From Candidatus Gastranaerophilales bacterium (GTDB lineage: Bacteria > Cyanobacteriota > Vampirovibrionia > Gastranaerophilales > Gastranaerophilaceae), in the NCBI GenBank assembly GCA_944325705.1, contig CALVBB010000014.1:1-56743 (forward strand): DNA of 56,743 nt, written 5' to 3'. The translations under genes were made by a program, and so were the position numbers. Below are positions 1-56,743 of this stretch, piece after piece. Below the pieces are notes generated by a model. The model did not search any database. It was not told the origin of the DNA and saw only the letters and a list, made by a program, of their open reading frames with translations. Position 1 is the stretch's first letter; each line of letters begins with the position of its first letter.

Positions 1-153
1 CTTTGTCATTAGCGCCCGCAATGGAAAAAGATTTAAAAAAATCTCCGCGCTTTAATTTAAATAAAATAGTTTGCCATAAATCCTTTGTCGGAGTGGCATT
101 AAAGTTAGTCTTGCCCCCCCTGTGTGTAATTCAGTCATAGCAAGTATTTTCAT
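1..153 (-). pseudogene. Frameshifted, window-truncated gene after the tmk pair
   Basis: Function not recognised. An ATG at 153 follows a good ribosome binding site (AAGGAG, seven bases away) and opens a frame that stops after 33 codons at 52-54. Past a run of seven G (C7 on the plus strand, 114-120) a different frame stays open to the window edge, and that frame has a stop just upstream and no start of its own. One extra G would join them into one protein beginning MKILAMTELHTGGGK. I infer one gene split at the homopolymer. It lies 20 bases after the thymidylate-kinase-like gene on the same strand. A sequencing error and real G-tract slippage cannot be told apart here. Confidence 0.5.
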
Positions 154-172
154 GGTTTTTCTCCTTTCTCTT

Positions 173-841
173 TTAATCTAATACTCCGGAATCCAGCAGT
201 TTCTGTACTTCGTCATTCATAATTTTGTGAATGTCATTAATAGATTTTGTGCCGTCTATGCTTATAAAATTGTATTCGGATTTCATTCGGTTGTATTCGT
301 CCAGACATTTATTCTGGTAAATTTCAAAGCTTCTATAAAAGTCTGTGGAAAACCCTACATCCCGTCCGCTTTCGTAAAAATTCAGGCCGGTTGTTCCGAT
401 AATCCTTTTCAGAAGCACATCAACAGGCATATCCAGATAAAATACAAGATCAGGCTCGGGTGCGTATTCGTAGAGATTTTTAACCCATTCAATGTACTGG
501 CCTCTGACAACATCCCGCGCAAGTGCGGTGTAGAAATATCTGTCCAGAAGAACAATAAATCCTGATTTTAATGCCGGTATAATCTGGTTTTCCAGACGGT
601 CTGCAAAGTCTGCAGCATACAACAGGCTGAATGTAGTTGCGTTTAAAAGGTTGCGTTCTTTTGCATCGTCAATAACATTTGCAATCAGTCGGGAGGTTTT
701 CCACTCTGAAACCATTACTCCGTATGATTTGTCCTGCAAAGAGCGTTTGAGAAGTTCAAGCTGTGTAGATTTTCCGGAACCGTCTGTTCCTTCTATTACT
801 ATTAAAAGTCCGTCGTATCCGTTTTTTGTCTTTGCAGTCAT
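173..841 (-). CDS. tmk: Thymidylate kinase-like P-loop kinase, copy 1
   Basis: 222 residues, close to the usual dTMP kinase length (about 210). The P-loop EGTDGSGKST is at residues 17-26, followed by a DR(Y)-type motif (DRYFYTALARD near 100) and a lid-like segment with Arg around 145-160. The family phosphorylates dTMP to dTDP in the cytoplasm. The ATG shares one base with the stop of the upstream paralogue (TAATG) and has a GAGGT ribosome binding site, so the two are translationally coupled. Which copy is the true dTMP kinase, or whether the two form a heterodimer, cannot be read from sequence. Confidence 0.85.
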   Translation of the reverse strand: MTAKTKNGYDGLLIVIEGTDGSGKSTQLELLKRSLQDKSYGVMVSEWKTSRLIANVIDDAKERNLLNATTFSLLYAADFADRLENQIIPALKSGFIVLLDRYFYTALARDVVRGQYIEWVKNLYEYAPEPDLVFYLDMPVDVLLKRIIGTTGLNFYESGRDVGFSTDFYRSFEIYQNKCLDEYNRMKSEYNFISIDGTKSINDIHKIMNDEVQKLLDSGVLD

Positions 842-1518
842 TAGTTTACCTCTATGCCTTTTTCTCTTAAAACTTCTTTTAGCATCTGTCTTATTTTGAC
901 CTGTTTTGAATGTATTGAGTCGGTTGCATTGAGTTTAACAAGCCCGAACTCATCGACCATTTTTTGATATTCTTTGATAACACGCCCCTGAAAAATCAGA
1001 TAGCTTTCGTAAGGGTCATTGCTTAATTTTAAATCCATACCGGCTTCATAGAATTTTGGCGCGCGGTTTGAACAGATTCTATCCATTGCGGTTTTCGGGT
1101 CTATATCAAAATATATTGCAAGATCCGGTCTGTATGCAAAATCATAGACTTTTCTAACCCAGTTTGCATCAACCCCTCTTGCAACATCTCTTGCAAAAGC
1201 TGTATAGGCATATCTGTCAGCGAGTACAATAAATCCTGCCTTTAGCGCCGGTGCAATAACCTGTTTTGCCCTGTCTGCAAAGTCAACTGCGTGAAGAAGC
1301 GAAAAGGTTCTCGGCGAGAGCATATTTTTCTTTTTAGCAAGTTTTGTTGTCTGTGAGATAAGTTCCGAGGAATTCCATTCCGTAAATATTACGTCCTGCC
1401 CTATGGATTTAAGCCAGTCGCGCAGAAGGGTAATTTGTGTAGATTTGCCGGAGCCGTCAATCCCTTCTACACAGACAAGAGTTCCTTTTAAGTTGTGTTT
1501 TTCTGTCAGTCTGCCCAA
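841..1518 (-). CDS. Thymidylate kinase-like P-loop kinase, copy 2
   Basis: 225 residues from a TTG start at 1518, chosen because AAGGAG (1525-1530) lies exactly six bases upstream. An ATG at 1551 would run 23 bases into the preceding gene and has no such site. The P-loop EGIDGSGKST is at residues 18-27, and the DRYAYTAFARD and lid segments match those of the neighbour, so this is a tandem paralogue with clear divergence. The stop of the preceding gene (TAA) is embedded in this gene's ribosome binding site. It may be a second thymidylate kinase or a related nucleoside monophosphate kinase. Confidence 0.8.
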   Translation of the reverse strand: MGRLTEKHNLKGTLVCVEGIDGSGKSTQITLLRDWLKSIGQDVIFTEWNSSELISQTTKLAKKKNMLSPRTFSLLHAVDFADRAKQVIAPALKAGFIVLADRYAYTAFARDVARGVDANWVRKVYDFAYRPDLAIYFDIDPKTAMDRICSNRAPKFYEAGMDLKLSNDPYESYLIFQGRVIKEYQKMVDEFGLVKLNATDSIHSKQVKIRQMLKEVLREKGIEVN

Positions 1519-1528
1519 TTTGTTCTCC

Positions 1529-2365
1529 TTAGTTTTCCTCAAGCATTGCAACGTTTATTTTGCCAAACTTTGCAGATAAATTATCTACAAGGTGTATAAA
1601 ATACAATTCCGGTTCCAGTTCTCTTTCGCCTAAGTCAATGATTGCGCCCCAGTCGCTTCTGCCATGGTGCGCCGCAATCATTCGGGCTATTTCTTTAAAT
1701 CCTTCTGTCATACACATTGAAAATCCATACTGAGAGTGGGAAATCCATTCTTTGCGGAAGTTTTCGTCATAATCAATTATGCCGGATTCAGTGTCTATTG
1801 TGTATTCAAAGATTTTTCCGATGTCGTGGAGTATGCAGGCGGCAAGTATATTGTCGCGGTTGAATTTGTAGTCGGATATATCCATATTCATTTCTGCATA
1901 TTTAAGGCACTCGAGTGTATGCACCATAAGCCCGCCTATATAGTTGTGGTGCATTACTTTTGCTGCCGGCATAATTTTTATTTTCTCTTTGTTTTCCATA
2001 AAAAACATATTCAAAAACGAGTTAAGTTTTTCGTTTTTAATTTTGTCAAAATATGAAATGAGTTCCGCGTAAACTTTCTCGCGTTCCTCTTCAGATAGTC
2101 CTGTTTTTGCTTCTTTGATTAGTTCAACAGAAGTTACAAGACAGTTGTTAAACTTTTCATTAAACGATGCTGTTACAAGCCTGAGCTGGTTTCCACTGCG
2201 GAAAACTCTGTGGTCGATACGGTTCAGGGTCTCTTCCCAGAGAATGCAGTTGAGGATTGATCCGTCATCCAGATTTTTAAGCTGGAGTTTCCCCATTTTG
2301 GTACCGGCTTTTGTGTCGCCGATTGAAAATACTACTACTTCATATATAGAATCTGTATTGAACAT
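1529..2365 (-). CDS. YhaM-type 3'-5' exoribonuclease (OB fold plus HD domain)
   Basis: 278 residues. Residues 1-80 look like an OB-fold nucleic-acid-binding domain (GDTKAGTKMGKLQLKNLDDG region). Residues 130-260 form an HD-superfamily phosphohydrolase domain with His149, the His180-Asp181 doublet in LHDIGK and His233-His234 as candidate metal ligands. This order matches YhaM/CBF1-family 3'-5' exoribonucleases, slightly shorter than the Bacillus protein (about 314). The ribosome binding site is AAAGGA. It heads the tmk cluster, lies 45 bases after ilvC on the same strand, and may be read from the ilvC promoter. Confidence 0.75.
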   Translation of the reverse strand: MFNTDSIYEVVVFSIGDTKAGTKMGKLQLKNLDDGSILNCILWEETLNRIDHRVFRSGNQLRLVTASFNEKFNNCLVTSVELIKEAKTGLSEEEREKVYAELISYFDKIKNEKLNSFLNMFFMENKEKIKIMPAAKVMHHNYIGGLMVHTLECLKYAEMNMDISDYKFNRDNILAACILHDIGKIFEYTIDTESGIIDYDENFRKEWISHSQYGFSMCMTEGFKEIARMIAAHHGRSDWGAIIDLGERELEPELYFIHLVDNLSAKFGKINVAMLEEN

Positions 2366-2410
2366 TGATTATTCCTTTTTTCGTTAAATGTATTGAACTA
2401 TAAAGGGTTG

Positions 2411-3466
<1,056 letters not shown>

Positions 3467-3573
3467 TCATCTAATATTAACACAAAGAAAAAAGTTTGTG
3501 ACAAGCGGATTTGTGAATATCCGAAATTCCGGCAGCCTGAACCATGGCTGACCTGTTGATAAAATGCAGGGAA

Positions 3574-4548
3574 TTAGTTTACGGTTTCGCCGAGAAAAAA
3601 TATCTGAAGCGCATTTTCCTGAACTTTAACCGGCCTGTAAAAATCTTTTATTAACACACATTTTGTCTGGATGCAGTTTAAGTTTCTTTCGTGGAGATAT
3701 TTTTCAAAGTTATCGGCAGTTTTTGTGTATTGCCTGTGTTTTACAAAAGCATTAAAGTTAGTCTTTCTGCGGGAGATTTCTCCCAGTGCAAAGTTAATAA
3801 CCTCATCATACGAAATCTGGTATCCGTCATTTGTTGATATATCAATCGTAAAATTTTTATGGTCGCTTGTTGTGATTGAAAGATATGCAATAAGCCTGTG
3901 CGTCATTGCATCTTCAAGAACGTATCTGTTTTTATAGAAATTAACAAGGCCTGCAAAAAACGGCTCTCTGTATTCCTGCTTAATTCTCTCCATTGATGGC
4001 TTGTAAAGCGAATTTAACTCGGCATTATAAAGTTTGGCTATATCTGAGGCATCGGAATTCTGGCAGTAGCGGAAATGAGCTTTCTGTGTCTGTACAGGTT
4101 TGAAGTTTGAAAGATCCCAGGTGTTTTCGTAGGAGCACTGGCGGAAGCCGCATCCGCTTAAGAATAAATTAAGGAGTTCTTTATGCGCCTGATCAACATT
4201 CGCGCAGAAAGAAACTGCCCCTTTTGCTCCGTACCTTGCTATTACAAATTCAACCAGTTGTTTCCCTGCATCGTAAAAATTCTGACGGAAAATTAGTTTT
4301 GTAATATTAATTTTATACGGATTTCCGCGGGTAGGCACAACGGTTATAAGCCCTAGTATTTCATCTTGCTCAAGAAGAATATAAGATTCCGGCAGAAATT
4401 TGTATTTGAGAGGAACAAGAAAATTCAGTGCAATCAAAGCTTCGTTGTTAAGTTCATGCTGAAATCTTGCGGTATCTTTGATGCCGTCAAGTTCTATATT
4501 CTTATTTATTTTAGGAATATCAAAGCAGGTTAATCTTTTTATCCTCAT
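3574..4548 (-). CDS. Probable tandem GNAT acetyltransferase-like protein
   Basis: 324 residues from ATG 4548, preferred over 4566 because AGAGGA lies just upstream. Two similarly sized halves (about 1-150 and 155-300) each have the strand-helix pattern of a GNAT fold: ESYILLEQDEILGLITVV in the first, YVLEDAMTHRLIAYLSI in the second. A classic acetyl-CoA-binding Q/RxxGxG/A loop is not obvious, so one or both halves may be inactive. No substrate can be inferred. It diverges from the alcohol dehydrogenase pair and its promoter overlaps theirs. Family assignment is by fold pattern only. Confidence 0.5.
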   Translation of the reverse strand: MRIKRLTCFDIPKINKNIELDGIKDTARFQHELNNEALIALNFLVPLKYKFLPESYILLEQDEILGLITVVPTRGNPYKINITKLIFRQNFYDAGKQLVEFVIARYGAKGAVSFCANVDQAHKELLNLFLSGCGFRQCSYENTWDLSNFKPVQTQKAHFRYCQNSDASDIAKLYNAELNSLYKPSMERIKQEYREPFFAGLVNFYKNRYVLEDAMTHRLIAYLSITTSDHKNFTIDISTNDGYQISYDEVINFALGEISRRKTNFNAFVKHRQYTKTADNFEKYLHERNLNCIQTKCVLIKDFYRPVKVQENALQIFFLGETVN

Positions 4549-4580
4549 AAAATGTCCTCTATACACGAACAGCTATATAT

Positions 4581-4609
4581 ATTATATAATTTTTTTTGCC
4601 GGTTCGCAA
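4581..4609 (-). promoter_or_regulatory. Sigma-70-type promoter of the GNAT-like gene
   Basis: TTGCGA (4604-4609), a 17-base spacer and a perfect TATAAT (4581-4586) on the minus strand, ending 32 bases before the preferred ATG at 4548. It physically overlaps the plus-strand promoter at 4596-4624. Confidence 0.6.
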
Positions 4610-4624
4610 GGTTTGTGTTAAAAT
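4596..4624 (+). promoter_or_regulatory. Promoter of the alcohol dehydrogenase pair
   Basis: TTGCCG (4596-4601), 17-base spacer, TAAAAT (4619-4624). The start site would be about 13 bases before the ATG at 4644. It interleaves with the divergent promoter, so the two probably exclude each other. Confidence 0.5.
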
Positions 4625-4643
4625 TTTTGGCGAAGAGGAAGTT

Positions 4644-5627
4644 ATGAAAATTGCTGTTATTGATGATGATAAAATAGTTACTAAAAGTACGGAAGATATA
4701 AAACTTGACGGACGCTGCGGTGCAATCGTTAAAGTTCTCGGCTGCGGGCTGTGCGGTTCGGATATTGTAAAATTCAGAGAAAAAATTTCAGGAAACGGTA
4801 CCGTTCTCGGGCACGAGATTGTTGCACAGATTGTTGACATTGCTTCTGATACAGATTTCAAATCTGGTGACAAAATAGTCACTTCCCACCATATTCCATG
4901 CGGAACATGTAACTACTGCAGGCATGGAAATGTTTCGATGTGTGAACATTTTAAAAGCACCAATATAAAGCCGGGCGGGTTTAGTGAACGGGTTTACCTT
5001 TCAGAGGAGCATCTTAAAAATGTTGCATATAAAATTCCGGCAAATCTTACAGAGGTGGAGGCTTCTTTTTATGAACCTCTCGGCTGCTGTGTCAGAGCGG
5101 TAAAACGTGCAAATCTTATGCAGGCTTCCAAAGTTCTGGTTGTGGGGCTCGGCTCTATCGGAATTCTCATGTCACAGGCATTGAAGGCTTACGGGATGAG
5201 GGTTACAGGGTGCGACCTTCTGTCTGAGAGAATAAATTTCCTTAAAAATCTTGAAATTGAGGCGATTGATTCACGTGATATGCCGGAAGGGGCAAAATTT
5301 GATGCCATATTTATGACATCGGGAGCGGATAAGGCGTTGGATGTTGCGCTAAAAGCTGTAAGAAACGGAGGAACTATTCTTGTATTTTCAAGCACTCCGA
5401 AAAACACAGGCTATCCGAATAACGAAATTTACTACAGAGAATTAACTGTTCTCGGAAGTTATTCTCCGTCGCCAGCGGATTTGAAGGATTCCTTGAAATT
5501 TCTTGCAGACGGCAAAGTTATTGTAAAAAATATTTCAACAGAATACTCTCTTGATGATATTCAGAAGGCTTTTGATGATACAATAAGCAATAAGATTATG
5601 AAAGCTTACATAAAAATTAATGATTAA
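4644..5627 (+). CDS. Zinc-dependent medium-chain alcohol dehydrogenase, first of a pair
   Basis: 327 residues from ATG 4644 (GAGGAAG ribosome binding site). The longer reading from TTG 4596 would start inside the promoter. Catalytic zinc ligands are Cys37 (CGLCGSD) and His57-Glu58 (GHE). The structural zinc set is Cys86, Cys89, Cys92 and Cys100. A Rossmann motif VGLGSIG lies near 155. The family oxidises secondary alcohols, polyols or threonine with NAD(P)+. The substrate cannot be named; polyol or sorbitol dehydrogenase-like enzymes are the nearest pattern. It is followed after 36 bases by a second dehydrogenase of the same family. Confidence 0.82.
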   Translation: MKIAVIDDDKIVTKSTEDIKLDGRCGAIVKVLGCGLCGSDIVKFREKISGNGTVLGHEIVAQIVDIASDTDFKSGDKIVTSHHIPCGTCNYCRHGNVSMCEHFKSTNIKPGGFSERVYLSEEHLKNVAYKIPANLTEVEASFYEPLGCCVRAVKRANLMQASKVLVVGLGSIGILMSQALKAYGMRVTGCDLLSERINFLKNLEIEAIDSRDMPEGAKFDAIFMTSGADKALDVALKAVRNGGTILVFSSTPKNTGYPNNEIYYRELTVLGSYSPSPADLKDSLKFLADGKVIVKNISTEYSLDDIQKAFDDTISNKIMKAYIKIND

Positions 5628-5663
5628 GAAAGGCGGTGCGGTGAAACCCGTGCCGGATAAGTT

Positions 5664-6707
5664 ATGCGCGCAATTCAATACTACGGGCCACACAATATAA
5701 AACTTGAAAATGTTATGGTGAAACCTCCTGAAGACGGCGAGGTTGTTGTAAAGGTTATGTCTGCACTAACCTGCGGAACCGATGTAAAAACATTCCGGCG
5801 CGGTCATCCAGTTTTGATTAAAAATATCCCCTCCGGCTTCGGGCATGAGTTTGCTGGTATTGTAGATAAAGTCGGAAAGGGTGTTGATAATGTAAAAGTT
5901 GGCGACAGGGTCGTTGCCGCGAATTCTGCACCGTGCGGCAAGTGCTTTTACTGCAGGCGCGGAGAGTATAACCTTTGTGAAAATCTTAACCTTTTAAACG
6001 GGGCTTACGCAGAATATATTACAGTACCAGCAAGAATTGTGAAAAAAAATATGCTGCATCTTCCGGAAGGTTTGAGTTTTGATAAGGCTGCATTTTGCGA
6101 ACCTCTTGCAAATGTGGTGCACGGTGTTGAAAGAACAGGAATAAAATCCGGACAGACTGTAGGCATCATAGGTATCGGGCCTATCGGGTTGATGTTTGCA
6201 CGGCTTGCAAAGCTCAAGGGCGCACGAGTTATAGTAGCAGGCCGGAATCCTTTAAAATTAAAAATGGCTGAAGAATTTGCGCATGCTGATGAAATCGTTG
6301 ATTTGATAAAATATCCGAATCCGGAAAAAATATTTATGGATTTTACAGAAGAACATAAAGGTCTGGATGTTGCGGTAGAATGTGTGGGGCTCCCTGAAAT
6401 CTGGGAGAGAATTTTCTCTTTTGTTCGTCCGGGCGGCACGGTACACTTTTTTGGCGGTTGCAAATCAGGTTCAACTGTTACTTTTGATACTACCAAAATG
6501 CACTACGGCGACATAAGGCTTATGAGTGTATTTCATCATACTCCGAAATATTTCCGGATGGCGCTTGATTATATTGCTTCAGGCGATGTAGAAGTTGAAA
6601 AGCTTATCACCGGAACTATCGGACTTGATAAGATTGAATGGGCTATGCAGCAGCATATTGACGGTAAAGCCATAAAATTTCTTGTAAAACCGTGGCTGCA
6701 GCAATAA
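5664..6707 (+). CDS. Zinc-dependent medium-chain alcohol dehydrogenase, second of a pair
   Basis: 347 residues. Cys37 (TCGTD), His61-Glu62, a structural zinc set at Cys91, Cys94, Cys97 and Cys105, and GIGPIG near 170 are all intact. The layout resembles threonine or sorbitol dehydrogenases. It sits 36 bases after the first dehydrogenase and very likely shares its transcript. The two proteins are clearly divergent, so they probably act on different substrates or successive steps. No clear stem-loop terminator was seen before the convergent gene at 6796. Confidence 0.82.
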   Translation: MRAIQYYGPHNIKLENVMVKPPEDGEVVVKVMSALTCGTDVKTFRRGHPVLIKNIPSGFGHEFAGIVDKVGKGVDNVKVGDRVVAANSAPCGKCFYCRRGEYNLCENLNLLNGAYAEYITVPARIVKKNMLHLPEGLSFDKAAFCEPLANVVHGVERTGIKSGQTVGIIGIGPIGLMFARLAKLKGARVIVAGRNPLKLKMAEEFAHADEIVDLIKYPNPEKIFMDFTEEHKGLDVAVECVGLPEIWERIFSFVRPGGTVHFFGGCKSGSTVTFDTTKMHYGDIRLMSVFHHTPKYFRMALDYIASGDVEVEKLITGTIGLDKIEWAMQQHIDGKAIKFLVKPWLQQ

Positions 6708-6795
6708 ACGCGGCTTAAAAATCCTTTTCAGCTGGATTTGTGTTGCATGCGACGAAGCTGGAGACTTTAACAATGGGACTTTCTTCCCTTTGATG

Positions 6796-8217
6796 TTACT
6801 TTTCATATTCAGTTGTTTTGAATATGCCGTAAGTCTTGTTCATATCTTTGTATAGCTCAAAGACAATTCTGCGGCGGTTGTCCTCCAATATAAATCCTTC
6901 CAGAGGTGTTTCATCCGTAATTTTCAAAACAGAATAGTTTGTTTTGTCTTTTGAAAGACTTCGTTCAATCCACGCCGGAACATAGTATTTTGGACCCTTA
7001 GGCGAACATAAGACTGCATCATGGAGGGCTGAATTGTATGTAGCTTTTTGTCCCTGACAGTAAAACCAAACATCTACTTTATCTTTTCTTAAATAAGGTA
7101 ACACTCTTTTATCCAGCGGGTAGTATAAGATGATGCGTCCGTTTTTCAGATTGTTGTCCTTTAGTATGTAATCTGCAAAATATTTTGAACCGGAGTGGAT
7201 GTAAACATAGGCAGTATCAGGAAATGTGAAAATATGACTAAGAAATACCAGTGTCACTGCAATTTCCGCTGCCCGTTTCAAAAGGGTATTCTGCGGGTTT
7301 TCGTCTGCATAAATCCAGTAGCTAATTAAAGCATATACAAAGAAAAATACAAAGTGGTGTGTGAAGCCTGAATATATCTGTGTAAATATAAAAAGCATTA
7401 CTCCTATTGTATATAGAAAGAAAAATAACGCCTTTTTATTCTTAAATAAGCATACCGGAAGTAATATTGCACTGAGAATGCTGCCAGTTATTGCTAGTAT
7501 ATTTGATAAAACATTTGTACCTATATAATATTCTGAAAGATTTTTTATAAAATCGGTGCCGTTGCCTTGGATTTCAGCGTTTGAACCGCCGAGCTGCCAT
7601 AATATTAAACAGGCTCCGAGTGCCATAACTGAAAATGAAACAATAAAATCTCTTTTTGAAACGTTATCTTTTAAGGCTTCTTTAATCATATCAAGGGCAA
7701 AGAGAAAGCCGAATGCGCTTGCGCCAATTACTGACATGACGCTTGTGTTTGCGCATAAACTTATAAGAACAGAATATGTAATCGGGTGTTTCAATTTATC
7801 TCTGTATAATCCTGCAAGGAAAAATAACAGCAATACTCCTATTGCATAGCATCTTGCGACAAGCGGGAAAAGTATAAAAAACGGAAATGAAAAGGTTACA
7901 ACTATTTTGGTGAAATTATTAAACGGTGCCTTTTTCCACATATAAATTACACTGGCAAGTGCAAAAATGTAGTTTATAATCAGCATCGGCCAGGGATACC
8001 ACAGATCAGCTTTTGCAAAAGGCATAAGCAAAAGATACCAGATAAATGTATGCCCTTCCACCCGCATTAAATGGATTATTTCCAGCAAATTTAGCTGCTG
8101 TGCAATGTTCCATGCTAAAGCTTCATCATACCATGGCTGGTGATATATAAGACGTAATGCCGTAACAATTATATAAATTGTTATTACCGAAATAAACAGC
8201 ATATTATTTTTTAACTT
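6796..8217 (-). CDS. Polytopic membrane protein, GT-C glycosyltransferase-like
   Basis: 473 residues from ATG 8217; an upstream start at 8265 would overlap the preceding gene by 62 bases. About nine or ten hydrophobic segments run from residue 8 to 330, followed by a soluble C-terminal region of about 140 residues. The first periplasmic loop holds WYDEA, an acidic motif in the position used by GT-C enzymes with lipid-linked sugar donors. The start overlaps the FAD oxidoreductase by 14 bases, so the two are coupled and probably act on one envelope glycan. Donor and acceptor are unknown. Confidence 0.6.
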
Positions 8218-9802
8218 CATGGTATTCTTTTTCCGTATTAACTTTCCAGAGCACTTCTTTATCAAGATTTCCTTTGATAACGTTTACGGCCTCAATTCCG
8301 CTGAGCATAGAGTGATCCATATTATTATACTTATGCTGGCCGTTTCTTCCTATGCAGTATAAGTTTTCAATTGTATTCAGATAAGTCTTTACTTTATCAA
8401 AGTCTTTGTAGGTGCCAAAGTATGCCGGATAAGCTTTTTTAACCCTAACCCTTACTCTGTCCAGAATATCTTCCCTGCGGGCAATTTGAAGTTTTTCAAG
8501 TTCTGATACTGCAAAATCAAGCATTTCGTTTTCAGGCTTTTCCCAGAGTTCATCACCTTCGTTGCAGAAGTATTCAAGGCTTATGAAAACTTTATGTTCA
8601 AAGTCTTTCACTAGATAAGGCGACCAGTTGTTCATAATCTGCAGCCTGCCTGCGGTTATATCATCCTCCTGAATATAAATCCAGCAGTCAGGACAGATGT
8701 TATTAATAGTCGGAATTTTTGTGTTGTTCTTTAAATTGATTTTATCGCAGTAAAAACCTGCAAGTATGTAATCCCTGTACGGCAAATCTTTTGCAATCGA
8801 GCAAACCTCCTCCGGAACTGCAGCGCCAAATCCTGCTATCAAATCCTTAACAGGCATGGAAGAAATGTAGTAATCCCCTGAAAATTCCGCATAATCACTG
8901 TGATTATGCGGTTGCGGAGATTGTCCGCAACCGGTAACAGCCTTAACCGATTTTATCCGGCTGCCGTCGAGTTCAATCCCGCAGACTTTAGTGTTATAGT
9001 GAATTTCCCCGCCCATCTTAACAATTTCATTTGCCATAAATTCCCAGACCTGTCCGCATCCGAATTTCGGGTAGAAAAATTCTTCAATCAAGGAAGTTTC
9101 TTTTTCTTTGTTTGAAATTAGTTTAAGCGGGGATAGCACGGCATTTAGCAGTGCTTTTGAAAGCGATAGCCCTTTAATCCTCTGTTCGCCCCATTCTTTA
9201 GAAATTTCTGACGGGTGGAGCCCCCAGACTTTCTGTGTATATTTTTCAAAAAACATTTTATAAAGCACTTTGCCGAAGCGGTTAATCATAAAGTCCTCAA
9301 GCGTTGTTTCCGGCACTTTATGAACGCATGAGTTCAGATAACTCATACCGGCGCGGAAGGTTCTGCCGAGTCCCATATTCAAAATAGTAGATGCCTTCAG
9401 ACTAATCGGATAATCAAAGAACTTTCTTAAGTAAAATATTCTTGAAACCCTGCGGCGTTTTAGCATAACTCTGTCTGTTTCATCAGGATCCGGGCCTGTT
9501 GGCGATACGGTAATCTCCCTATGAAGAATTTTGTCGTCTATAGGAGGTTTTCCCTGCAGCGGTAAAATTTCTTCCCAGAAATCAAGAATCTCCTGATTTT
9601 TGGAAAAAAGTCTGTGTCCGCCAAGGTCAATTCCGTTTCCGTTATAATGAACAGTTCTTGAAATCCCGCCAACACAGTCTAATTCCTCCAGTATAACCGG
9701 TTTTATGTCATCAGTGTTTTTTAACAAATAATAAGCTGCACTCAAACCTGCCGGTCCTGCACCTATAATAATTGCAGTTTTCTCTCTATTCTTATTCCCC
9801 AT
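8204..9802 (-). CDS. FAD-dependent oxidoreductase (UDP-galactopyranose mutase / amine-oxidase-like fold)
   Basis: 532 residues from ATG 9802, chosen because GGAG lies seven bases upstream; ATG 9814 would include that site. The dinucleotide-binding motif [13 protein letters not shown] is at the extreme N-terminus, followed by VGGISRTV and GGHRLFSK, which are typical of NAD(P)-binding flavoproteins near protoporphyrinogen oxidase and UDP-galactopyranose mutase. The C-terminus has the second FAD contact ([19 protein letters not shown]). These enzymes often accompany polysaccharide glycosyltransferases, which fits the coupled GT-C-like gene downstream. The substrate is not determined. Confidence 0.75.
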
Positions 9803-9822
9803 AAAATTCTCCATCTGTATTA

Positions 9823-9850
9823 ATTATAGCAGGAAAAGACATACTGGCAA
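9823..9850 (-). promoter_or_regulatory. Promoter of the FAD oxidoreductase
   Basis: TTGCCA (9845-9850), 16-base spacer ending in TGC, and TATAAT (9823-9828) on the minus strand: an extended -10 promoter 20 bases upstream of the ATG at 9802. Confidence 0.65.
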
Positions 9851-9908
9851 CAGTTGTCATGAAAAAATCTGCGCGGAAGAAAGCAAGGTTGAGCCCTTGA
9901 ACTGGCAT

Positions 9909-9935
9909 TAAAAAAGACCGGTTTTTTAACCGGCC
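9909..9935 (-). terminator. Intrinsic terminator of the 51-residue gene
   Basis: Perfect six-base stem CCGGTT / AACCGG with an A4 loop, followed on the minus strand by a T-rich tail (9909-9915). It ends the small gene at 9978-10133. Confidence 0.75.
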
Positions 9936-9977
9936 TCTGTACATAAAGCTCCTCTTAGTTCTCTTGCAGTAAAACAC

Positions 9978-10133
9978 TTACTTAACGGCTGCAAGTCCTG
10001 TTTTAATACCAGCATCAGCATTAATACTTTTAGCAGATGCTATCGCCATACTGCGGCGTTTTCTCGCTCCTCTTAATATAAATTCCACACTGTCGCATAC
10101 ATTACACGAAGGTGTTACAATCTTTTTCAACAT
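9978..10133 (-). CDS. Small 51-residue basic protein
   Basis: Not recognised. An ATG at 10133 with AAGGAG ten bases upstream opens 51 codons, followed by a stop and then a strong terminator at 9909-9935, so it is a self-contained unit. The protein begins MLKKIVTPSCNVCDS, with a CxxC pair at residues 10-13, then an RRGARKRR-like basic stretch and an Ala-rich tail. There is no hydrophobic segment, so it is probably cytoplasmic. It could be a small metal- or nucleic-acid-binding protein, but that is speculation. Confidence 0.6.
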   Translation of the reverse strand: MLKKIVTPSCNVCDSVEFILRGARKRRSMAIASAKSINADAGIKTGLAAVK

Positions 10134-10268
10134 ATATAAAATACTCCTTAGATTTCTGATTACATGTTAAATATCGGCGAATTCTGCAAAAATCTTTAAT
10201 AAAAATGCCGGCTTGTAACAAATTGTAAATATGAATTTAAAATCGGCTGAAATTCAGTTATACTCTGA

Positions 10269-10291
10269 GATAGGATAGGATAGGATAGGAT
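10269..10291. repeat. Pentanucleotide tandem repeat, 4.6 copies
   Basis: Four perfect GATAG units plus GAT, immediately followed by a G-rich stretch. It sits about 77 bases before the ATG of the 119-residue gene, in its presumed regulatory region. Confidence 0.9.
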
Positions 10292-10367
10292 GGGGTGGGC
10301 AAATAGCAATCTTTTCGGGCAAAATATTTTTATAAAAATATGAATATTAGCTTGAAAGGAGTTAAGT

Positions 10368-10727
10368 ATGGCAATTACAGTCGGGGACATTTACGGGCAG
10401 TTTCCAAATTTCAGGCCCGAAGATATGATTAAGCTGTGCAACGGAAATGAAAATTTAAACGGCAGAACCGTTGTTCCGCTTGCAAATATTGCAGCATTCA
10501 ATGATAATAATTTGTCGATATTTGCGGCAGAAAGAGAAGGAAAAAACTACACAAATTTGCTGCCTAAAAATGCACGTACACAAATTAATCAGGAAGCAGG
10601 AATAGTTGATAACACTCCGGATAAGAAGCCTGGGGTAAATCTGCAGCATCAACAGGCAATCCCTATGGATACAAGTATTTTTGCAATAAAATCAGAAAAC
10701 ATATCTGACAAAAAAGCTCCCGTTTAA
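10368..10727 (+). CDS. Hypothetical 119-residue protein
   Basis: Not recognised. The start is supported by AAGGAG eight bases upstream. The protein is hydrophilic, with no signal peptide or membrane segment. The N-terminal 30 residues are the most structured-looking (VGDIYGQFPNFRPEDMI), followed by a Gln- and Asn-rich tail. The stop codon lies in the loop of a strong hairpin terminator. A pentanucleotide repeat upstream may affect its expression. Confidence 0.6.
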   Translation: MAITVGDIYGQFPNFRPEDMIKLCNGNENLNGRTVVPLANIAAFNDNNLSIFAAEREGKNYTNLLPKNARTQINQEAGIVDNTPDKKPGVNLQHQQAIPMDTSIFAIKSENISDKKAPV

Positions 10728-10742
10728 TACGGGAGCTTTTTA
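10710..10742. terminator. Bidirectional terminator between the 119-residue gene and rpmA
   Basis: Stem AGCTCCCG / CGGGAGCT flanked by A-run and T-run on either side, so it can stop transcripts from both converging genes. The stop codon of the plus-strand gene is in the loop. Confidence 0.85.
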
Positions 10743-10762
10743 TTTATTACTTTTCAGTTTGG

Positions 10763-11017
10763 TTACACAGCGTAAACGCTAACCTGTTTTCTGTCGCGTC
10801 TGTGTGCTTCAAACTTCACTTCGCCGTCAATAAGGGCGAATAAAGTGTCATCTGAGCCGATGCCTACATTGTTGCCCGGATGGATTTTGGTTCCTCTCTG
10901 GCGAACAAGAATGTTGCCGGCTTTAACGGTTTCGCCGCCGAATTTTTTAACGCCTAAACGCTTCGCTTCGGAGTCGCGGCCGTTGCGGGTGGATCCCATA
11001 CCTTTCTTATGTGCCAT
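10763..11017 (-). CDS. rpmA: 50S ribosomal protein L27
   Basis: 84 residues, full length. The protein begins directly with [16 protein letters not shown], the mature form, without the cleavable N-terminal extension seen in Firmicutes and relatives. Consistently, no Prp protease gene lies between rplU and rpmA. It binds 23S rRNA near the peptidyl-transferase centre. It lies 139 bases after rplU on the same strand, with a clear AAGGAG-type ribosome binding site. Confidence 0.97.
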
Positions 11018-11156
11018 TTCTTTATCTCCTTTGTTTAATTTAGCTTACAGTTTTTAAATTTTGCCTTCCGGCGGGTGCGGCTTTGCCTTTCTCATCTGAA
11101 AATGCAAGCGGGTTGTTTTTAGCAATTTTCCCGCGCCGCGTATCTGTTTTAGATAA

Positions 11157-11510
11157 TTACGCTTCTGCGTTCTCTGTTGTTTCAGCCTTTTTCTGGGCAG
11201 AAGTTCTGATTTTATTAATCATTACTCTTGTGAAGCCCTGTCTGTGTCCCTGTTTTTTTCTGTAACCTTTTTTAGGTCTTTGTTTGTAAACAATAACTTT
11301 TTTTGATTTGTCATTAGCAAGAACTGTGCCTTCTACAGAAGCGCCTGTAACATAAGGCTGTCCTACTTTTGATTTTTTACCGTTTACAAGCATAACGATT
11401 TTGTCAAAAACTACTTTGCTGTCTTTTTCAGCATCCAGCAATTCTACTTCAACGTAACGTCCTTCTTCAACGGGGTATTGTTTTCCGCCTGTTTCTACAA
11501 TTGCGTACAT
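11157..11510 (-). CDS. rplU: 50S ribosomal protein L21
   Basis: 117 residues. The N-terminus MYAIVETGGKQYPVEEG and the RPKKGYRKKQGHRQGFT rRNA-binding segment are diagnostic, followed by a short acidic and Ala-rich tail. It is first in the rplU-rpmA operon, transcribed from the promoter at 11591-11619, which leaves an untranslated leader of roughly 75 bases. Confidence 0.97.
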   Translation of the reverse strand: MYAIVETGGKQYPVEEGRYVEVELLDAEKDSKVVFDKIVMLVNGKKSKVGQPYVTGASVEGTVLANDKSKKVIVYKQRPKKGYRKKQGHRQGFTRVMINKIRTSAQKKAETTENAEA

Positions 11511-11590
11511 GTTTTTATCCTTTCATTTGCGGGTTTCGTAATCCTTCCGGATATTTATTAAACGATTTACCCATAGTAATACGTAAATAT

Positions 11591-11619
11591 ATTATCTTTT
11601 GCTGAAACCCGCATGTCAA
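11591..11619 (-). promoter_or_regulatory. rplU-rpmA promoter
   Basis: Perfect TTGACA (11614-11619), 17-base spacer and GATAAT (11591-11596) on the minus strand. A nine-base inverted repeat, GCGGGTTTC / GAAACCCGC, has one arm in the spacer (11604-11612) and the other in the leader near the ribosome binding site (11529-11537). Confidence 0.7.
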
Positions 11620-11678
11620 GTAGTATTAATATTTATTAACTTTTTACTCTTATATTATTTTTGAAGTATCATAATAAT

Positions 11679-13019
11679 ATGATGTTTAAACTGGATGAGA
11701 TTATTGAGGCTTCTGGAGCTGAATTAGTTAAAAATACTTCTGAAAGTGATGATTTTAAGATTTCTACAGATACCCGCAAAATAAATAAGGGTGAATTGTA
11801 TCTGCCGTTGAAGGGTGCAAGCTTTGACGGCGAAAATTTTCTTGCTCAGGCGGTTGAAAAGGGTGCGGAAGGCTGTTTTATTACAAAGGATGACTATCCT
11901 GAAGATGCAAAAATCGTTCTGAAGGTTAAGGATACTCTTGCGGCCTATCTTTCTCTTGCAAGATTTCTGAGGAGAAAATATAACCCTGAAACAATTGCAA
12001 TTACTGGAAGTTCCGGCAAGACTACCACGAAAGAAATCGTTTACTCTGTTTTGAGTAAAAAATTTAAAACTCATAAAACTTTTTCCAATCATAACAATGA
12101 AATAGGTTTTTGCGAAACTTTAATGAATATGCCTGAGGATTGCGAGGTTTTGATTGTGGAAATGGGGATGAGGGGTCCGGGCGAAATTGAACTTCTGTCA
12201 AAGTTTGCGGAGCCTGATTTTGCGGTGATTACAAATGTTGGAACTGCTCATCTTGGACGCCTCGGGAGCCTTGATAATATTGCAAAAGCCAAATGTGAAA
12301 TTGTTAAATATTTGAAAAAAGACGGAACCTTTATTGCGCAGAATAATGAGAGAATTAGAAAATTTGTGCAATTTGACGGCGAAAAGATATATTATTCTCT
12401 GAATGATGTTGAAATTCATGAGCGAAAACCTTCCTATTCCAAATTTTTATATAATGCTCTGAAATATGAACTTAATGTTGAAGGTGATTATAATGTAGAA
12501 AACTCGCTTGCAGCTATAAATTTAGGGCTTAAATTAGGGATGTCGTATGATGAAATCCGCAGCGGGCTTGCTTCCTACAGACCGATTGAAAAAAGGTGGG
12601 AGATGCAGAATGTCAGGGGCTATAAAATTATTAATGACAGCTACAATGCGAATCCGGATTCTATGAAGGCTGCTGTTTCTACGTTTTTGAGGCATTATGA
12701 AAATCCTGTTGTTGTGCTCGGCGATATGGGAGAACTCGGCGGGATGGAAGATGAGCTTCACAAAAGTGTCGGGGATTATCTTGCTGGTCTTGATTACGGC
12801 AAAGGTGCAAAATACCTTACTGTCGGAAAACTTGCAGGTGAAATCGGTGAAGAACTTGAGAATAAAGGACTTTTTGTAAAGAATTTTGAAAATAATGAAC
12901 AGGTTTCAAATTACATTATTGATAGTATAGATGCTGGTGCTACAATATTTTTGAAGGCTTCGCGGAATATGAAGTTTGAAGAAATTATTGATCAGTTAAA
13001 GGGAGAGATTAAAGTATGA
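11679..13019 (+). CDS. murF: UDP-N-acetylmuramoyl-tripeptide--D-alanyl-D-alanine ligase
   Basis: 446 residues from the first of two adjacent ATGs; TTG 11661 is also in frame, and no start has a convincing ribosome binding site. MurF adds D-Ala-D-Ala to the UDP-MurNAc-tripeptide in the cytoplasm. The N-terminal substrate domain has STDTRKINKGELYLPLKGASFDG, the ATP loop is TGSSGKTTTKE, and the Mur ligase signatures SNHNNEIGF, VIVEMGMRGPGEI and NDSYNANPDSM are present. It is the first gene of a five-gene cluster and overlaps mraY by four bases. Confidence 0.95.
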   Translation: MMFKLDEIIEASGAELVKNTSESDDFKISTDTRKINKGELYLPLKGASFDGENFLAQAVEKGAEGCFITKDDYPEDAKIVLKVKDTLAAYLSLARFLRRKYNPETIAITGSSGKTTTKEIVYSVLSKKFKTHKTFSNHNNEIGFCETLMNMPEDCEVLIVEMGMRGPGEIELLSKFAEPDFAVITNVGTAHLGRLGSLDNIAKAKCEIVKYLKKDGTFIAQNNERIRKFVQFDGEKIYYSLNDVEIHERKPSYSKFLYNALKYELNVEGDYNVENSLAAINLGLKLGMSYDEIRSGLASYRPIEKRWEMQNVRGYKIINDSYNANPDSMKAAVSTFLRHYENPVVVLGDMGELGGMEDELHKSVGDYLAGLDYGKGAKYLTVGKLAGEIGEELENKGLFVKNFENNEQVSNYIIDSIDAGATIFLKASRNMKFEEIIDQLKGEIKV

Positions 13020-13996
13020 TAATGATTGCGGTGGCATTTCTGTTGGCAATGATTTTATGTCTGCTTTCCGGTGTGCCGTATATAGATTTTTTGAAGAAAA
13101 AAATGATAGGGCAGTATGTAAAGGATTGTGCGCCTGAAAATCATGCCAAAAAACAGGGTACGCCTACTACAGGCGGGGTATTTATTATTATTGCAATCAT
13201 TGCGGCTTCTATTATTACCCTTATGCTTGCACAGCGTTTTGATACGGAAGCAATTATTATTTTGATAACTCTTTTATTTTATACATTTGCCGGATTTCAG
13301 GACGATTACATAAAGCTTAAAGGGCATGCAAACGACGGTTTGAGTGCGAAAGGCAAACTCTTAAGACAGATTGCGATAGCTCTTTTGCCGGCTATTTATG
13401 TCGTAATCCGTTCTAAGGGCGGCTGCGAATTTTCAATACTCTCTTATACAATTGATTTAAAGTGGCTGTATCCGTTTCTGGCGGTGTTTATAATCACAGG
13501 AGCGTCAAATGCTTACAATCTAACAGACGGACTTGACGGGCTTGCTGCCTCAACAGGGGTGTTTGCATTCGGCGCTTGTTCCATTGTTGCGCTTTTCAGC
13601 GGCTACCCTCAGGCAGCTATTGTTGCTGCAGCTACCGCCGGTGCCCTGTTCGGTTTTTTAAGATACAACAAACCTAAAGCGCAGGTATTTATGGGTGACA
13701 CCGGTTCTCTTGCAATCGGCGGGCTTTTGGGTACGCTTGCAGTGATGGGCAAGTTTGAATTTCTTTTGATATTTATCGGCGGTATTTTTGTTATGGAAAC
13801 ACTTTCCGTTATTATTCAGGTGTTCAGTTTTAAAACTACCGGCAAAAGAGTTTTTAAAATGGCGCCGGTTCATCACCATTTCGAACTTTGCGGATGGAGT
13901 GAAAAGAAAGTAGTTGCTGTATTTGCACTTGTGTCAGCTTTACTTTCCGCGTTTGCGCTCATTTTATTTTATTTAACAAATAGGGGTGTTTTATAA
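13016..13996 (+). CDS. mraY: Phospho-N-acetylmuramoyl-pentapeptide transferase
   Basis: 326 residues with about ten membrane helices. It transfers phospho-MurNAc-pentapeptide to undecaprenyl phosphate, forming lipid I. Family signatures are HAKKQGTPTTGG, the catalytic-loop aspartates in FAGFQDDYIK and NLTDGLDGLA, FMGDTGSLAIGG, and the terminal MAPVHHHFEL. The ATG overlaps the murF stop (ATGA). Confidence 0.97.
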   Translation: MIMIAVAFLLAMILCLLSGVPYIDFLKKKMIGQYVKDCAPENHAKKQGTPTTGGVFIIIAIIAASIITLMLAQRFDTEAIIILITLLFYTFAGFQDDYIKLKGHANDGLSAKGKLLRQIAIALLPAIYVVIRSKGGCEFSILSYTIDLKWLYPFLAVFIITGASNAYNLTDGLDGLAASTGVFAFGACSIVALFSGYPQAAIVAAATAGALFGFLRYNKPKAQVFMGDTGSLAIGGLLGTLAVMGKFEFLLIFIGGIFVMETLSVIIQVFSFKTTGKRVFKMAPVHHHFELCGWSEKKVVAVFALVSALLSAFALILFYLTNRGVL

Positions 13997-15348
13997 TGTC
14001 AAACTGGTTTGATAAAAAAGTTCTTGTGTTAGGCTTATCAAAAAGCGGAATTGCTGCGGCAAAATATCTTAACCGTCACGGAGCCGATGTTTTTATAACC
14101 GAAAGCAGGGAGGAAAAGCCGGAGGATAAAGAAAAACTCGAGGAACTCAGTGCTCTTGATATTAAAATTGAAATGGGTGGACACAGTGATGAATTTATAA
14201 AGGATTCATATATTGCGGTTACAAGTCCGGGAATTCCTCCTCATTGTGATTTAATGAAAAGGCTTAAAGAGGCAAATGTTCATGTGATTTCCGAGGTTGA
14301 ACTTGCTTTTTCTCAGACCGGTAAGCCTTTTATTGCAATTACCGGAACAAACGGAAAAACAACAACAACAGCCCTGACCGCACATATTCTTAGCAGTGAA
14401 TACAATGCGGTTCCGTGCGGAAATTACGGAAAACCTCCGTGCGATTTGATTGATGATGATAAAATAGATTATTTTGTTTGTGAGTGCAGTTCTTTCCAGC
14501 TTGAATATTCACCTGCTTTTCAGCCGCAGATTTCTGTCTGGACAAATTTTACACCCGACCATATTGACTGGCATCATGGGCTGGAGAACTACTTTAATGC
14601 CAAGGCAAGAATTTTTAAATCCCCGCAGACTCCGGCGTTTTCAGTTTTGAATGCAAAAGATGAGAAGCTTAAAGAGTTTTCAAAAGTAGCAGGCGGAACC
14701 GTTTTTATGTTCGGGGAAGAGTGCGGCGCAAATTGTTGTTACGTGAAAGACGGTGCAGTCTATTATAAGCGTAATGGCGAGGCTGAACATATTATTGATT
14801 TAGCGGATTGTCCGTTAATCGGGGAACACAATTACCAGAATGTCGAATGTTCCGTAATCTGCGCAAAGCTTGAAGGTATTTCAAATGAAAATATTAAAAA
14901 ATCAATAATGTCATTTGTTGTGCCGGAACACAGGCTTGAAAAATGCGGTGAAAAAGACGGAATAACCTTCTATAATGATTCAAAAGCCACCAATCCGGAG
15001 GCTTCTATTGTTGCAATAAATTCTTTTAATAACTGTGATGTTGCACTAATTGCAGGCGGCCGCGACAAAAACACTGATTTAAAAGAGTTTTGCGATTCTG
15101 TTAATAAGCATATTAAGACTGTTATTCTTATTGGTGAAGCTGCAGACAGGTTTGAGGAAAACTTAAGGAATAACGAGTTTGACAATATTATAAGAGAAGG
15201 TTCAATGCAGGCTGCTATAGACAAGGCCATAGAGATAAAGCCTGATGTCGTGCTTCTCTCACCGGCATGCGCAAGTTTTGATATGTTCAGCGGATATGAG
15301 GAAAGAGGAAAGGTTTTCAAGGATTATGTCGCATCAAAGATCGGATAG
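13996..15348 (+). CDS. murD: UDP-N-acetylmuramoyl-L-alanine--D-glutamate ligase
   Basis: 450 residues. An N-terminal Rossmann-like domain (VLGLSKSGIAAAKYL) is followed by the ATP loop GTNGKTT (117-123), ECSSFQLE, WTNFTPDHIDWH and the C-terminal NDSKATNPEA motif. It adds D-Glu to UDP-MurNAc-L-Ala. Its ATG shares one base with the mraY stop (TAATG). Confidence 0.96.
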   Translation: MSNWFDKKVLVLGLSKSGIAAAKYLNRHGADVFITESREEKPEDKEKLEELSALDIKIEMGGHSDEFIKDSYIAVTSPGIPPHCDLMKRLKEANVHVISEVELAFSQTGKPFIAITGTNGKTTTTALTAHILSSEYNAVPCGNYGKPPCDLIDDDKIDYFVCECSSFQLEYSPAFQPQISVWTNFTPDHIDWHHGLENYFNAKARIFKSPQTPAFSVLNAKDEKLKEFSKVAGGTVFMFGEECGANCCYVKDGAVYYKRNGEAEHIIDLADCPLIGEHNYQNVECSVICAKLEGISNENIKKSIMSFVVPEHRLEKCGEKDGITFYNDSKATNPEASIVAINSFNNCDVALIAGGRDKNTDLKEFCDSVNKHIKTVILIGEAADRFEENLRNNEFDNIIREGSMQAAIDKAIEIKPDVVLLSPACASFDMFSGYEERGKVFKDYVASKIG

Positions 15349-16504
15349 ATATAACGAAGCATATAACCGGCGTCCGGCGCACAGTATAATTATTTCTGCT
15401 CCGGACAGAACTCTGCTTATAACAGTGGCTTTTCTTGTTATAATCGGCTTTCTTGCGATATTTTCAGCTTCGGCTCCGAAATGTATTGAGGAAGGCGGAA
15501 ACCCTGCACAGTTTTTGATAAAACAGTTTTTATGCTTTATTGTCGGGTTTATAGGGTTGAAGTTTTTTTCAAACTTTGATTATAAAAAACTTGCGGACTG
15601 GAATTTAATTTTTGCGGGAGTGGTATTACTTCTTCTTTTGCTGGTTGATTTTACGCCGCTCGGGGTTACCGTAAACGGAGCCAAAAGATGGATTAATATC
15701 ATAGGGTTTCAGCTGCAGCCGTCAGAATTTGCAAAACCTGCTGTAGTTTTGCTTCTGGCATCAGCATTTAAGAAAGATGCAGACCTTTTAGACCAGAATA
15801 AGTGGGTTTCAGCTTTCATCCCTATACTTGTTATGATTGGATTTATTTTTGTACAGCCGAATTTGAGTATGGTAATTCTGCTTCTTGCCACATCGGTTGT
15901 AATTTTTCTGTCTGCAGGCGGTTCACTGAAACTGTTTTTCAGCTGTCTTGCAGCAATGATTGCGACAATAGTGGTTGCTGCAACTACTATTATAAAACCT
16001 TACCAGATGCAGAGAATTGTTACCTGGCGGCATCCAGAACTAGACCCTCAGGGAGCTGGGTATAATATTATTCAATCTTTGATTGCGTTTGCCTCGGGCG
16101 GATTTACCGGAGTCGGCTACGGTGGGTCAATACAGAAGCTATCCTATCTGCCTGAATGTCATACGGATTTTATTTTTGCTATCATTGCTGAAGAACTAGG
16201 ATGGCTCGGGTGTGTATTGATTATTGGACTGTTCTGGACATTGATTCACAGAGGTTTTTTGATTGCAGCAAGATGCCCTGATATGTACGGCAAGCTGCTG
16301 GCTGTGGGGATAACTTTTTCTATCGGGTTTCAGGCATTTTTGAATATCAGCGTTGCAAGTTCATTCTTTCCTACAACCGGTGTGCCGCTTCCTTTCATTA
16401 GCTACGGCGGATCTTCTTTGATTGTTTCTCTATGTATGATAGGAATTCTGCTTAATATTTCTAAGAAAAGAATTAAAAAAATAAGGAATAGTGAAAATGT
16501 CTAA
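15326..16504 (+). CDS. ftsW: Lipid II polymerase of the FtsW/RodA (SEDS) family
   Basis: 392 residues from ATG 15326, chosen for an AAGGA site just upstream; it overlaps murD by 23 bases. About ten membrane helices. SEDS signatures include GAKRWINIIGFQLQPSEFAKP, the long periplasmic loop with WRHPELDPQGAGYNIIQSLIAFASGG, HTDFIFAIIAEELG and GVPLPFISYGGSS. Position between murD and murG argues for FtsW rather than RodA. It polymerises lipid II at the septum together with a class B penicillin-binding protein not found in this window. Confidence 0.92.
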   Translation: MSHQRSDRYNEAYNRRPAHSIIISAPDRTLLITVAFLVIIGFLAIFSASAPKCIEEGGNPAQFLIKQFLCFIVGFIGLKFFSNFDYKKLADWNLIFAGVVLLLLLLVDFTPLGVTVNGAKRWINIIGFQLQPSEFAKPAVVLLLASAFKKDADLLDQNKWVSAFIPILVMIGFIFVQPNLSMVILLLATSVVIFLSAGGSLKLFFSCLAAMIATIVVAATTIIKPYQMQRIVTWRHPELDPQGAGYNIIQSLIAFASGGFTGVGYGGSIQKLSYLPECHTDFIFAIIAEELGWLGCVLIIGLFWTLIHRGFLIAARCPDMYGKLLAVGITFSIGFQAFLNISVASSFFPTTGVPLPFISYGGSSLIVSLCMIGILLNISKKRIKKIRNSENV

Positions 16505-17621
16505 TAGTGAGGGTAAGTATACATATTTTATAACAGGAGGCGGAACAGGAGGGCATATATATCCGGCGGTGGCAGTTGCTGATGCTCTTTATACTGATGC
16601 GGAAACAGAAGTGATTTATTATATAGGAAATCCTGATAATCTTGAGGCTGAAATTGTCGGGAAAAAAGGGTATGAATTTTTACCGGTACAGGTTCATGGC
16701 ATGCCGAGAAAGTTTGGATCTGCGCTGTTGAAATGGACAATGCAGCTTGTAATTGCAGTTCTGCACTGTTGGTCTTATATTAACACATATAAGCCGAATG
16801 CTGTATTTGGTACAGGCGGTTATGTTTCTGCACCAATATTGATTGCATGCAGACTGGCAAAGGTTCCTTATATGATGCACGACTGTGACGCCAGGCCTGG
16901 ACTTGTTACAAGAAAACTTGCATCAGGAGCTTCGGCAGTATCGCTTGCATTTGAATGTGCTAAGAATTGTATTAGCAATGAAAATATTTTTGTTAACGGC
17001 AATCCGATACGTCCGGAATTTAAAAGCCTTACAAAATTTGAGGCACGTCAGGCAATGGGATTGGGGCATAAGCTTACAATTTGTATTATGGGCGGCTCTC
17101 AGGGCGCAAGGTCAATCAACGATGCCGCTGTTGAGATTATAAAAACTCTTTCTCAGAAATATGATGTGCAGATAATTTTTCAAACTGGAAAAAAGAATTT
17201 TGACAGAGTAATTGAACAGCTTCTAAAACTTTATCCTGAATACAGGCAGGACAAAAATATTATAGTGAAGCCTTATTTTGATGATATGGTAACAGTTTTA
17301 AAAGCCAGCGATATAGCTGTATCGAGAGCCGGTTCCCTCAGTCTTTCGGAAATTTGTGCAAGCGGAATTGCGCCGGTGCTTGTTCCTTATCCTCACGCGG
17401 CTGCTGATCATCAGCGCCAGAATGCGAAATATATGCTTGAGCAGGGTGCTGCTGTTTATCTTGAGGATAATGAAATAAGCGAAAAGACACTTCTCAGCGC
17501 AATTTTGTCGCTTTTAACCGATAGAGAAACCCTTATAAAGGTACAGCAGTCCGCAATGAAGCTTGCCAGATACGACGGTGTTGACAAAATTGTTCAACAA
17601 TTAAAAAATATTATTCAATAA
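16497..17621 (+). CDS. murG: Undecaprenyldiphospho-muramoylpentapeptide N-acetylglucosaminyltransferase
   Basis: 374 residues from ATG 16497 (AAGGA nine to ten bases upstream; GTG 16491 is an alternative). It converts lipid I to lipid II on the inner face of the membrane. The GGGTGGHIYPA loop at the N-terminus, VFGTGGYVSAP, MGGSQGARSIN and the SRAGSLSLSEI donor site are all present. It overlaps ftsW by eight bases and closes the murF-mraY-murD-ftsW-murG unit. murE, murC, murB, ddl and ftsQ/A/Z are not in the window. Confidence 0.96.
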   Translation: MSNSEGKYTYFITGGGTGGHIYPAVAVADALYTDAETEVIYYIGNPDNLEAEIVGKKGYEFLPVQVHGMPRKFGSALLKWTMQLVIAVLHCWSYINTYKPNAVFGTGGYVSAPILIACRLAKVPYMMHDCDARPGLVTRKLASGASAVSLAFECAKNCISNENIFVNGNPIRPEFKSLTKFEARQAMGLGHKLTICIMGGSQGARSINDAAVEIIKTLSQKYDVQIIFQTGKKNFDRVIEQLLKLYPEYRQDKNIIVKPYFDDMVTVLKASDIAVSRAGSLSLSEICASGIAPVLVPYPHAAADHQRQNAKYMLEQGAAVYLEDNEISEKTLLSAILSLLTDRETLIKVQQSAMKLARYDGVDKIVQQLKNIIQ

Positions 17622-18323
17622 GTTGTTTGCCGAGTCAACCACGCCTTTCATTGTCGGTATATTGCCGTTGGAGCCAATATCTGCAATAGTATCCAGATAA
17701 TCAACAGGGGCATCAAGTCTTGTACTTAATTGAGTCATGCCTTTTTTAGCTTTATAATTAAATTCTAATTTGCCAAAATCATAATTTTCAGAATAAGACA
17801 ATTGCTTGTCCGCTTCGGGAAATCCGTTTTTCAGGCTGAGTGAATTCGGGAATACAGCATCAAGCTTAAAGAACATATCACTTTCATTGTATGAGCTTCC
17901 TTTAACTCTTGTTCCTGCATTGTTGTGTAAAATTTTAAACTTTGTGCCCTCTATAATGCTATCACCAATTTTTGTAGTTGTGCTGATAGTGAGAGTTCCT
18001 GATTTTTTTGAAAATTTTGTAAGAACAAGATCTATAATATTTTTAGCCATATCAGACATAGATTTTCTTGAATATTTTTTGTTAAGTTCCATAATACGAT
18101 AAAAGTTTTCAGCTCCGCCTGCACTGCGAATAAAGCTGTCAGTGTACGGTTCTGAGTCTAAAATCAACCGTGCGCTGCATTGACCGGTTTCTTTCTTTGC
18201 AAATCTGCGGAGGTTTTGTATTTGTATAACGTTATCGTATCCGATTTGTCTGCCTAATGCTAAAATTCCTTTGTTGAATATTTCTGATGAGTCCTTTCTT
18301 ATTTTGAAATATTTGCTGTTTGT
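17601..18323 (-). CDS. Hypothetical protein with no ordinary start codon (possibly 5'-truncated or frameshifted)
   Basis: Not recognised. The first usable start in the frame is TTG 18167 (188 residues), but the frame stays open for 52 more codons up to a stop at 18324-18326. Those codons read like real protein (KGILALGRQIGYDNV, then NLRRFAKKE) and contain no ATG, GTG or TTG. The gene has therefore lost its true 5' end, or is joined to another frame upstream. The C-terminal half has alternating polar and hydrophobic strands. It overlaps the 3' end of murG by 21 bases tail to tail. Confidence 0.5.
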   Translation of the reverse strand, partial: TNSKYFKIRKDSSEIFNKGILALGRQIGYDNVIQIQNLRRFAKKETGQCSARLILDSEPYTDSFIRSAGGAENFYRIMELNKKYSRKSMSDMAKNIIDLVLTKFSKKSGTLTISTTTKIGDSIIEGTKFKILHNNAGTRVKGSSYNESDMFFKLDAVFPNSLSLKNGFPEADKQLSYSENYDFGKLEFNYKAKKGMTQLSTRLDAPVDYLDTIADIGSNGNIPTMKGVVDSANNLLNNIF

Positions 18324-18401
18324 TTAAATGTCCGTGAAATAATTTTCTTGCTAAATTTTAATATGCTTGATAATCACAGTCGTTTGATTTACCTTTATAT
18401 T

Positions 18402-19571
18402 ATGGAACACGATTATAAAGAAGTGGTTGAGCTTCTCTCCTCACAGGGGAAATTTTATATAAATCTCGGGCTGGAAAGAATTTCTGCGGTGCTTGAGCTT
18501 CTCGGGAACCCGCAGGACAGGCTCAAATGTTTTCACGTTGCGGGTACCAACGGGAAAGGGTCTGTCTGCGCAATTATTGCCTCAATTCTGCAGGCTGCAG
18601 GCAAAAAAACAGGACTTTTTACCTCGCCACATTTATTTGATTATACAGAAAGAATTAAAATAAACGGCGCGGATATTTCAAAAGAAGATTTTGCACGGCT
18701 TGTTTTTGAGGTGTGTGAAATTGCTGATAAACATAATATCCATCTTACGGAATTTGAAATTCTTACGGCTGTAATGTTTAAGTATTTTGACCGAGAACAT
18801 GTGGATGTAGTTGTTCTGGAAACAGGGTTGGGCGGGCGCTTTGATGCTACAAATGTTATAAAACAAAATATCTGCGCCGTAATTACGCATATTGACCTTG
18901 ACCACACCGAAAGGCTCGGAAATACAAAGGATAAAATAGCGTTTGAAAAAGCCGGAATTATCAAAAAGGGCTGTCCTGTTGTTACCTCGGAAGGCTATGA
19001 GGCTATTAAAGACAGAGCGGACATGTGTGATTCTCTTTTAATCATGGTGGCTCCGTTTGAGGATACAACAAATTTAGCACTAAAAGGTACTTATCAGCAG
19101 GAAAATCTGTCACTTGCGCTTGCTGCTGTAAGGTTAGTTTTTCCTGAAATTCCGCAGGAGGTAATTCTAGAAGGGCTCAGAAACGTAAAGCACCCTGGGC
19201 GGTTTCAACTTATTGAAAAATATAACATAATTGTTGACGGCGCACACAACCCGAACGGAGCGCTTGCGCTGCGTGAAAGTCTGGATTTTTTCTATCCGGA
19301 TAAAAAACGCAGGTTTGTTTTCGGCTGTCTGAAAAATAAAGATTACCCTAAGATGATGCAAATCCTCTTTGAAAAAAATGATGAGATTTATCTAAATCAT
19401 TTTTCCCACAAAAATTCGGCAACGTTTGAAGAACTTCAGGAAGCCTGCCCTTATGATGCAAAAGAGTTCATCTCGCTGAAGGAACTTCCGGATAGAGAAG
19501 ATACAATTACTATTGTATGCGGTTCATTGTATATGATAAATGAGGTTATTCCGCGCTCGTACCTTGGCTAA
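18402..19571 (+). CDS. folC: Folylpolyglutamate synthase / dihydrofolate synthase
   Basis: 389 residues from ATG 18402, which aligns best with the family start (MEHDYKEVVELL then INLGLERISAVLELLGNPQ). In-frame ATG 18363 and TTG 18348 are alternatives, and none has a clear ribosome binding site. The ATP loop is VAGTNGKGS, followed by GLFTSPHLFDYTERI, ETGLGGRFDATNVI, THIDLDHTE and VDGAHNPNGA. It adds glutamate to folates and may also make dihydrofolate. It overlaps the convergent glycosyltransferase gene by 26 bases. Confidence 0.92.
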   Translation: MEHDYKEVVELLSSQGKFYINLGLERISAVLELLGNPQDRLKCFHVAGTNGKGSVCAIIASILQAAGKKTGLFTSPHLFDYTERIKINGADISKEDFARLVFEVCEIADKHNIHLTEFEILTAVMFKYFDREHVDVVVLETGLGGRFDATNVIKQNICAVITHIDLDHTERLGNTKDKIAFEKAGIIKKGCPVVTSEGYEAIKDRADMCDSLLIMVAPFEDTTNLALKGTYQQENLSLALAAVRLVFPEIPQEVILEGLRNVKHPGRFQLIEKYNIIVDGAHNPNGALALRESLDFFYPDKKRRFVFGCLKNKDYPKMMQILFEKNDEIYLNHFSHKNSATFEELQEACPYDAKEFISLKELPDREDTITIVCGSLYMINEVIPRSYLG

Positions 19572-21108
19572 TCATTTCTGATATTAGGCTGTTGAGTTTT
19601 TCCGGTGAAAAATTTGTGCAGGTATTCCAGATGAGAGTGCTTTTCGGCTCCCCGAGCGACGGCGACGGATAATCGTTCTGGCAAAAACCTTTCAGCATAT
19701 TGGTTGTGCCGTCAACGCAAGGTTTAAAGTGTGTGCAGCAGCTGCAAATCCGCATTATAAATCCGTAATCATCCATTTTTAATTTTAATTCCTGCAGAGC
19801 ATCCACCATTCTTATGTGTCTGGAGGTTGTGTATTTTTTGTTCTTATAAATAAATCTTACTTTGCATAGACCGTTTTCCGAGATAAATTCAAGTTTACAG
19901 TTCAAATCAGCCTTGCCGGTGTTAACAATAACATCCACAACCATTTTTTCCGTTCCTTCCGGAAGATCTTCGGTGCCTCTTATTTTATTCCGTATCTTCC
20001 TGATTGGAGGAAAGTTGTTGATTATGTGACAGAGTGAATAAAGAGGATAAAGACAGAGATAGCCGATTTCTTTAAATGTTAATTTAGCATTCACAAGACT
20101 CAGGCAAAATGCTGCAATAAGAACTATAAATGTCAGAAGTACAAATTTAAAATCAATCATAAAATGATAATTCAGTGAATGTTTCAGAACTGCGAAGTAA
20201 ATAATTAAAATCAGCCAGATGTTAGGATACAAAAGCGAAAGAGCGTGTTCTGTGAAAGTGAAATTGGTGGAGAAAAGTTCCGGAATACAGTTTTTGAAAA
20301 GTTTAAGCCTATAAGAAAGCCGCGGTTTTCTGAAAACATAATTCACAGGATCCACTACAGTCTGAATATTAGGATTATAGGTGCATTTGAATTTAATTTT
20401 AGACAGAAGCAGGCTGTATTTGAGTTCTGTATTAATATCTTTGAAATCAACATCGCCTATTTGTTTAACTATTTCCTGTTTTATTATAAACACTCCCGAA
20501 TCTGCCTGAGCCGCAAGCCCGAACATCGAGCGGGCTCTTCTAATAAAATTCATGTGATATTTTTGATAAGCAGCCTTGATTTTGTCAACCGGCCCGAGGT
20601 TTTTCATATCAATAATTGTTTCACCGGATATGACTTGAGCCTTTGTCAGTGCAGCGTTGACGTTTGTTAAGAAGTCCGGCGCAATGCTTCTGTCGCCGTC
20701 GATAAATACATAAGAGTCTATTAAACCGTCGTTAGAAAGTTGTTCGAGAAGAATGGAGATAGCCTGATCTTTCCCGATAGTGCCAACCCCTTTCACATCA
20801 ATTACATGGACAAAGCTGTCATTTACAAAGAGTTCCTGCGATCCGTCAGAACAGTTGTCAAGGATTGCAAAAACTTTGAAATTATTTATCGGATAATCCT
20901 GCATTTTTAATTCACGTATAAGGTTTTCAAGGGTTTTCCTGTTGTTGTGGGAATAGATTACAACGGCTAGATTGTCTTTTTCTTCATACTGGGATAATCT
21001 TTTTTCGCGTTCAAACTGTCTGCCGCCGAGGTTTTTGAGTGCAAGCGCCAGAAAATACAGTGTATAAGCCGCTGCAAATAAGTACACAATATCCAATATA
21101 AATTCCAT
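19546..21108 (-). CDS. Membrane GT2-type glycosyltransferase with a Cys-rich C-terminal domain
   Basis: 520 residues. One N-terminal membrane helix (about 4-28) is followed by a GT-A catalytic domain with LDNCSDGS and the metal-binding FIDGDR. Two or three further helices follow at about 285-370. The last 150 residues are unusual for GT2 enzymes: a beta-rich stretch and then a cluster with ICSCCTHFKPC, GFCQND and WNTCTNF, which could bind a metal. The ribosome binding site is GGGAG. The sugar and acceptor cannot be named. The tail may be a fused regulatory or redox domain. Confidence 0.7.
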   Translation of the reverse strand: MEFILDIVYLFAAAYTLYFLALALKNLGGRQFEREKRLSQYEEKDNLAVVIYSHNNRKTLENLIRELKMQDYPINNFKVFAILDNCSDGSQELFVNDSFVHVIDVKGVGTIGKDQAISILLEQLSNDGLIDSYVFIDGDRSIAPDFLTNVNAALTKAQVISGETIIDMKNLGPVDKIKAAYQKYHMNFIRRARSMFGLAAQADSGVFIIKQEIVKQIGDVDFKDINTELKYSLLLSKIKFKCTYNPNIQTVVDPVNYVFRKPRLSYRLKLFKNCIPELFSTNFTFTEHALSLLYPNIWLILIIYFAVLKHSLNYHFMIDFKFVLLTFIVLIAAFCLSLVNAKLTFKEIGYLCLYPLYSLCHIINNFPPIRKIRNKIRGTEDLPEGTEKMVVDVIVNTGKADLNCKLEFISENGLCKVRFIYKNKKYTTSRHIRMVDALQELKLKMDDYGFIMRICSCCTHFKPCVDGTTNMLKGFCQNDYPSPSLGEPKSTLIWNTCTNFSPEKLNSLISEMISQGTSAE

Positions 21109-21282
21109 AATACATCTCCCTAATAAAAATATTTTATTTAAAATTCAAAAAAAATGCTATTACATGTTAATAATTGTGTAGTTGAAATGGTGTTTCGGTA
21201 ATACTTGAGGCGGCTTAATTATACCCCCTGAGGATAGTTGTACCGGAATTTTAATTCTTGTTCGCCGGTTTTTAATAATTAA

Positions 21283-21314
21283 AAAAGCCCCTGCTAATAT
21301 AACAGAGGCTTTTT
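21283..21314. terminator. Terminator after the ycf23 homologue
   Basis: Hairpin with stem AAAAAGCC(C)CTG / CAG(A)GGCTTTTT and one internal mismatch. T-runs lie on both sides, so it could work in both directions. It lies 20 bases past the stop of the minus-strand gene. Confidence 0.75.
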
Positions 21315-21333
21315 GTGATTTATAACTTGTGTT

Positions 21334-22089
21334 CTATACAAGCGCTGCAACTTTTTCTGCGTTTCTTGAAGCGATTTCAACAAGCTGTTTTGCTGTTGCA
21401 ATCATAGAGATTTCGCTGTTCATTTTATTAATGCAGGAACCGCATCCGATAGCGCTTGCACCTGCTGCAAATGCGAACGGTGCAGTTGTAGGATTGATGC
21501 CGGTAGCTGTCATAACAGGGATTTCTACGTTTCTTGAAAGCTCAATTGTATTTGAAAGTGTAAGCTGTGCTCTTTCCATCAAGCCTCTTACGCCGTTTGC
21601 AGGCTGTTCAGATGCGAAGTGGCCTTCTGTCTGTATTAAGTCAATTCCCATAGCCTCAAGTTCTCTGGCAAGTTCAATCTGGTCAGAAATAGAAATTTCT
21701 CCAGGGATTGTTACGCTGAAAAATACTCTGCTGTCAATGATTTCAAGAGTTCTTTTTACAAGGGCAAGAACATCTTCTTTAGAGAAAGATGCGCCTTTTT
21801 TGTATAAAACGTCAAAGTTTCCGAGTTCAATAGCATCAGCGCCGAGTTCAACCGCTCTTGCAAGTTCTTCCGGAACTACTGATGATACAAATAACGGCAT
21901 ATCTGTCATATTTCTGATTTCTCTGATAATATTTTCATCAGCACAGATGTCAACAGCGCTTGCACCTGCTTGTTCGGCAGCCATAACTACTTTTTTAATA
22001 TTTTCAATATCAAAATTGTCGATACCTGCGATAATTTTTACAGCTTTTTTTTCAGCTAAATCCTGTTTAAATGATTCAATTCTGTTCAT
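21334..22089 (-). CDS. Ycf23 / DUF561-like TIM-barrel protein
   Basis: 251 residues from ATG 22089 (AGGAG six bases upstream); the frame is open further upstream but crosses the promoter. The sequence KIIAGIDNFDIENIKKVVMAAEQAGASAVDICAD and repeated beta-alpha units (PLFVSSVVPEEL, GADAIELGNFDVLY, GIDLIQTEG, VMTATGINPTTAPFAFAAGASAIGCGS) match my memory of the Ycf23 family of Cyanobacteria and red-algal plastids. Its biochemical role is not established. The gene is monocistronic, with its own promoter and terminator. Confidence 0.75.
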   Translation of the reverse strand: MNRIESFKQDLAEKKAVKIIAGIDNFDIENIKKVVMAAEQAGASAVDICADENIIREIRNMTDMPLFVSSVVPEELARAVELGADAIELGNFDVLYKKGASFSKEDVLALVKRTLEIIDSRVFFSVTIPGEISISDQIELARELEAMGIDLIQTEGHFASEQPANGVRGLMERAQLTLSNTIELSRNVEIPVMTATGINPTTAPFAFAAGASAIGCGSCINKMNSEISMIATAKQLVEIASRNAEKVAALV

Positions 22090-22143
22090 TAGTTTCTCCT
22101 TTTTTATAATGTAGATTTCTATTGTTGTTTTTATTTTTTCTGA

Positions 22144-22172
22144 ATTATACATTAAAATTTTAATAATATCAA
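22144..22172 (-). promoter_or_regulatory. Promoter of the ycf23 homologue
   Basis: TTGATA (22167-22172), 17-base spacer, TATAAT (22144-22149) on the minus strand, giving an untranslated leader of roughly 50 bases before ATG 22089. Confidence 0.65.
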
Positions 22173-22252
22173 TAACTAACCCGTAAAATTTTTTAAGAGC
22201 AAGTGACAATGCACCCCAATCTGAAATAATTATAATATCGAGGTGAAGTATT

Positions 22253-22936
22253 ATGAAAATAAAAACGTTTGTAATAGTAATAACCATCGTATGTGCGGGA
22301 ATTTTTTGCCCGCCGGATTTTGCTGTTGCGGATTATTTGAATGATGAACAGATAAACATAAGCGTGTATGAAAAAATCAATCCTGCTATCGTATCAATTG
22401 AAGCACAGCTTGATGACGGCGTTTCTGCCGGCACCGGCTGCATAGTGTCATCTGACGGTGTAATTCTGACAGGATCGCATGTGGTGGAAGGCTGCAGAAC
22501 TGTTGAAGTTACAACCTATAACGGGCAGAGTTACGATGCTAAGGTTATTTCAAAAATGGGAAAAAATAACGACCTTGCACTATTAAAGATTGAGCCAAAG
22601 TCTGCGCTAAAGACTGTAAAATTTGGCGATTCCGGAAATATAAAAGTTGGACAGCGTGTTCTTGCCATAGGGAACCCGTTCGGATTTGCCGGAACTCTTA
22701 CGCAGGGTATAATTTCAAGGATAGATTACTCAAAAAATAAAATTCAGACGGATGCCGCAATTAATCCGGGTTGCTCAGGGGGGCCTCTTTTAAATTCTGC
22801 CGGTGAAGTCATAGGTATCAATCAGTCAATTTACAATCCTGACAATAATATTTCAAATATAGGTATAGGGTTTGCAATCCCGATTAATGATGCTAAAAAG
22901 TTTATGCGTTTAAGCACAAAGGCGATGAAGCAATAA
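22253..22936 (+). CDS. Exported HtrA-like (S1C) serine protease without PDZ domain
   Basis: 227 residues. A signal peptide covers about 1-26 (hydrophobic run ending FAVA). A trypsin-like domain follows with the full triad: His76 (TGSHVV), Asp107 (NNDLALL) and Ser175 (NPGCSGGPL). The residue two before the active serine is Cys where HtrA/Deg proteases usually have Asn. There is no PDZ domain, so it is about half the usual HtrA length. It is probably periplasmic, and substrates are unknown. A TATAAT box at 22231-22236 and GAGGTGA serve as promoter and ribosome binding site. It diverges from the ycf23 homologue. Confidence 0.85.
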   Translation: MKIKTFVIVITIVCAGIFCPPDFAVADYLNDEQINISVYEKINPAIVSIEAQLDDGVSAGTGCIVSSDGVILTGSHVVEGCRTVEVTTYNGQSYDAKVISKMGKNNDLALLKIEPKSALKTVKFGDSGNIKVGQRVLAIGNPFGFAGTLTQGIISRIDYSKNKIQTDAAINPGCSGGPLLNSAGEVIGINQSIYNPDNNISNIGIGFAIPINDAKKFMRLSTKAMKQ

Positions 22937-23195
22937 ATATAAGGCGATAAGAGTAGGATAGATTTACCAATCCGGAAGAAAGACTGTCCTCACATTTCGC
23001 CAGTTCAACGGTATTCACCTTATTCTCCTTTTTTGTTAAGTTTTGTAAAATTAACTTTTAAATGTCTGTATTAGAGTTATAACTTGAAAAATACCTGTTT
23101 TTACAAAATTTGTTATGAAATTTTTTGTGTAAAAAATACTTTATATTGATATACACGATATATATTTGTGAAGTATAAAGCAAAGGAGTATTTTT

Positions 23196-24758
23196 ATGAC
23201 AGTAGAAAAAACTGGAAATGTCCAATCAGCTCAAGTGGATGTGCGAACTCCAAAAATTAAAAAAGATGAAACAACCTCTCCGAAGCCTGTAGTCGATATG
23301 ACCGGAGGGATGAAACCTATTGCACAGAACCCGCTGGATTTTATTGAAGAAATTACAGGCAAAAAACCTATGGACAGCCCTCATATGAAGGCTATGCAGC
23401 AGCATTTGCAGGAAGCTGTGGAAGCAGAAAATGCAAAAAAGGCAAAAATGACACCGCAGCAGCGTGCAGATTATGAAAAAGAACAGGATGAAAAACTCCT
23501 GGCTGGAATAAAAGAAAGACGCGAACGCGCAGAAAATGAAAAAACTATTGGCGGCAGATTTTTAAACGGTATAAAGGATGATTATGCTCCGGTAAAAGAT
23601 GCTAAAGGTGTTGGAGCAAAAGTAGTAGCTGCTGCTAAAGCGACAGTACAACGTACACGAGATGGTTTCAGGTCTATAGATAAAGTAATTAATCTACCGG
23701 AAGGTACAACAGAAAAAGTCTGGGCAGGTGCAGCAACTGTTGCAACAGCAGGTGTTGTTGCTGAAGCTGTAGGCGGCTCTGCAGCTTTATCAACTGCTGC
23801 GCAGACAGCAAAGACACTTTTGGCTAATCCGGGAACTAAAGCTGTAGCAACAGTTGGCGGGCTTGCCGGTTCTGCTGCTCTGGCAAGCTGTTCGCCGGAT
23901 GAGATGTTTGAAGAAGAGGGAACAACTATTATTGATATACCGCAAGATACAGTAGTTAAGACTGTATCAATAACTCTTCCTCCGGAAACACTTCAGGTAG
24001 TTAAGACTGATACAATAACAGAAAGAGATACTATCAGAGAATATATAAAAGTTCCGGAATATATACATGAAACGGATACTTTATGGAGAACTGACACTAT
24101 TAATCATTATATAGAAGTTCCTAAAATAATACATGATACAACTTATGTTGAAATTCCTGGTCCGACAGTAGAAGTTCCGGAAGAATGGGATTCTCCTGTA
24201 CCGGATAAGCAGAAAGAAATTCTGGATCAACTCGGTGTTTCGATTGATAAAAACGGTAAATTCGTTTTATCTACCAACTACTATGATGAATATAATAATT
24301 CATTGAGTATGAAGAATATTAACGGTGGCAAGTCATCAAGAGACGGCTCAACCATTGTGTATGATGAAATTCAAACTGCCTGGGGCGACAACGGTCTTGA
24401 ACTCGGTAAAAACGAAACCTACAGAAGATACCATTATTCCCTCTCTGATGACGGGCGTAACCTTACGATTACAAAATTCAAGCCGGTAGATGAGTTCAGC
24501 ATGTCAAACAATAACGGACAACCTAACTGGAATGTATTTAACAATCAGTTAAGTGATGCTGACAAGTGGACTTATGATGGCATTATGACACTTACTATTG
24601 ATGGTGACAAAGTCAGTATCATTGGTACATCAGGAAATGACGGTGAACTCAGCAAAGGCGATGTTGAAAACAGCGTTATGTACACTAACCCGTATAATGG
24701 TCAGTGGAGATTATCTGACTGGAAAGTTACAACCGGTGATGACAACTATCATAAATAA
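23196..24758 (+). CDS. Hypothetical 520-residue protein with central hydrophobic segment and Thr/Val-Pro repeats
   Basis: Not recognised. AAGGAG supports the ATG, and a terminator follows the stop. Residues 1-130 are charged and helix-prone. Residues 170-230 are Ala/Gly-rich and hydrophobic (TVATAGVVAEAVGG to GLAGSAALASC), ending in a lipobox-like LASC that is internal rather than N-terminal. Residues 240-330 hold degenerate repeats of the type VPxxIHxTDT and IHDTTYVEIPGP, resembling stalk regions of Bacteroidota lipoproteins. The C-terminal 190 residues are beta-rich. It may be surface-exposed, but the topology is uncertain. Confidence 0.6.
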   Translation: MTVEKTGNVQSAQVDVRTPKIKKDETTSPKPVVDMTGGMKPIAQNPLDFIEEITGKKPMDSPHMKAMQQHLQEAVEAENAKKAKMTPQQRADYEKEQDEKLLAGIKERRERAENEKTIGGRFLNGIKDDYAPVKDAKGVGAKVVAAAKATVQRTRDGFRSIDKVINLPEGTTEKVWAGAATVATAGVVAEAVGGSAALSTAAQTAKTLLANPGTKAVATVGGLAGSAALASCSPDEMFEEEGTTIIDIPQDTVVKTVSITLPPETLQVVKTDTITERDTIREYIKVPEYIHETDTLWRTDTINHYIEVPKIIHDTTYVEIPGPTVEVPEEWDSPVPDKQKEILDQLGVSIDKNGKFVLSTNYYDEYNNSLSMKNINGGKSSRDGSTIVYDEIQTAWGDNGLELGKNETYRRYHYSLSDDGRNLTITKFKPVDEFSMSNNNGQPNWNVFNNQLSDADKWTYDGIMTLTIDGDKVSIIGTSGNDGELSKGDVENSVMYTNPYNGQWRLSDWKVTTGDDNYHK

Positions 24759-24777
24759 AAATACTTCACATTTTTAT

Positions 24778-24810
24778 AAAAAAGCAGGTCTTAACTGGCC
24801 TGCTTTTTTG
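24778..24810 (+). terminator. Intrinsic terminator
   Basis: Stem AAAAAAGCAGG / CCTGCTTTTTT 20 bases after the stop of the 520-residue gene. Confidence 0.85.
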
Positions 24811-25009
24811 TTTCCCCCCTAAACAAAGGCAATGTTAATATTTCATTGTAATAAATTTTAAGATTATTGTTTTCCCCTTGCGGAAGGACCAAAATCTTGG
24901 ATTTCGAGGAGTGGTTAAAAATAAACCATTCAACTTTTCACCCTTTCAACATTATCGTCCTATCGTCTTTTAATATTATTTAAAAATTTCTCCCCATTTA
25001 ATAATTTCG

Positions 25010-25018
25010 TGGTATAGT
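25010..25018 (+). promoter_or_regulatory. Extended -10 promoter of ilvE
   Basis: TGG followed by TATAGT (25013-25018). No good -35 is visible at the expected distance, as is common with extended -10 promoters. The ATG is at 25044. Confidence 0.5.
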
Positions 25019-25043
25019 TTATTTATTGAATAAGGAGGTTAGT

Positions 25044-25958
25044 ATGTCAGAGTTTTATTACTTGAACGGCAAATTTGTGGAAGCTGAAAAAGCGGTTATT
25101 CCGGTCAGGACACATGCTTTTTTGTATGGAACAGCCGTTTTTGAGGGTATTAGAGCATACTGGAATGATGAAGAAAAACAGCTTTATGCGTTCAGAGTTC
25201 CGGAGCATTACGAAAGGCTTCAGAGAAGCGCTAAAATCATGTTTATGGAAAGCCCTCACTCCGTCGATGAATATTGCGACATTACAATAAAACTGTTAAA
25301 TAAAAATAATTACAGGCAGGATGCCTATATCCGCCCGACACTTTACAAATCAGCGCAAAAAGTAGGGCCGGGGCTGTATGATAATGAAGATTCGTTTATG
25401 ATTGTAACCAACAAAATGGGCGATTATATTGATACTTCAAAAGGTTTGAAGGTTTGCGTATCAAGTTGGAGACGAAACAGCGACAATGCAATTCCTCCGC
25501 GTGCAAAGGTTGCAGGTGCTTATGCAAACGCAGCATTGATTAAGACAGATGCGCATAATGCAGGTTTTGACGATGCGATTGTTCTGGATGAAGCCGGACA
25601 GGTTACCGAAGGTTCTGCGATGAACCTTTTCCTCGTTGAAAACGGAAAACTTATTACTACAGCTAAAACAGATAATATTCTTGTCGGTGTTACACGAAAT
25701 ACTATTATCGAAATTGCAAGAGATGTGCTCGGTATTGAAACTGAAGAAAGAGCCATTGACAGAACAGAACTTTATATTGCGGATGAAGCTTTCTACTGCG
25801 GAACAGGAGCTCAGATAAGCCCTATCACAAGTATAGATAACAGAACTCTCGGCGACGGGAAAGTCGGGCCTGTATCTAAAGACCTTCAAAAACTTTACTT
25901 TGACATTGTTAAAGGAAAAGTTCCTAAGTATAAACACTGGTGTATGCCGGTTTACTAA
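25044..25958 (+). CDS. ilvE: Branched-chain amino acid aminotransferase
   Basis: 304 residues from ATG 25044, preceded by AAGGAGG; TTG 25026 would include that site. A fold-type IV PLP enzyme that transaminates valine, leucine and isoleucine. HAFLYGTAVFEGIRAY, the catalytic lysine in PRAKVAGAYANA, EVTEGSAMNLF-type cofactor contacts (here QVTEGSAMNLF) and the C-terminal EAFYCGTGAQISPI are present. It is monocistronic, with an extended -10 promoter upstream and a GC-rich hairpin downstream. Confidence 0.94.
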   Translation: MSEFYYLNGKFVEAEKAVIPVRTHAFLYGTAVFEGIRAYWNDEEKQLYAFRVPEHYERLQRSAKIMFMESPHSVDEYCDITIKLLNKNNYRQDAYIRPTLYKSAQKVGPGLYDNEDSFMIVTNKMGDYIDTSKGLKVCVSSWRRNSDNAIPPRAKVAGAYANAALIKTDAHNAGFDDAIVLDEAGQVTEGSAMNLFLVENGKLITTAKTDNILVGVTRNTIIEIARDVLGIETEERAIDRTELYIADEAFYCGTGAQISPITSIDNRTLGDGKVGPVSKDLQKLYFDIVKGKVPKYKHWCMPVY

Positions 25959-25967
25959 TACATGTTT

Positions 25968-26000
25968 GCACCCTCTGAATTGTTTTGGAGGGTGCGTATT
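25968..26000 (+). terminator. Terminator of ilvE
   Basis: Perfect eight-base stem GCACCCTC / GAGGGTGC (25968-25975 and 25988-25995) with a short T-rich tail (GTATTTT). The weak tail may allow some read-through into the permease gene. Confidence 0.65.
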
Positions 26001-26021
26001 TTAAAAATTTAAGGGTACGGT

Positions 26022-26756
26022 TTGATAAGCTTTCTCGGATTGTGTGTTCAAAACTTAATACAGAGCCTTAAGTATCTGTTCAAAGGGCAGGTAAGATTTT
26101 CTTCTGCTATTGCGCAGGCTGCTTCAATAAGTTATGATTCACTGCCGATTTCCTTGATTATTGCGTTTATTGCGGCTGCGGTCATCACAATTCAGGTCGC
26201 AAAGCAGTTTTTGATGACTGGTGCCGAAGCTTATATAGGCGGTACTATTACAATAGTTATGATAAGAGAGATTGCACCGGGGTTTGTCGCGTTAGCAATC
26301 GGCGCAAGGGCAGGAACAGCGATTTCCGCTGAAATTGCCAATATGCAGGTAACCTCTCAGGTGGATGCCATAAAAACTTTGAAGGTGGATCCTGTAGGGT
26401 ATTATTTTACTCCGCGCTTAATTGCCGGGGCTGTCACTGTTCCTATGGTAGTGCTTCTTGCAGAGTTTGTCGGAATTGCCGGCGGTATGCTTGTTGCAAA
26501 TCTTACGATTAACCTTCATCCGGAACGGTACTGGTATTCTGTTTGGGCATGGCTTGAGGCAAAGGATATTTATATAAGTCTTTTAAAAGCGGCGGTTTTT
26601 GGTATGCTGATTGCACTTGTATGCGCAACTCAGGGGTATGAAACAAAAGGCGGAGCAAAAGAGGTCGGTGCTTCAACCACTCAGGCTGCAATCCTTTCTA
26701 CTGTTTATATGCTTTTTGCCGATTTTATAATAAATTTAATATTTTATATTGCCTGA
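26022..26756 (+). CDS. mlaE: MlaE/YrbE-family ABC transporter permease
   Basis: 244 residues from a TTG start with AAGGG six bases upstream. Five or so membrane helices with the family signature region REIAPGFVALAIGARAGTAISAEIANMQVTSQVDA and LKVDPVGYYFTPRLIAG. MlaE-type permeases work with an ATPase (MlaF) and an MCE-domain protein (MlaD) to move lipids between inner and outer membranes, and related proteins exist in Cyanobacteria and plastids (TGD1). The ATPase and MCE genes are not adjacent here. Confidence 0.88.
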   Translation: MISFLGLCVQNLIQSLKYLFKGQVRFSSAIAQAASISYDSLPISLIIAFIAAAVITIQVAKQFLMTGAEAYIGGTITIVMIREIAPGFVALAIGARAGTAISAEIANMQVTSQVDAIKTLKVDPVGYYFTPRLIAGAVTVPMVVLLAEFVGIAGGMLVANLTINLHPERYWYSVWAWLEAKDIYISLLKAAVFGMLIALVCATQGYETKGGAKEVGASTTQAAILSTVYMLFADFIINLIFYIA

Positions 26757-26758
26757 TT

Positions 26759-27049
26759 TTAAGGGGTGTCAGAGAGATCCTCTATTATTGACCAGTTTTC
26801 CGGCAATTCTTTATATATCATCTGCAGCAGGTTTTCCGGTTTTAGGTAGAAAGCTTCTGCAATTTTGCAAAACGTTGTAATCTGCGGGTCAAGTTTACCT
26901 TTTTCAGCCAAAAGCAGCGTTGTTTTAGACATATTGATTTCATAAGCAATTGAGCGCGCGGAACGTTTGCTCTCTGTGTGTAATTTTGCGAGGACTCTTC
27001 CGAACGCCTGTATAAATTCTTTATTCTTATCTTTCTGTAAGGCTTGCAT
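26759..27049 (-). CDS. Small XRE-type helix-turn-helix regulator, locus 1
   Basis: 96 residues. Helix-turn-helix at about 24-60: SARSIAYEINMSKTTLLLAEKGKLDPQ, with the XRE-like pattern of LxxxExGxxDP. It begins without a clear ribosome binding site, and a possible -10 box (27056-27061) sits six bases before the ATG, so it may be leaderless. It diverges from a prepilin-like gene across a perfect palindrome at 27078-27099, whose centre is about 40 bases from this ATG. I infer autoregulation plus control of the pilin-like gene. A second locus with the same arrangement lies at 53.4-53.8 kb. Confidence 0.8.
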   Translation of the reverse strand: MQALQKDKNKEFIQAFGRVLAKLHTESKRSARSIAYEINMSKTTLLLAEKGKLDPQITTFCKIAEAFYLKPENLLQMIYKELPENWSIIEDLSDTP

Positions 27050-27077
27050 ATTTTCATGATATAGGTTATTATGTATA

Positions 27078-27099
27078 TATGGACATAATTATGTCCATA
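27078..27099. promoter_or_regulatory. Perfect 22-base palindrome, likely operator of the XRE regulator
   Basis: Half-sites TATGGACATAA and TTATGTCCATA meet with no spacer. It lies between the XRE gene and the prepilin-like gene, about 40 bases from the XRE ATG and 34 from the pilin ATG, where it would cover the XRE -35 region. Confidence 0.65.
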
Positions 27100-27122
27100 C
27101 TGGAAAGCGAGGTTTGAGGATT

Positions 27123-27890
27123 ATGAATAGACGGGAAAAGATAGAAGCACGACAGAAAATTTTTCAACAAGCTTGTCGTAAATATGCGTTTACTCTGGCA
27201 GAAGTGCTGATTACCCTCGGTATTATTGGTGTAGTAGCAGCTTTGACTATCCCGAATGTTACCTCTAATTATCGTAAAAAAGTTGCTGAAACCCGCCTTG
27301 CTAAATTTTATTCTGTTATGAATCAGGCTGTTCAGATGTCGGAAAAAGACAACGGGCCAAAAGAATACTGGGAAAAACTCGGGGCAGGATACGATAAGAA
27401 TGACGAAGAAACCGAGGAAGAAGATAAAGGGTTAATGCCAGAAGTCTGGTTTAATAAATATTTAAAGCCGTATATAAAATATACAAATTTAAAGATAAAC
27501 GGTGTAACTAATAAGGTAATGGTATATTTTGCAGACGGAAGTTTATGTGTTCTTGGCGGTGCCAGTTTTCAATTCTGGCCTGAGGCAGGAAATTTTGTGG
27601 ATTACGTATTAGATGAGGATAGCGGGAAATTTAAAAATAATGCTGAGATTTCGGGCATAAAGTATTTCACATTCCATTTTAATCCATATACGGATTCTGA
27701 GAATAATAAGTATCATTACAAAAAAGGAGTTGAGCCTTATAAGCAACACTGGGACGGAACCGTTGAAATGCTTAAAGAAAATAGCTCCATCGGGTGCCGA
27801 AAAGATGTATCCAACGAGCGAGCATACTGCGCTGCGTTAATTCAGCAAAACGGCTGGAAGATTCCGGACGATTATCCGCTGAAGTTTTAG
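27123..27890 (+). CDS. Type IV prepilin-like protein (pseudopilin family)
   Basis: 255 residues from ATG 27123. A charged leader of about 22 residues ends at an A|FTLAEV processing site, followed by the hydrophobic helix LITLGIIGVVAALTIPNV with the Glu5 typical of type IV pilins. The remaining 190 residues are hydrophilic, with acidic patches (NDEETEEEDKG) and three cysteines in the C-terminal half. It would be cleaved by a PilD-type peptidase and anchored in, or assembled on, the inner membrane. It is divergent from an XRE regulator. Confidence 0.85.
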   Translation: MNRREKIEARQKIFQQACRKYAFTLAEVLITLGIIGVVAALTIPNVTSNYRKKVAETRLAKFYSVMNQAVQMSEKDNGPKEYWEKLGAGYDKNDEETEEEDKGLMPEVWFNKYLKPYIKYTNLKINGVTNKVMVYFADGSLCVLGGASFQFWPEAGNFVDYVLDEDSGKFKNNAEISGIKYFTFHFNPYTDSENNKYHYKKGVEPYKQHWDGTVEMLKENSSIGCRKDVSNERAYCAALIQQNGWKIPDDYPLKF

Positions 27891-27914
27891 TTCAAAGAGA
27901 TTCTGAAATAAATC

Positions 27915-27945
27915 CAGGATGACATGTAGTGCTTTTGTCATCCTG
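27915..27945. repeat. Intergenic hairpin after the prepilin-like gene
   Basis: Perfect ten-base arms CAGGATGACA / TGTCATCCTG around an 11-base loop, 25 bases after the pilin stop. A T-run lies further downstream but not adjacent, so it may be a repetitive intergenic palindrome rather than a standard terminator. Confidence 0.7.
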
Positions 27946-28019
27946 AACTGGGTTCTGGATCTTTTTATATGTGTCATACAGGGTATCTAAGCCAAAATGC
28001 CCCGCAGCCCCGAAAATTG

Positions 28020-29408
28020 CTAGGCAATGTATTTTTGAACAGTTTCCCTGTCAAAAACTTCAATACTTTCTGCAGAATGTATAAATATCATGCAGGAAAT
28101 AAGCGATTTGAGGGTTTCAAAATCAGAAAATGCCATTTTGTTGCGCAAATCTTCCATATTATTTGCAAGAAATTCCATTATAATTGTTTTGTTATCATAT
28201 ACAAGGCTCGAAAAATAGTCAAAAATTTCTTTGGTTTTGACCCCCTCAAGATAAATTATATCAGGCGATTGAAACTCAATAAATCTGGAGGCTTTGTCCA
28301 TATTAAAGCTTATGTTTTCATTCAATTCGCACTGGTTAACCCCTTGAAGATGATATTTTGCAATGCTTTCAAGCGTCATAATATTTTTATTTTTGTTTTT
28401 AGAAGCGCATTCCTGCAAAATTGAGTAGATTATATGGGTTTTTCCGCTCAAAGGGGAGCCGCAAACAAGAATTATTCCAGACTCAGCCAGCGCGTTGTTG
28501 ATAATCTTAAGCTGTTTTTCGGATTTTATAATTGCTTTGAGGCTTTTAGGCGGTTTGTAGATTTTGAGGAAAACCCTTTCTCCCATAATGGTCGGAAAAG
28601 TGGAAATGCTTGTAGTAACAGGCATTTCGTCAACTTTAAAACTCAATTTCCCCAGCTGTGGCACCTCGGAAACAGAAGGATCAAGTTCCGCAAGAATTTT
28701 TAACTTTGCAATAAAAGAGGCTGTGAGAACTTTCGGGATAATCCCTCTATTAAAAAGTTCGCCTTCTTTTTTAAAGTTTACGCCCAATCCCTCATCGTCC
28801 TGCTGGAAAGTTATTTCGTGAACTTTTTCCAGAATGGCCTGTTTCAGGATTGCACGGATAATCTTCTGGATGTGATTATCGCTCAAGTCCTCGCTGTGAA
28901 GTTCATCTCTCCAGTCAAATCCAATGTATTCACTGTTTGTATAAATTTCGCCGACTGTAGAAGAATTCCGGTAGCACTCGTCAATTTTCTTGAGAATACT
29001 AGTTTCAGAAGCTATTACCGGTTCAATTGAGCACGCCGCAGTTTCAACAACTTTGTCTATTGCAAACAGGTCAAGCGGATCTGCCATTGCAACTGTCAGC
29101 GTATCTTCTATTTTAAAAAGAGGTATAATCCTGTATCTTCTGGCGTCGGCTGAGCTAATGTATTTAAGGCAGTTTGCATCGAGGGTATAATCCTCAAGAT
29201 TTACAGATGGGATATGCAGCTTTGATTCCAGAAATTTTATAAGGGTATCTTCAGTGAGAGTTCCTGAATTAATAAGTGCCTGCCCGATATTAATATTCTG
29301 GGCACCGGCAATTTCTTCCGCCTGTTCAATTGTTTCATAAGGGACAAGACCGGCTCTTACAAGATCGTATTTGAGTTTTTCTAAAGTTTTATTGGTAATT
29401 GTTTCCAT
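28020..29408 (-). CDS. Degenerate PilB/GspE-like ATPase
   Basis: 462 residues. The N-terminal region (about 10-145) resembles the type II secretion E / MshEN domain. Residues 180-455 follow the PilB/GspE core: FPTIMGERVFLKI, Walker A GSPLSGKT (317-324), and a sequence matching the Asp-box region. Walker B reads DIIYLEGVKTKE where active enzymes have a GEIRD-type motif, and the His-box (STLHTN) is replaced by IMEFLAN. The tetracysteine zinc motif is missing. It probably binds nucleotide but may not be an assembly motor. It lies two bases after the CheY-like gene. Confidence 0.7.
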   Translation of the reverse strand: METITNKTLEKLKYDLVRAGLVPYETIEQAEEIAGAQNINIGQALINSGTLTEDTLIKFLESKLHIPSVNLEDYTLDANCLKYISSADARRYRIIPLFKIEDTLTVAMADPLDLFAIDKVVETAACSIEPVIASETSILKKIDECYRNSSTVGEIYTNSEYIGFDWRDELHSEDLSDNHIQKIIRAILKQAILEKVHEITFQQDDEGLGVNFKKEGELFNRGIIPKVLTASFIAKLKILAELDPSVSEVPQLGKLSFKVDEMPVTTSISTFPTIMGERVFLKIYKPPKSLKAIIKSEKQLKIINNALAESGIILVCGSPLSGKTHIIYSILQECASKNKNKNIMTLESIAKYHLQGVNQCELNENISFNMDKASRFIEFQSPDIIYLEGVKTKEIFDYFSSLVYDNKTIIMEFLANNMEDLRNKMAFSDFETLKSLISCMIFIHSAESIEVFDRETVQKYIA

Positions 29409-29410
29409 TC

Positions 29411-29779
29411 TTATTCCTGTTTCAAATACTGATTAACTTTTTCCACAACAGCATCAAGTTCAAAGGGTTTTGTAATATATTCATCGGCACCGGTTTCTTC
29501 GCCTATAAGTTTGTCCTCTTCCTGCGAACGTGCAGTAATCATAAGTATAGGAATATTCTGATACTTTTTATCATATTTCAAAAGTCTGCTGATTTTGTAG
29601 CCGTTAATTTTCGGCATCATAACGTCAAGAATTATCAAATCCGGCATAAGCTCTTTTGCAAGTTTAAGGCCGTCCTCGCCGTTATATGCGCAATAGCAGG
29701 TGTAATCAGCGGTTTCGAGTACAAATTTTAAACTTTCTACAATATCCTGTTCATCATCTACAATGAGAATCTTTTTCAT
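29411..29779 (-). CDS. CheY-like single-domain response regulator
   Basis: 122 residues, a receiver domain only. The acidic pair Asp8-Asp9, phosphoacceptor Asp52 (ILDVMMP), Thr82 and Lys104 (TKPF) are all present, so it should be phosphorylatable. It has no output domain. It is followed two bases later by the PilB-like ATPase, and a histidine kinase is divergently encoded 178 bases away, so the three may form a signalling unit acting on pilus function (inference from context). The ribosome binding site is GGGGA. Confidence 0.9.
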   Translation of the reverse strand: MKKILIVDDEQDIVESLKFVLETADYTCYCAYNGEDGLKLAKELMPDLIILDVMMPKINGYKISRLLKYDKKYQNIPILMITARSQEEDKLIGEETGADEYITKPFELDAVVEKVNQYLKQE

Positions 29780-29826
29780 AATTTCCCCTAGCCTTAAATA
29801 AAAACAAACGATTATTCCGTAATTTC

Positions 29827-29855
29827 ATTATAGCATGCAGAAAAGTATCTTGCAA
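29827..29855 (-). promoter_or_regulatory. Promoter of the CheY-PilB-like operon
   Basis: TTGCAA (29850-29855), 17-base spacer ending in TGC, TATAAT (29827-29832): a strong extended -10 promoter on the minus strand. Confidence 0.7.
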
Positions 29856-29921
29856 GGCGATGAGGCGATAAGCGTATAACGGATTTGCTAATAATACGTC
29901 TAAACGACATTTCTTAACAAT

Positions 29922-29949
29922 TTGCCATCCGCGGTATTACTGCTAACAT
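29922..29949 (+). promoter_or_regulatory. Leaderless-type promoter of the histidine kinase
   Basis: TTGCCA (29922-29927), 16-base spacer ending in TGC, TAACAT (29944-29949). Only seven bases separate the -10 box from the ATG at 29957, and no ribosome binding site is visible. Confidence 0.5.
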
Positions 29950-29956
29950 TGTTATT

Positions 29957-31669
29957 ATGATAAGGATTTTGTTTGTATCTTCCAGAATTGAAAAAATTAA
30001 CCAGTATCTTGCAATTTTAAACGGCAGCAAATTCAAGCTTGCCGCTCCGGCTGACGAATCTCATATTCTTGATACTGTAAGTATTGCCGCTCCGGATATT
30101 GTTATTCTTGATACACTTAGCACAGGATTTAACTTTAAAAACATCGTTAAAAAGCTGAAACCTTATACAGAAAACACTGTTATTCTCCTCCTCACGGGCA
30201 ATGACTTTAACGACAGAGAGTTAATCAAATACGCAAACGCATTCCTGCAGGATGATTTCTCGGATGAAATGATTTTAAATACTATAAATATGAACCTCCG
30301 GACACGAGAATCCCTTGAAAGACTTTCTAATACAAACAAAGATCTTGCAGACAGCCTTTACCGCCTGAATGCGCTCTACAGCACAAGTTCACAGTTTGCA
30401 GGAACCCTTGATAAGAAAAAACTCATTAATTTTATGATAGAAGGCATTGATAAGGCTTTGAGCTTTTCGCTCACCTGCACTCTGTCTTTCTGCACGGAAG
30501 AAGAACCTGTTTTGCTTATAAATTCACTGTACGAACTCTCTGACGAAATCTTAAGCGCGCTTAAGCTCAGAACTGTTTATCATTATAAAGCGCTGTTTGA
30601 AGGTAAAACACTACCTTATGACCTCGACATAAATAATTTAAAAGTAGTAAAACATATTAAATATCCGGCAAACAGATTTACATTCACACTTTTCCAGTTT
30701 GACAACATGTTTGCACCGGTAAGCCTCGGCGATAACTTTTTCGGCTGTGTGGAAATATTTAAGGATGCGCCGTTTTCAGCAGAAGATGCCACCTGCTTCC
30801 AGACTATTGCCCAGCAGGTTACGCTGCCATTGAAAAGCGCTACGCTTTACCAGGAAATTAAGGAAACAAACCTTAAGCTTGAAAAACTGGAGCGGCTTAA
30901 ATCTGAATTTATCTCAATAGTTTCGCATGAACTGAGAACGCCGCTTACATCCATTAAAAACTCGCTGGATATTTTATTAAGCGGACGATGCGGAGAGGTT
31001 ACTGAAGCTTCCGACAAATTCCTATCAATGGCAAAACGCAACGTCCAAAGGCTTTCCGGAATTATAAATGACCTGCTTGACCTTTCAAAAATCGAAGCCG
31101 GCAAAATGGATTTTCATTTCAAAAATATCAATATAAATTCTGTTATAGAGTATGTAAAATCTGCACTCTCGGTTGTTGCTAAAGAAAAGGGGCTTAGCTT
31201 ACTAACAGAAGAATGCGAAAACCTGCCTGAGATTTATGCTGACTCCCAGCGACTAGAACAGGTGCTCACAAACCTTGTGTCAAATGCTATAAAATTCACA
31301 CCGGAAGGAAGGAGTATTATAATAAAATCAAGACTTATGAACGCCGGAGATTTGATATACAATGAATGTTTTGCAGATATAATGAAAAAACTTGAAGGCG
31401 ACTGCGTAGTGGTATCAGTTCAGGATGAGGGCATTGGAATTGCGGAAAAAGATCTTCTGCACGTATTTGACAAATTTGCCCAGATAGAGAACTCGCTTTC
31501 ACGCAAAGTCGGCGGCTCGGGGCTTGGGCTTCCTATTGCAAAACAGCTTCTGGAAGCCCATAATGGCGCCATCTGGTGCGACAGCAAGCCTGATTGCGGC
31601 TCAACTTTCTATTTTGCAATACCGGTTGAAAAGGTACTCGCTCCTGCCGGAACGATGTTAGTACGTTAA
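29957..31669 (+). CDS. Histidine kinase with N-terminal receiver-like domain and GAF-like domain
   Basis: 570 residues, no membrane segment. Residues 1-115 have a receiver fold with Asp52 (VILDT), but the acidic pair is replaced by SSRIE and the conserved lysine is missing, so phosphorylation there is doubtful. Residues 135-300 look GAF-like. The HisKA box SEFISIVSHELRTPL carries His324. The HATPase domain has N (LVSNAIKF), G1 (DEGIGI), F (FDKFAQ) and G2 (GGSGLGLPI) boxes. It is a soluble sensor kinase, and the CheY-like protein divergently encoded nearby is a plausible partner. Confidence 0.9.
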   Translation: MIRILFVSSRIEKINQYLAILNGSKFKLAAPADESHILDTVSIAAPDIVILDTLSTGFNFKNIVKKLKPYTENTVILLLTGNDFNDRELIKYANAFLQDDFSDEMILNTINMNLRTRESLERLSNTNKDLADSLYRLNALYSTSSQFAGTLDKKKLINFMIEGIDKALSFSLTCTLSFCTEEEPVLLINSLYELSDEILSALKLRTVYHYKALFEGKTLPYDLDINNLKVVKHIKYPANRFTFTLFQFDNMFAPVSLGDNFFGCVEIFKDAPFSAEDATCFQTIAQQVTLPLKSATLYQEIKETNLKLEKLERLKSEFISIVSHELRTPLTSIKNSLDILLSGRCGEVTEASDKFLSMAKRNVQRLSGIINDLLDLSKIEAGKMDFHFKNININSVIEYVKSALSVVAKEKGLSLLTEECENLPEIYADSQRLEQVLTNLVSNAIKFTPEGRSIIIKSRLMNAGDLIYNECFADIMKKLEGDCVVVSVQDEGIGIAEKDLLHVFDKFAQIENSLSRKVGGSGLGLPIAKQLLEAHNGAIWCDSKPDCGSTFYFAIPVEKVLAPAGTMLVR

Positions 31670-32149
31670 GACGTTAAGTGCAACAATAAGTGAAGAGTTC
31701 TCTATTGCCTTCTCTCCTTGAGATACTAAGTGAACCGCTGAGCCTGCGAAGTGTGTGACCCTGTATGCCTTGTGCCTTCGCCCTCTCTCATTGTGAGAGG
31801 GCAGAATTACTTAATGAACGAAGTGAATTTAGTAATTCGGGTGAGGGTAAACCCTCCGGTGGTGCGCACCACCTCCCTTAAAAATGGAGGTTGGCCAATG
31901 GTAGGTAAGATTTACTAATCCGACCTGCTTTTTATAAACCCTTCAACTATTCACCTGTTCAACTTTATTGGGCAGGTATGCCCGACTGACATTGCCTTTT
32001 ATTGCACTCAACGTCCTAACGTATTAACTTCTTTCCCATAATGTAAACATTTATTTACAAAACCCGGTATAAATTAAAGTTTTATGCGCATAGTGCCGTC
32101 ATAGAATGTGTATCAAAGTATGATATAAGAAAGGAAAAAGCTTTAAGGT
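31670..32149. other. 480-base gap with mosaic repeat fragments
   Basis: No convincing gene. It holds a perfect hairpin GCCCTCTC / GAGAGGGC (31780-31802), a repeat unit at 31849-31906 found inverted at 36536-36594, the 16-base motif GATTTACTAATCCGAC (31909-31924, also at 53348-53363), and an inverted relative of the module starting GTCGGGCATACC at 33964. The last 80 bases probably carry the promoter of the next gene. Confidence 0.7.
31849..31906. repeat. Dispersed intergenic repeat unit, copy 1
   Basis: It matches the reverse complement of 36536-36594, sharing AACCCTCCGG, CTTAAAAATGGAGGTT and GCCAATGGTAGGT. The sequence between the shared blocks differs. Confidence 0.75.
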
Positions 32150-33946
32150 ATGGGTTTAGCAGCGTCACAGGCAAGATTGTTGAGCATAACCTCAAGATTA
32201 TCTGATAACGAACTCCGTTCTCAGACAATCACCAATGCGAAAATGGCGCTTGCATCACGTACCTCAAATGCGAGTGCCGAATATATGGATGCGCTCAGTT
32301 CAACAAAGCTGATGTTTTCGACTTACGACGCATCCGGAAATAAAATGACACAGCAGCTCAGTGCTGTATCACTTTCCACTTATGCAGAACTTAAGAATCA
32401 GTACGGCGTAATAAATAATGCCGGACAGATTATGGTGAGTGAACTTGACGCGGCGAATTATCTGGCAAGTGCAACCCTTGCGGATTTTCTTGAGAAATAC
32501 GGCGTGGCGGAAGCAACAAGAACAGATAAAGAAAACCCTGAATATATAGATCAGGCAACCTACATCTGGGGCCCTGACTGGAAAACCTGGCAGGCAGGCG
32601 GAACAACAGATGCTCCGGGAGGCTTGAACGGCAGAGAGCCGCAGCAGCCGGATTATACGAAAGTTACTGAAACAAGAAACCCTAACAGCGAACTGTATAC
32701 TAAATTCCGTAACGCTTCAGCTTCTTGTTATAGTAATGCGATGGTTGCTGGTAGTCCTGGATGTTATCTGCATGTTCTGGCACATTTGCTCGATTTGACA
32801 GCAGAAGCAGCTGCATATACTACAGGTAGTCCTCCTGGGTATCCTAAAATATATAATACTACACTAGGAGATTCTATACATGTTGATGGAAATAAAATAA
32901 CCGGCGCAGCAATTAATAATAGTACGCCAAGCAAATCTCCAGACATGGTACCGGTTTCACAGAAAGTTTGTGAAGATGGCGTTATGGCCGCAGAGGATGA
33001 AGCCGATATGCAGGAACTAATTGATATGACAAATGATCCGTCTACAGATCCTCAGGCTTTGAAAAACAAGCAGCTGTTAAGCAACTATGTGATTGACGCA
33101 GCAGGTAACGCTCAATTAAAAACTTTAAAACAGAAAGTTATTGACCTTTACTATGCTGTTGAAAATAGAAGTGCACTCGGTATTGATTATGAAACTACCT
33201 TGAAAGATGCAATGAGGTCATTTCAGGAAGATATGACACTCCTTGATGTTACTTACACTGTCGAATTAGATATTCCGGCATGGCAGGCAGCCCATGATGA
33301 GTGGGAGGCTGAAATGGAGGAGCAAATCGAAATTCTTAACTCCATGGAGCCTACGATGACTGTAATTGATCTGGAATACACAGACAAGGATGCCGCACAG
33401 TGGTATGTTAACTTATGGCACAGAATGAACGGGCCTTCTGATTATAAGGTTGAACTCGACGGCTTTGAAAACGGTGCGCGTGCCGATGAAAAAACAAAAG
33501 CTGCACTCGGAGAGCAGGAAACAGGAACAACAAGCCCTGCCAATGGTTTGACTTCCGGAGGACAGCTTCTGTGGACTGTTCTTGAGGACGGGTTGTATAA
33601 CAGTCCTGAGTGGCTGCAGGCTGCTCTTGAAAACGGCACTGTAACCCTTGAACGTGTAAACTTCACCGATCCGACCGAAGAAGGTTCCGGACTTGAAGAT
33701 GTTACATGGACTTCAATTCTTTACACCAACGCGACCGATATTTCCGAAGAGCAGGACGAAGCCGCCATTACTAAGGCTGAAATTGAATATCAGGCTACTG
33801 TTAAGGATATTGAATCAAAAGACAAGCAGTATGATAACGTTCTCAAACGCCTTGACACAGAACACAGCGCACTCCAGACAGAATACGATTCGATAAAATC
33901 AATTATCGACAAGCAAATCGAACGACATCTTAAGATGTATTCATAA
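32150..33946 (+). CDS. Large hypothetical protein with coiled-coil C-terminus
   Basis: Not recognised. 598 residues, with no signal peptide or membrane helix. The N-terminus (MGLAASQARLLSITSRL) is amphipathic, and the last 60 residues are a likely coiled coil ending LQTEYDSIKSIIDKQIERH, an end-to-end arrangement reminiscent of secreted filament or flagellar-type proteins. Residues about 190-275 differ from the rest: all three cysteines of the protein are there, and the DNA uses more AT-rich codons, as if inserted or fast-evolving. The AAGG before the ATG is only one base away, so initiation is unclear. Confidence 0.6.
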   Translation: MGLAASQARLLSITSRLSDNELRSQTITNAKMALASRTSNASAEYMDALSSTKLMFSTYDASGNKMTQQLSAVSLSTYAELKNQYGVINNAGQIMVSELDAANYLASATLADFLEKYGVAEATRTDKENPEYIDQATYIWGPDWKTWQAGGTTDAPGGLNGREPQQPDYTKVTETRNPNSELYTKFRNASASCYSNAMVAGSPGCYLHVLAHLLDLTAEAAAYTTGSPPGYPKIYNTTLGDSIHVDGNKITGAAINNSTPSKSPDMVPVSQKVCEDGVMAAEDEADMQELIDMTNDPSTDPQALKNKQLLSNYVIDAAGNAQLKTLKQKVIDLYYAVENRSALGIDYETTLKDAMRSFQEDMTLLDVTYTVELDIPAWQAAHDEWEAEMEEQIEILNSMEPTMTVIDLEYTDKDAAQWYVNLWHRMNGPSDYKVELDGFENGARADEKTKAALGEQETGTTSPANGLTSGGQLLWTVLEDGLYNSPEWLQAALENGTVTLERVNFTDPTEEGSGLEDVTWTSILYTNATDISEEQDEAAITKAEIEYQATVKDIESKDKQYDNVLKRLDTEHSALQTEYDSIKSIIDKQIERHLKMYS

Positions 33947-33963
33947 GGCGGTGGGCGATGGCA

Positions 33964-34140
33964 GTCGGGCATACCAGCCCGACAAAGTTGAACGGGTGAA
34001 AAGTTGAATGGGTGAATGGTTTATCATTAAATATGTCATTCTGAAAAGTCAATCGTTGCAGATTATATGAGATATGACTGCTCAGAATCTCTTTTAGTAA
34101 CATTAGTATTAGTTTTCGAAACGATAGCGTGAGCAGGGCG
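33964..34140. repeat. Dispersed intergenic repeat, copy A (177 bases)
   Basis: It matches 36336-36496 over its whole length with four substitutions and one 16-base insertion, which is a tandem duplication-like CGGGTGAAAAGTTGAA. It begins with the small palindrome GTCGGGCATACCAGCCCGAC. Confidence 0.9.
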
Positions 34141-34169
34141 GGAGCGTGTTGAGAAAATTAATGCTAATG
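34101..34169. repeat. Palindromic element P1
   Basis: Arms CATTAGTATTAGTTTTC (34101-34117) and GAAAATTAATGCTAATG (34153-34169) pair over 17 positions, with two wobble pairs, around a 35-base loop. A related element with a homologous loop lies inverted at 53238-53311. Confidence 0.75.
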
Positions 34170-34297
34170 AACCCTTCTCTCCTCACCCTTTTTAGTGTCT
34201 TAACGTCTTTTATTAAGTTTATATAAAGTTTCTGCGCCACTCCGCTTTTCATGTGGTAAACTCTTATTATACCGGTACATGGAAAAAGGAGAGAAAT

Positions 34298-35422
34298 ATG
34301 ATACCTATTTTAGATTCAAAACGTCAGTACGCCACAATCGGCGCAGAAGTTGAAAAAGCGGTCTGCGAAGTCCTCAGATCCGGTTCTTATATCCTCGGGC
34401 CAAACACAAAAGCTCTTGAAAAAGAACTCGCTGACTTTATCGGCTGTAAATATACTGTTGGACTTAATTCCGGTACTGACGCGCTTCATCTTGCTCTAAG
34501 AGCTCTTAATATAGGCGCTGGCGATGAAGTTATTACCGTTGCATTTACTTTTGTCGCAACTACTGAAGCTATCGGAATTGTCGGCGCAAAACCTGTTTTT
34601 GTTGATATTGATGCAGATACTTTCAACATGGATGCTTCAAAGCTTGAAGCTGCCATTACTCCGCGTACAAAAGCGATTATTCCTGTTCACCTCTACGGAC
34701 AGCCTTGCGATATGGATACAATTATGACTGTTGCGAAAAAGCATAACCTTCACGTTATTGAGGACTGCTGTCAGGCAATCGGTGCCCTTTATAAAGGCAA
34801 AATGGTCGGAACTTTTGGCGAGTTTGGCTGTCTGAGCTTCTATCCGACTAAAAACCTCGGCGGCATGGGTGATGGCGGACTTATTATGACTAACGATGAA
34901 AAACTCCGCGACAGAGTTGTTGCTCTCAGAAACCACGGCGGTGCCATTCGTTATCATCATGACGAAATCGGTGTTAACAGCAGACTGGATGAAATTCAGG
35001 CAGCAATCCTCCGCGTTAAGCTTCCTCATGTAAAAGAATGGAACGAAAAACGCCGCGAACACGCTTACTATTACAATAAACTTTTCGCAGACTGCGCTGA
35101 TATTCAAACTCCGAAAGAACTTAAAGACACTTACTGTGTTTACCACCAGTACACTGTAAAAATTCCTAACCGCGATGAGGTTCATAAAATGCTTCAGGAA
35201 AACGGTATAGGTGCAATGCTTTATTATCCTATCCCGCTTCACCTGCAGAAGGTTCATGAATACCTCGGCGTTGGCAAAGGCTCGCTGCCGGTAACCGAAA
35301 AAAATACAGAACTCGTGGTTTCACTCCCTATGTTCCCTGAGATTACCGAAGAAGAACAGAGGACAGTTGCAAAAACTCTGATTGACTGTATTGAAAAATC
35401 TAAATCGCTTGTTAAAGCTTAA
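34298..35422 (+). CDS. DegT/DnrJ/EryC1/StrS-family PLP aminotransferase
   Basis: 374 residues from ATG 34298 (AAGGAG); GTG 34253 precedes the ribosome binding site. The fold-type I sugar aminotransferase signature is complete: SGSYILGPNTKALEKELA, GLNSGTDALHLAL, PVHLYGQPCDMD, EDCCQAIGALYKG and the PLP-binding lysine in FYPTKNLGG. The family aminates nucleotide-linked keto-sugars for O-antigen, capsule or glycoprotein glycans. The sugar cannot be named, and no sugar-nucleotide genes are adjacent. It probably feeds cell-surface glycans made by the glycosyltransferases elsewhere in the window. Confidence 0.92.
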   Translation: MIPILDSKRQYATIGAEVEKAVCEVLRSGSYILGPNTKALEKELADFIGCKYTVGLNSGTDALHLALRALNIGAGDEVITVAFTFVATTEAIGIVGAKPVFVDIDADTFNMDASKLEAAITPRTKAIIPVHLYGQPCDMDTIMTVAKKHNLHVIEDCCQAIGALYKGKMVGTFGEFGCLSFYPTKNLGGMGDGGLIMTNDEKLRDRVVALRNHGGAIRYHHDEIGVNSRLDEIQAAILRVKLPHVKEWNEKRREHAYYYNKLFADCADIQTPKELKDTYCVYHQYTVKIPNRDEVHKMLQENGIGAMLYYPIPLHLQKVHEYLGVGKGSLPVTEKNTELVVSLPMFPEITEEEQRTVAKTLIDCIEKSKSLVKA

Positions 35423-35441
35423 ACCTCACTATTAAAATACT

Positions 35442-35475
35442 AAACAGCCTCTGTAATATACAGAGGCTGTTTTTT
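35442..35475. terminator. Bidirectional terminator
   Basis: Stem AACAGCCTCTGT / ACAGAGGCTGTT with a five-base loop and a T-run on the plus strand. It separates the aminotransferase from the convergent 114-residue gene. Confidence 0.85.
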
Positions 35476-35482
35476 ATATCTA

Positions 35483-35827
35483 TTATCCTGCAAGGTTTAA
35501 ATTATGCCCTGCACTCATTTGCTGTTCCCATGTTCCGTTAAGATGGGTTCCTCTCATCGGATCAAGACCAGTTACATTGTACCACCCCATAGATGTAAAG
35601 GCGTCTTTTAATGAAAATCCCATTGTGATAGAGCCGAACTGTGCATCATAAGGTGTCGCCGTTGCCTGTGTTTGCGTTGTCCTTCCTGGCGTAAGCGGAT
35701 TTGTCGCAGGATCCTGAATTCGTGTACCGCTCTCTGCTGCTGCAGCAGAATAGCTTGCTATTGCTTCTGACGCCTCGCTTTTCGGTGCGCCAACCGCATT
35801 AATCCTCATGTTATCGTTTGGATTCAT
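35483..35827 (-). CDS. Hypothetical 114-residue Ala/Thr-rich protein
   Basis: Not recognised. The start at 35827 has AAAGG and AAAAAGG upstream. The first 60 residues are low-complexity (Ala, Thr, Ser, Gln; SYSAAAAESG), and the second half contains FGSITMGFSLKDAFTSMGWYN and ends AGHNLNLAG. There is no signal peptide or membrane segment. It shares a terminator with the aminotransferase gene. Confidence 0.55.
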   Translation of the reverse strand: MNPNDNMRINAVGAPKSEASEAIASYSAAAAESGTRIQDPATNPLTPGRTTQTQATATPYDAQFGSITMGFSLKDAFTSMGWYNVTGLDPMRGTHLNGTWEQQMSAGHNLNLAG

Positions 35828-35999
35828 GATATATGCCTTTTTCCTTTATACTCTTATATATATAAAGTATATACTCTTGAGAAAATTGCTAATTAAAGCC
35901 AGGGGTAGTTTACATTTATTAACAAAAATATGTAAATCTTACTTTTGTTAATAACATACCCAAAATAATGTAATAATAACGCAATATTAAGTTTTGTAA

Positions 36000-36016
36000 A
36001 GTGTAAAATCTACACT
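36000..36016. repeat. Inverted motif AGTGT-N7-ACACT, first copy
   Basis: AGTGTAAAATCTACACT. The same AGTGT-N7-ACACT form recurs at 36109-36125, on the other side of the promoter at 36064-36092. Confidence 0.6.
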
Positions 36017-36063
36017 ATATTGCGGATTTTCAAGAATTTTATAAAATTTATCTGATTATTTAG

Positions 36064-36092
36064 TTGACATTTAAAATGTTATGTGTAATAAT
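36064..36092 (+). promoter_or_regulatory. Strong promoter in front of the small-RNA candidate
   Basis: Perfect TTGACA (36064-36069), 17-base spacer ending in TGT, AATAAT (36087-36092); with a 16-base spacer the box reads TAATAA. No protein gene follows. Confidence 0.65.
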
Positions 36093-36098
36093 AAGTAC

Positions 36099-36238
36099 AT
36101 AAGATTTAAGTGTAGTCGAAACACTAAATATAAATAGATTCATTAACCCCAAAAACATATAAACTCCTAAATAATAAACACTAAAAGAGACCATTAGGAT
36201 GCAGAAAACGACCCACTCAGAAATGAGTGGTTTTTTTT
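36099..36238 (+). ncRNA. Candidate small RNA of about 140 nucleotides
   Basis: Bounded by the promoter at 36064-36092 and a perfect terminator at 36213-36238. The 5' end can form a hairpin AGTGT / ACACT (36109-36125); the middle is A-rich and probably unstructured. The only start codon of note gives a 15-codon reading frame running into the terminator, without a good ribosome binding site. I see no match to 6S RNA, SRP RNA, tmRNA or RNase P features. Confidence 0.5.
36213..36238 (+). terminator. Intrinsic terminator with GAAA tetraloop
   Basis: Seven-base stem CCACTCA / TGAGTGG closed by a GAAA loop and followed by eight T. The nearest upstream plus-strand gene ends at 35422 and already has its own terminator. 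Confidence 0.85.
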
Positions 36239-36335
36239 ACGTCTAATCGGGATATTCCCTGTGTGCCTCCAGCGGGTGGTAAAAACTCTGATTACGTGTA
36301 GTTTGTACAATTTATATTGAAGGAGATGGGGCTTT

Positions 36336-36496
36336 GTCGGGCATACCAGCCCGACAAAGTTGAATGGGTGAATGGCTTATCATTAAATATGTCATTCTGA
36401 AACGTCAATCATTGCAGATTATATGAGATATGACTGTTCAGAATCTCTTTTAGTAACATTAGTATTAGTTTTCGAAACGATAGCGTGAGCAGGGCG
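36336..36496. repeat. Dispersed intergenic repeat, copy B (161 bases)
   Basis: Same sequence as 33964-34140 apart from four substitutions and a missing 16-base block. It stops after GAGCAGGGCG and lacks the second arm of palindrome P1. Confidence 0.9.
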
Positions 36497-36535
36497 AAAG
36501 TTTTATTATTGGGCTGAAAGCCAAACCTACTAACG

Positions 36536-36594
36536 ACCTACCATTGGCTAACCTCCATTTTTAAGGAAGGTGGCACGGATGTGCCGGAGGGTTT
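36536..36594. repeat. Dispersed intergenic repeat unit, inverted copy 2
   Basis: Reverse complement of the unit at 31849-31906. Confidence 0.75.
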
Positions 36595-36703
36595 TGTTAA
36601 ACCAATCAACACTTCAACCATTTACCCGTTCAACTTTATCGCCCCCTTCCTCGCCTGCGGCACCCTCCCCCGCATGGGGAGGTCAATATTTACACTTCAC
36701 TCC

Positions 36704-37303
36704 TCACCCCTCACTTTTTTTAATAATAACCAGATTCCTTGTGTGGTTTTCCTCGAGCGGCAACTCATATTTAATAATATCAACAATTCCGGCATTGCAT
36801 TTTTTTAGAGTTTTTTGCGCCTCTTTTATTTCGTCCTGAACTTTAATAGATTTATATGCAATGAAATATCCGTCTTTTTTCATTTTTGGAACTGCATATT
36901 GAATAATCTTATCAAGAGAGGCTACAGCCCTTGTTGTTACTATATCAAACCGGCCGTCAAAGCTTTCTACCCGCGAGCATACAGGAGTAAGGTTTTTAAT
37001 GTTAAGCGCCTCTTTAATTGAGGTTACTGCATTAATTTTTTTTCTTATGCTGTCAAGTGCCGTAACTGAAATCTCCGGATAAGCAAGCGCCACCGGCACA
37101 GATGGAAATCCTCCGCCTGTTCCGAAATCCAGCAGGGTTTTAAAATCCCTGCCGTATTTTTCAAAGAAGTTCTCTATGGCAAGGCTGTCACAGATATGTT
37201 TTTCCCATAAAAAACGTTCATCGTTTTTTGAAATAAGGTTAAGTTTGGCGTTCTGTTCTAAAAAAACTTTTATATAATCCTGATAAAATTCTTTAGTTTT
37301 CAT
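36704..37303 (-). CDS. rsmG: 16S rRNA (guanine527-N7)-methyltransferase
   Basis: 199 residues, typical length. The SAM-binding motif LLDFGTGGGFPSVPVALAYP, the following ALDSIRKKI, TTRAVASLDKI and the terminal NLVIIKK are characteristic. It methylates G527 in the 530 loop of 16S rRNA. It overlaps the upstream ATPase-TPR gene by 11 bases, so the two are cotranscribed. Confidence 0.93.
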   Translation of the reverse strand: MKTKEFYQDYIKVFLEQNAKLNLISKNDERFLWEKHICDSLAIENFFEKYGRDFKTLLDFGTGGGFPSVPVALAYPEISVTALDSIRKKINAVTSIKEALNIKNLTPVCSRVESFDGRFDIVTTRAVASLDKIIQYAVPKMKKDGYFIAYKSIKVQDEIKEAQKTLKKCNAGIVDIIKYELPLEENHTRNLVIIKKSEG

Positions 37304-39710
37304 TTAAAATCTCTTTTTCAAGTTCGTTGTATTTGCTGCCCAGACGTATTTTTATATCGCTAATTCTCTGTTCGATTTTTGCTATATTGTCCGGTGTGAA
37401 GTTGTTCTGTGCTGATTTTAGCGCTGACAGGTAATTTTTCAACGCGAATTTAATCTTTCTGTGGTTGTTGTAAAAATCGCCGAGTTCTGTGTAGGCTGAT
37501 GTAAGATAAAAAACTTCATTCAGTGCACCGGCGCTTTTTATTGCTTTCTGATAATACTCAACAGTCTTTTCAGGGGATTTATTCCTGTTAAGTTCTGCAA
37601 GCTTCATTGAAGAAATGTAGATACCGTTATAATTTTTGTCTGCCTCGTCAATTTTAAGGCTTTCTGTGTAATATTTCTGTGCAAGTTCCGGCATATCGGT
37701 TTCATCAAATATGGCTGCAAGATTTGACATGGCAGATGACAGATGCGGATTATTTTTGTCTATATCAATACATTTTTTGTAATAGATTACCGCGGTTTCG
37801 GTTTCGTCAAGGTCATCGCAGCAGACTGCAAATTTGAAGTATAGTTCTGTAAGAAGTTTTTTGTCCGTAAGCGGTTCAACAAGTTCCAGTGCTGTTCTGT
37901 AGCACATGTATGCTGTTCTTATATCTTCATTGCAGATTGCTGCCATTGCAATATTTGCTTTTATTCTTATTTCATTTGAAATATTCGAAGTTTCAAGAAC
38001 TTCTTTAATGAGCTCTTTTGCTTTGTCGTGTTTGAAGGTTATGTAGAAAATCTCCGCAATCTCAAGTTTCATTTCATTAATTTTTTCAATATCGCTTGCC
38101 GAGGTGTAAAATTCAAGCGCAAGATCGTAGTATCTCAGAGCGTTAAACCAGTCGGAGAGTTTGCGGTAATTCTGCGCCAGTTTTGTATAGACTGACGGCA
38201 GGAATGTGTAAAAGTCGTCATCATCTTTGCATAGAAGCGCCCTCTGGCAGTATGCAATTGCTTTTTTGTAGTTGTAGTCATTTTCTGCGTTTCTGGCAGC
38301 GTTAATCAGGCCTGCGAGAGAGAGCCTGTCATCCTCAGGGGTAAGGGTTTTGTTTGAATAGTCAATAAATTTATTTATGGAATTTGCGATTTCTGTCATA
38401 ACCTTTTGTTCATCTTCCTCTGAATCAAATATAAAGGTTATATTTTTAATTTTTTCTTCCTTATCCGGTTCTTGAGGGTTTTGCAGGCTGTCCGGTGTTT
38501 GCTTTGCGGAAGAAACAGTTTCTGGCTGCAGGGGACTGGCCTCCTGTTGTATATCCGGCCGGAACGCGGGTTTCTGCGGTATAAACATACTGTGATATTC
38601 AATTTCCGAGCGCATTGTCTGTCGGGAAATGAGTAAATCCCTTTCAAAAGGTTTTAGCGGAAGCTGGGTGTTATACAGATCAACGCAGGCTTTATGAAGT
38701 TTTATCGCAACAGCTTCGGAAATTGAATTTTGCGAGATTTCTTTGAAGTAATCCTGCAGGTAAATCATATTTTTTTCAGGTGAAATTATTTCGTTTGCAA
38801 GAAAATATCTTATGCGCTCTTCATTATATAACCCGATTGTCATAAGGAGTCTGAGACTTACAGGATGGCGCATTATTGTCAGAAACCTGAAAAGGTGACC
38901 GCTTACCGGATCCACAAATGACATTGCCTCTCTTAAAATAAAATCGTTATACGATAGAAAGCTCTTTGTGTAGCCTTTCAGAAAATCAATCAGGCTTAAG
39001 CCGCGTGCATTTATGACTTTAGTTGTCAGGTCTGTATAAAAGAAATACCCACGTGAATACCGGTATAATTCGTCTGATACAGGCCCGATAAGCTTTATAC
39101 CTCTTTCTCTTAAGAATTTTTCAAAAATAGATTTGTCCAGTGCGAGAATTGAAATTCTATCATAAGAAATTTTGCCCTCAAAGTCATCATAGGAAAATAC
39201 CCGCCCGATAAGGATTATTTTTATGTTTTTTCTTGATGAAAGATGGAAAATAAAATCCAGAATTTCCTGCCTGTTATTTTTTAAAACTGCTTCAAAAGAA
39301 TTAATTATTACAACAACAGGATTTTCTAAAGCATCAAAGTAAGCTTCAACCCTCTGTGTGAAGTTTTGGTATTTTGCGCGCGGCTGCTTTATCAGATTTT
39401 GCACCGCAAGATTTTTGAAATCTTCAAAAAATGAAAGCAGAATGTCATCAAGAATAGTTGTTTCAAAGCAGTTATATCTTAGAACAACTGTCTGCGGGCT
39501 GAAAAATTTTGTCACATGGTCAACAACTCTGGTCTTTCCTGTTCCTAAAAAGCCGTTTACCAGCATAAGCTTTGAGTCATTATGGAAAAATTTTACTAAA
39601 TCATTTATCTGATTGGTATTATTTTCCAGTAAATACTGGTTGATGCCGCTTACGGTATTTTTATGAAAATCTTTGATGTCTATTCCGCTTTCCAGAAAAT
39701 CTGTACTCAT
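37293..39710 (-). CDS. P-loop ATPase with C-terminal TPR array (STAND-like)
   Basis: 805 residues from ATG 39710. An N-terminal NTPase domain has Walker A GFLGTGKT (53-60) and a Walker-B-like strand VVVIINSFE that lacks the usual second acidic residue. A winged-helix-like middle (about 190-380) and a low-complexity Pro/Gln linker (about 395-430) follow. From about 460 to the end there are eight or so TPR-type helical pairs (KAIAYCQRALL, NALRYYDLALEFY, TAVIYYKKCIDID). This architecture is that of STAND-class regulators. No effector domain is recognisable, and its partner gene is rsmG, so a defence role is not supported. Confidence 0.75.
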   Translation of the reverse strand: MSTDFLESGIDIKDFHKNTVSGINQYLLENNTNQINDLVKFFHNDSKLMLVNGFLGTGKTRVVDHVTKFFSPQTVVLRYNCFETTILDDILLSFFEDFKNLAVQNLIKQPRAKYQNFTQRVEAYFDALENPVVVIINSFEAVLKNNRQEILDFIFHLSSRKNIKIILIGRVFSYDDFEGKISYDRISILALDKSIFEKFLRERGIKLIGPVSDELYRYSRGYFFYTDLTTKVINARGLSLIDFLKGYTKSFLSYNDFILREAMSFVDPVSGHLFRFLTIMRHPVSLRLLMTIGLYNEERIRYFLANEIISPEKNMIYLQDYFKEISQNSISEAVAIKLHKACVDLYNTQLPLKPFERDLLISRQTMRSEIEYHSMFIPQKPAFRPDIQQEASPLQPETVSSAKQTPDSLQNPQEPDKEEKIKNITFIFDSEEDEQKVMTEIANSINKFIDYSNKTLTPEDDRLSLAGLINAARNAENDYNYKKAIAYCQRALLCKDDDDFYTFLPSVYTKLAQNYRKLSDWFNALRYYDLALEFYTSASDIEKINEMKLEIAEIFYITFKHDKAKELIKEVLETSNISNEIRIKANIAMAAICNEDIRTAYMCYRTALELVEPLTDKKLLTELYFKFAVCCDDLDETETAVIYYKKCIDIDKNNPHLSSAMSNLAAIFDETDMPELAQKYYTESLKIDEADKNYNGIYISSMKLAELNRNKSPEKTVEYYQKAIKSAGALNEVFYLTSAYTELGDFYNNHRKIKFALKNYLSALKSAQNNFTPDNIAKIEQRISDIKIRLGSKYNELEKEILNEN

Positions 39711-39717
39711 ACTCGCT

Positions 39718-39746
39718 ATATTAAATGATTTTAAAATATTTTGCAA
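39718..39746 (-). promoter_or_regulatory. Leaderless-type promoter of the ATPase-TPR gene
   Basis: TTGCAA (39741-39746), 17-base spacer, TAATAT (39718-39723). Seven bases separate the -10 box from ATG 39710, which also decides the start. Confidence 0.6.
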
Positions 39747-39761
39747 ATTTTATTTAAGTAA

Positions 39762-39790
39762 TTGCACTTTAATTTTTTTGATAGTAGAAT
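39762..39790 (+). promoter_or_regulatory. Promoter of the envelope operon
   Basis: TTGCAC (39762-39767), 17-base spacer, TAGAAT (39785-39790), about 26 bases before the ATG of the small membrane peptide. Confidence 0.6.
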
Positions 39791-39816
39791 ATTTAGTAGT
39801 TAACGAGGGGAAAGGT

Positions 39817-39921
39817 ATGGAATTTTTTAGAAAACATCAAAGAATTATTGTCGGGATAATTGCAGTTACATTTATTGCATGGACTGTTGGCTTGATGATG
39901 CTCCCTCTTATAATCAAATAG
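39817..39921 (+). CDS. Small single-pass membrane peptide, 34 residues
   Basis: The ATG at 39817 has GAGG and AAAGG just upstream and its own promoter. The peptide has a short basic N-terminus (MEFFRKHQR) and one hydrophobic helix (IIVGIIAVTFIAWTVGLMM), resembling the membrane anchor of PpiD/SurA-type proteins without the rest. It ends seven bases before the GTG start of the EnvC-like gene, which has no good ribosome binding site, so the peptide may serve for translational coupling, act as an anchor subunit, or both. Confidence 0.6.
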   Translation: MEFFRKHQRIIVGIIAVTFIAWTVGLMMLPLIIK

Positions 39922-39928
39922 GTATATA

Positions 39929-41056
39929 GTGAAAGATTTTCTGAAAAATATAACAGTATATGTTTTGTCAGCATTTATTCTGGTATTTGGCGCGCAGAAT
40001 TACGCTTATTCTGCGTCGAATTTAAAAACTATTAACCAGAAAATGAAGCACACTCAGGAAAAGATTAAAACCCTTAAAATAAGAGAAAAACAAGAAAAAA
40101 GCAAACTCGTTAACAATCAGCGCAAACTTGAAACAACCTCTAATAATCTTCAAGCTTCCAGGCAGCAGTACAGTTCAATGGAAGCAAAGTTAAAAAATAT
40201 GGAGAAGGATTATAATGTTTCTGTGTCAGAATTTAACAAAGTTGATGCGCAGATGAAAAACCGTATAAGAATGGTTTTCAAAAACCAGAGAACTGGTATG
40301 TTTGAACTGCTTCTGGATGCCAAAGATTTGAACGGTCTTCTGGACGTTATTTATTTTGAACGAATTGTAATAAAAAATGATTACAAGCGAATGATGGCTT
40401 TGAAAAACAAGGCCGCCAAGTTGGCAAAAATGAAAGCCGATATTGAAGCTCAACGGCGCTATCTGGCACAGGCAATTGAGAATATAAATTCACAGCAGAA
40501 AACTATCCAGAGAGCTATTGCTCAAAACCAGAGCATGATTAATCGCCTGAAAACCGACAGAGCCGCTTATGAGCGTTCGGAAAGAGAACTCGCACGGCAG
40601 TCGGCAAATCTTCAGAGTATGATTAGCAAAGGTTATGGTCATTCTACGGTTAAGGCTGCTTCCGGCGGGTTTATGAAGCCTATAGCCGGCAGAATAACTT
40701 CACCTTTCGGCTGGAGGACACACCCTATATTTAAAAGCAGAACATTCCACTCTGGTGTTGATATTGGCGGCCCGAATTACGGCAGCATAAGAGCTTCAAA
40801 TTCAGGGAGGGTAATTTATTCCGGCTGGTACGGCGGGTATGGAAAGGTTGTTATAATTGACCATGGTACGGTTAACGGCAAACCTACAACTACGCTTTAT
40901 GCACACATGTCATCAACAAAAGTTAGTGCTGGACAGTCGGTTTCTAAAGGGCAGGTTATAGGACTTGAAGGTACTACAGGCTATAGCACAGGCCCGCACT
41001 GCCACTTCGAGGTAAGAATTAACGGTAAACCTAACAATCCGTTGAATTATATATAA
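39929..41056 (+). CDS. EnvC-like M23 peptidase with coiled coil
   Basis: 375 residues from a GTG start. A signal peptide (about 1-29, ending NYAYSA) is followed by a long coiled coil (about 33-230) and a C-terminal LytM/M23 domain (GRITSPFGWRTHPIF, HSGVDIGG, YAHMS, GPHCHFEVR). The HxxxD and HxH zinc ligands are present, so it may be an active endopeptidase rather than a pure activator like EnvC. It acts in the periplasm on peptidoglycan, probably at division. It is followed eight bases later by the LptD-like gene. Confidence 0.88.
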   Translation: MKDFLKNITVYVLSAFILVFGAQNYAYSASNLKTINQKMKHTQEKIKTLKIREKQEKSKLVNNQRKLETTSNNLQASRQQYSSMEAKLKNMEKDYNVSVSEFNKVDAQMKNRIRMVFKNQRTGMFELLLDAKDLNGLLDVIYFERIVIKNDYKRMMALKNKAAKLAKMKADIEAQRRYLAQAIENINSQQKTIQRAIAQNQSMINRLKTDRAAYERSERELARQSANLQSMISKGYGHSTVKAASGGFMKPIAGRITSPFGWRTHPIFKSRTFHSGVDIGGPNYGSIRASNSGRVIYSGWYGGYGKVVIIDHGTVNGKPTTTLYAHMSSTKVSAGQSVSKGQVIGLEGTTGYSTGPHCHFEVRINGKPNNPLNYI

Positions 41057-41063
41057 GGAATTA

Positions 41064-43445
41064 ATGTTGAAGAAACTTTTAGTAACAGTTTTAATAACTT
41101 TAACCTTTACGGCACCGGCTTTTGCCGCTGATGACGATAAGGAGTATGAAAAAAATATCCGAGAGCTGCAGCAATTGCAGGATCAGATGTTCATACCGAT
41201 GTCTGTGCCGGTTCCCGATGTTAATTACACAAAAAATGATGACCGTCCGAAGCCTAAAAAAGTTAATGAAAACGGGGATGAGGATATTACCCGCATGGTC
41301 GGCAGAAGTATGGGGGCAAGCACCCAGGGAATGCCGCTTTTTAAACAAATTCGTATAAGAATTATGAATCATTACCGTATAAAAGCCCACGAGGATGAAC
41401 TTAAGGAGCAGGAAAGGCTTCAAAAAGAAATTCAGCAGGCTATGGAAGAGGATGAGGATATTGACGGCGAATCTCTTGAAGAACTTACCGACAGAAACCT
41501 TAAGAAAATTATGAATGTCCAATCTGACGACGGAGGTGGTGAGGTTAAGAAAGAAAATAAATTCCTCTTCTGGCGGAGAAAAAAGGATAAATCTCAAGTA
41601 AAAGAAGAAAAAGAAACTTCGACGGATGATAAAAAAGAGGGAGTAAAATCTGAAGAAAACGGGGAAAAATCTCCTGAAACTCTAGAATTATCAGGCGGGG
41701 TAAAGCAGGTTGTGGCGGAAAAAGATGCCCAGCTTGACTGCGATGTAATGAATTACTACGAAGATAGGAACGAAGTTGAAGCAATAGGGCATCCTGTGTT
41801 GTATTTCCCTCCGCAGGGAGTAACCTTAAAAGCGGACAAGCTTGTTTATAATACGGTAACAAACGTTATAAAAGCTTATGATAACGTTGAACTTATAAAA
41901 GACGGCTCATCTATTTACGGAGATTTTATCCAGATTAATATGAATGAGGAAACCTCTCTTATTACTAATATGAAGGCGGATAAGATGAATATGGTTATCC
42001 GCGCTAAAAAAGCTAACGCAGGCGACAACCTTATTGTCCTTGAGGACGGTAAAATGTATGCGGAAAAATCTTTTATGCTGAGGTTTAAAACAAGAATTAT
42101 AGGTTCGGATTTTTCGCAGATGCAAGTTCTTGATGAGGACAGATCATATCTTGACCCTAGCGGAAATGCTAAAATTAAGGTTGTGGCAAAAGAAATAGTT
42201 GTTGACGCCAAGAAAAATCACGATTTGATTACAATTAAAGATGCGGATTTAAAATATAATGACATACAATTAAGGCATATTAGATCATTAACGGCTCATA
42301 CTAATAAAAAACACGAATATTTTGAAGCAAACTATCCGGAGTTTGGTTCCCGTTCAAGAATAGGGATGTTTATAGGGCCTGGTTTTGTATTTGATGTTCC
42401 GAACGGGGCAACAATCAAAGCAATACCTTTTTTGAACTATAAAGATGATATAGGCGTAGGCGGTGCGTTAAAATACAGAAGCGGTACAAATTTTACGGAA
42501 TTTATGTATGGTTCTGCAGAGAATATTTTCGTATTACGCGGCGCGCAGCAGTTTGACGATAAGTTCTTTATGCAGTATGGTATGAATTCATACATGGACA
42601 ACTGGTGGCTTGGTTCCCGTATGGCAAAGTATATGGCTGAATTTGTGCTGCGTGACGGCGTAAGGAAGAGAAATTTCCTCGGGAAAGGACTGGATTTAAC
42701 CTTTAAACAGAGATTGGGTGCAGGTTATATTCATGATAGTGACGTCAACAGGTTCGATGAAAAAAATCTTAGTTCTTCCGAGATGGGTACAACAAGATTG
42801 CAGTATATGTCAGAAATTGACCAGACATTATATAATTATGCCAATAAAGAAAAAAGATTTTACTTGAATGCAGGTGTTGCAATGCAGGGGGCTGCAGCAG
42901 TTTACGGAACAGGTGATACACAATTTATCGGAAGAATAGGCCCGAGATTGCATACACAGTATAAATACTGGATGCAGGATATAGGCTACTATCTTTCAGC
43001 ATATCAGGATGATACTCCGGTACCTCGCTTTGATACATACCGTTACGGGCATTCAAATGTGTATATCAGAGAGGCACTGAGGCTTTGTAAATATCTGTCT
43101 GTTTCTTGGGCAGGCTCATTTAACCTTTCGGACGATGCTCCGAACGGTAAAATGGTTCAGGAAAACATCTTTATGGTAGCGTTAGGCCCGGATGATTTTA
43201 AAGTCAGTCTAGGATATGACTTTTTCAGACAGACAACCTATTTTACGATAAATGTTGCGCTGGATATGAAGGGCACAACAGTGGATTATGACAAAATGGT
43301 TATAAAAAATCCTGACAGGCTTGCTCAGGATGACAAAAAATACGTGAAAGAGGTTACTTTTGAGGAAAAAGGGCCGGCCACAAAAGTGAATAAAACTTAT
43401 GCGGAAGTTATTGATATAGAAGATCCTGACAGGGAGGCGCTGTAA
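41064..43445 (+). CDS. LptD-like outer-membrane LPS assembly protein
   Basis: 793 residues. A signal peptide covers about 1-22 (ends APAFAA). A long, highly charged linker follows (25-215). An OstA/LptA-type jelly-roll domain lies at about 225-420 (repeated KADKLVYN, AYDNVELIKDGSSIYGD). The rest is probably an outer-membrane beta-barrel rich in Tyr, Trp and Gly. The charged linker is not usual in LptD. Combined with lpxI and lpxB downstream, it supports an LPS-bearing outer membrane. No LptE partner is visible. Confidence is good for the family and lower for exact orthology. Confidence 0.75.
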   Translation: MLKKLLVTVLITLTFTAPAFAADDDKEYEKNIRELQQLQDQMFIPMSVPVPDVNYTKNDDRPKPKKVNENGDEDITRMVGRSMGASTQGMPLFKQIRIRIMNHYRIKAHEDELKEQERLQKEIQQAMEEDEDIDGESLEELTDRNLKKIMNVQSDDGGGEVKKENKFLFWRRKKDKSQVKEEKETSTDDKKEGVKSEENGEKSPETLELSGGVKQVVAEKDAQLDCDVMNYYEDRNEVEAIGHPVLYFPPQGVTLKADKLVYNTVTNVIKAYDNVELIKDGSSIYGDFIQINMNEETSLITNMKADKMNMVIRAKKANAGDNLIVLEDGKMYAEKSFMLRFKTRIIGSDFSQMQVLDEDRSYLDPSGNAKIKVVAKEIVVDAKKNHDLITIKDADLKYNDIQLRHIRSLTAHTNKKHEYFEANYPEFGSRSRIGMFIGPGFVFDVPNGATIKAIPFLNYKDDIGVGGALKYRSGTNFTEFMYGSAENIFVLRGAQQFDDKFFMQYGMNSYMDNWWLGSRMAKYMAEFVLRDGVRKRNFLGKGLDLTFKQRLGAGYIHDSDVNRFDEKNLSSSEMGTTRLQYMSEIDQTLYNYANKEKRFYLNAGVAMQGAAAVYGTGDTQFIGRIGPRLHTQYKYWMQDIGYYLSAYQDDTPVPRFDTYRYGHSNVYIREALRLCKYLSVSWAGSFNLSDDAPNGKMVQENIFMVALGPDDFKVSLGYDFFRQTTYFTINVALDMKGTTVDYDKMVIKNPDRLAQDDKKYVKEVTFEEKGPATKVNKTYAEVIDIEDPDREAL

Positions 43446-44068
43446 TGGATATAAATGAACTTAAAAAGGAATTAATAAGATACGGAAAAATTGCCGGCGA
43501 GAAAAATTTGACCCCCGGAATCTCAGGTAATATGTCTGTCCGTTATGAAGATAAAATCCTTATAACTTCCTCCGGCTCTGCCAACGGTTTTTTGTCTGAG
43601 GATGAGTTTTCACTCATTGATTTTGACGGGAATTTTGTTGATGGAAATCCGAAACCTTCCAGCGAAAAAATGCTTCATGTAAGATTTTATCAGATGCGTC
43701 CTGATATAAATTGTATTTTACACATGCACTCCCCTGCACTTTCTTCTTTTGCGGCAGCCGGAATTGCTCTGGATGAGCCGGTGATGCCTGAAAACTTATT
43801 TTATTTCGGACAGATTCCGCTTGCGCAATACGGGCTGCCGTCATCTATAGAACTTGTGGATAGAACCGCCCTCTATTTTGATAGGTACGACGCAGTGTTG
43901 ATGGCAAACCACGGGGTTGTTGTCGGCGCAGGAGATATAAAGAGTGCTTATTTGAAGCTGGAACTTGCAGAATCCTATGCTCAGGTTATAATAAATACAA
44001 AGGTTTTAGGAGGAGCGTCACTGCTTAACAGCGAACAGGTAAAAGAGATTTACGCTCTGAGAGGTTAG
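43445..44068 (+). CDS. Class II aldolase/adducin family protein
   Basis: 207 residues, coupled to the preceding gene by TAATG. Zinc ligands typical of fuculose-phosphate aldolase are present: His93 and His95 (LHMHSPA) and His156 (ANHGVVV), with Glu74 as candidate catalytic acid. The family includes L-fuculose-1-phosphate and related aldolases and methylthioribulose-phosphate dehydratase. The substrate is not inferable, and its place in an LPS operon is unexplained. Confidence 0.85.
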   Translation: MDINELKKELIRYGKIAGEKNLTPGISGNMSVRYEDKILITSSGSANGFLSEDEFSLIDFDGNFVDGNPKPSSEKMLHVRFYQMRPDINCILHMHSPALSSFAAAGIALDEPVMPENLFYFGQIPLAQYGLPSSIELVDRTALYFDRYDAVLMANHGVVVGAGDIKSAYLKLELAESYAQVIINTKVLGGASLLNSEQVKEIYALRG

Positions 44069-44108
44069 ATAATAAGAATAGAAACCGGTAGAAAGAGGAA
44101 AAAATAAA

Positions 44109-44930
44109 GTGTCTATAATGTTAGAAAATAAACAGGGTTTGATTGCAGGCGACGGAATTTTGCCTGTTAAAATGGCACAGTATGCTAAAGAAAACGGGTT
44201 TGAAGTAGTTTGTATTGCGTTTGCAAAGGATAATCTCGCTAAGTTAAAGAAATATTGTTCAAAGGTTTATTCGTGCCATCCTGGTGAAATTAACAGAATT
44301 GAACAGATTTTGAAAGACGAACAGATTAAGCAGATGACTTTTCTTGGCAAGGTTAATAAAAGTGTGCTTTTGAAACTTTATAAGTTTGATGCAAAGGCAA
44401 TTGAAATTTTAAAATCAGTGAAAAGGCTTAATGATGATGAAGTTATGCTCTTGATAGTGAAAGAGCTTGAAAAAATAGGTATAACCGTTCTTGATCAAAC
44501 TATTTTTATTAAGAACCTTATGATTCCGGCTGGTGTTCTCGGCAAACATAAACCTACAAAAGAGCAGATGGAAGATGTAAATTACGGATTCTGGCTTGCA
44601 AAAGAAATGGGTAAAATAGACGTCGGGCAGTCGGTTGTAATTAAAGATAAAATGGCAATGGCAGTTGAGGCTATTGAAGGAACCGATTTGTGCATAAAAC
44701 GCGGTGCAAAGCTTGCCAAACATGATGCCTGTGTGATTAAAGTTTCAAAACCTAAGCAAGACAAGCGATTTGATATTCCTGCAGTAGGACTTAGAACTTT
44801 GAGAACAATGAAACGGTATAAAGCGTCGCTCCTTGCCGTTGAGGCAAACGAAACAATTATTGTGGATCAGGAAAAAGTTATAAAATTTGCGGATGACAAC
44901 AATATTGTACTTATGGCAGTAAGTTTATGA
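44109..44930 (+). CDS. lpxI: UDP-2,3-diacylglucosamine pyrophosphatase LpxI
   Basis: 273 residues from GTG 44109 (AGAGGA upstream; ATG 44118 possible). The N-terminal GLIAGDGILPVKMAQYAKENG and the C-terminal domain with DVGQSVVIKDKMAMAVEAIEGTD and ACVIKVSKPKQDKRFDIPAVGLRT fit LpxI, the alternative to LpxH that makes lipid X. The adjacent lpxB, which uses its product, supports this: they overlap by four bases. Confidence 0.92.
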   Translation: MSIMLENKQGLIAGDGILPVKMAQYAKENGFEVVCIAFAKDNLAKLKKYCSKVYSCHPGEINRIEQILKDEQIKQMTFLGKVNKSVLLKLYKFDAKAIEILKSVKRLNDDEVMLLIVKELEKIGITVLDQTIFIKNLMIPAGVLGKHKPTKEQMEDVNYGFWLAKEMGKIDVGQSVVIKDKMAMAVEAIEGTDLCIKRGAKLAKHDACVIKVSKPKQDKRFDIPAVGLRTLRTMKRYKASLLAVEANETIIVDQEKVIKFADDNNIVLMAVSL

Positions 44931-46051
44931 AAAAACTTTTTGTAATAACAGGTGAATATTCAGGCGACATACACGCTTCAAAAGTAGTTGAGGCTCTGAA
45001 ATCCCGATACGACAACATTATTATAGAAGGTATTGGCGGCGATAATCTTAAGGCTGCCGGCGTAAAACTTTTTTCTGACCAGAAAAAGATGGGGGCTGTA
45101 GGACTTTCTCCGAAGATTATTTTTGACCACCTTACACTTGGCAGACGGGTTGTTGATTATCTTACAAAAGACTATAAGCCTGACCTTGTGCTTTTGATTG
45201 ATTACGGGGTATTTAATCTCAATATTTCAAAGTTTTTGAAAAAAGCCGGTATAAAGGTGTTTTATTATATTCCGCCGCAGGTCTGGGCAAGCAGAAAATG
45301 GAGAATAAATACTATCAAAAAAAATGTGGATGAAATTCTATGTATTTTTCCGTTTGAGAAAGAGATGTATGAAAGTTACGGCATAAAAACTCACTATTGC
45401 GGGCACCCGCTTGTGTCACAGCTTCCCGAGAAGGCTGACAGAAAACAGTTTTTTGAAAAACACGGTTTTGATATTAATAAAAAACTGGTGTCTGTTTTCC
45501 CCGGGTCAAGAGTGTTTGAACTCAAGCAGCTTATGGGAGTCTTTATAAAAACAGCAAAACACCTGCAGAGAAAGCATCCTGATTTACAATTCTGTATATC
45601 TCATGCTCCGAATTTGCCGGATGAGGTTTATAATAAATATTTAAAAGATACGGATTTCAAAGTGATTAAAGGCGAAAATCAGGCGCTGTTGAGTGTGTCG
45701 GATGCACTTATTCTTGCATCCGGCACGGTTGCGCTAGAGGCTGCACTTTATCAAACGCCGATGATTATTGCATACAGAGGGCCATGGCTGTTTTATTTTA
45801 TCTATCTTGCTGTAAGATGTATAAAAATGGTTTCGCTGCCGAATATTATAAGCGGAAAGATTATAGTACCTGAAATTCTGCAGGGGGATGTTAGTGTCAG
45901 AACAATTGCCTATAATATAGAAAAACTCCTTTATGACAATGCTTACAGGGCTGAAAATATAGCTGAACTTCAAGGAGTAAAAGAGCTTTTATCAGATAAG
46001 GTTTCTGCAAAAGAAGCAGCCGTGGAGATTGCAGAAGCGCTTTCTTTGTAA
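44927..46051 (+). CDS. lpxB: Lipid A disaccharide synthase
   Basis: 374 residues. Family signatures: ITGEYSGDIHASKVVEAL, GIGGDNLKAAGVKL, YYIPPQVWASRKWR, FPFEKEMYESYGI, FPGSRVFELKQL, ASGTVALEAAL. It condenses lipid X with UDP-diacylglucosamine at the inner membrane. It is the last gene of the envelope run beginning at 39817. Confidence 0.94.
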   Translation: MKKLFVITGEYSGDIHASKVVEALKSRYDNIIIEGIGGDNLKAAGVKLFSDQKKMGAVGLSPKIIFDHLTLGRRVVDYLTKDYKPDLVLLIDYGVFNLNISKFLKKAGIKVFYYIPPQVWASRKWRINTIKKNVDEILCIFPFEKEMYESYGIKTHYCGHPLVSQLPEKADRKQFFEKHGFDINKKLVSVFPGSRVFELKQLMGVFIKTAKHLQRKHPDLQFCISHAPNLPDEVYNKYLKDTDFKVIKGENQALLSVSDALILASGTVALEAALYQTPMIIAYRGPWLFYFIYLAVRCIKMVSLPNIISGKIIVPEILQGDVSVRTIAYNIEKLLYDNAYRAENIAELQGVKELLSDKVSAKEAAVEIAEALSL

Positions 46052-46129
46052 TAAATCTTTACCTAAAAGTATATATAAGCGCAATAATATTGCTTTAGAG
46101 GCGTTTATATATATGTAGGCAGATTTAAT

Positions 46130-47752
46130 ATGGTTAGTCAGGTTCCAAATACAGGTTACAACAGGCAGTTTGTGTTTAATAACGGTCTAAATAAGACCAA
46201 TCAGAACTTTTTTCTCAACCCGCATACTATAAAAGAAATCAAAGGCGCGGAAGAAGAAAAAAGCCACAAACTCGGTATGACACTTGCCGCATCAGCATTA
46301 TTTGTGGGCGGAGCATTACTGCTTTTGATGAGAGGAGCTCCTAAGGGTTCAAATAAATATCTTAATGCCTTAAAAGGATATTTGGAGCGTCAGGTGCAGA
46401 AAACAAATAACTCCGGACTAGGAAAATTTTATGCCTACTCTTTGAGAAAGCTTAATTCTTTTATGCAAAAATGCGAAAGCATAAACAATTTTACTGCATT
46501 AAAAGATATTGCATTTAAGCGTTTGATGTATAAAACAAAATTCACAAGGAAAATTCATGATGTTGTGACAAATTTCTTTGACAGGGCAAGCCATTCAACT
46601 GTAAAACATTCGTGGAACAAGACAAAGAATAAATTTACCAATCTGTTTAAGTCAATAGACGAACTTAATGAAAAAGTTTTGATAGGCGGGCCGTCGTCTG
46701 AAAAAATTACAATAAACGGGGTGACAAAGACCCGTAACGAGTGGTATAAAGACCTTTTAAAACACAAAAGAACAATAGGGGATACCCTTTCTACAGAAAC
46801 AAGCGCAGGAAGGATTGCCGGACGTTATAGAAAAATTCATGAAGCAACAGAGGGGTTGGATGACTTTGCGTGGAATACAAGCTTTGCAGATATAAATAAT
46901 TTCCGCTCAAAACCTATGTGGCAGACCTTCCTTGCTGATGAATACATTAAAGGTAATAAAATAGCTCTCGGAGATGAAATGCGTCTGTTCAGGAATAAAA
47001 TGACTTACTCTATACAGGATAAATATGACTTTGCAAAATCATTTATTAAAAAAGCCGAGGCCTGTATAAATCCGGAAGATACCGATTCTATCGGTTTAAT
47101 CACCAACATAAAAAGAAACCTGCGCTTAGGCAACAATCCTGAAAAATTTGCCGAAAATATTGATGAACTTAAAAAGGTTCTTTCACAGTCTGCCGAAAAA
47201 TTTAAAACATCTCCGGAAGATTTAAAAATAATTAATTCTTTCCTTGATGAAGCCAAACGTGTCCTTGCAGGAAAAGAAAAAGGTGCAATGCAGGAAATTC
47301 TTGAGATTTATGAAACTTTTCTGCCTGAAAAAGAATACTCAAAAATGCTTGCATCTATGCTGAAAGCTGTTAAATCTCTTGACAAATCAATTGATACAGA
47401 ATCTGTTCAGTATTTTGATAAAGTTCGAGACCTTGTTGTTGGCTCTGCTCCTACAGATGTTCTGTCAATTCTCGGTACCGGCGGTGTAATCGCTGTCGGT
47501 CTGAATAAAGCTAAAGACAGGGATGAAAAGACTTCTATCACTCTGAAATACGGTATTCCGGCAATAGGCGCAATTGCAACTTCGGTCTACTGTACCGCAA
47601 GCCTTCTATCAGGTTCAAAATCGTTAATCTTCGGTCTGCTTTCCGGCTGGGCATTTAATAAAATCGGTGTAATCGTTGACAACTGGCGTAAAAAACAGGG
47701 ATTTTTAACGCAGACTACCAAAAAGCCGTCATCTGGTGTAAATGCAGTATAG
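46130..47752 (+). CDS. Hypothetical 540-residue protein with N- and C-terminal hydrophobic segments
   Basis: Not recognised. Hydrophilic residues 1-45 are followed by a membrane helix (about 47-67, LAASALFVGGALLLLM), a long basic helical region (70-440) and two hydrophobic segments near the end (about 440-465 and 470-515). It ends with a basic tail. It has no enzyme motif. The start lacks a good ribosome binding site. It stands alone between lpxB and the dgt-like gene, on the same strand. Confidence 0.6.
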   Translation: MVSQVPNTGYNRQFVFNNGLNKTNQNFFLNPHTIKEIKGAEEEKSHKLGMTLAASALFVGGALLLLMRGAPKGSNKYLNALKGYLERQVQKTNNSGLGKFYAYSLRKLNSFMQKCESINNFTALKDIAFKRLMYKTKFTRKIHDVVTNFFDRASHSTVKHSWNKTKNKFTNLFKSIDELNEKVLIGGPSSEKITINGVTKTRNEWYKDLLKHKRTIGDTLSTETSAGRIAGRYRKIHEATEGLDDFAWNTSFADINNFRSKPMWQTFLADEYIKGNKIALGDEMRLFRNKMTYSIQDKYDFAKSFIKKAEACINPEDTDSIGLITNIKRNLRLGNNPEKFAENIDELKKVLSQSAEKFKTSPEDLKIINSFLDEAKRVLAGKEKGAMQEILEIYETFLPEKEYSKMLASMLKAVKSLDKSIDTESVQYFDKVRDLVVGSAPTDVLSILGTGGVIAVGLNKAKDRDEKTSITLKYGIPAIGAIATSVYCTASLLSGSKSLIFGLLSGWAFNKIGVIVDNWRKKQGFLTQTTKKPSSGVNAV

Positions 47753-47768
47753 GCTGATTGAGTTTTTC

Positions 47769-47777
47769 TGATATAAT
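47769..47777 (+). promoter_or_regulatory. Extended -10 promoter of the dgt-like gene
   Basis: TGA followed by TATAAT (47772-47777), 20 bases before the ATG at 47798. No clear -35. Confidence 0.5.
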
Positions 47778-47797
47778 GCTCTTATTGGAAGGTTTTT

Positions 47798-48832
47798 ATG
47801 ACAGGAACAACAGATATTGATTTAATTAGATATAATTTAGAGCAGCGCGAAATTGATTTGTTGAGTGAATTCGCGACAAAAAGCAGATTTTCAAAAGGTA
47901 GAAAAGAGCCGGAAGAAGAAAGCTCAATAAGAACATGTTTTCAGCGTGATAGGGACAGAATCGTTCATTCAAAAGCATTCAGACGTCTTAAACATAAGAC
48001 GCAGGTTTTTTTGTCACCGTTTGATGACCATTTCAGAACCCGTCTTACGCATACGCTTGAAGTATCGCAAATTGCGAGGACGATTGCCCGCTCTCTCAAT
48101 CTTAATGAGGATTTGACAGAGGCAATTTCACTAGGGCATGATCTGGGGCATACCCCTTTCGGACACTGCGGGGAAGGTGTATTGAACGAGCTTGTTAAAG
48201 GCGGTTTTCATCACAATATTCAGAGCGTAAGGGTGGTGGAAGTTCTTGAACACCTGAATTTGTGCAGAGAAACTATTGACGGCATCTTAACTCATACCTG
48301 GGGGTATACTCCTAAAACTCCGGAAGCTCAGGTCGTTCAGCTTGCCGATAAAATAGCTTACATAAACCATGATATTGAAGATTCTATCCGTGCGGGAATT
48401 ATCTCTGAAAGTGATTTGCCCAAAGACTGCATAAATTATTTCACATCAACCCAGAGCAAAAGGCTTAATAAAATGATTATGGAGGTTATCTCAAATTCCA
48501 TGGGCAAACCTCAAGTTGCAATGAGTGAAGAGGGCTGGCACTATACAACAAAACTGCGTGACTGGATGTTTGAAAATGTTTATATTGATTCTCCTGCAAA
48601 GTTTGAAGAAAAGAAGGCGAGCGGAGTTATCAGGGAACTATTCATGCTGTATTCGGAAATGCTTAAACCTGTCTGCGACGAAAGCAGGATAGAAAGGGTT
48701 GTGACAGATTATATCTCGGGCATGACTGACAGGTATGCTATTGAAAAATTCAAAGAGCACTTTATTCCGATAGGGTTGCACCGTGGTACTAAAGATGAGT
48801 ATTTATTTAAACTTGCAAATATTGCAAATTAA
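47798..48832 (+). CDS. dgt: dGTPase-like HD-domain phosphohydrolase
   Basis: 344 residues. The HD motif is spread through FRTRLTHTLEVSQIARTIAR, LGHDLGHTPFGHCGE and QLADKIAYINHDIED, which is diagnostic of the dGTPase family (type 2, shorter than the E. coli enzyme). It hydrolyses dNTPs to nucleoside and triphosphate. The N-terminal RDRDRIVHSKAFRRLKHKTQVF is also typical. The ribosome binding site is GGAAGG. Confidence 0.92.
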   Translation: MTGTTDIDLIRYNLEQREIDLLSEFATKSRFSKGRKEPEEESSIRTCFQRDRDRIVHSKAFRRLKHKTQVFLSPFDDHFRTRLTHTLEVSQIARTIARSLNLNEDLTEAISLGHDLGHTPFGHCGEGVLNELVKGGFHHNIQSVRVVEVLEHLNLCRETIDGILTHTWGYTPKTPEAQVVQLADKIAYINHDIEDSIRAGIISESDLPKDCINYFTSTQSKRLNKMIMEVISNSMGKPQVAMSEEGWHYTTKLRDWMFENVYIDSPAKFEEKKASGVIRELFMLYSEMLKPVCDESRIERVVTDYISGMTDRYAIEKFKEHFIPIGLHRGTKDEYLFKLANIAN

Positions 48833-48841
48833 TCATATAAT
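48813..48841 (+). promoter_or_regulatory. Leaderless-type promoter of the WecG/TagA-like gene
   Basis: TTGCAA (48813-48818), 17-base spacer, perfect TATAAT (48836-48841). Six bases separate it from the ATG at 48848, which has no ribosome binding site. It lies partly inside the end of the dgt-like gene. Confidence 0.65.
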
Positions 48842-48847
48842 TTACTT

Positions 48848-49558
48848 ATGGAACGCAGTACGGTTAAATTACAGGGTTTTTCTATAGATACTTTTACGTT
48901 TGAGGAAGTGTTGGAGTATGCTGTAAATAATTCCGGTCAGATTGTAACTATTAATCCGGAAATGATTCAGACTGCTTTAAAAAATAAGGAGTTTGCCGCG
49001 ATTATAAACAATGCGGAACTTGTTGTGCCTGACGGTATCGGGGTTGAAATAGGTCTTAAGATTTTAGGGCACCGTGTCAGAAGAATTGCCGGAATTGAAC
49101 TCGGCAGAGCTTTGATTGATAAATTTGCCGGTCAGCCTGTTGCTTTTGTTGGAGCAAAGCCTGAAATTATTGAAAAAGCCGTTGCTAATTTGAAAAAAGA
49201 AGTTTCAGAGCTAAATCCTGTTTATGTTCAGGACGGGTATTTTAAAGATGATGAAAGGGTTTTATCAGAACTTACATCAGCACAGCCTCGACTGGTGCTT
49301 GTTGCACTCGGGTCGCCAAAGCAGGAATTTTTTATAAATGAAGCTAAGAAAAGGCTTCCTGGAGCGTTATTGATTGGACTCGGCGGAAGTTTTGACGTAT
49401 GGTCGGGTGTTGTTAAAAGAGCACCTGTGATTTATCAGAAGCTGGGGCTTGAATGGCTTTACAGAACTGTTAAAGAGCCGCAGAGGTTTAAGAGGATTTT
49501 CCCGACTCTGCCATTATTTATCTTCAAGGTTGTTAAAGAGAAATTTATTGGAGTATAG
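48848..49558 (+). CDS. WecG/TagA/CpsF-family glycosyltransferase
   Basis: 236 residues, GT26 family. TINPEMIQTALKN, VVPDGIGVEIGLKILG with the key Asp, RIAGIEL, ALGSPKQEFFI and GLGGSFDVWSG..RAPVIYQKLGLEWLYR are characteristic. Enzymes of this family add N-acetylmannosaminuronic acid or ManNAc to an undecaprenyl-linked GlcNAc. The acceptor glycan here is unknown. It is followed one base later by the transketolase subunit. Confidence 0.93.
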   Translation: MERSTVKLQGFSIDTFTFEEVLEYAVNNSGQIVTINPEMIQTALKNKEFAAIINNAELVVPDGIGVEIGLKILGHRVRRIAGIELGRALIDKFAGQPVAFVGAKPEIIEKAVANLKKEVSELNPVYVQDGYFKDDERVLSELTSAQPRLVLVALGSPKQEFFINEAKKRLPGALLIGLGGSFDVWSGVVKRAPVIYQKLGLEWLYRTVKEPQRFKRIFPTLPLFIFKVVKEKFIGV

Positions 49559-49559
49559 C

Positions 49560-50384
49560 ATGCTTAAAGAAAACGAAATTAAAGAAATTGAGGCTTTGTG
49601 CAAAGAATCAAGACAGAATATTCTAAAAATGGTTTACGGAGCGCAATCAGGACATATAGGCGGTGCATTTTCTTCAACAGAGATTATGACAGTCCTCTTT
49701 CATAAGTGTATGTTTGTTACTCCAAAATGTGCAAGAGATAAAAATTACGAAAAGCGTGACAGATTTGTTCTTTCAAAAGGACACGCCTCTGCTATATATT
49801 ATTCTGTGCTTGCGCAGCTTGGTTTTTTCCCGAAAAGTGAACTTTTGACGTTCAGGCATTTCGGCTCAAGACTTCAGGGGCATCCTGCACCTTTCTGTCC
49901 GGGAGTTGAGGTGGCTACGGGGTCTCTTGGTCAGGGCTTATCCATTGCATGCGGCATTGCTATGGGTTTGAAACTTGATAAAAACCCTGCGAAAGTTTAT
50001 GTGCTTATGGGGGATGGAGAATTGCAGGAAGGCAGTGTGTGGGAAGCTTTTATGCACGCGCCGGTGAGAAAACTCGACAACTTAATTGCAATTATTGACA
50101 GAAACAGACTTCAAATTGACGGCTGTACTGAGGATATTAAATCGCTTGACCCGCTTGATGAAAAAATCCGCGCTTTCAACTGGGAAGTTATTGAAATTGA
50201 CGGGCATGATATTAATGCGATATATGATGCAATTGAAACCGCTAAAAAGGCCTCTAAACCGGTTGCAATTATTGCTGATACAATAAAAGGCAAAGGGGTA
50301 AGCTTTATGGAAAATAATGCCGGATGGCATGGTAAAGCCCCAAATAAAGAAGATTTTGAACGCGCAATGGCAGAGTTGCAGTAA
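49560..50384 (+). CDS. Transketolase, N-terminal subunit
   Basis: 274 residues from ATG 49560 (GGAG six bases upstream). Only the thiamine-diphosphate-binding N-terminal half is present: KGHASAIYYSVLAQLG, GHPAPFCPGVEVATGSLGQGLSIACG, GDGELQEGSVWEAFMHA, IAIIDRNRLQIDG. In two-gene transketolases the C-terminal half normally follows directly; here a YhcH-like gene follows instead, and no pyrimidine-binding half is in the window. It would need a partner encoded elsewhere. Confidence 0.9.
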   Translation: MLKENEIKEIEALCKESRQNILKMVYGAQSGHIGGAFSSTEIMTVLFHKCMFVTPKCARDKNYEKRDRFVLSKGHASAIYYSVLAQLGFFPKSELLTFRHFGSRLQGHPAPFCPGVEVATGSLGQGLSIACGIAMGLKLDKNPAKVYVLMGDGELQEGSVWEAFMHAPVRKLDNLIAIIDRNRLQIDGCTEDIKSLDPLDEKIRAFNWEVIEIDGHDINAIYDAIETAKKASKPVAIIADTIKGKGVSFMENNAGWHGKAPNKEDFERAMAELQ

Positions 50385-50395
50385 GGAGCATATTT

Positions 50396-50845
50396 ATGAT
50401 TTATGCCAAGCTTGGTGATTTAAAAAAATATAATATTCCGGAATGTGCTGTTTCTTTTTTGAATACATTAAACGCTCAAACTCCGGCAGGGCACTATGAA
50501 CTTTCTGACGGGATATTTGCCAATATTGATGAGTATAAAACAAAAGAACACAAAGATTGTATGCTTGAAGCACATAAGAAATATACTGATATTCAGCTTT
50601 TGTTGTGCGGGAAAGAACGAATTGATTTTACAAATACTGACGGATTGAATGTGAAAGTTCCTTATGACAGCGGGCGTGATGTAATGTTTTTTGAACTTCC
50701 GGAAACGCTGAACAGCATTTATTTAAAATCAGGCAATTTTGCATTATTTTATCCTGAGGATGCTCACAGACCGCAGATGAATTTCTCGTCAGTGTCAGCT
50801 GCAGTAAAAAAAGTTGTTGTTAAAATTCCTGCAGCCGGTGAGTAG
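50396..50845 (+). CDS. YhcH/YjgK/YiaL (DUF386) family protein
   Basis: 149 residues. LEAHKKYTDIQLLLCG, the double-stranded beta-helix strands and FALFYPEDAHRPQM with metal-binding His/Glu match this cupin-like family. Members include NanQ, linked to sialic acid anomerisation, and YiaL. No sialic acid genes are nearby, so the substrate remains open. It lies between the transketolase half and the phosphatase, with AAGGAG before the ATG. Confidence 0.85.
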   Translation: MIYAKLGDLKKYNIPECAVSFLNTLNAQTPAGHYELSDGIFANIDEYKTKEHKDCMLEAHKKYTDIQLLLCGKERIDFTNTDGLNVKVPYDSGRDVMFFELPETLNSIYLKSGNFALFYPEDAHRPQMNFSSVSAAVKKVVVKIPAAGE

Positions 50846-50847
50846 TT

Positions 50848-51501
50848 ATGATTGATACTATTATTTTTGATCTGGACGGAACCCTTCTCAACACGCTTGA
50901 GGATTTGAAAGACAGTACAAATTTCGCACTGAAACAGTACGGCTATCCGGAACATTCAATTGATGATATAAGGAGATTTGTTGGAGATGGAGTGCAGAAA
51001 CTTATTGAGCGGGCTTTGCCTGAAGGCGCTGCCAATCCGGTGTTTGCAGAGTGTTTAAAAACTTTTAAAGAAAATTATGCTGAAAATATGTACAATAAGA
51101 CAGCACCTTATAATGGAGTGCCAGAACTTCTGCAAAAACTGCGAGATAGCGGGTTTAAAACTGCGGTTGTGTCTAATAAGTTTGATATGGCCGTGAAAAA
51201 TCTCTGCAAAACTTATTTTGACGATTTGATACCTGTTGCAATCGGAGAATCTGAAAATGTCCGCAAAAAACCTGCCCCGGACAGTGTTTTCCGAGCGATG
51301 GAACTTTTAAAATCAAAATCTGAAAACTGTATTTATTGCGGAGATTCAGATGTTGATGTTCATACGGCACGCAATTCCGGTCTGAAATGTATCGGGGTAA
51401 CATGGGGCTTCCGCAGCCGCGATTTGCTTAAAAAAGAAGGAGCGAATTTTATTGTTGATGTTCCTGAGCAGATATTTGAAATTCTAACTGCGCTTAAATG
51501 A
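50848..51501 (+). CDS. gph: HAD phosphatase, phosphoglycolate phosphatase-like
   Basis: 217 residues. HAD motif I FDLDGTLLNT (Asp8 and Asp10), motif II VVSNK, motif III lysine in RKKPAPD and motif IV YCGDSDVDV. The cap is C1 type. Phosphoglycolate phosphatase is the best guess, but pyrophosphatase and sugar phosphatase members share the same pattern. Two bases after the previous gene; its 3' end overlaps the convergent glycosyltransferase by 18 bases. Confidence 0.85.
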   Translation: MIDTIIFDLDGTLLNTLEDLKDSTNFALKQYGYPEHSIDDIRRFVGDGVQKLIERALPEGAANPVFAECLKTFKENYAENMYNKTAPYNGVPELLQKLRDSGFKTAVVSNKFDMAVKNLCKTYFDDLIPVAIGESENVRKKPAPDSVFRAMELLKSKSENCIYCGDSDVDVHTARNSGLKCIGVTWGFRSRDLLKKEGANFIVDVPEQIFEILTALK

Positions 51502-52455
51502 TTTGTATTTCATAAATAATTTATGAATAAAAGGTGTTGAGAGCAGTATATCTTTTAATTCAAATTCAATAAAACTTTTGCATTTAAGCATTCTTTTAAA
51601 ATGGTATCCAAGAGTTTCAAAATCTTCCTGTGTAAGATTTTGGCGTACATAAATATTGAAGAAATTTAAAATCATGTAGAAAAATTTTCTTCTTGCATTG
51701 AAATGCCTGCGCGGCATGTAATAAAATGCCGCATAAAATACTTCTGCCTGAATGTATCTTGCCAGATGAAGCGATTTTGTCCTGAATAAGTTATTTTTCT
51801 CATAGAAATTTTTTAGAAATTCAAATTGTTTATGCGCAGAAGTTAAAGCCAGTTCAGGGTTATGTTTTAAGTTGTTTGTTGCCTGTGTGCCGTTTAATCT
51901 GTAGAAATACCAGCTGTTAAAACTTCTAGAAATCTTATCTGTTGCGTCAAGTGCAATATGTGAAAATAAACCGTCCTCACCGTATTTTATTCCGGAAGGA
52001 AACCTGATTTCAGGGCGTGATTTTAAAAATTCCGTGCGGTAAAATCCTCCGTAAGTTATGACTGCAGCGACCTGTTCGGCTGTATTCTCTCCAATGTTTC
52101 TTTTATCAGTAAATACAATATCAGAATTCTCATTTTTTGCGGTTTTGTAGAGTTCTTCTATAAAATTCTCTGCCATAATATCATCGGAATCAAAGAAGAA
52201 AATGTATTCACCCTGGGCAAGTTCAATGCCTTTATTTCTGGCTGCAGAAACCCCTTGATTTTCCTGTTTAATATAAATGATTCGTTTATCGTCTGAGAGG
52301 AATTTCTGAACAATTTTGTCAGAATTGTCCGGAGAGCCGTCATTAATTACAAGAATTTCTATGTCCTTAAGCGTCTGGACAAGAGCGCTTGCAAGACAGT
52401 CTGAAAGATATTTTTCAGTATTATAAACAGGAATTACAATAGTAACCTTTTTCAT
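51484..52455 (-). CDS. GT2-family glycosyltransferase
   Basis: 323 residues. GT-A domain: VTIVIPVYNTEKYLSDCLASAL, VINDGSPDNSD, KQENQGVSAARNKGIELAQGEYIFFFDSDD (with the DxD). No membrane segment; the basic C-terminal third probably associates with the membrane. It is typical of O-antigen, capsule or teichoic-type glycan synthesis. The start has no ribosome binding site but lies six bases after an extended -10 box, so it may be leaderless. Confidence 0.92.
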   Translation of the reverse strand: MKKVTIVIPVYNTEKYLSDCLASALVQTLKDIEILVINDGSPDNSDKIVQKFLSDDKRIIYIKQENQGVSAARNKGIELAQGEYIFFFDSDDIMAENFIEELYKTAKNENSDIVFTDKRNIGENTAEQVAAVITYGGFYRTEFLKSRPEIRFPSGIKYGEDGLFSHIALDATDKISRSFNSWYFYRLNGTQATNNLKHNPELALTSAHKQFEFLKNFYEKNNLFRTKSLHLARYIQAEVFYAAFYYMPRRHFNARRKFFYMILNFFNIYVRQNLTQEDFETLGYHFKRMLKCKSFIEFELKDILLSTPFIHKLFMKYKSFKRS

Positions 52456-52461
52456 AAACGG

Positions 52462-52470
52462 ATTATAACA
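52462..52470 (-). promoter_or_regulatory. Leaderless-type extended -10 promoter of the GT2 gene
   Basis: TGT followed by TATAAT (52462-52467) on the minus strand, six bases before ATG 52455. The -35 is weak. Confidence 0.5.
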
Positions 52471-52506
52471 TGAATACGTGTTTGGAAATTCTTGTAAAAG
52501 AGGAAT

Positions 52507-52546
52507 GATTTTTTATCAAAACAAAAATCGGAAAGACAGAGATTTG
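52507..52546. repeat. Diverged copy of the tRNA-Pro 3' end and its flank
   Basis: It matches about 52624-52661, sharing blocks such as CAAAACAAA, ATCGGAA and GACAG. About 80 percent similar by eye, with small gaps. Confidence 0.5.
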
Positions 52547-52643
52547 TCTTGAGCTGTAGGCGAAGAATGAGCCGTACAGATCAGGATGCCCTATGGGTAA
52601 ACCGTAGGTTCAACCTGGAGAACGATTTTGTAGCAAAACAAAA

Positions 52644-52717
52644 TCGGAATGACAGGATTTGAACCTGCGACCCCCGCGACCCGAACACGGTGCGCTACCA
52701 AGCTGCGCTACATTCCG
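52644..52717 (-). tRNA. tRNA-Pro (anticodon CGG)
   Basis: 74 nucleotides with a complete cloverleaf: acceptor CGGAATG / CATTCCG, D-stem GCGC / GCGC, anticodon stem CCGTG / CGCGG with loop TTCGGGT (anticodon at 52681-52683), and T-loop TTCAAAT. The T-stem has one wobble pair. CCA is not encoded. Pieces of the gene are repeated on both sides (52507-52546 and 52816-52828). Confidence 0.93.
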
Positions 52718-52815
52718 ATAAAAGAAAAATATTTAATTTTCAAATGTTTCGCATTTAAAAAGGTACACTACCACCTTTTCTGAAACAATTCACCGATTGT
52801 TTCACTCGGCAGAGT

Positions 52816-52828
52816 GCTACATTCCGAT
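52816..52828. repeat. 13-base copy of the tRNA-Pro 5' end
   Basis: GCTACATTCCGAT, identical to 52707-52719, in a stretch that also looks tRNA-derived. Confidence 0.6.
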
Positions 52829-52914
52829 TGACAAATACATTATAAAACGGGCAATATTTAAAATCAAGTTATCTATTGTTTTTTTATTTTTTCGGTATTA
52901 TAATTGTTTTATCT

Positions 52915-52986
52915 AGCGGTATCGTCTAGTGGTTAGGACGGGAGATTCTCATTCTCCAAACAGGGGTTCAATTCCCCTTACCGCCG
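52915..52986 (+). tRNA. tRNA-Glu (anticodon CTC)
   Basis: 72 nucleotides. Anticodon stem GGAGA / TCTCC with loop TTCTCAT (anticodon 52948-52950), T-arm AGGGG TTCAATT CCCCT. The acceptor pairs AGCGGTA with TACCGCC, leaving an A1-C72 mismatch at the end of the stem. CCA is not encoded. The 3' end is inside a 49-base direct repeat. Confidence 0.88.
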
Positions 52987-53018
52987 ATTTTTTCTGGCTT
53001 ACTTGTAATGGAAACTTT
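52970..53018. repeat. Direct repeat at the tRNA-Glu 3' end, copy 1
   Basis: 49 bases covering the last 17 bases of tRNA-Glu and 32 bases of flank. Copy 2 lies at 53136-53184 with 47 of 49 positions identical. Confidence 0.9.
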
Positions 53019-53135
53019 TGTGTACCGGCGGTTGTGAAATTGAACCGATAAATTTTCTTATAGAAAATTTATCGGGTAAGCTCTGCATACTTATTCGTAT
53101 GGCTCGAATATCCAATTCTCGCCAACGCCTAAGCA

Positions 53136-53184
53136 AATTCCCCTTACCGCCGATTTTTTCTGGCTCACCTGTAATGGAAACTTT
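53136..53184. repeat. Direct repeat of the tRNA-Glu 3' end, copy 2
   Basis: It starts exactly 166 bases after copy 1 and contains CCCCTTACCGCCG from the tRNA without the rest of the gene. Confidence 0.9.
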
Positions 53185-53237
53185 GGAGGTTATAGGTTGG
53201 GGGGCTATTCTGAACTTGTTTCAGGAGCTTACACAGA

Positions 53238-53311
53238 AACAGTAGTATTAATTTTCTCAACACGCTCCTGCACCTGTTCCCGCTATTGTTTCGAAAACTA
53301 ATACTACTGTT
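53238..53311. repeat. Palindromic element P2, inverted relative of P1
   Basis: Arms of 19 bases (53238-53256 and 53293-53311) pair at 18 Watson-Crick positions plus one wobble. The 36-base loop on the minus strand matches the 35-base loop of P1 at 34101-34169. Confidence 0.75.
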
Positions 53312-53374
53312 CCTAAAAATTGTGCGCTAAGAAAGTAATGTATGTCAGATTTACTAATCCGACATAACTACCGG

Positions 53375-53458
53375 TTAAAAATCCAGCTTTTCTCCGGATT
53401 TATAGTTTGTGAATATTACTTCCGTAAGTGTAAAAGCTTTAATTTTGTAGATTCCCAT
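53375..53458 (-). pseudogene. 27-residue prepilin stub, locus 2
   Basis: The ATG at 53458 has GGAGG six bases upstream. The peptide MGIYKIKAFTLTEV carries a prepilin-type A|FTLTEV processing site, but the hydrophobic helix that should follow is replaced by IFTNYKSGEKLDF and a stop. It looks like the remains of a pilin-like gene. It diverges from an XRE regulator across a palindrome, just as at 26.8-27.9 kb. A functional micro-peptide cannot be excluded, since the ribosome binding site is strong. Confidence 0.6.
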
Positions 53459-53473
53459 AAAAAATCCTCCAAT

Positions 53474-53497
53474 TAATTATGTATGTATACATAATTA
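53474..53497. promoter_or_regulatory. Palindrome between XRE regulator 2 and the prepilin stub
   Basis: Arms TAATTATGTAT and ATACATAATTA around a GT spacer. The centre is about 40 bases from the XRE ATG and 28 from the stub ATG. It shares ATTATGT-type half-sites with the palindrome at 27078-27099. Confidence 0.6.
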
Positions 53498-53525
53498 TAG
53501 CACTTCTAAAGGTAATAATGTATAT

Positions 53526-53804
53526 ATGCAATACAAAAGTCATAAAACGTTACAAATAAATAAAGAGTTCGGACAGGTAATCGGGGCTCTGAGGGTTAAG
53601 AAAAATCCCGAAAAATCTCGTCTGCAGTTCTGTTATGAATATGATCTGGATGCAGGTAATCTTTCAAGGATAGAAAACGGGTTAATTGACCCTAAACTTT
53701 CTATGTTATGGCGTTTGTCAGAGGCTATTGATATTCCTCTTTCTGAAATTTTTAAAGTTCTTGAAGAGAGGCTTGGAAAGGATTTCTTTGTAATTGACCG
53801 CTAA
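53526..53804 (+). CDS. Small XRE-type helix-turn-helix regulator, locus 2
   Basis: 92 residues. Helix-turn-helix at about 30-65 (SRLQFCYEYDLDAGNLSRIENGLIDPKLSMLWRLSEAI). It shares length and spacing features with the regulator at 26759-27049: FGxV near the N-terminus, a YE pair before the turn, then LxxxExGxxDP and EA. The ATG has no close ribosome binding site, and a TAATAA box (53513-53518) lies seven bases upstream, again suggesting a leaderless message with the palindrome over its -35 region. Confidence 0.82.
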   Translation: MQYKSHKTLQINKEFGQVIGALRVKKNPEKSRLQFCYEYDLDAGNLSRIENGLIDPKLSMLWRLSEAIDIPLSEIFKVLEERLGKDFFVIDR

Positions 53805-53806
53805 AA

Positions 53807-54337
53807 TTATTTTATGTAAGGACTTTTCTTTTTGTTTGCATCTGCAAAAATTTTCGGGAAATATTCATCAATCAAGTTGTTAACTTTTTTGGAAATTTCA
53901 GAATTTTTATTTTTTCTGCTGTCAAATGTTCTTGTTGTTGCGCTTCCAAAATCTGTTCTTACTGCGTGCTCATAAGTGTACGCATTCGGAACGCTTCTTT
54001 CTATAATTACTCTATCTATATTTTTTCCTTTTTCTACCTGGAACAAAACTGTCTTTTTTATACTGTTATAAAGCGGTTTCACTGTTATAGTTGTATCTTT
54101 TGCAGTTTTATGTACAAATTCCGGAATAACGCCAGTGGCTTTTTGTTTTTTAAGTTCTGTCCATTTATTGTCAATGAGGTTATTCATTTTTCTGAGTAGA
54201 CTTTGCGATTTTAGTGTTAAGTAAGAATCCTGCGCCATGACATTTTTTAATTCAATCATTTCTTTTGTGATGCCTGCTTTAAATGAAATGTTATTCCGGC
54301 TGTTTTGAGTGTAATTGATTTGGGGTGTCTGTAACAT
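53807..54337 (-). CDS. Hypothetical 176-residue protein with NISFKAG motif
   Basis: Not recognised. I chose ATG 54337 because GGAG lies nine bases upstream; ATG 54352 overlaps that site. A short variable N-terminus ends in NISFKAG, a tag I associate with many Gastranaerophilales hypothetical proteins (from memory). A helical segment and beta strands (TTITVKPLY, KTVLFQVEKG, DRVIIERSV) follow, with a lysine-rich tail. No signal peptide or membrane segment. Confidence 0.6.
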   Translation of the reverse strand: MLQTPQINYTQNSRNNISFKAGITKEMIELKNVMAQDSYLTLKSQSLLRKMNNLIDNKWTELKKQKATGVIPEFVHKTAKDTTITVKPLYNSIKKTVLFQVEKGKNIDRVIIERSVPNAYTYEHAVRTDFGSATTRTFDSRKNKNSEISKKVNNLIDEYFPKIFADANKKKSPYIK

Positions 54338-54468
54338 ATTAAATTTCTCCATATTGAATCTTGTTGTATTTTTTTAAAGGCGGTGAATTTTTATTTTTGA
54401 TATTTATTTTACAAAAATTAATATTGTTTTTATTATAATTATTTTGTGAATTTAAGTAAGGAGCATGT

Positions 54469-55348
54469 ATGACAGAATGTAGTTCAGCATTAAGGCTTAT
54501 TTTTCCGCAGTGGCAGGGGGCAGATATTTCAGTACTTATTCCTGAACTAGAGCCGGATGAGGCTTCCACAGGGTATTATCTGGGGGCTGAACTTTTAAAT
54601 TTTCTGGCTCCGGAAAATCCGGAACAAAAAACAGTAACCGTTCCTGTTTCTTTGGAAGTAAAAGATCGTAAAATTCAGGACGGAATCCTTGACAGGGATA
54701 TTATTTTAGAACAGACAAAAGATGCACTAAATATTTTGCAAAGAGAAAATCCCGACAGAATTGTGACACTTGGCGGAGAATGTTCTGTGAGTGTTGTCCC
54801 TTTCACATATCTTGCTGCTAAATACGAAGATGATGTTGCAGTTGTGTGGATTGATGCCCATCCTGATATAACAATGCCTGGTGATGTGTATCCTGCATAC
54901 CATGCAATGGCAGTGGCAGCTCTTGTCGGCAGGGGGGGATGATAAAATTATGGAAGTCTTGCCTGCAAAGATTGTCACTTCAAAGATTTTATATGCCGGT
55001 ATAAGAGATTGGGAGAGATATGAAATCAAACTTCGCCAGCAGGAATTCGGCATAAAACATCTTACAGCAGAGGATATAAGGAATAATCCGAATGCCATAA
55101 ACAACTGGATTAAGTCAACAGGTGCAGGAAAAGTTCTTATCCATTTTGATATGGATGTGCTGGAGCCTTCTGAAATTATTCCTGCAGTCGGGATTGTACC
55201 GGATGGAATGAAAATAAGTGAAGTAACAGGGTTAATTAATAATATTGCAAAGAGCTATGATGTAGCAGGGCTTACTGTAGCGGAACCAATGCCGCGGATT
55301 GCGATTAAATTAAGAAAGATGCTGCAAAACCTGCCTTTGCTAAGTTAG
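54469..55348 (+). pseudogene. Arginase/agmatinase-family gene split by a frameshift at a G7 tract
   Basis: The first frame (54469-54942, 157 residues) carries LGGECSVSVVPF and the metal-binding VVWIDAHPD. It stops just after a run of seven G at 54932-54938. The second frame continues from the tract to 55348 with HFDMDVLEPS, the second metal-binding motif. With one G fewer (G6) the two join smoothly as ALVGRGDDKIMEVLPAKI, giving about 292 residues, normal for ureohydrolases. The start is well supported (AAGGAG). Either the base count is wrong, the gene is dead, or the tract varies in length. Confidence 0.8.
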
Positions 55349-55631
55349 TACAAAGCATGTTTTACTATGTCTGGCCAAAGTTTACAAAATGTCACATTTT
55401 GCGAGAGGTAGAACCTGCCCGGTGAGAGCCGGCCATCCAAAAAGGCTCTAGAAAGAGCCTTAAAAATTTTGTCGATGACCGGATTGTCTTGCTCGTTCGC
55501 ATTTAACGGCAATTCCGCGTTTTGCCTTATGTAATAAATGAAACAATGGCAAAAGCGCTCCAGCCTCAGCTCACTCGCGCTCGAACCGACAAAGCTTACG
55601 CTTTGGGCTTCAACTTCTGCATAAAGCAAAT
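55349..55631. other. Gap between the arginase-family gene and tRNA-Leu
   Basis: No gene seen. It contains a hairpin AAGGCTCT / AGAGCCTT (55442-55461) with T-run on the minus strand, followed by TTTGTCGATGACCGGA (55468-55483), which matches the 3' end of the neighbouring tRNA-Leu at 14 of 16 positions. This looks like a decayed tRNA tail with its terminator. Confidence 0.55.
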
Positions 55632-55659
55632 AAAAAAGCCACAAGTAGTGGCTTTTTTA
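55632..55659 (-). terminator. Terminator of tRNA-Leu
   Basis: Stem AAAAAAGCCAC / GTGGCTTTTTT with a five-base loop, starting three bases after the tRNA 3' end on the minus strand. Confidence 0.85.
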
Positions 55660-55661
55660 TT

Positions 55662-55747
55662 TGCCGATGGCCGGAGTCGAACCGGCACGAGGCGTAAACC
55701 TCACAAGATTTTGAGTCTAGCACGTCTACCAATTTCATCACATCGGC
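55662..55747 (-). tRNA. tRNA-Leu (anticodon CAA)
   Basis: 86 nucleotides with the long variable arm of class II tRNAs. Acceptor GCCGATG / CATCGGC, anticodon loop CTCAAAA (anticodon at 55711-55713), T-loop TTCGACT. The anticodon stem CTAGA / TCTTG contains a T-T mismatch at its second pair. CCA is not encoded. Confidence 0.92.
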
Positions 55748-55874
55748 AAGTTTCCCGTGTACTTTTATCTTATCAAAAACAAAATAAATATCAAGGCTTC
55801 TTATATCTAATAGCGCAACAGGGCGATTTTATTATTTAAATGCGTGTTTTAATATCCATTTGAAAAGAGGGTTT

Positions 55875-56651
55875 ATGAGAAAAATAATTTTGAGTATTCT
55901 GAGTTTGGTTATAATTTCACACCCTGCCTTTGCAGACGCACTAACGGGCGGGGTGTCGACAACAGGGCTCGGAAATAAGGTTGTCGATGCCGCGACACAA
56001 TCACCTGTTTCCGGTGCAACGGTATCGCTTCCGCAGAAGAATTACCGTACAAAAACCGATAGTAACGGCAATTTCGCACTGTCTGCGGATATAAAAGGTG
56101 ATACGGTTATGTCGGTTGAAAAAGAGGGTTACAGACCATTTTCTCTGACCATAAATAATCAAATCGCTGCAAAACCGATGGTTGTCGGGATTCAAAAGAG
56201 TAATGTGACAGATTTGCTTCTTGAATCCGCGATGATTCATCTTGGGGATGATAATTTTTCAAACGATTCTGCAAATGCCGGCGAGTTTCAGCTTAAGTCG
56301 GCGGGGCCTTTTTATACGAAAATCTTTACTCTGGCCGCATACACTCTTACAAAAGCGAATTATATTGTCATAGGTTCAATAATAGGAATAGATACCGCGC
56401 TTGCAAGGTCGCTAAAACAAAATAAAATCAGAAACTCTTATGCAAGCCCGCCTGAGGTTTATTTCAACGGGCACAAGATTGCAGAAATACAGCTAAACGG
56501 GGACAACCAGAAAATTCGTATTCCGAATAACCTTATAAAGCCTGATATGCCGAATGAAATTACAATTAGGACTGGCCGAAACCTTATGCAGACTGCATAT
56601 CTTGATTATGATGATATTGAAATTATGAATATTTCAATTCAATCTGAATAA
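55875..56651 (+). CDS. Exported protein with carboxypeptidase-regulatory-like domain
   Basis: 258 residues from ATG 55875 (AGAGGG upstream). A signal peptide covers about 1-20 (ends HPAFA). Residues 35-105 resemble the CarboxypepD_reg fold: VVDAATQSPVSGATVSLPQKNYRTKTDSNGNFAL followed by KEGYRPF. The remaining 150 residues are beta-rich and unknown. It probably binds or displays on the cell envelope. A terminator follows directly. Confidence 0.7.
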   Translation: MRKIILSILSLVIISHPAFADALTGGVSTTGLGNKVVDAATQSPVSGATVSLPQKNYRTKTDSNGNFALSADIKGDTVMSVEKEGYRPFSLTINNQIAAKPMVVGIQKSNVTDLLLESAMIHLGDDNFSNDSANAGEFQLKSAGPFYTKIFTLAAYTLTKANYIVIGSIIGIDTALARSLKQNKIRNSYASPPEVYFNGHKIAEIQLNGDNQKIRIPNNLIKPDMPNEITIRTGRNLMQTAYLDYDDIEIMNISIQSE

Positions 56652-56652
56652 T

Positions 56653-56683
56653 AAAAAACGGTATCGAGAGATACCGTTTTTTT
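56653..56683 (+). terminator. Intrinsic terminator
   Basis: Stem ACGGTATC / GATACCGT with a GAGA tetraloop and T-run, two bases after the stop codon of the exported protein. Confidence 0.88.
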
Positions 56684-56695
56684 CAAAAGGGAAAT

Positions 56696-56743
56696 ATGGG
56701 AACCAAAAAGGGGAGATATACACCGGCTGTTGAAGGATTAGTA
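56696..56743 (+). CDS. Start of a gene cut by the window edge
   Basis: An ATG with AAGGG five bases upstream opens 16 codons to the end of the window (MGTKKGRYTPAVEGLV). Too short to identify. Confidence 0.35.
   Translation, partial: MGTKKGRYTPAVEGLV

Follow-up and report, generated by a model that had tools for sequence, protein, structure and literature searches.

The Gastranaerophilales live in the gut, are for the most part uncultured, and are related to the cyanobacteria. In bacteria, intergenic small RNAs (sRNAs) that act in trans form an established class, transcribed from a sigma-70-type promoter and ended by an intrinsic terminator. Among cyanobacteria, Yfr1 offers the nearest comparison: one description gives a length of 54–69 nt and an invariant ACUCCUCACAC within 16–20 unpaired nt between two stem-loops (PMC2190773), and another study (PMC6778093) reports that, in footprinting assays, binding to the ppa mRNA was lost when UCCU was changed. 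A literature search that took in a minority of subscription papers returned no description of the RNA reported here, nor of small RNAs of the Gastranaerophilales. What is new is the RNA family itself, which is absent from Rfam; its kind, the independent bacterial sRNA, is already known.

The RNA gene lies within a stretch of 56,743 nucleotides (the window, meaning the whole of the DNA analysed), in which the original prediction had taken an isolated promoter followed by a terminator to be an independent small RNA. Both signals were confirmed. The promoter, TTGACA-17-AATAAT with an extended -10 (TG before the -10), was located by consensus scan on the plus strand at 36064–36092. It has 11 of 12 hexamer matches and is the top-scoring site across 35000–37500, as well as the sole one-mismatch site with the extended -10 pattern in the 56.7-kb window, where five sites with up to two mismatches were observed and 0.87 expected. 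The intrinsic terminator on the same strand (36213–36238), 121 bases past the -10, consists of a perfect 7-bp stem with a GAAA loop (CCACTCA-GAAA-TGAGTGG, 36213–36230) followed by eight T residues (36231–36238). Across the surrounding 2.5 kb (35000–37500), we counted 13 promoter-like sites with 7.8 expected and five terminator-like sites with 1.8 expected; either signal alone is therefore weak, and the case for a small RNA is made by conservation and not by consensus signals alone. Conservation, together with a start placed by promoter spacing, delimits a plus-strand gene at 36099–36238 with an inferred transcript of about 140 nt, whose predicted fold is unremarkable (z = -2.1).

The upstream gene had been credited with a terminator of its own, and this was borne out: a DegT-type aminotransferase gene ends at 35422, and its terminator lies at 35442–35472. 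The claim that no protein gene lies between the two signals also stood: in that interval the ORF list of the window has no entry reaching 50 aa. The further claim of no gene nearby was only roughly right, given a divergent 114-aa ORF on the minus strand (35483–35827), which is the closest ORF upstream, and rsmG, also on the minus strand (36704–37303) and beginning 466 bp beyond the T-run. The 114-aa ORF gave no Pfam match, and other loci likewise have small divergent ORFs, of differing kinds, at this position upstream of the small RNA. A 141-nt direct repeat, 97% identical (34000–34140 and 36356–36496), brackets the block formed by the DegT gene, the small ORF and the small RNA, and further related intergenic repeats were observed at 31869–31996 and 36536–36641.

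By DNA search, the unit was found in 12 of the 13 genomes of the genus, the exception (G008) being 99% complete, and in 148 of 191 genomes of the family at E ≤ 2.2e-11, with a credible copy in 33 of the 41 family genera by hand count. The tool's count at E ≤ 0.01 was 157 of 191 genomes and 39 of 41 genera; nine genomes at E 2.7e-4 to 0.01 were dropped as doubtful. Neither the DNA search nor covariance models gave a credible copy in the genomes searched from genera g3, g5, g21, g26, g36, g37, g39 and g40, and because these eight genera and G008 lack one, the RNA is not needed by all. The body was 99.3–100% identical in 19 compared loci from the genus and from other genera. In the same comparison, third codon positions of DegT and RsmG were 38–60% identical where computable, rising to 85–87% for L002, the closest genome; gapped alignments of the 180 bp upstream of the unit gave 63–79% identity. 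An unconserved unit whose terminator was shared with a lost gene would have contradicted the original prediction; what we observed is promoter, body and terminator kept together as one unit throughout the family and, in a reduced version, throughout the order, with downstream genes that change.

The unit is single-copy in most genomes. One genome (G186) carries two full copies on different contigs (L131, L132), and in another (G226, L390) the copy stops within the core, at ACCATTAG, the 3' part being absent from the 6 kb read, whether through a deletion or through a join made in assembly. In several genomes the RNA gene is cut by a contig end (L010, L011, L012 and L013, two of these contigs belonging to G006). 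Identical copies in co-occurring species may break assembly there, and the RNA may in this way explain such contig ends in several metagenome-assembled genomes.

Along the RNA, all on the plus strand, the 5' end carries the palindrome AGTGTAGTCGAAACACT (36109–36125), which can form a 5-bp hairpin. By fold and comparison, an unpaired linker includes CCCC (36147–36150), which varies between genera. Beyond it lie ACAUAUAAACUCCUAAAUAAUAAACAC (36155–36181), a stretch conserved in the family alignment and containing ACUCCU, the complement of the Shine-Dalgarno sequence AGGAGU, and then the unpaired order-wide core GAGACCAUUAGGAUGCAGAAA (36187–36207), which is looser in families f2–f4. A possible helix (36165–36199) is predicted between UCCUAA (36165–36170) and UUAGGA (36194–36199). 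Among 32 aligned family sequences this helix is nearly invariant, one pair being broken in two sequences; the terminator stem has compensatory changes at four of its six modelled pairs, the 5' hairpin has two-sided changes at one pair, and helices are few in the alignment as a whole.

A covariance search of related genomes, proposed as a check, uncovered the conserved plan in all seven families sampled in the order. Two models were used, one of the whole RNA (R1) and one of the 3' core (R2). At E ≤ 0.1, R1 matched 119 of the 146 genomes from the order, ten of them outside the family, and each of these ten copies, when read, contained a promoter, the AGTGT-N7-ACACT palindrome (exact or altered), an insert that varies, a core type and a terminator. 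R2 added G194, G195, G201 and G202 (f2, f3 and f4; E 8.0e-9 to 5.2e-6), and the promoter-core-terminator plan is common to the six other families. The core is of type GAAGAAGAGACCATTAGGATGCAG in f5, f6 and one f7 genome, and of a looser type, GAAGAAGAGAACATnAG..GCAGA, in f2, f3 and the other f7 genome. The stretch with ACUCCU is restricted to one family, being missing from all ten non-family R1 copies and from the other families read, and therefore cannot be the ancestral function.

In the class, R2 matched 133 of 240 genomes at E ≤ 0.1. Among these 240 genomes no credible match was found outside the order: four at E 0.006–0.06 were without the core when read, and these matches were rejected as chance. 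Also rejected, as having no credible core and terminator, were R1 matches in family genomes without a DNA match (L085–L087, three read of six listed) and 24 R2 matches read in such genomes; L362 partly resembles the core and was rejected because it lies at a gene start without a terminator. Exact GAGACCATTAGGATGCAG was found in at least 116 stretches in named genomes. Among the 80 matches listed, carriers with a group name were Candidatus Gastranaerophilales, Avigastranaerophilus, Melainabacteria, Cyanobacteria and one Heliobacteriaceae, and many carriers were labelled just 'bacterium'.

Two further elements were observed. In genus g21, which is without the RNA, L373 (1390–1535) holds the AT-rich core that is also seen in the leader of the divergent small ORF (see below) and, after it, DNA poor in ORFs with AACACGAA repeats and a terminator; this may be a further small RNA. 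Two f4 genomes (L366, 1490–1530; L382, 1488–1530) contain CCCC-loop-GGG(G) followed by AAGAAGAGATCATGAGGCAGAAT, an element that resembles the core, sits in long intergenic regions and gave no Rfam match on that strand.

The 5' palindrome is one of a pair. The other, AGTGTAAAATCTACACT (36000–36016, a perfect match), lies at about -97 to -99 of the predicted start and is a probable operator (O1); AGTGTAGTCGAAACACT would be a second operator (O2), the 5-bp hairpin, or both. AGTGT-N7-ACACT pairs spaced 107–109 bp were observed in 40 of 55 unique family copies (the set comprised copies spelled GA[G/A]ACC and the broken copy of G226, each having 250 bp or more of upstream sequence), and pairs at any spacing in 43; ten copies have the near palindrome alone and two have neither. 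By shuffling, about 0.01 pairs are expected by chance over all 55 copies together. In f2–f5 a palindrome copy overlaps the -35. Across the genus the pattern outnumbers its reversed control, with 16 versus 4 in the window genome for instance, though palindromic sites are counted on both strands. A two-site operator for a predicted regulator is probably the simplest reading of the pair, and the 5' hairpin may really be a DNA element; DNA looping between the palindromes is speculation.

AGTGT-N7-ACACT was also observed around the starts of other small-protein genes in the genus (L312–L323, L285, L287, L289), including those for a 113–131-aa 'MKINFKPQRL' protein and a 'MKINSI' protein, the latter preceded by a gene that is presumably nadC. 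It is possible that these genes form a small regulon with its own regulator. The leader of the small divergent ORF contains an AT-rich near-palindrome, TATACTTTATATATATAAGAGTATA (35847–35871, minus strand), whose core ATACTTTATATATATAAG was found in L316, L318, L319 and L321 and also precedes the 'MSGFDVNVLSTKP' gene adjoining the MKINFKPQRL locus.

With promoter, body and terminator conserved together and no Rfam family matched, the independent small RNA of the original prediction is supported, and we consider it very probable that the unit is a genuine sRNA gene and represents a new family in Candidatus Gastranaerophilales. It looks like a regulator of other genes. In our preferred account the RNA acts in trans, needs no Hfq, has its gene under operator control and works in the manner of Yfr1 without being a Yfr1. 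Transcription would be controlled by a regulator bound to both AGTGT-N7-ACACT palindromes (near -97 and +10); the RNA of about 140 nt would end at its own terminator, and its unpaired middle would be the part that acts in trans, with no need of Hfq. For the copies of this family, the stretch with ACUCCU could cover Shine-Dalgarno and start-codon regions, and the order-wide core GAGACCAUUAGGAUGCAGAAA would bind further RNA (or protein) partners.

Pairing was examined by duplex energies for 410 predicted genes, taken from the window and a further 400 kb of its genome (in all about 20% of that genome). The ACUCCU segment favoured ribosome-binding sites (RBS), with a mean energy of RBS minus coding of -2.23 kcal/mol versus -0.92 (sd 0.30) when shuffled, and 19 of 410 RBS at -12 or better versus 3 of 410 coding windows and 6.7 (sd 3.4) in shuffles. 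Because any anti-Shine-Dalgarno motif must show such a preference, this supports ability and not use. Neither the CCCC linker (-0.66 versus -0.52 in shuffles) nor the 5' hairpin had an RBS preference among the same 410 genes. The best candidate target is a gene for a 237-aa 'MPVNRVENT' protein, where a 13-nt perfect complement spans the Shine-Dalgarno sequence, spacer and AUG in the window genome and in one close genome (G012). Complements of the ACUCCU stretch (TTTAGGAGTTTATATG, up to two mismatches) were not in excess across the 13 genus genomes, with 40 non-self sites versus 73 for the reversed control.

A 23/24 complement was observed in the leader of one gene of genome G010, which we take to be DUF2971-like. 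This gene was rejected as a target, the complement being absent from the 28 other readable orthologue leaders of 30 fetched (one leader was not located), where the longest exact complement is 11 nt. The divergent small gene was likewise rejected as an antisense target, with duplex energies no better than shuffled at 15 loci (z -1.1 to +1.6; at two of these, L040 and L047, the start finder took another, longer ORF). Because these searches were negative or their results not conserved, the mechanism is one that we infer; and because the long-complement searches gave no excess and the G010 complement is not conserved, we place the trans-acting pairing RNA at about an even chance, or marginally better.

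The main rival, which we hold to be rather unlikely, is a protein-binding RNA, in which a conserved protein would recognise the core GAGACCAUUAGGAUGCAGAAA and be sequestered or delivered by the RNA. Several results are in keeping with it: the core is conserved across the order in sequence and not in helices, its complements are not in excess (67 versus 79 for the reversed control in 13 genomes), and it has no RBS preference among the 410 genes (1.65 versus 1.66 in shuffles). Nor was Hfq found to assist pairing, a search for PF17209 giving 0 of 21 genomes with 5 of 14 controls positive, a sensitivity at which a very divergent Hfq could be missed. However, no partner is known, the core varies in f2–f4, and a stretch such as the family-level ACUCCU would be expected of a pairing RNA. 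Decidedly unlikely, in our estimate, is a hub in which the core would bind one conserved order-wide partner and the ACUCCU arm of this family would target ribosome sites and be switched by pairing with UUAGGA of the core, with the gene under a two-operator DNA loop that has one operator inside the transcribed 5' end; such an RNA would be neither a short-seed antisense RNA nor a known protein sponge.

A housekeeping or ribonucleoprotein RNA, whether a divergent known RNA or a structural one, would suit the single copy in most genomes and the structural-RNA-like conservation among close genera, but we regard it as very improbable. In agreement with the expectation that the RNA would not resemble well-known housekeeping RNAs, Rfam 15 gave no family at gathering score for the unit, the 6S, SRP and tmRNA families included, and tRNAs alone in the window. 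At E 10 the unit had two sub-threshold chance matches, to a plant-virus pseudoknot and a microRNA model. RNase P (one copy) and three tRNAs were found elsewhere in the same genome, of which about 20% was scanned. The few helices, and the absence of the RNA from a near-complete genome of the same genus and from several genera, also argue against a housekeeping role.

That the DNA alone matters, with the palindrome pair as a region regulating the divergent small gene and all else passive, would agree with the high regularity of the palindromes and their recurrence at start regions of other small genes; it is highly improbable, since such a region would not conserve a 140-nt body and a terminator with compensatory stem changes. 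Scarcely credible, for all its leader-like size and terminator, is a tiny coding gene, or else a leader or attenuator whose downstream gene has been lost, as the 74 loci have no conserved same-strand gene downstream (rsmG, on the opposite strand, follows in 26) and coding potential was rejected on either strand, inspection of indels and start codons showing no conserved reading frame, linker indels that are not multiples of three and a core ATG that is absent in f3 and f4.

An order-wide RNA with a nearly invariant body provides a ready metatranscriptome probe and a marker for the order, and GACCATTAGGATGCAG is the probe stretch expected to work across the family. The small RNA is also a testable case for sRNA use in bacteria without a recognisable Hfq.

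Compared with the trans-acting sRNA class, the RNA has the likeness of an independent promoter and terminator, no ORF and an unpaired conserved segment; as in an independent sRNA gene, its own promoter and terminator are conserved with the body, and no reading frame is. It differs from the class in that nearly the whole body, and not a seed alone, is invariant among close genera, and in that Hfq, which an Hfq-dependent sRNA would have in its genome, was found in 0 of 21 genomes. Like Yfr1, it is a small intergenic RNA conserved over a large clade, with a 5' stem-loop, an unpaired ACUCCU and a 3' intrinsic terminator. Unlike Yfr1, it is about 140 nt long as against 54–69 nt, carries ACUCCUAAAUAAUAAACAC instead of ACUCCUCACAC, has ACUCCU in one family only, and has an order-wide core, GAGACCAUUAGGAUGCAGAAA, that is unrelated to the Yfr1 motif. 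We therefore rejected membership in Yfr1 on the motif and the length; by analogy, the copies of this family may still work like Yfr1.
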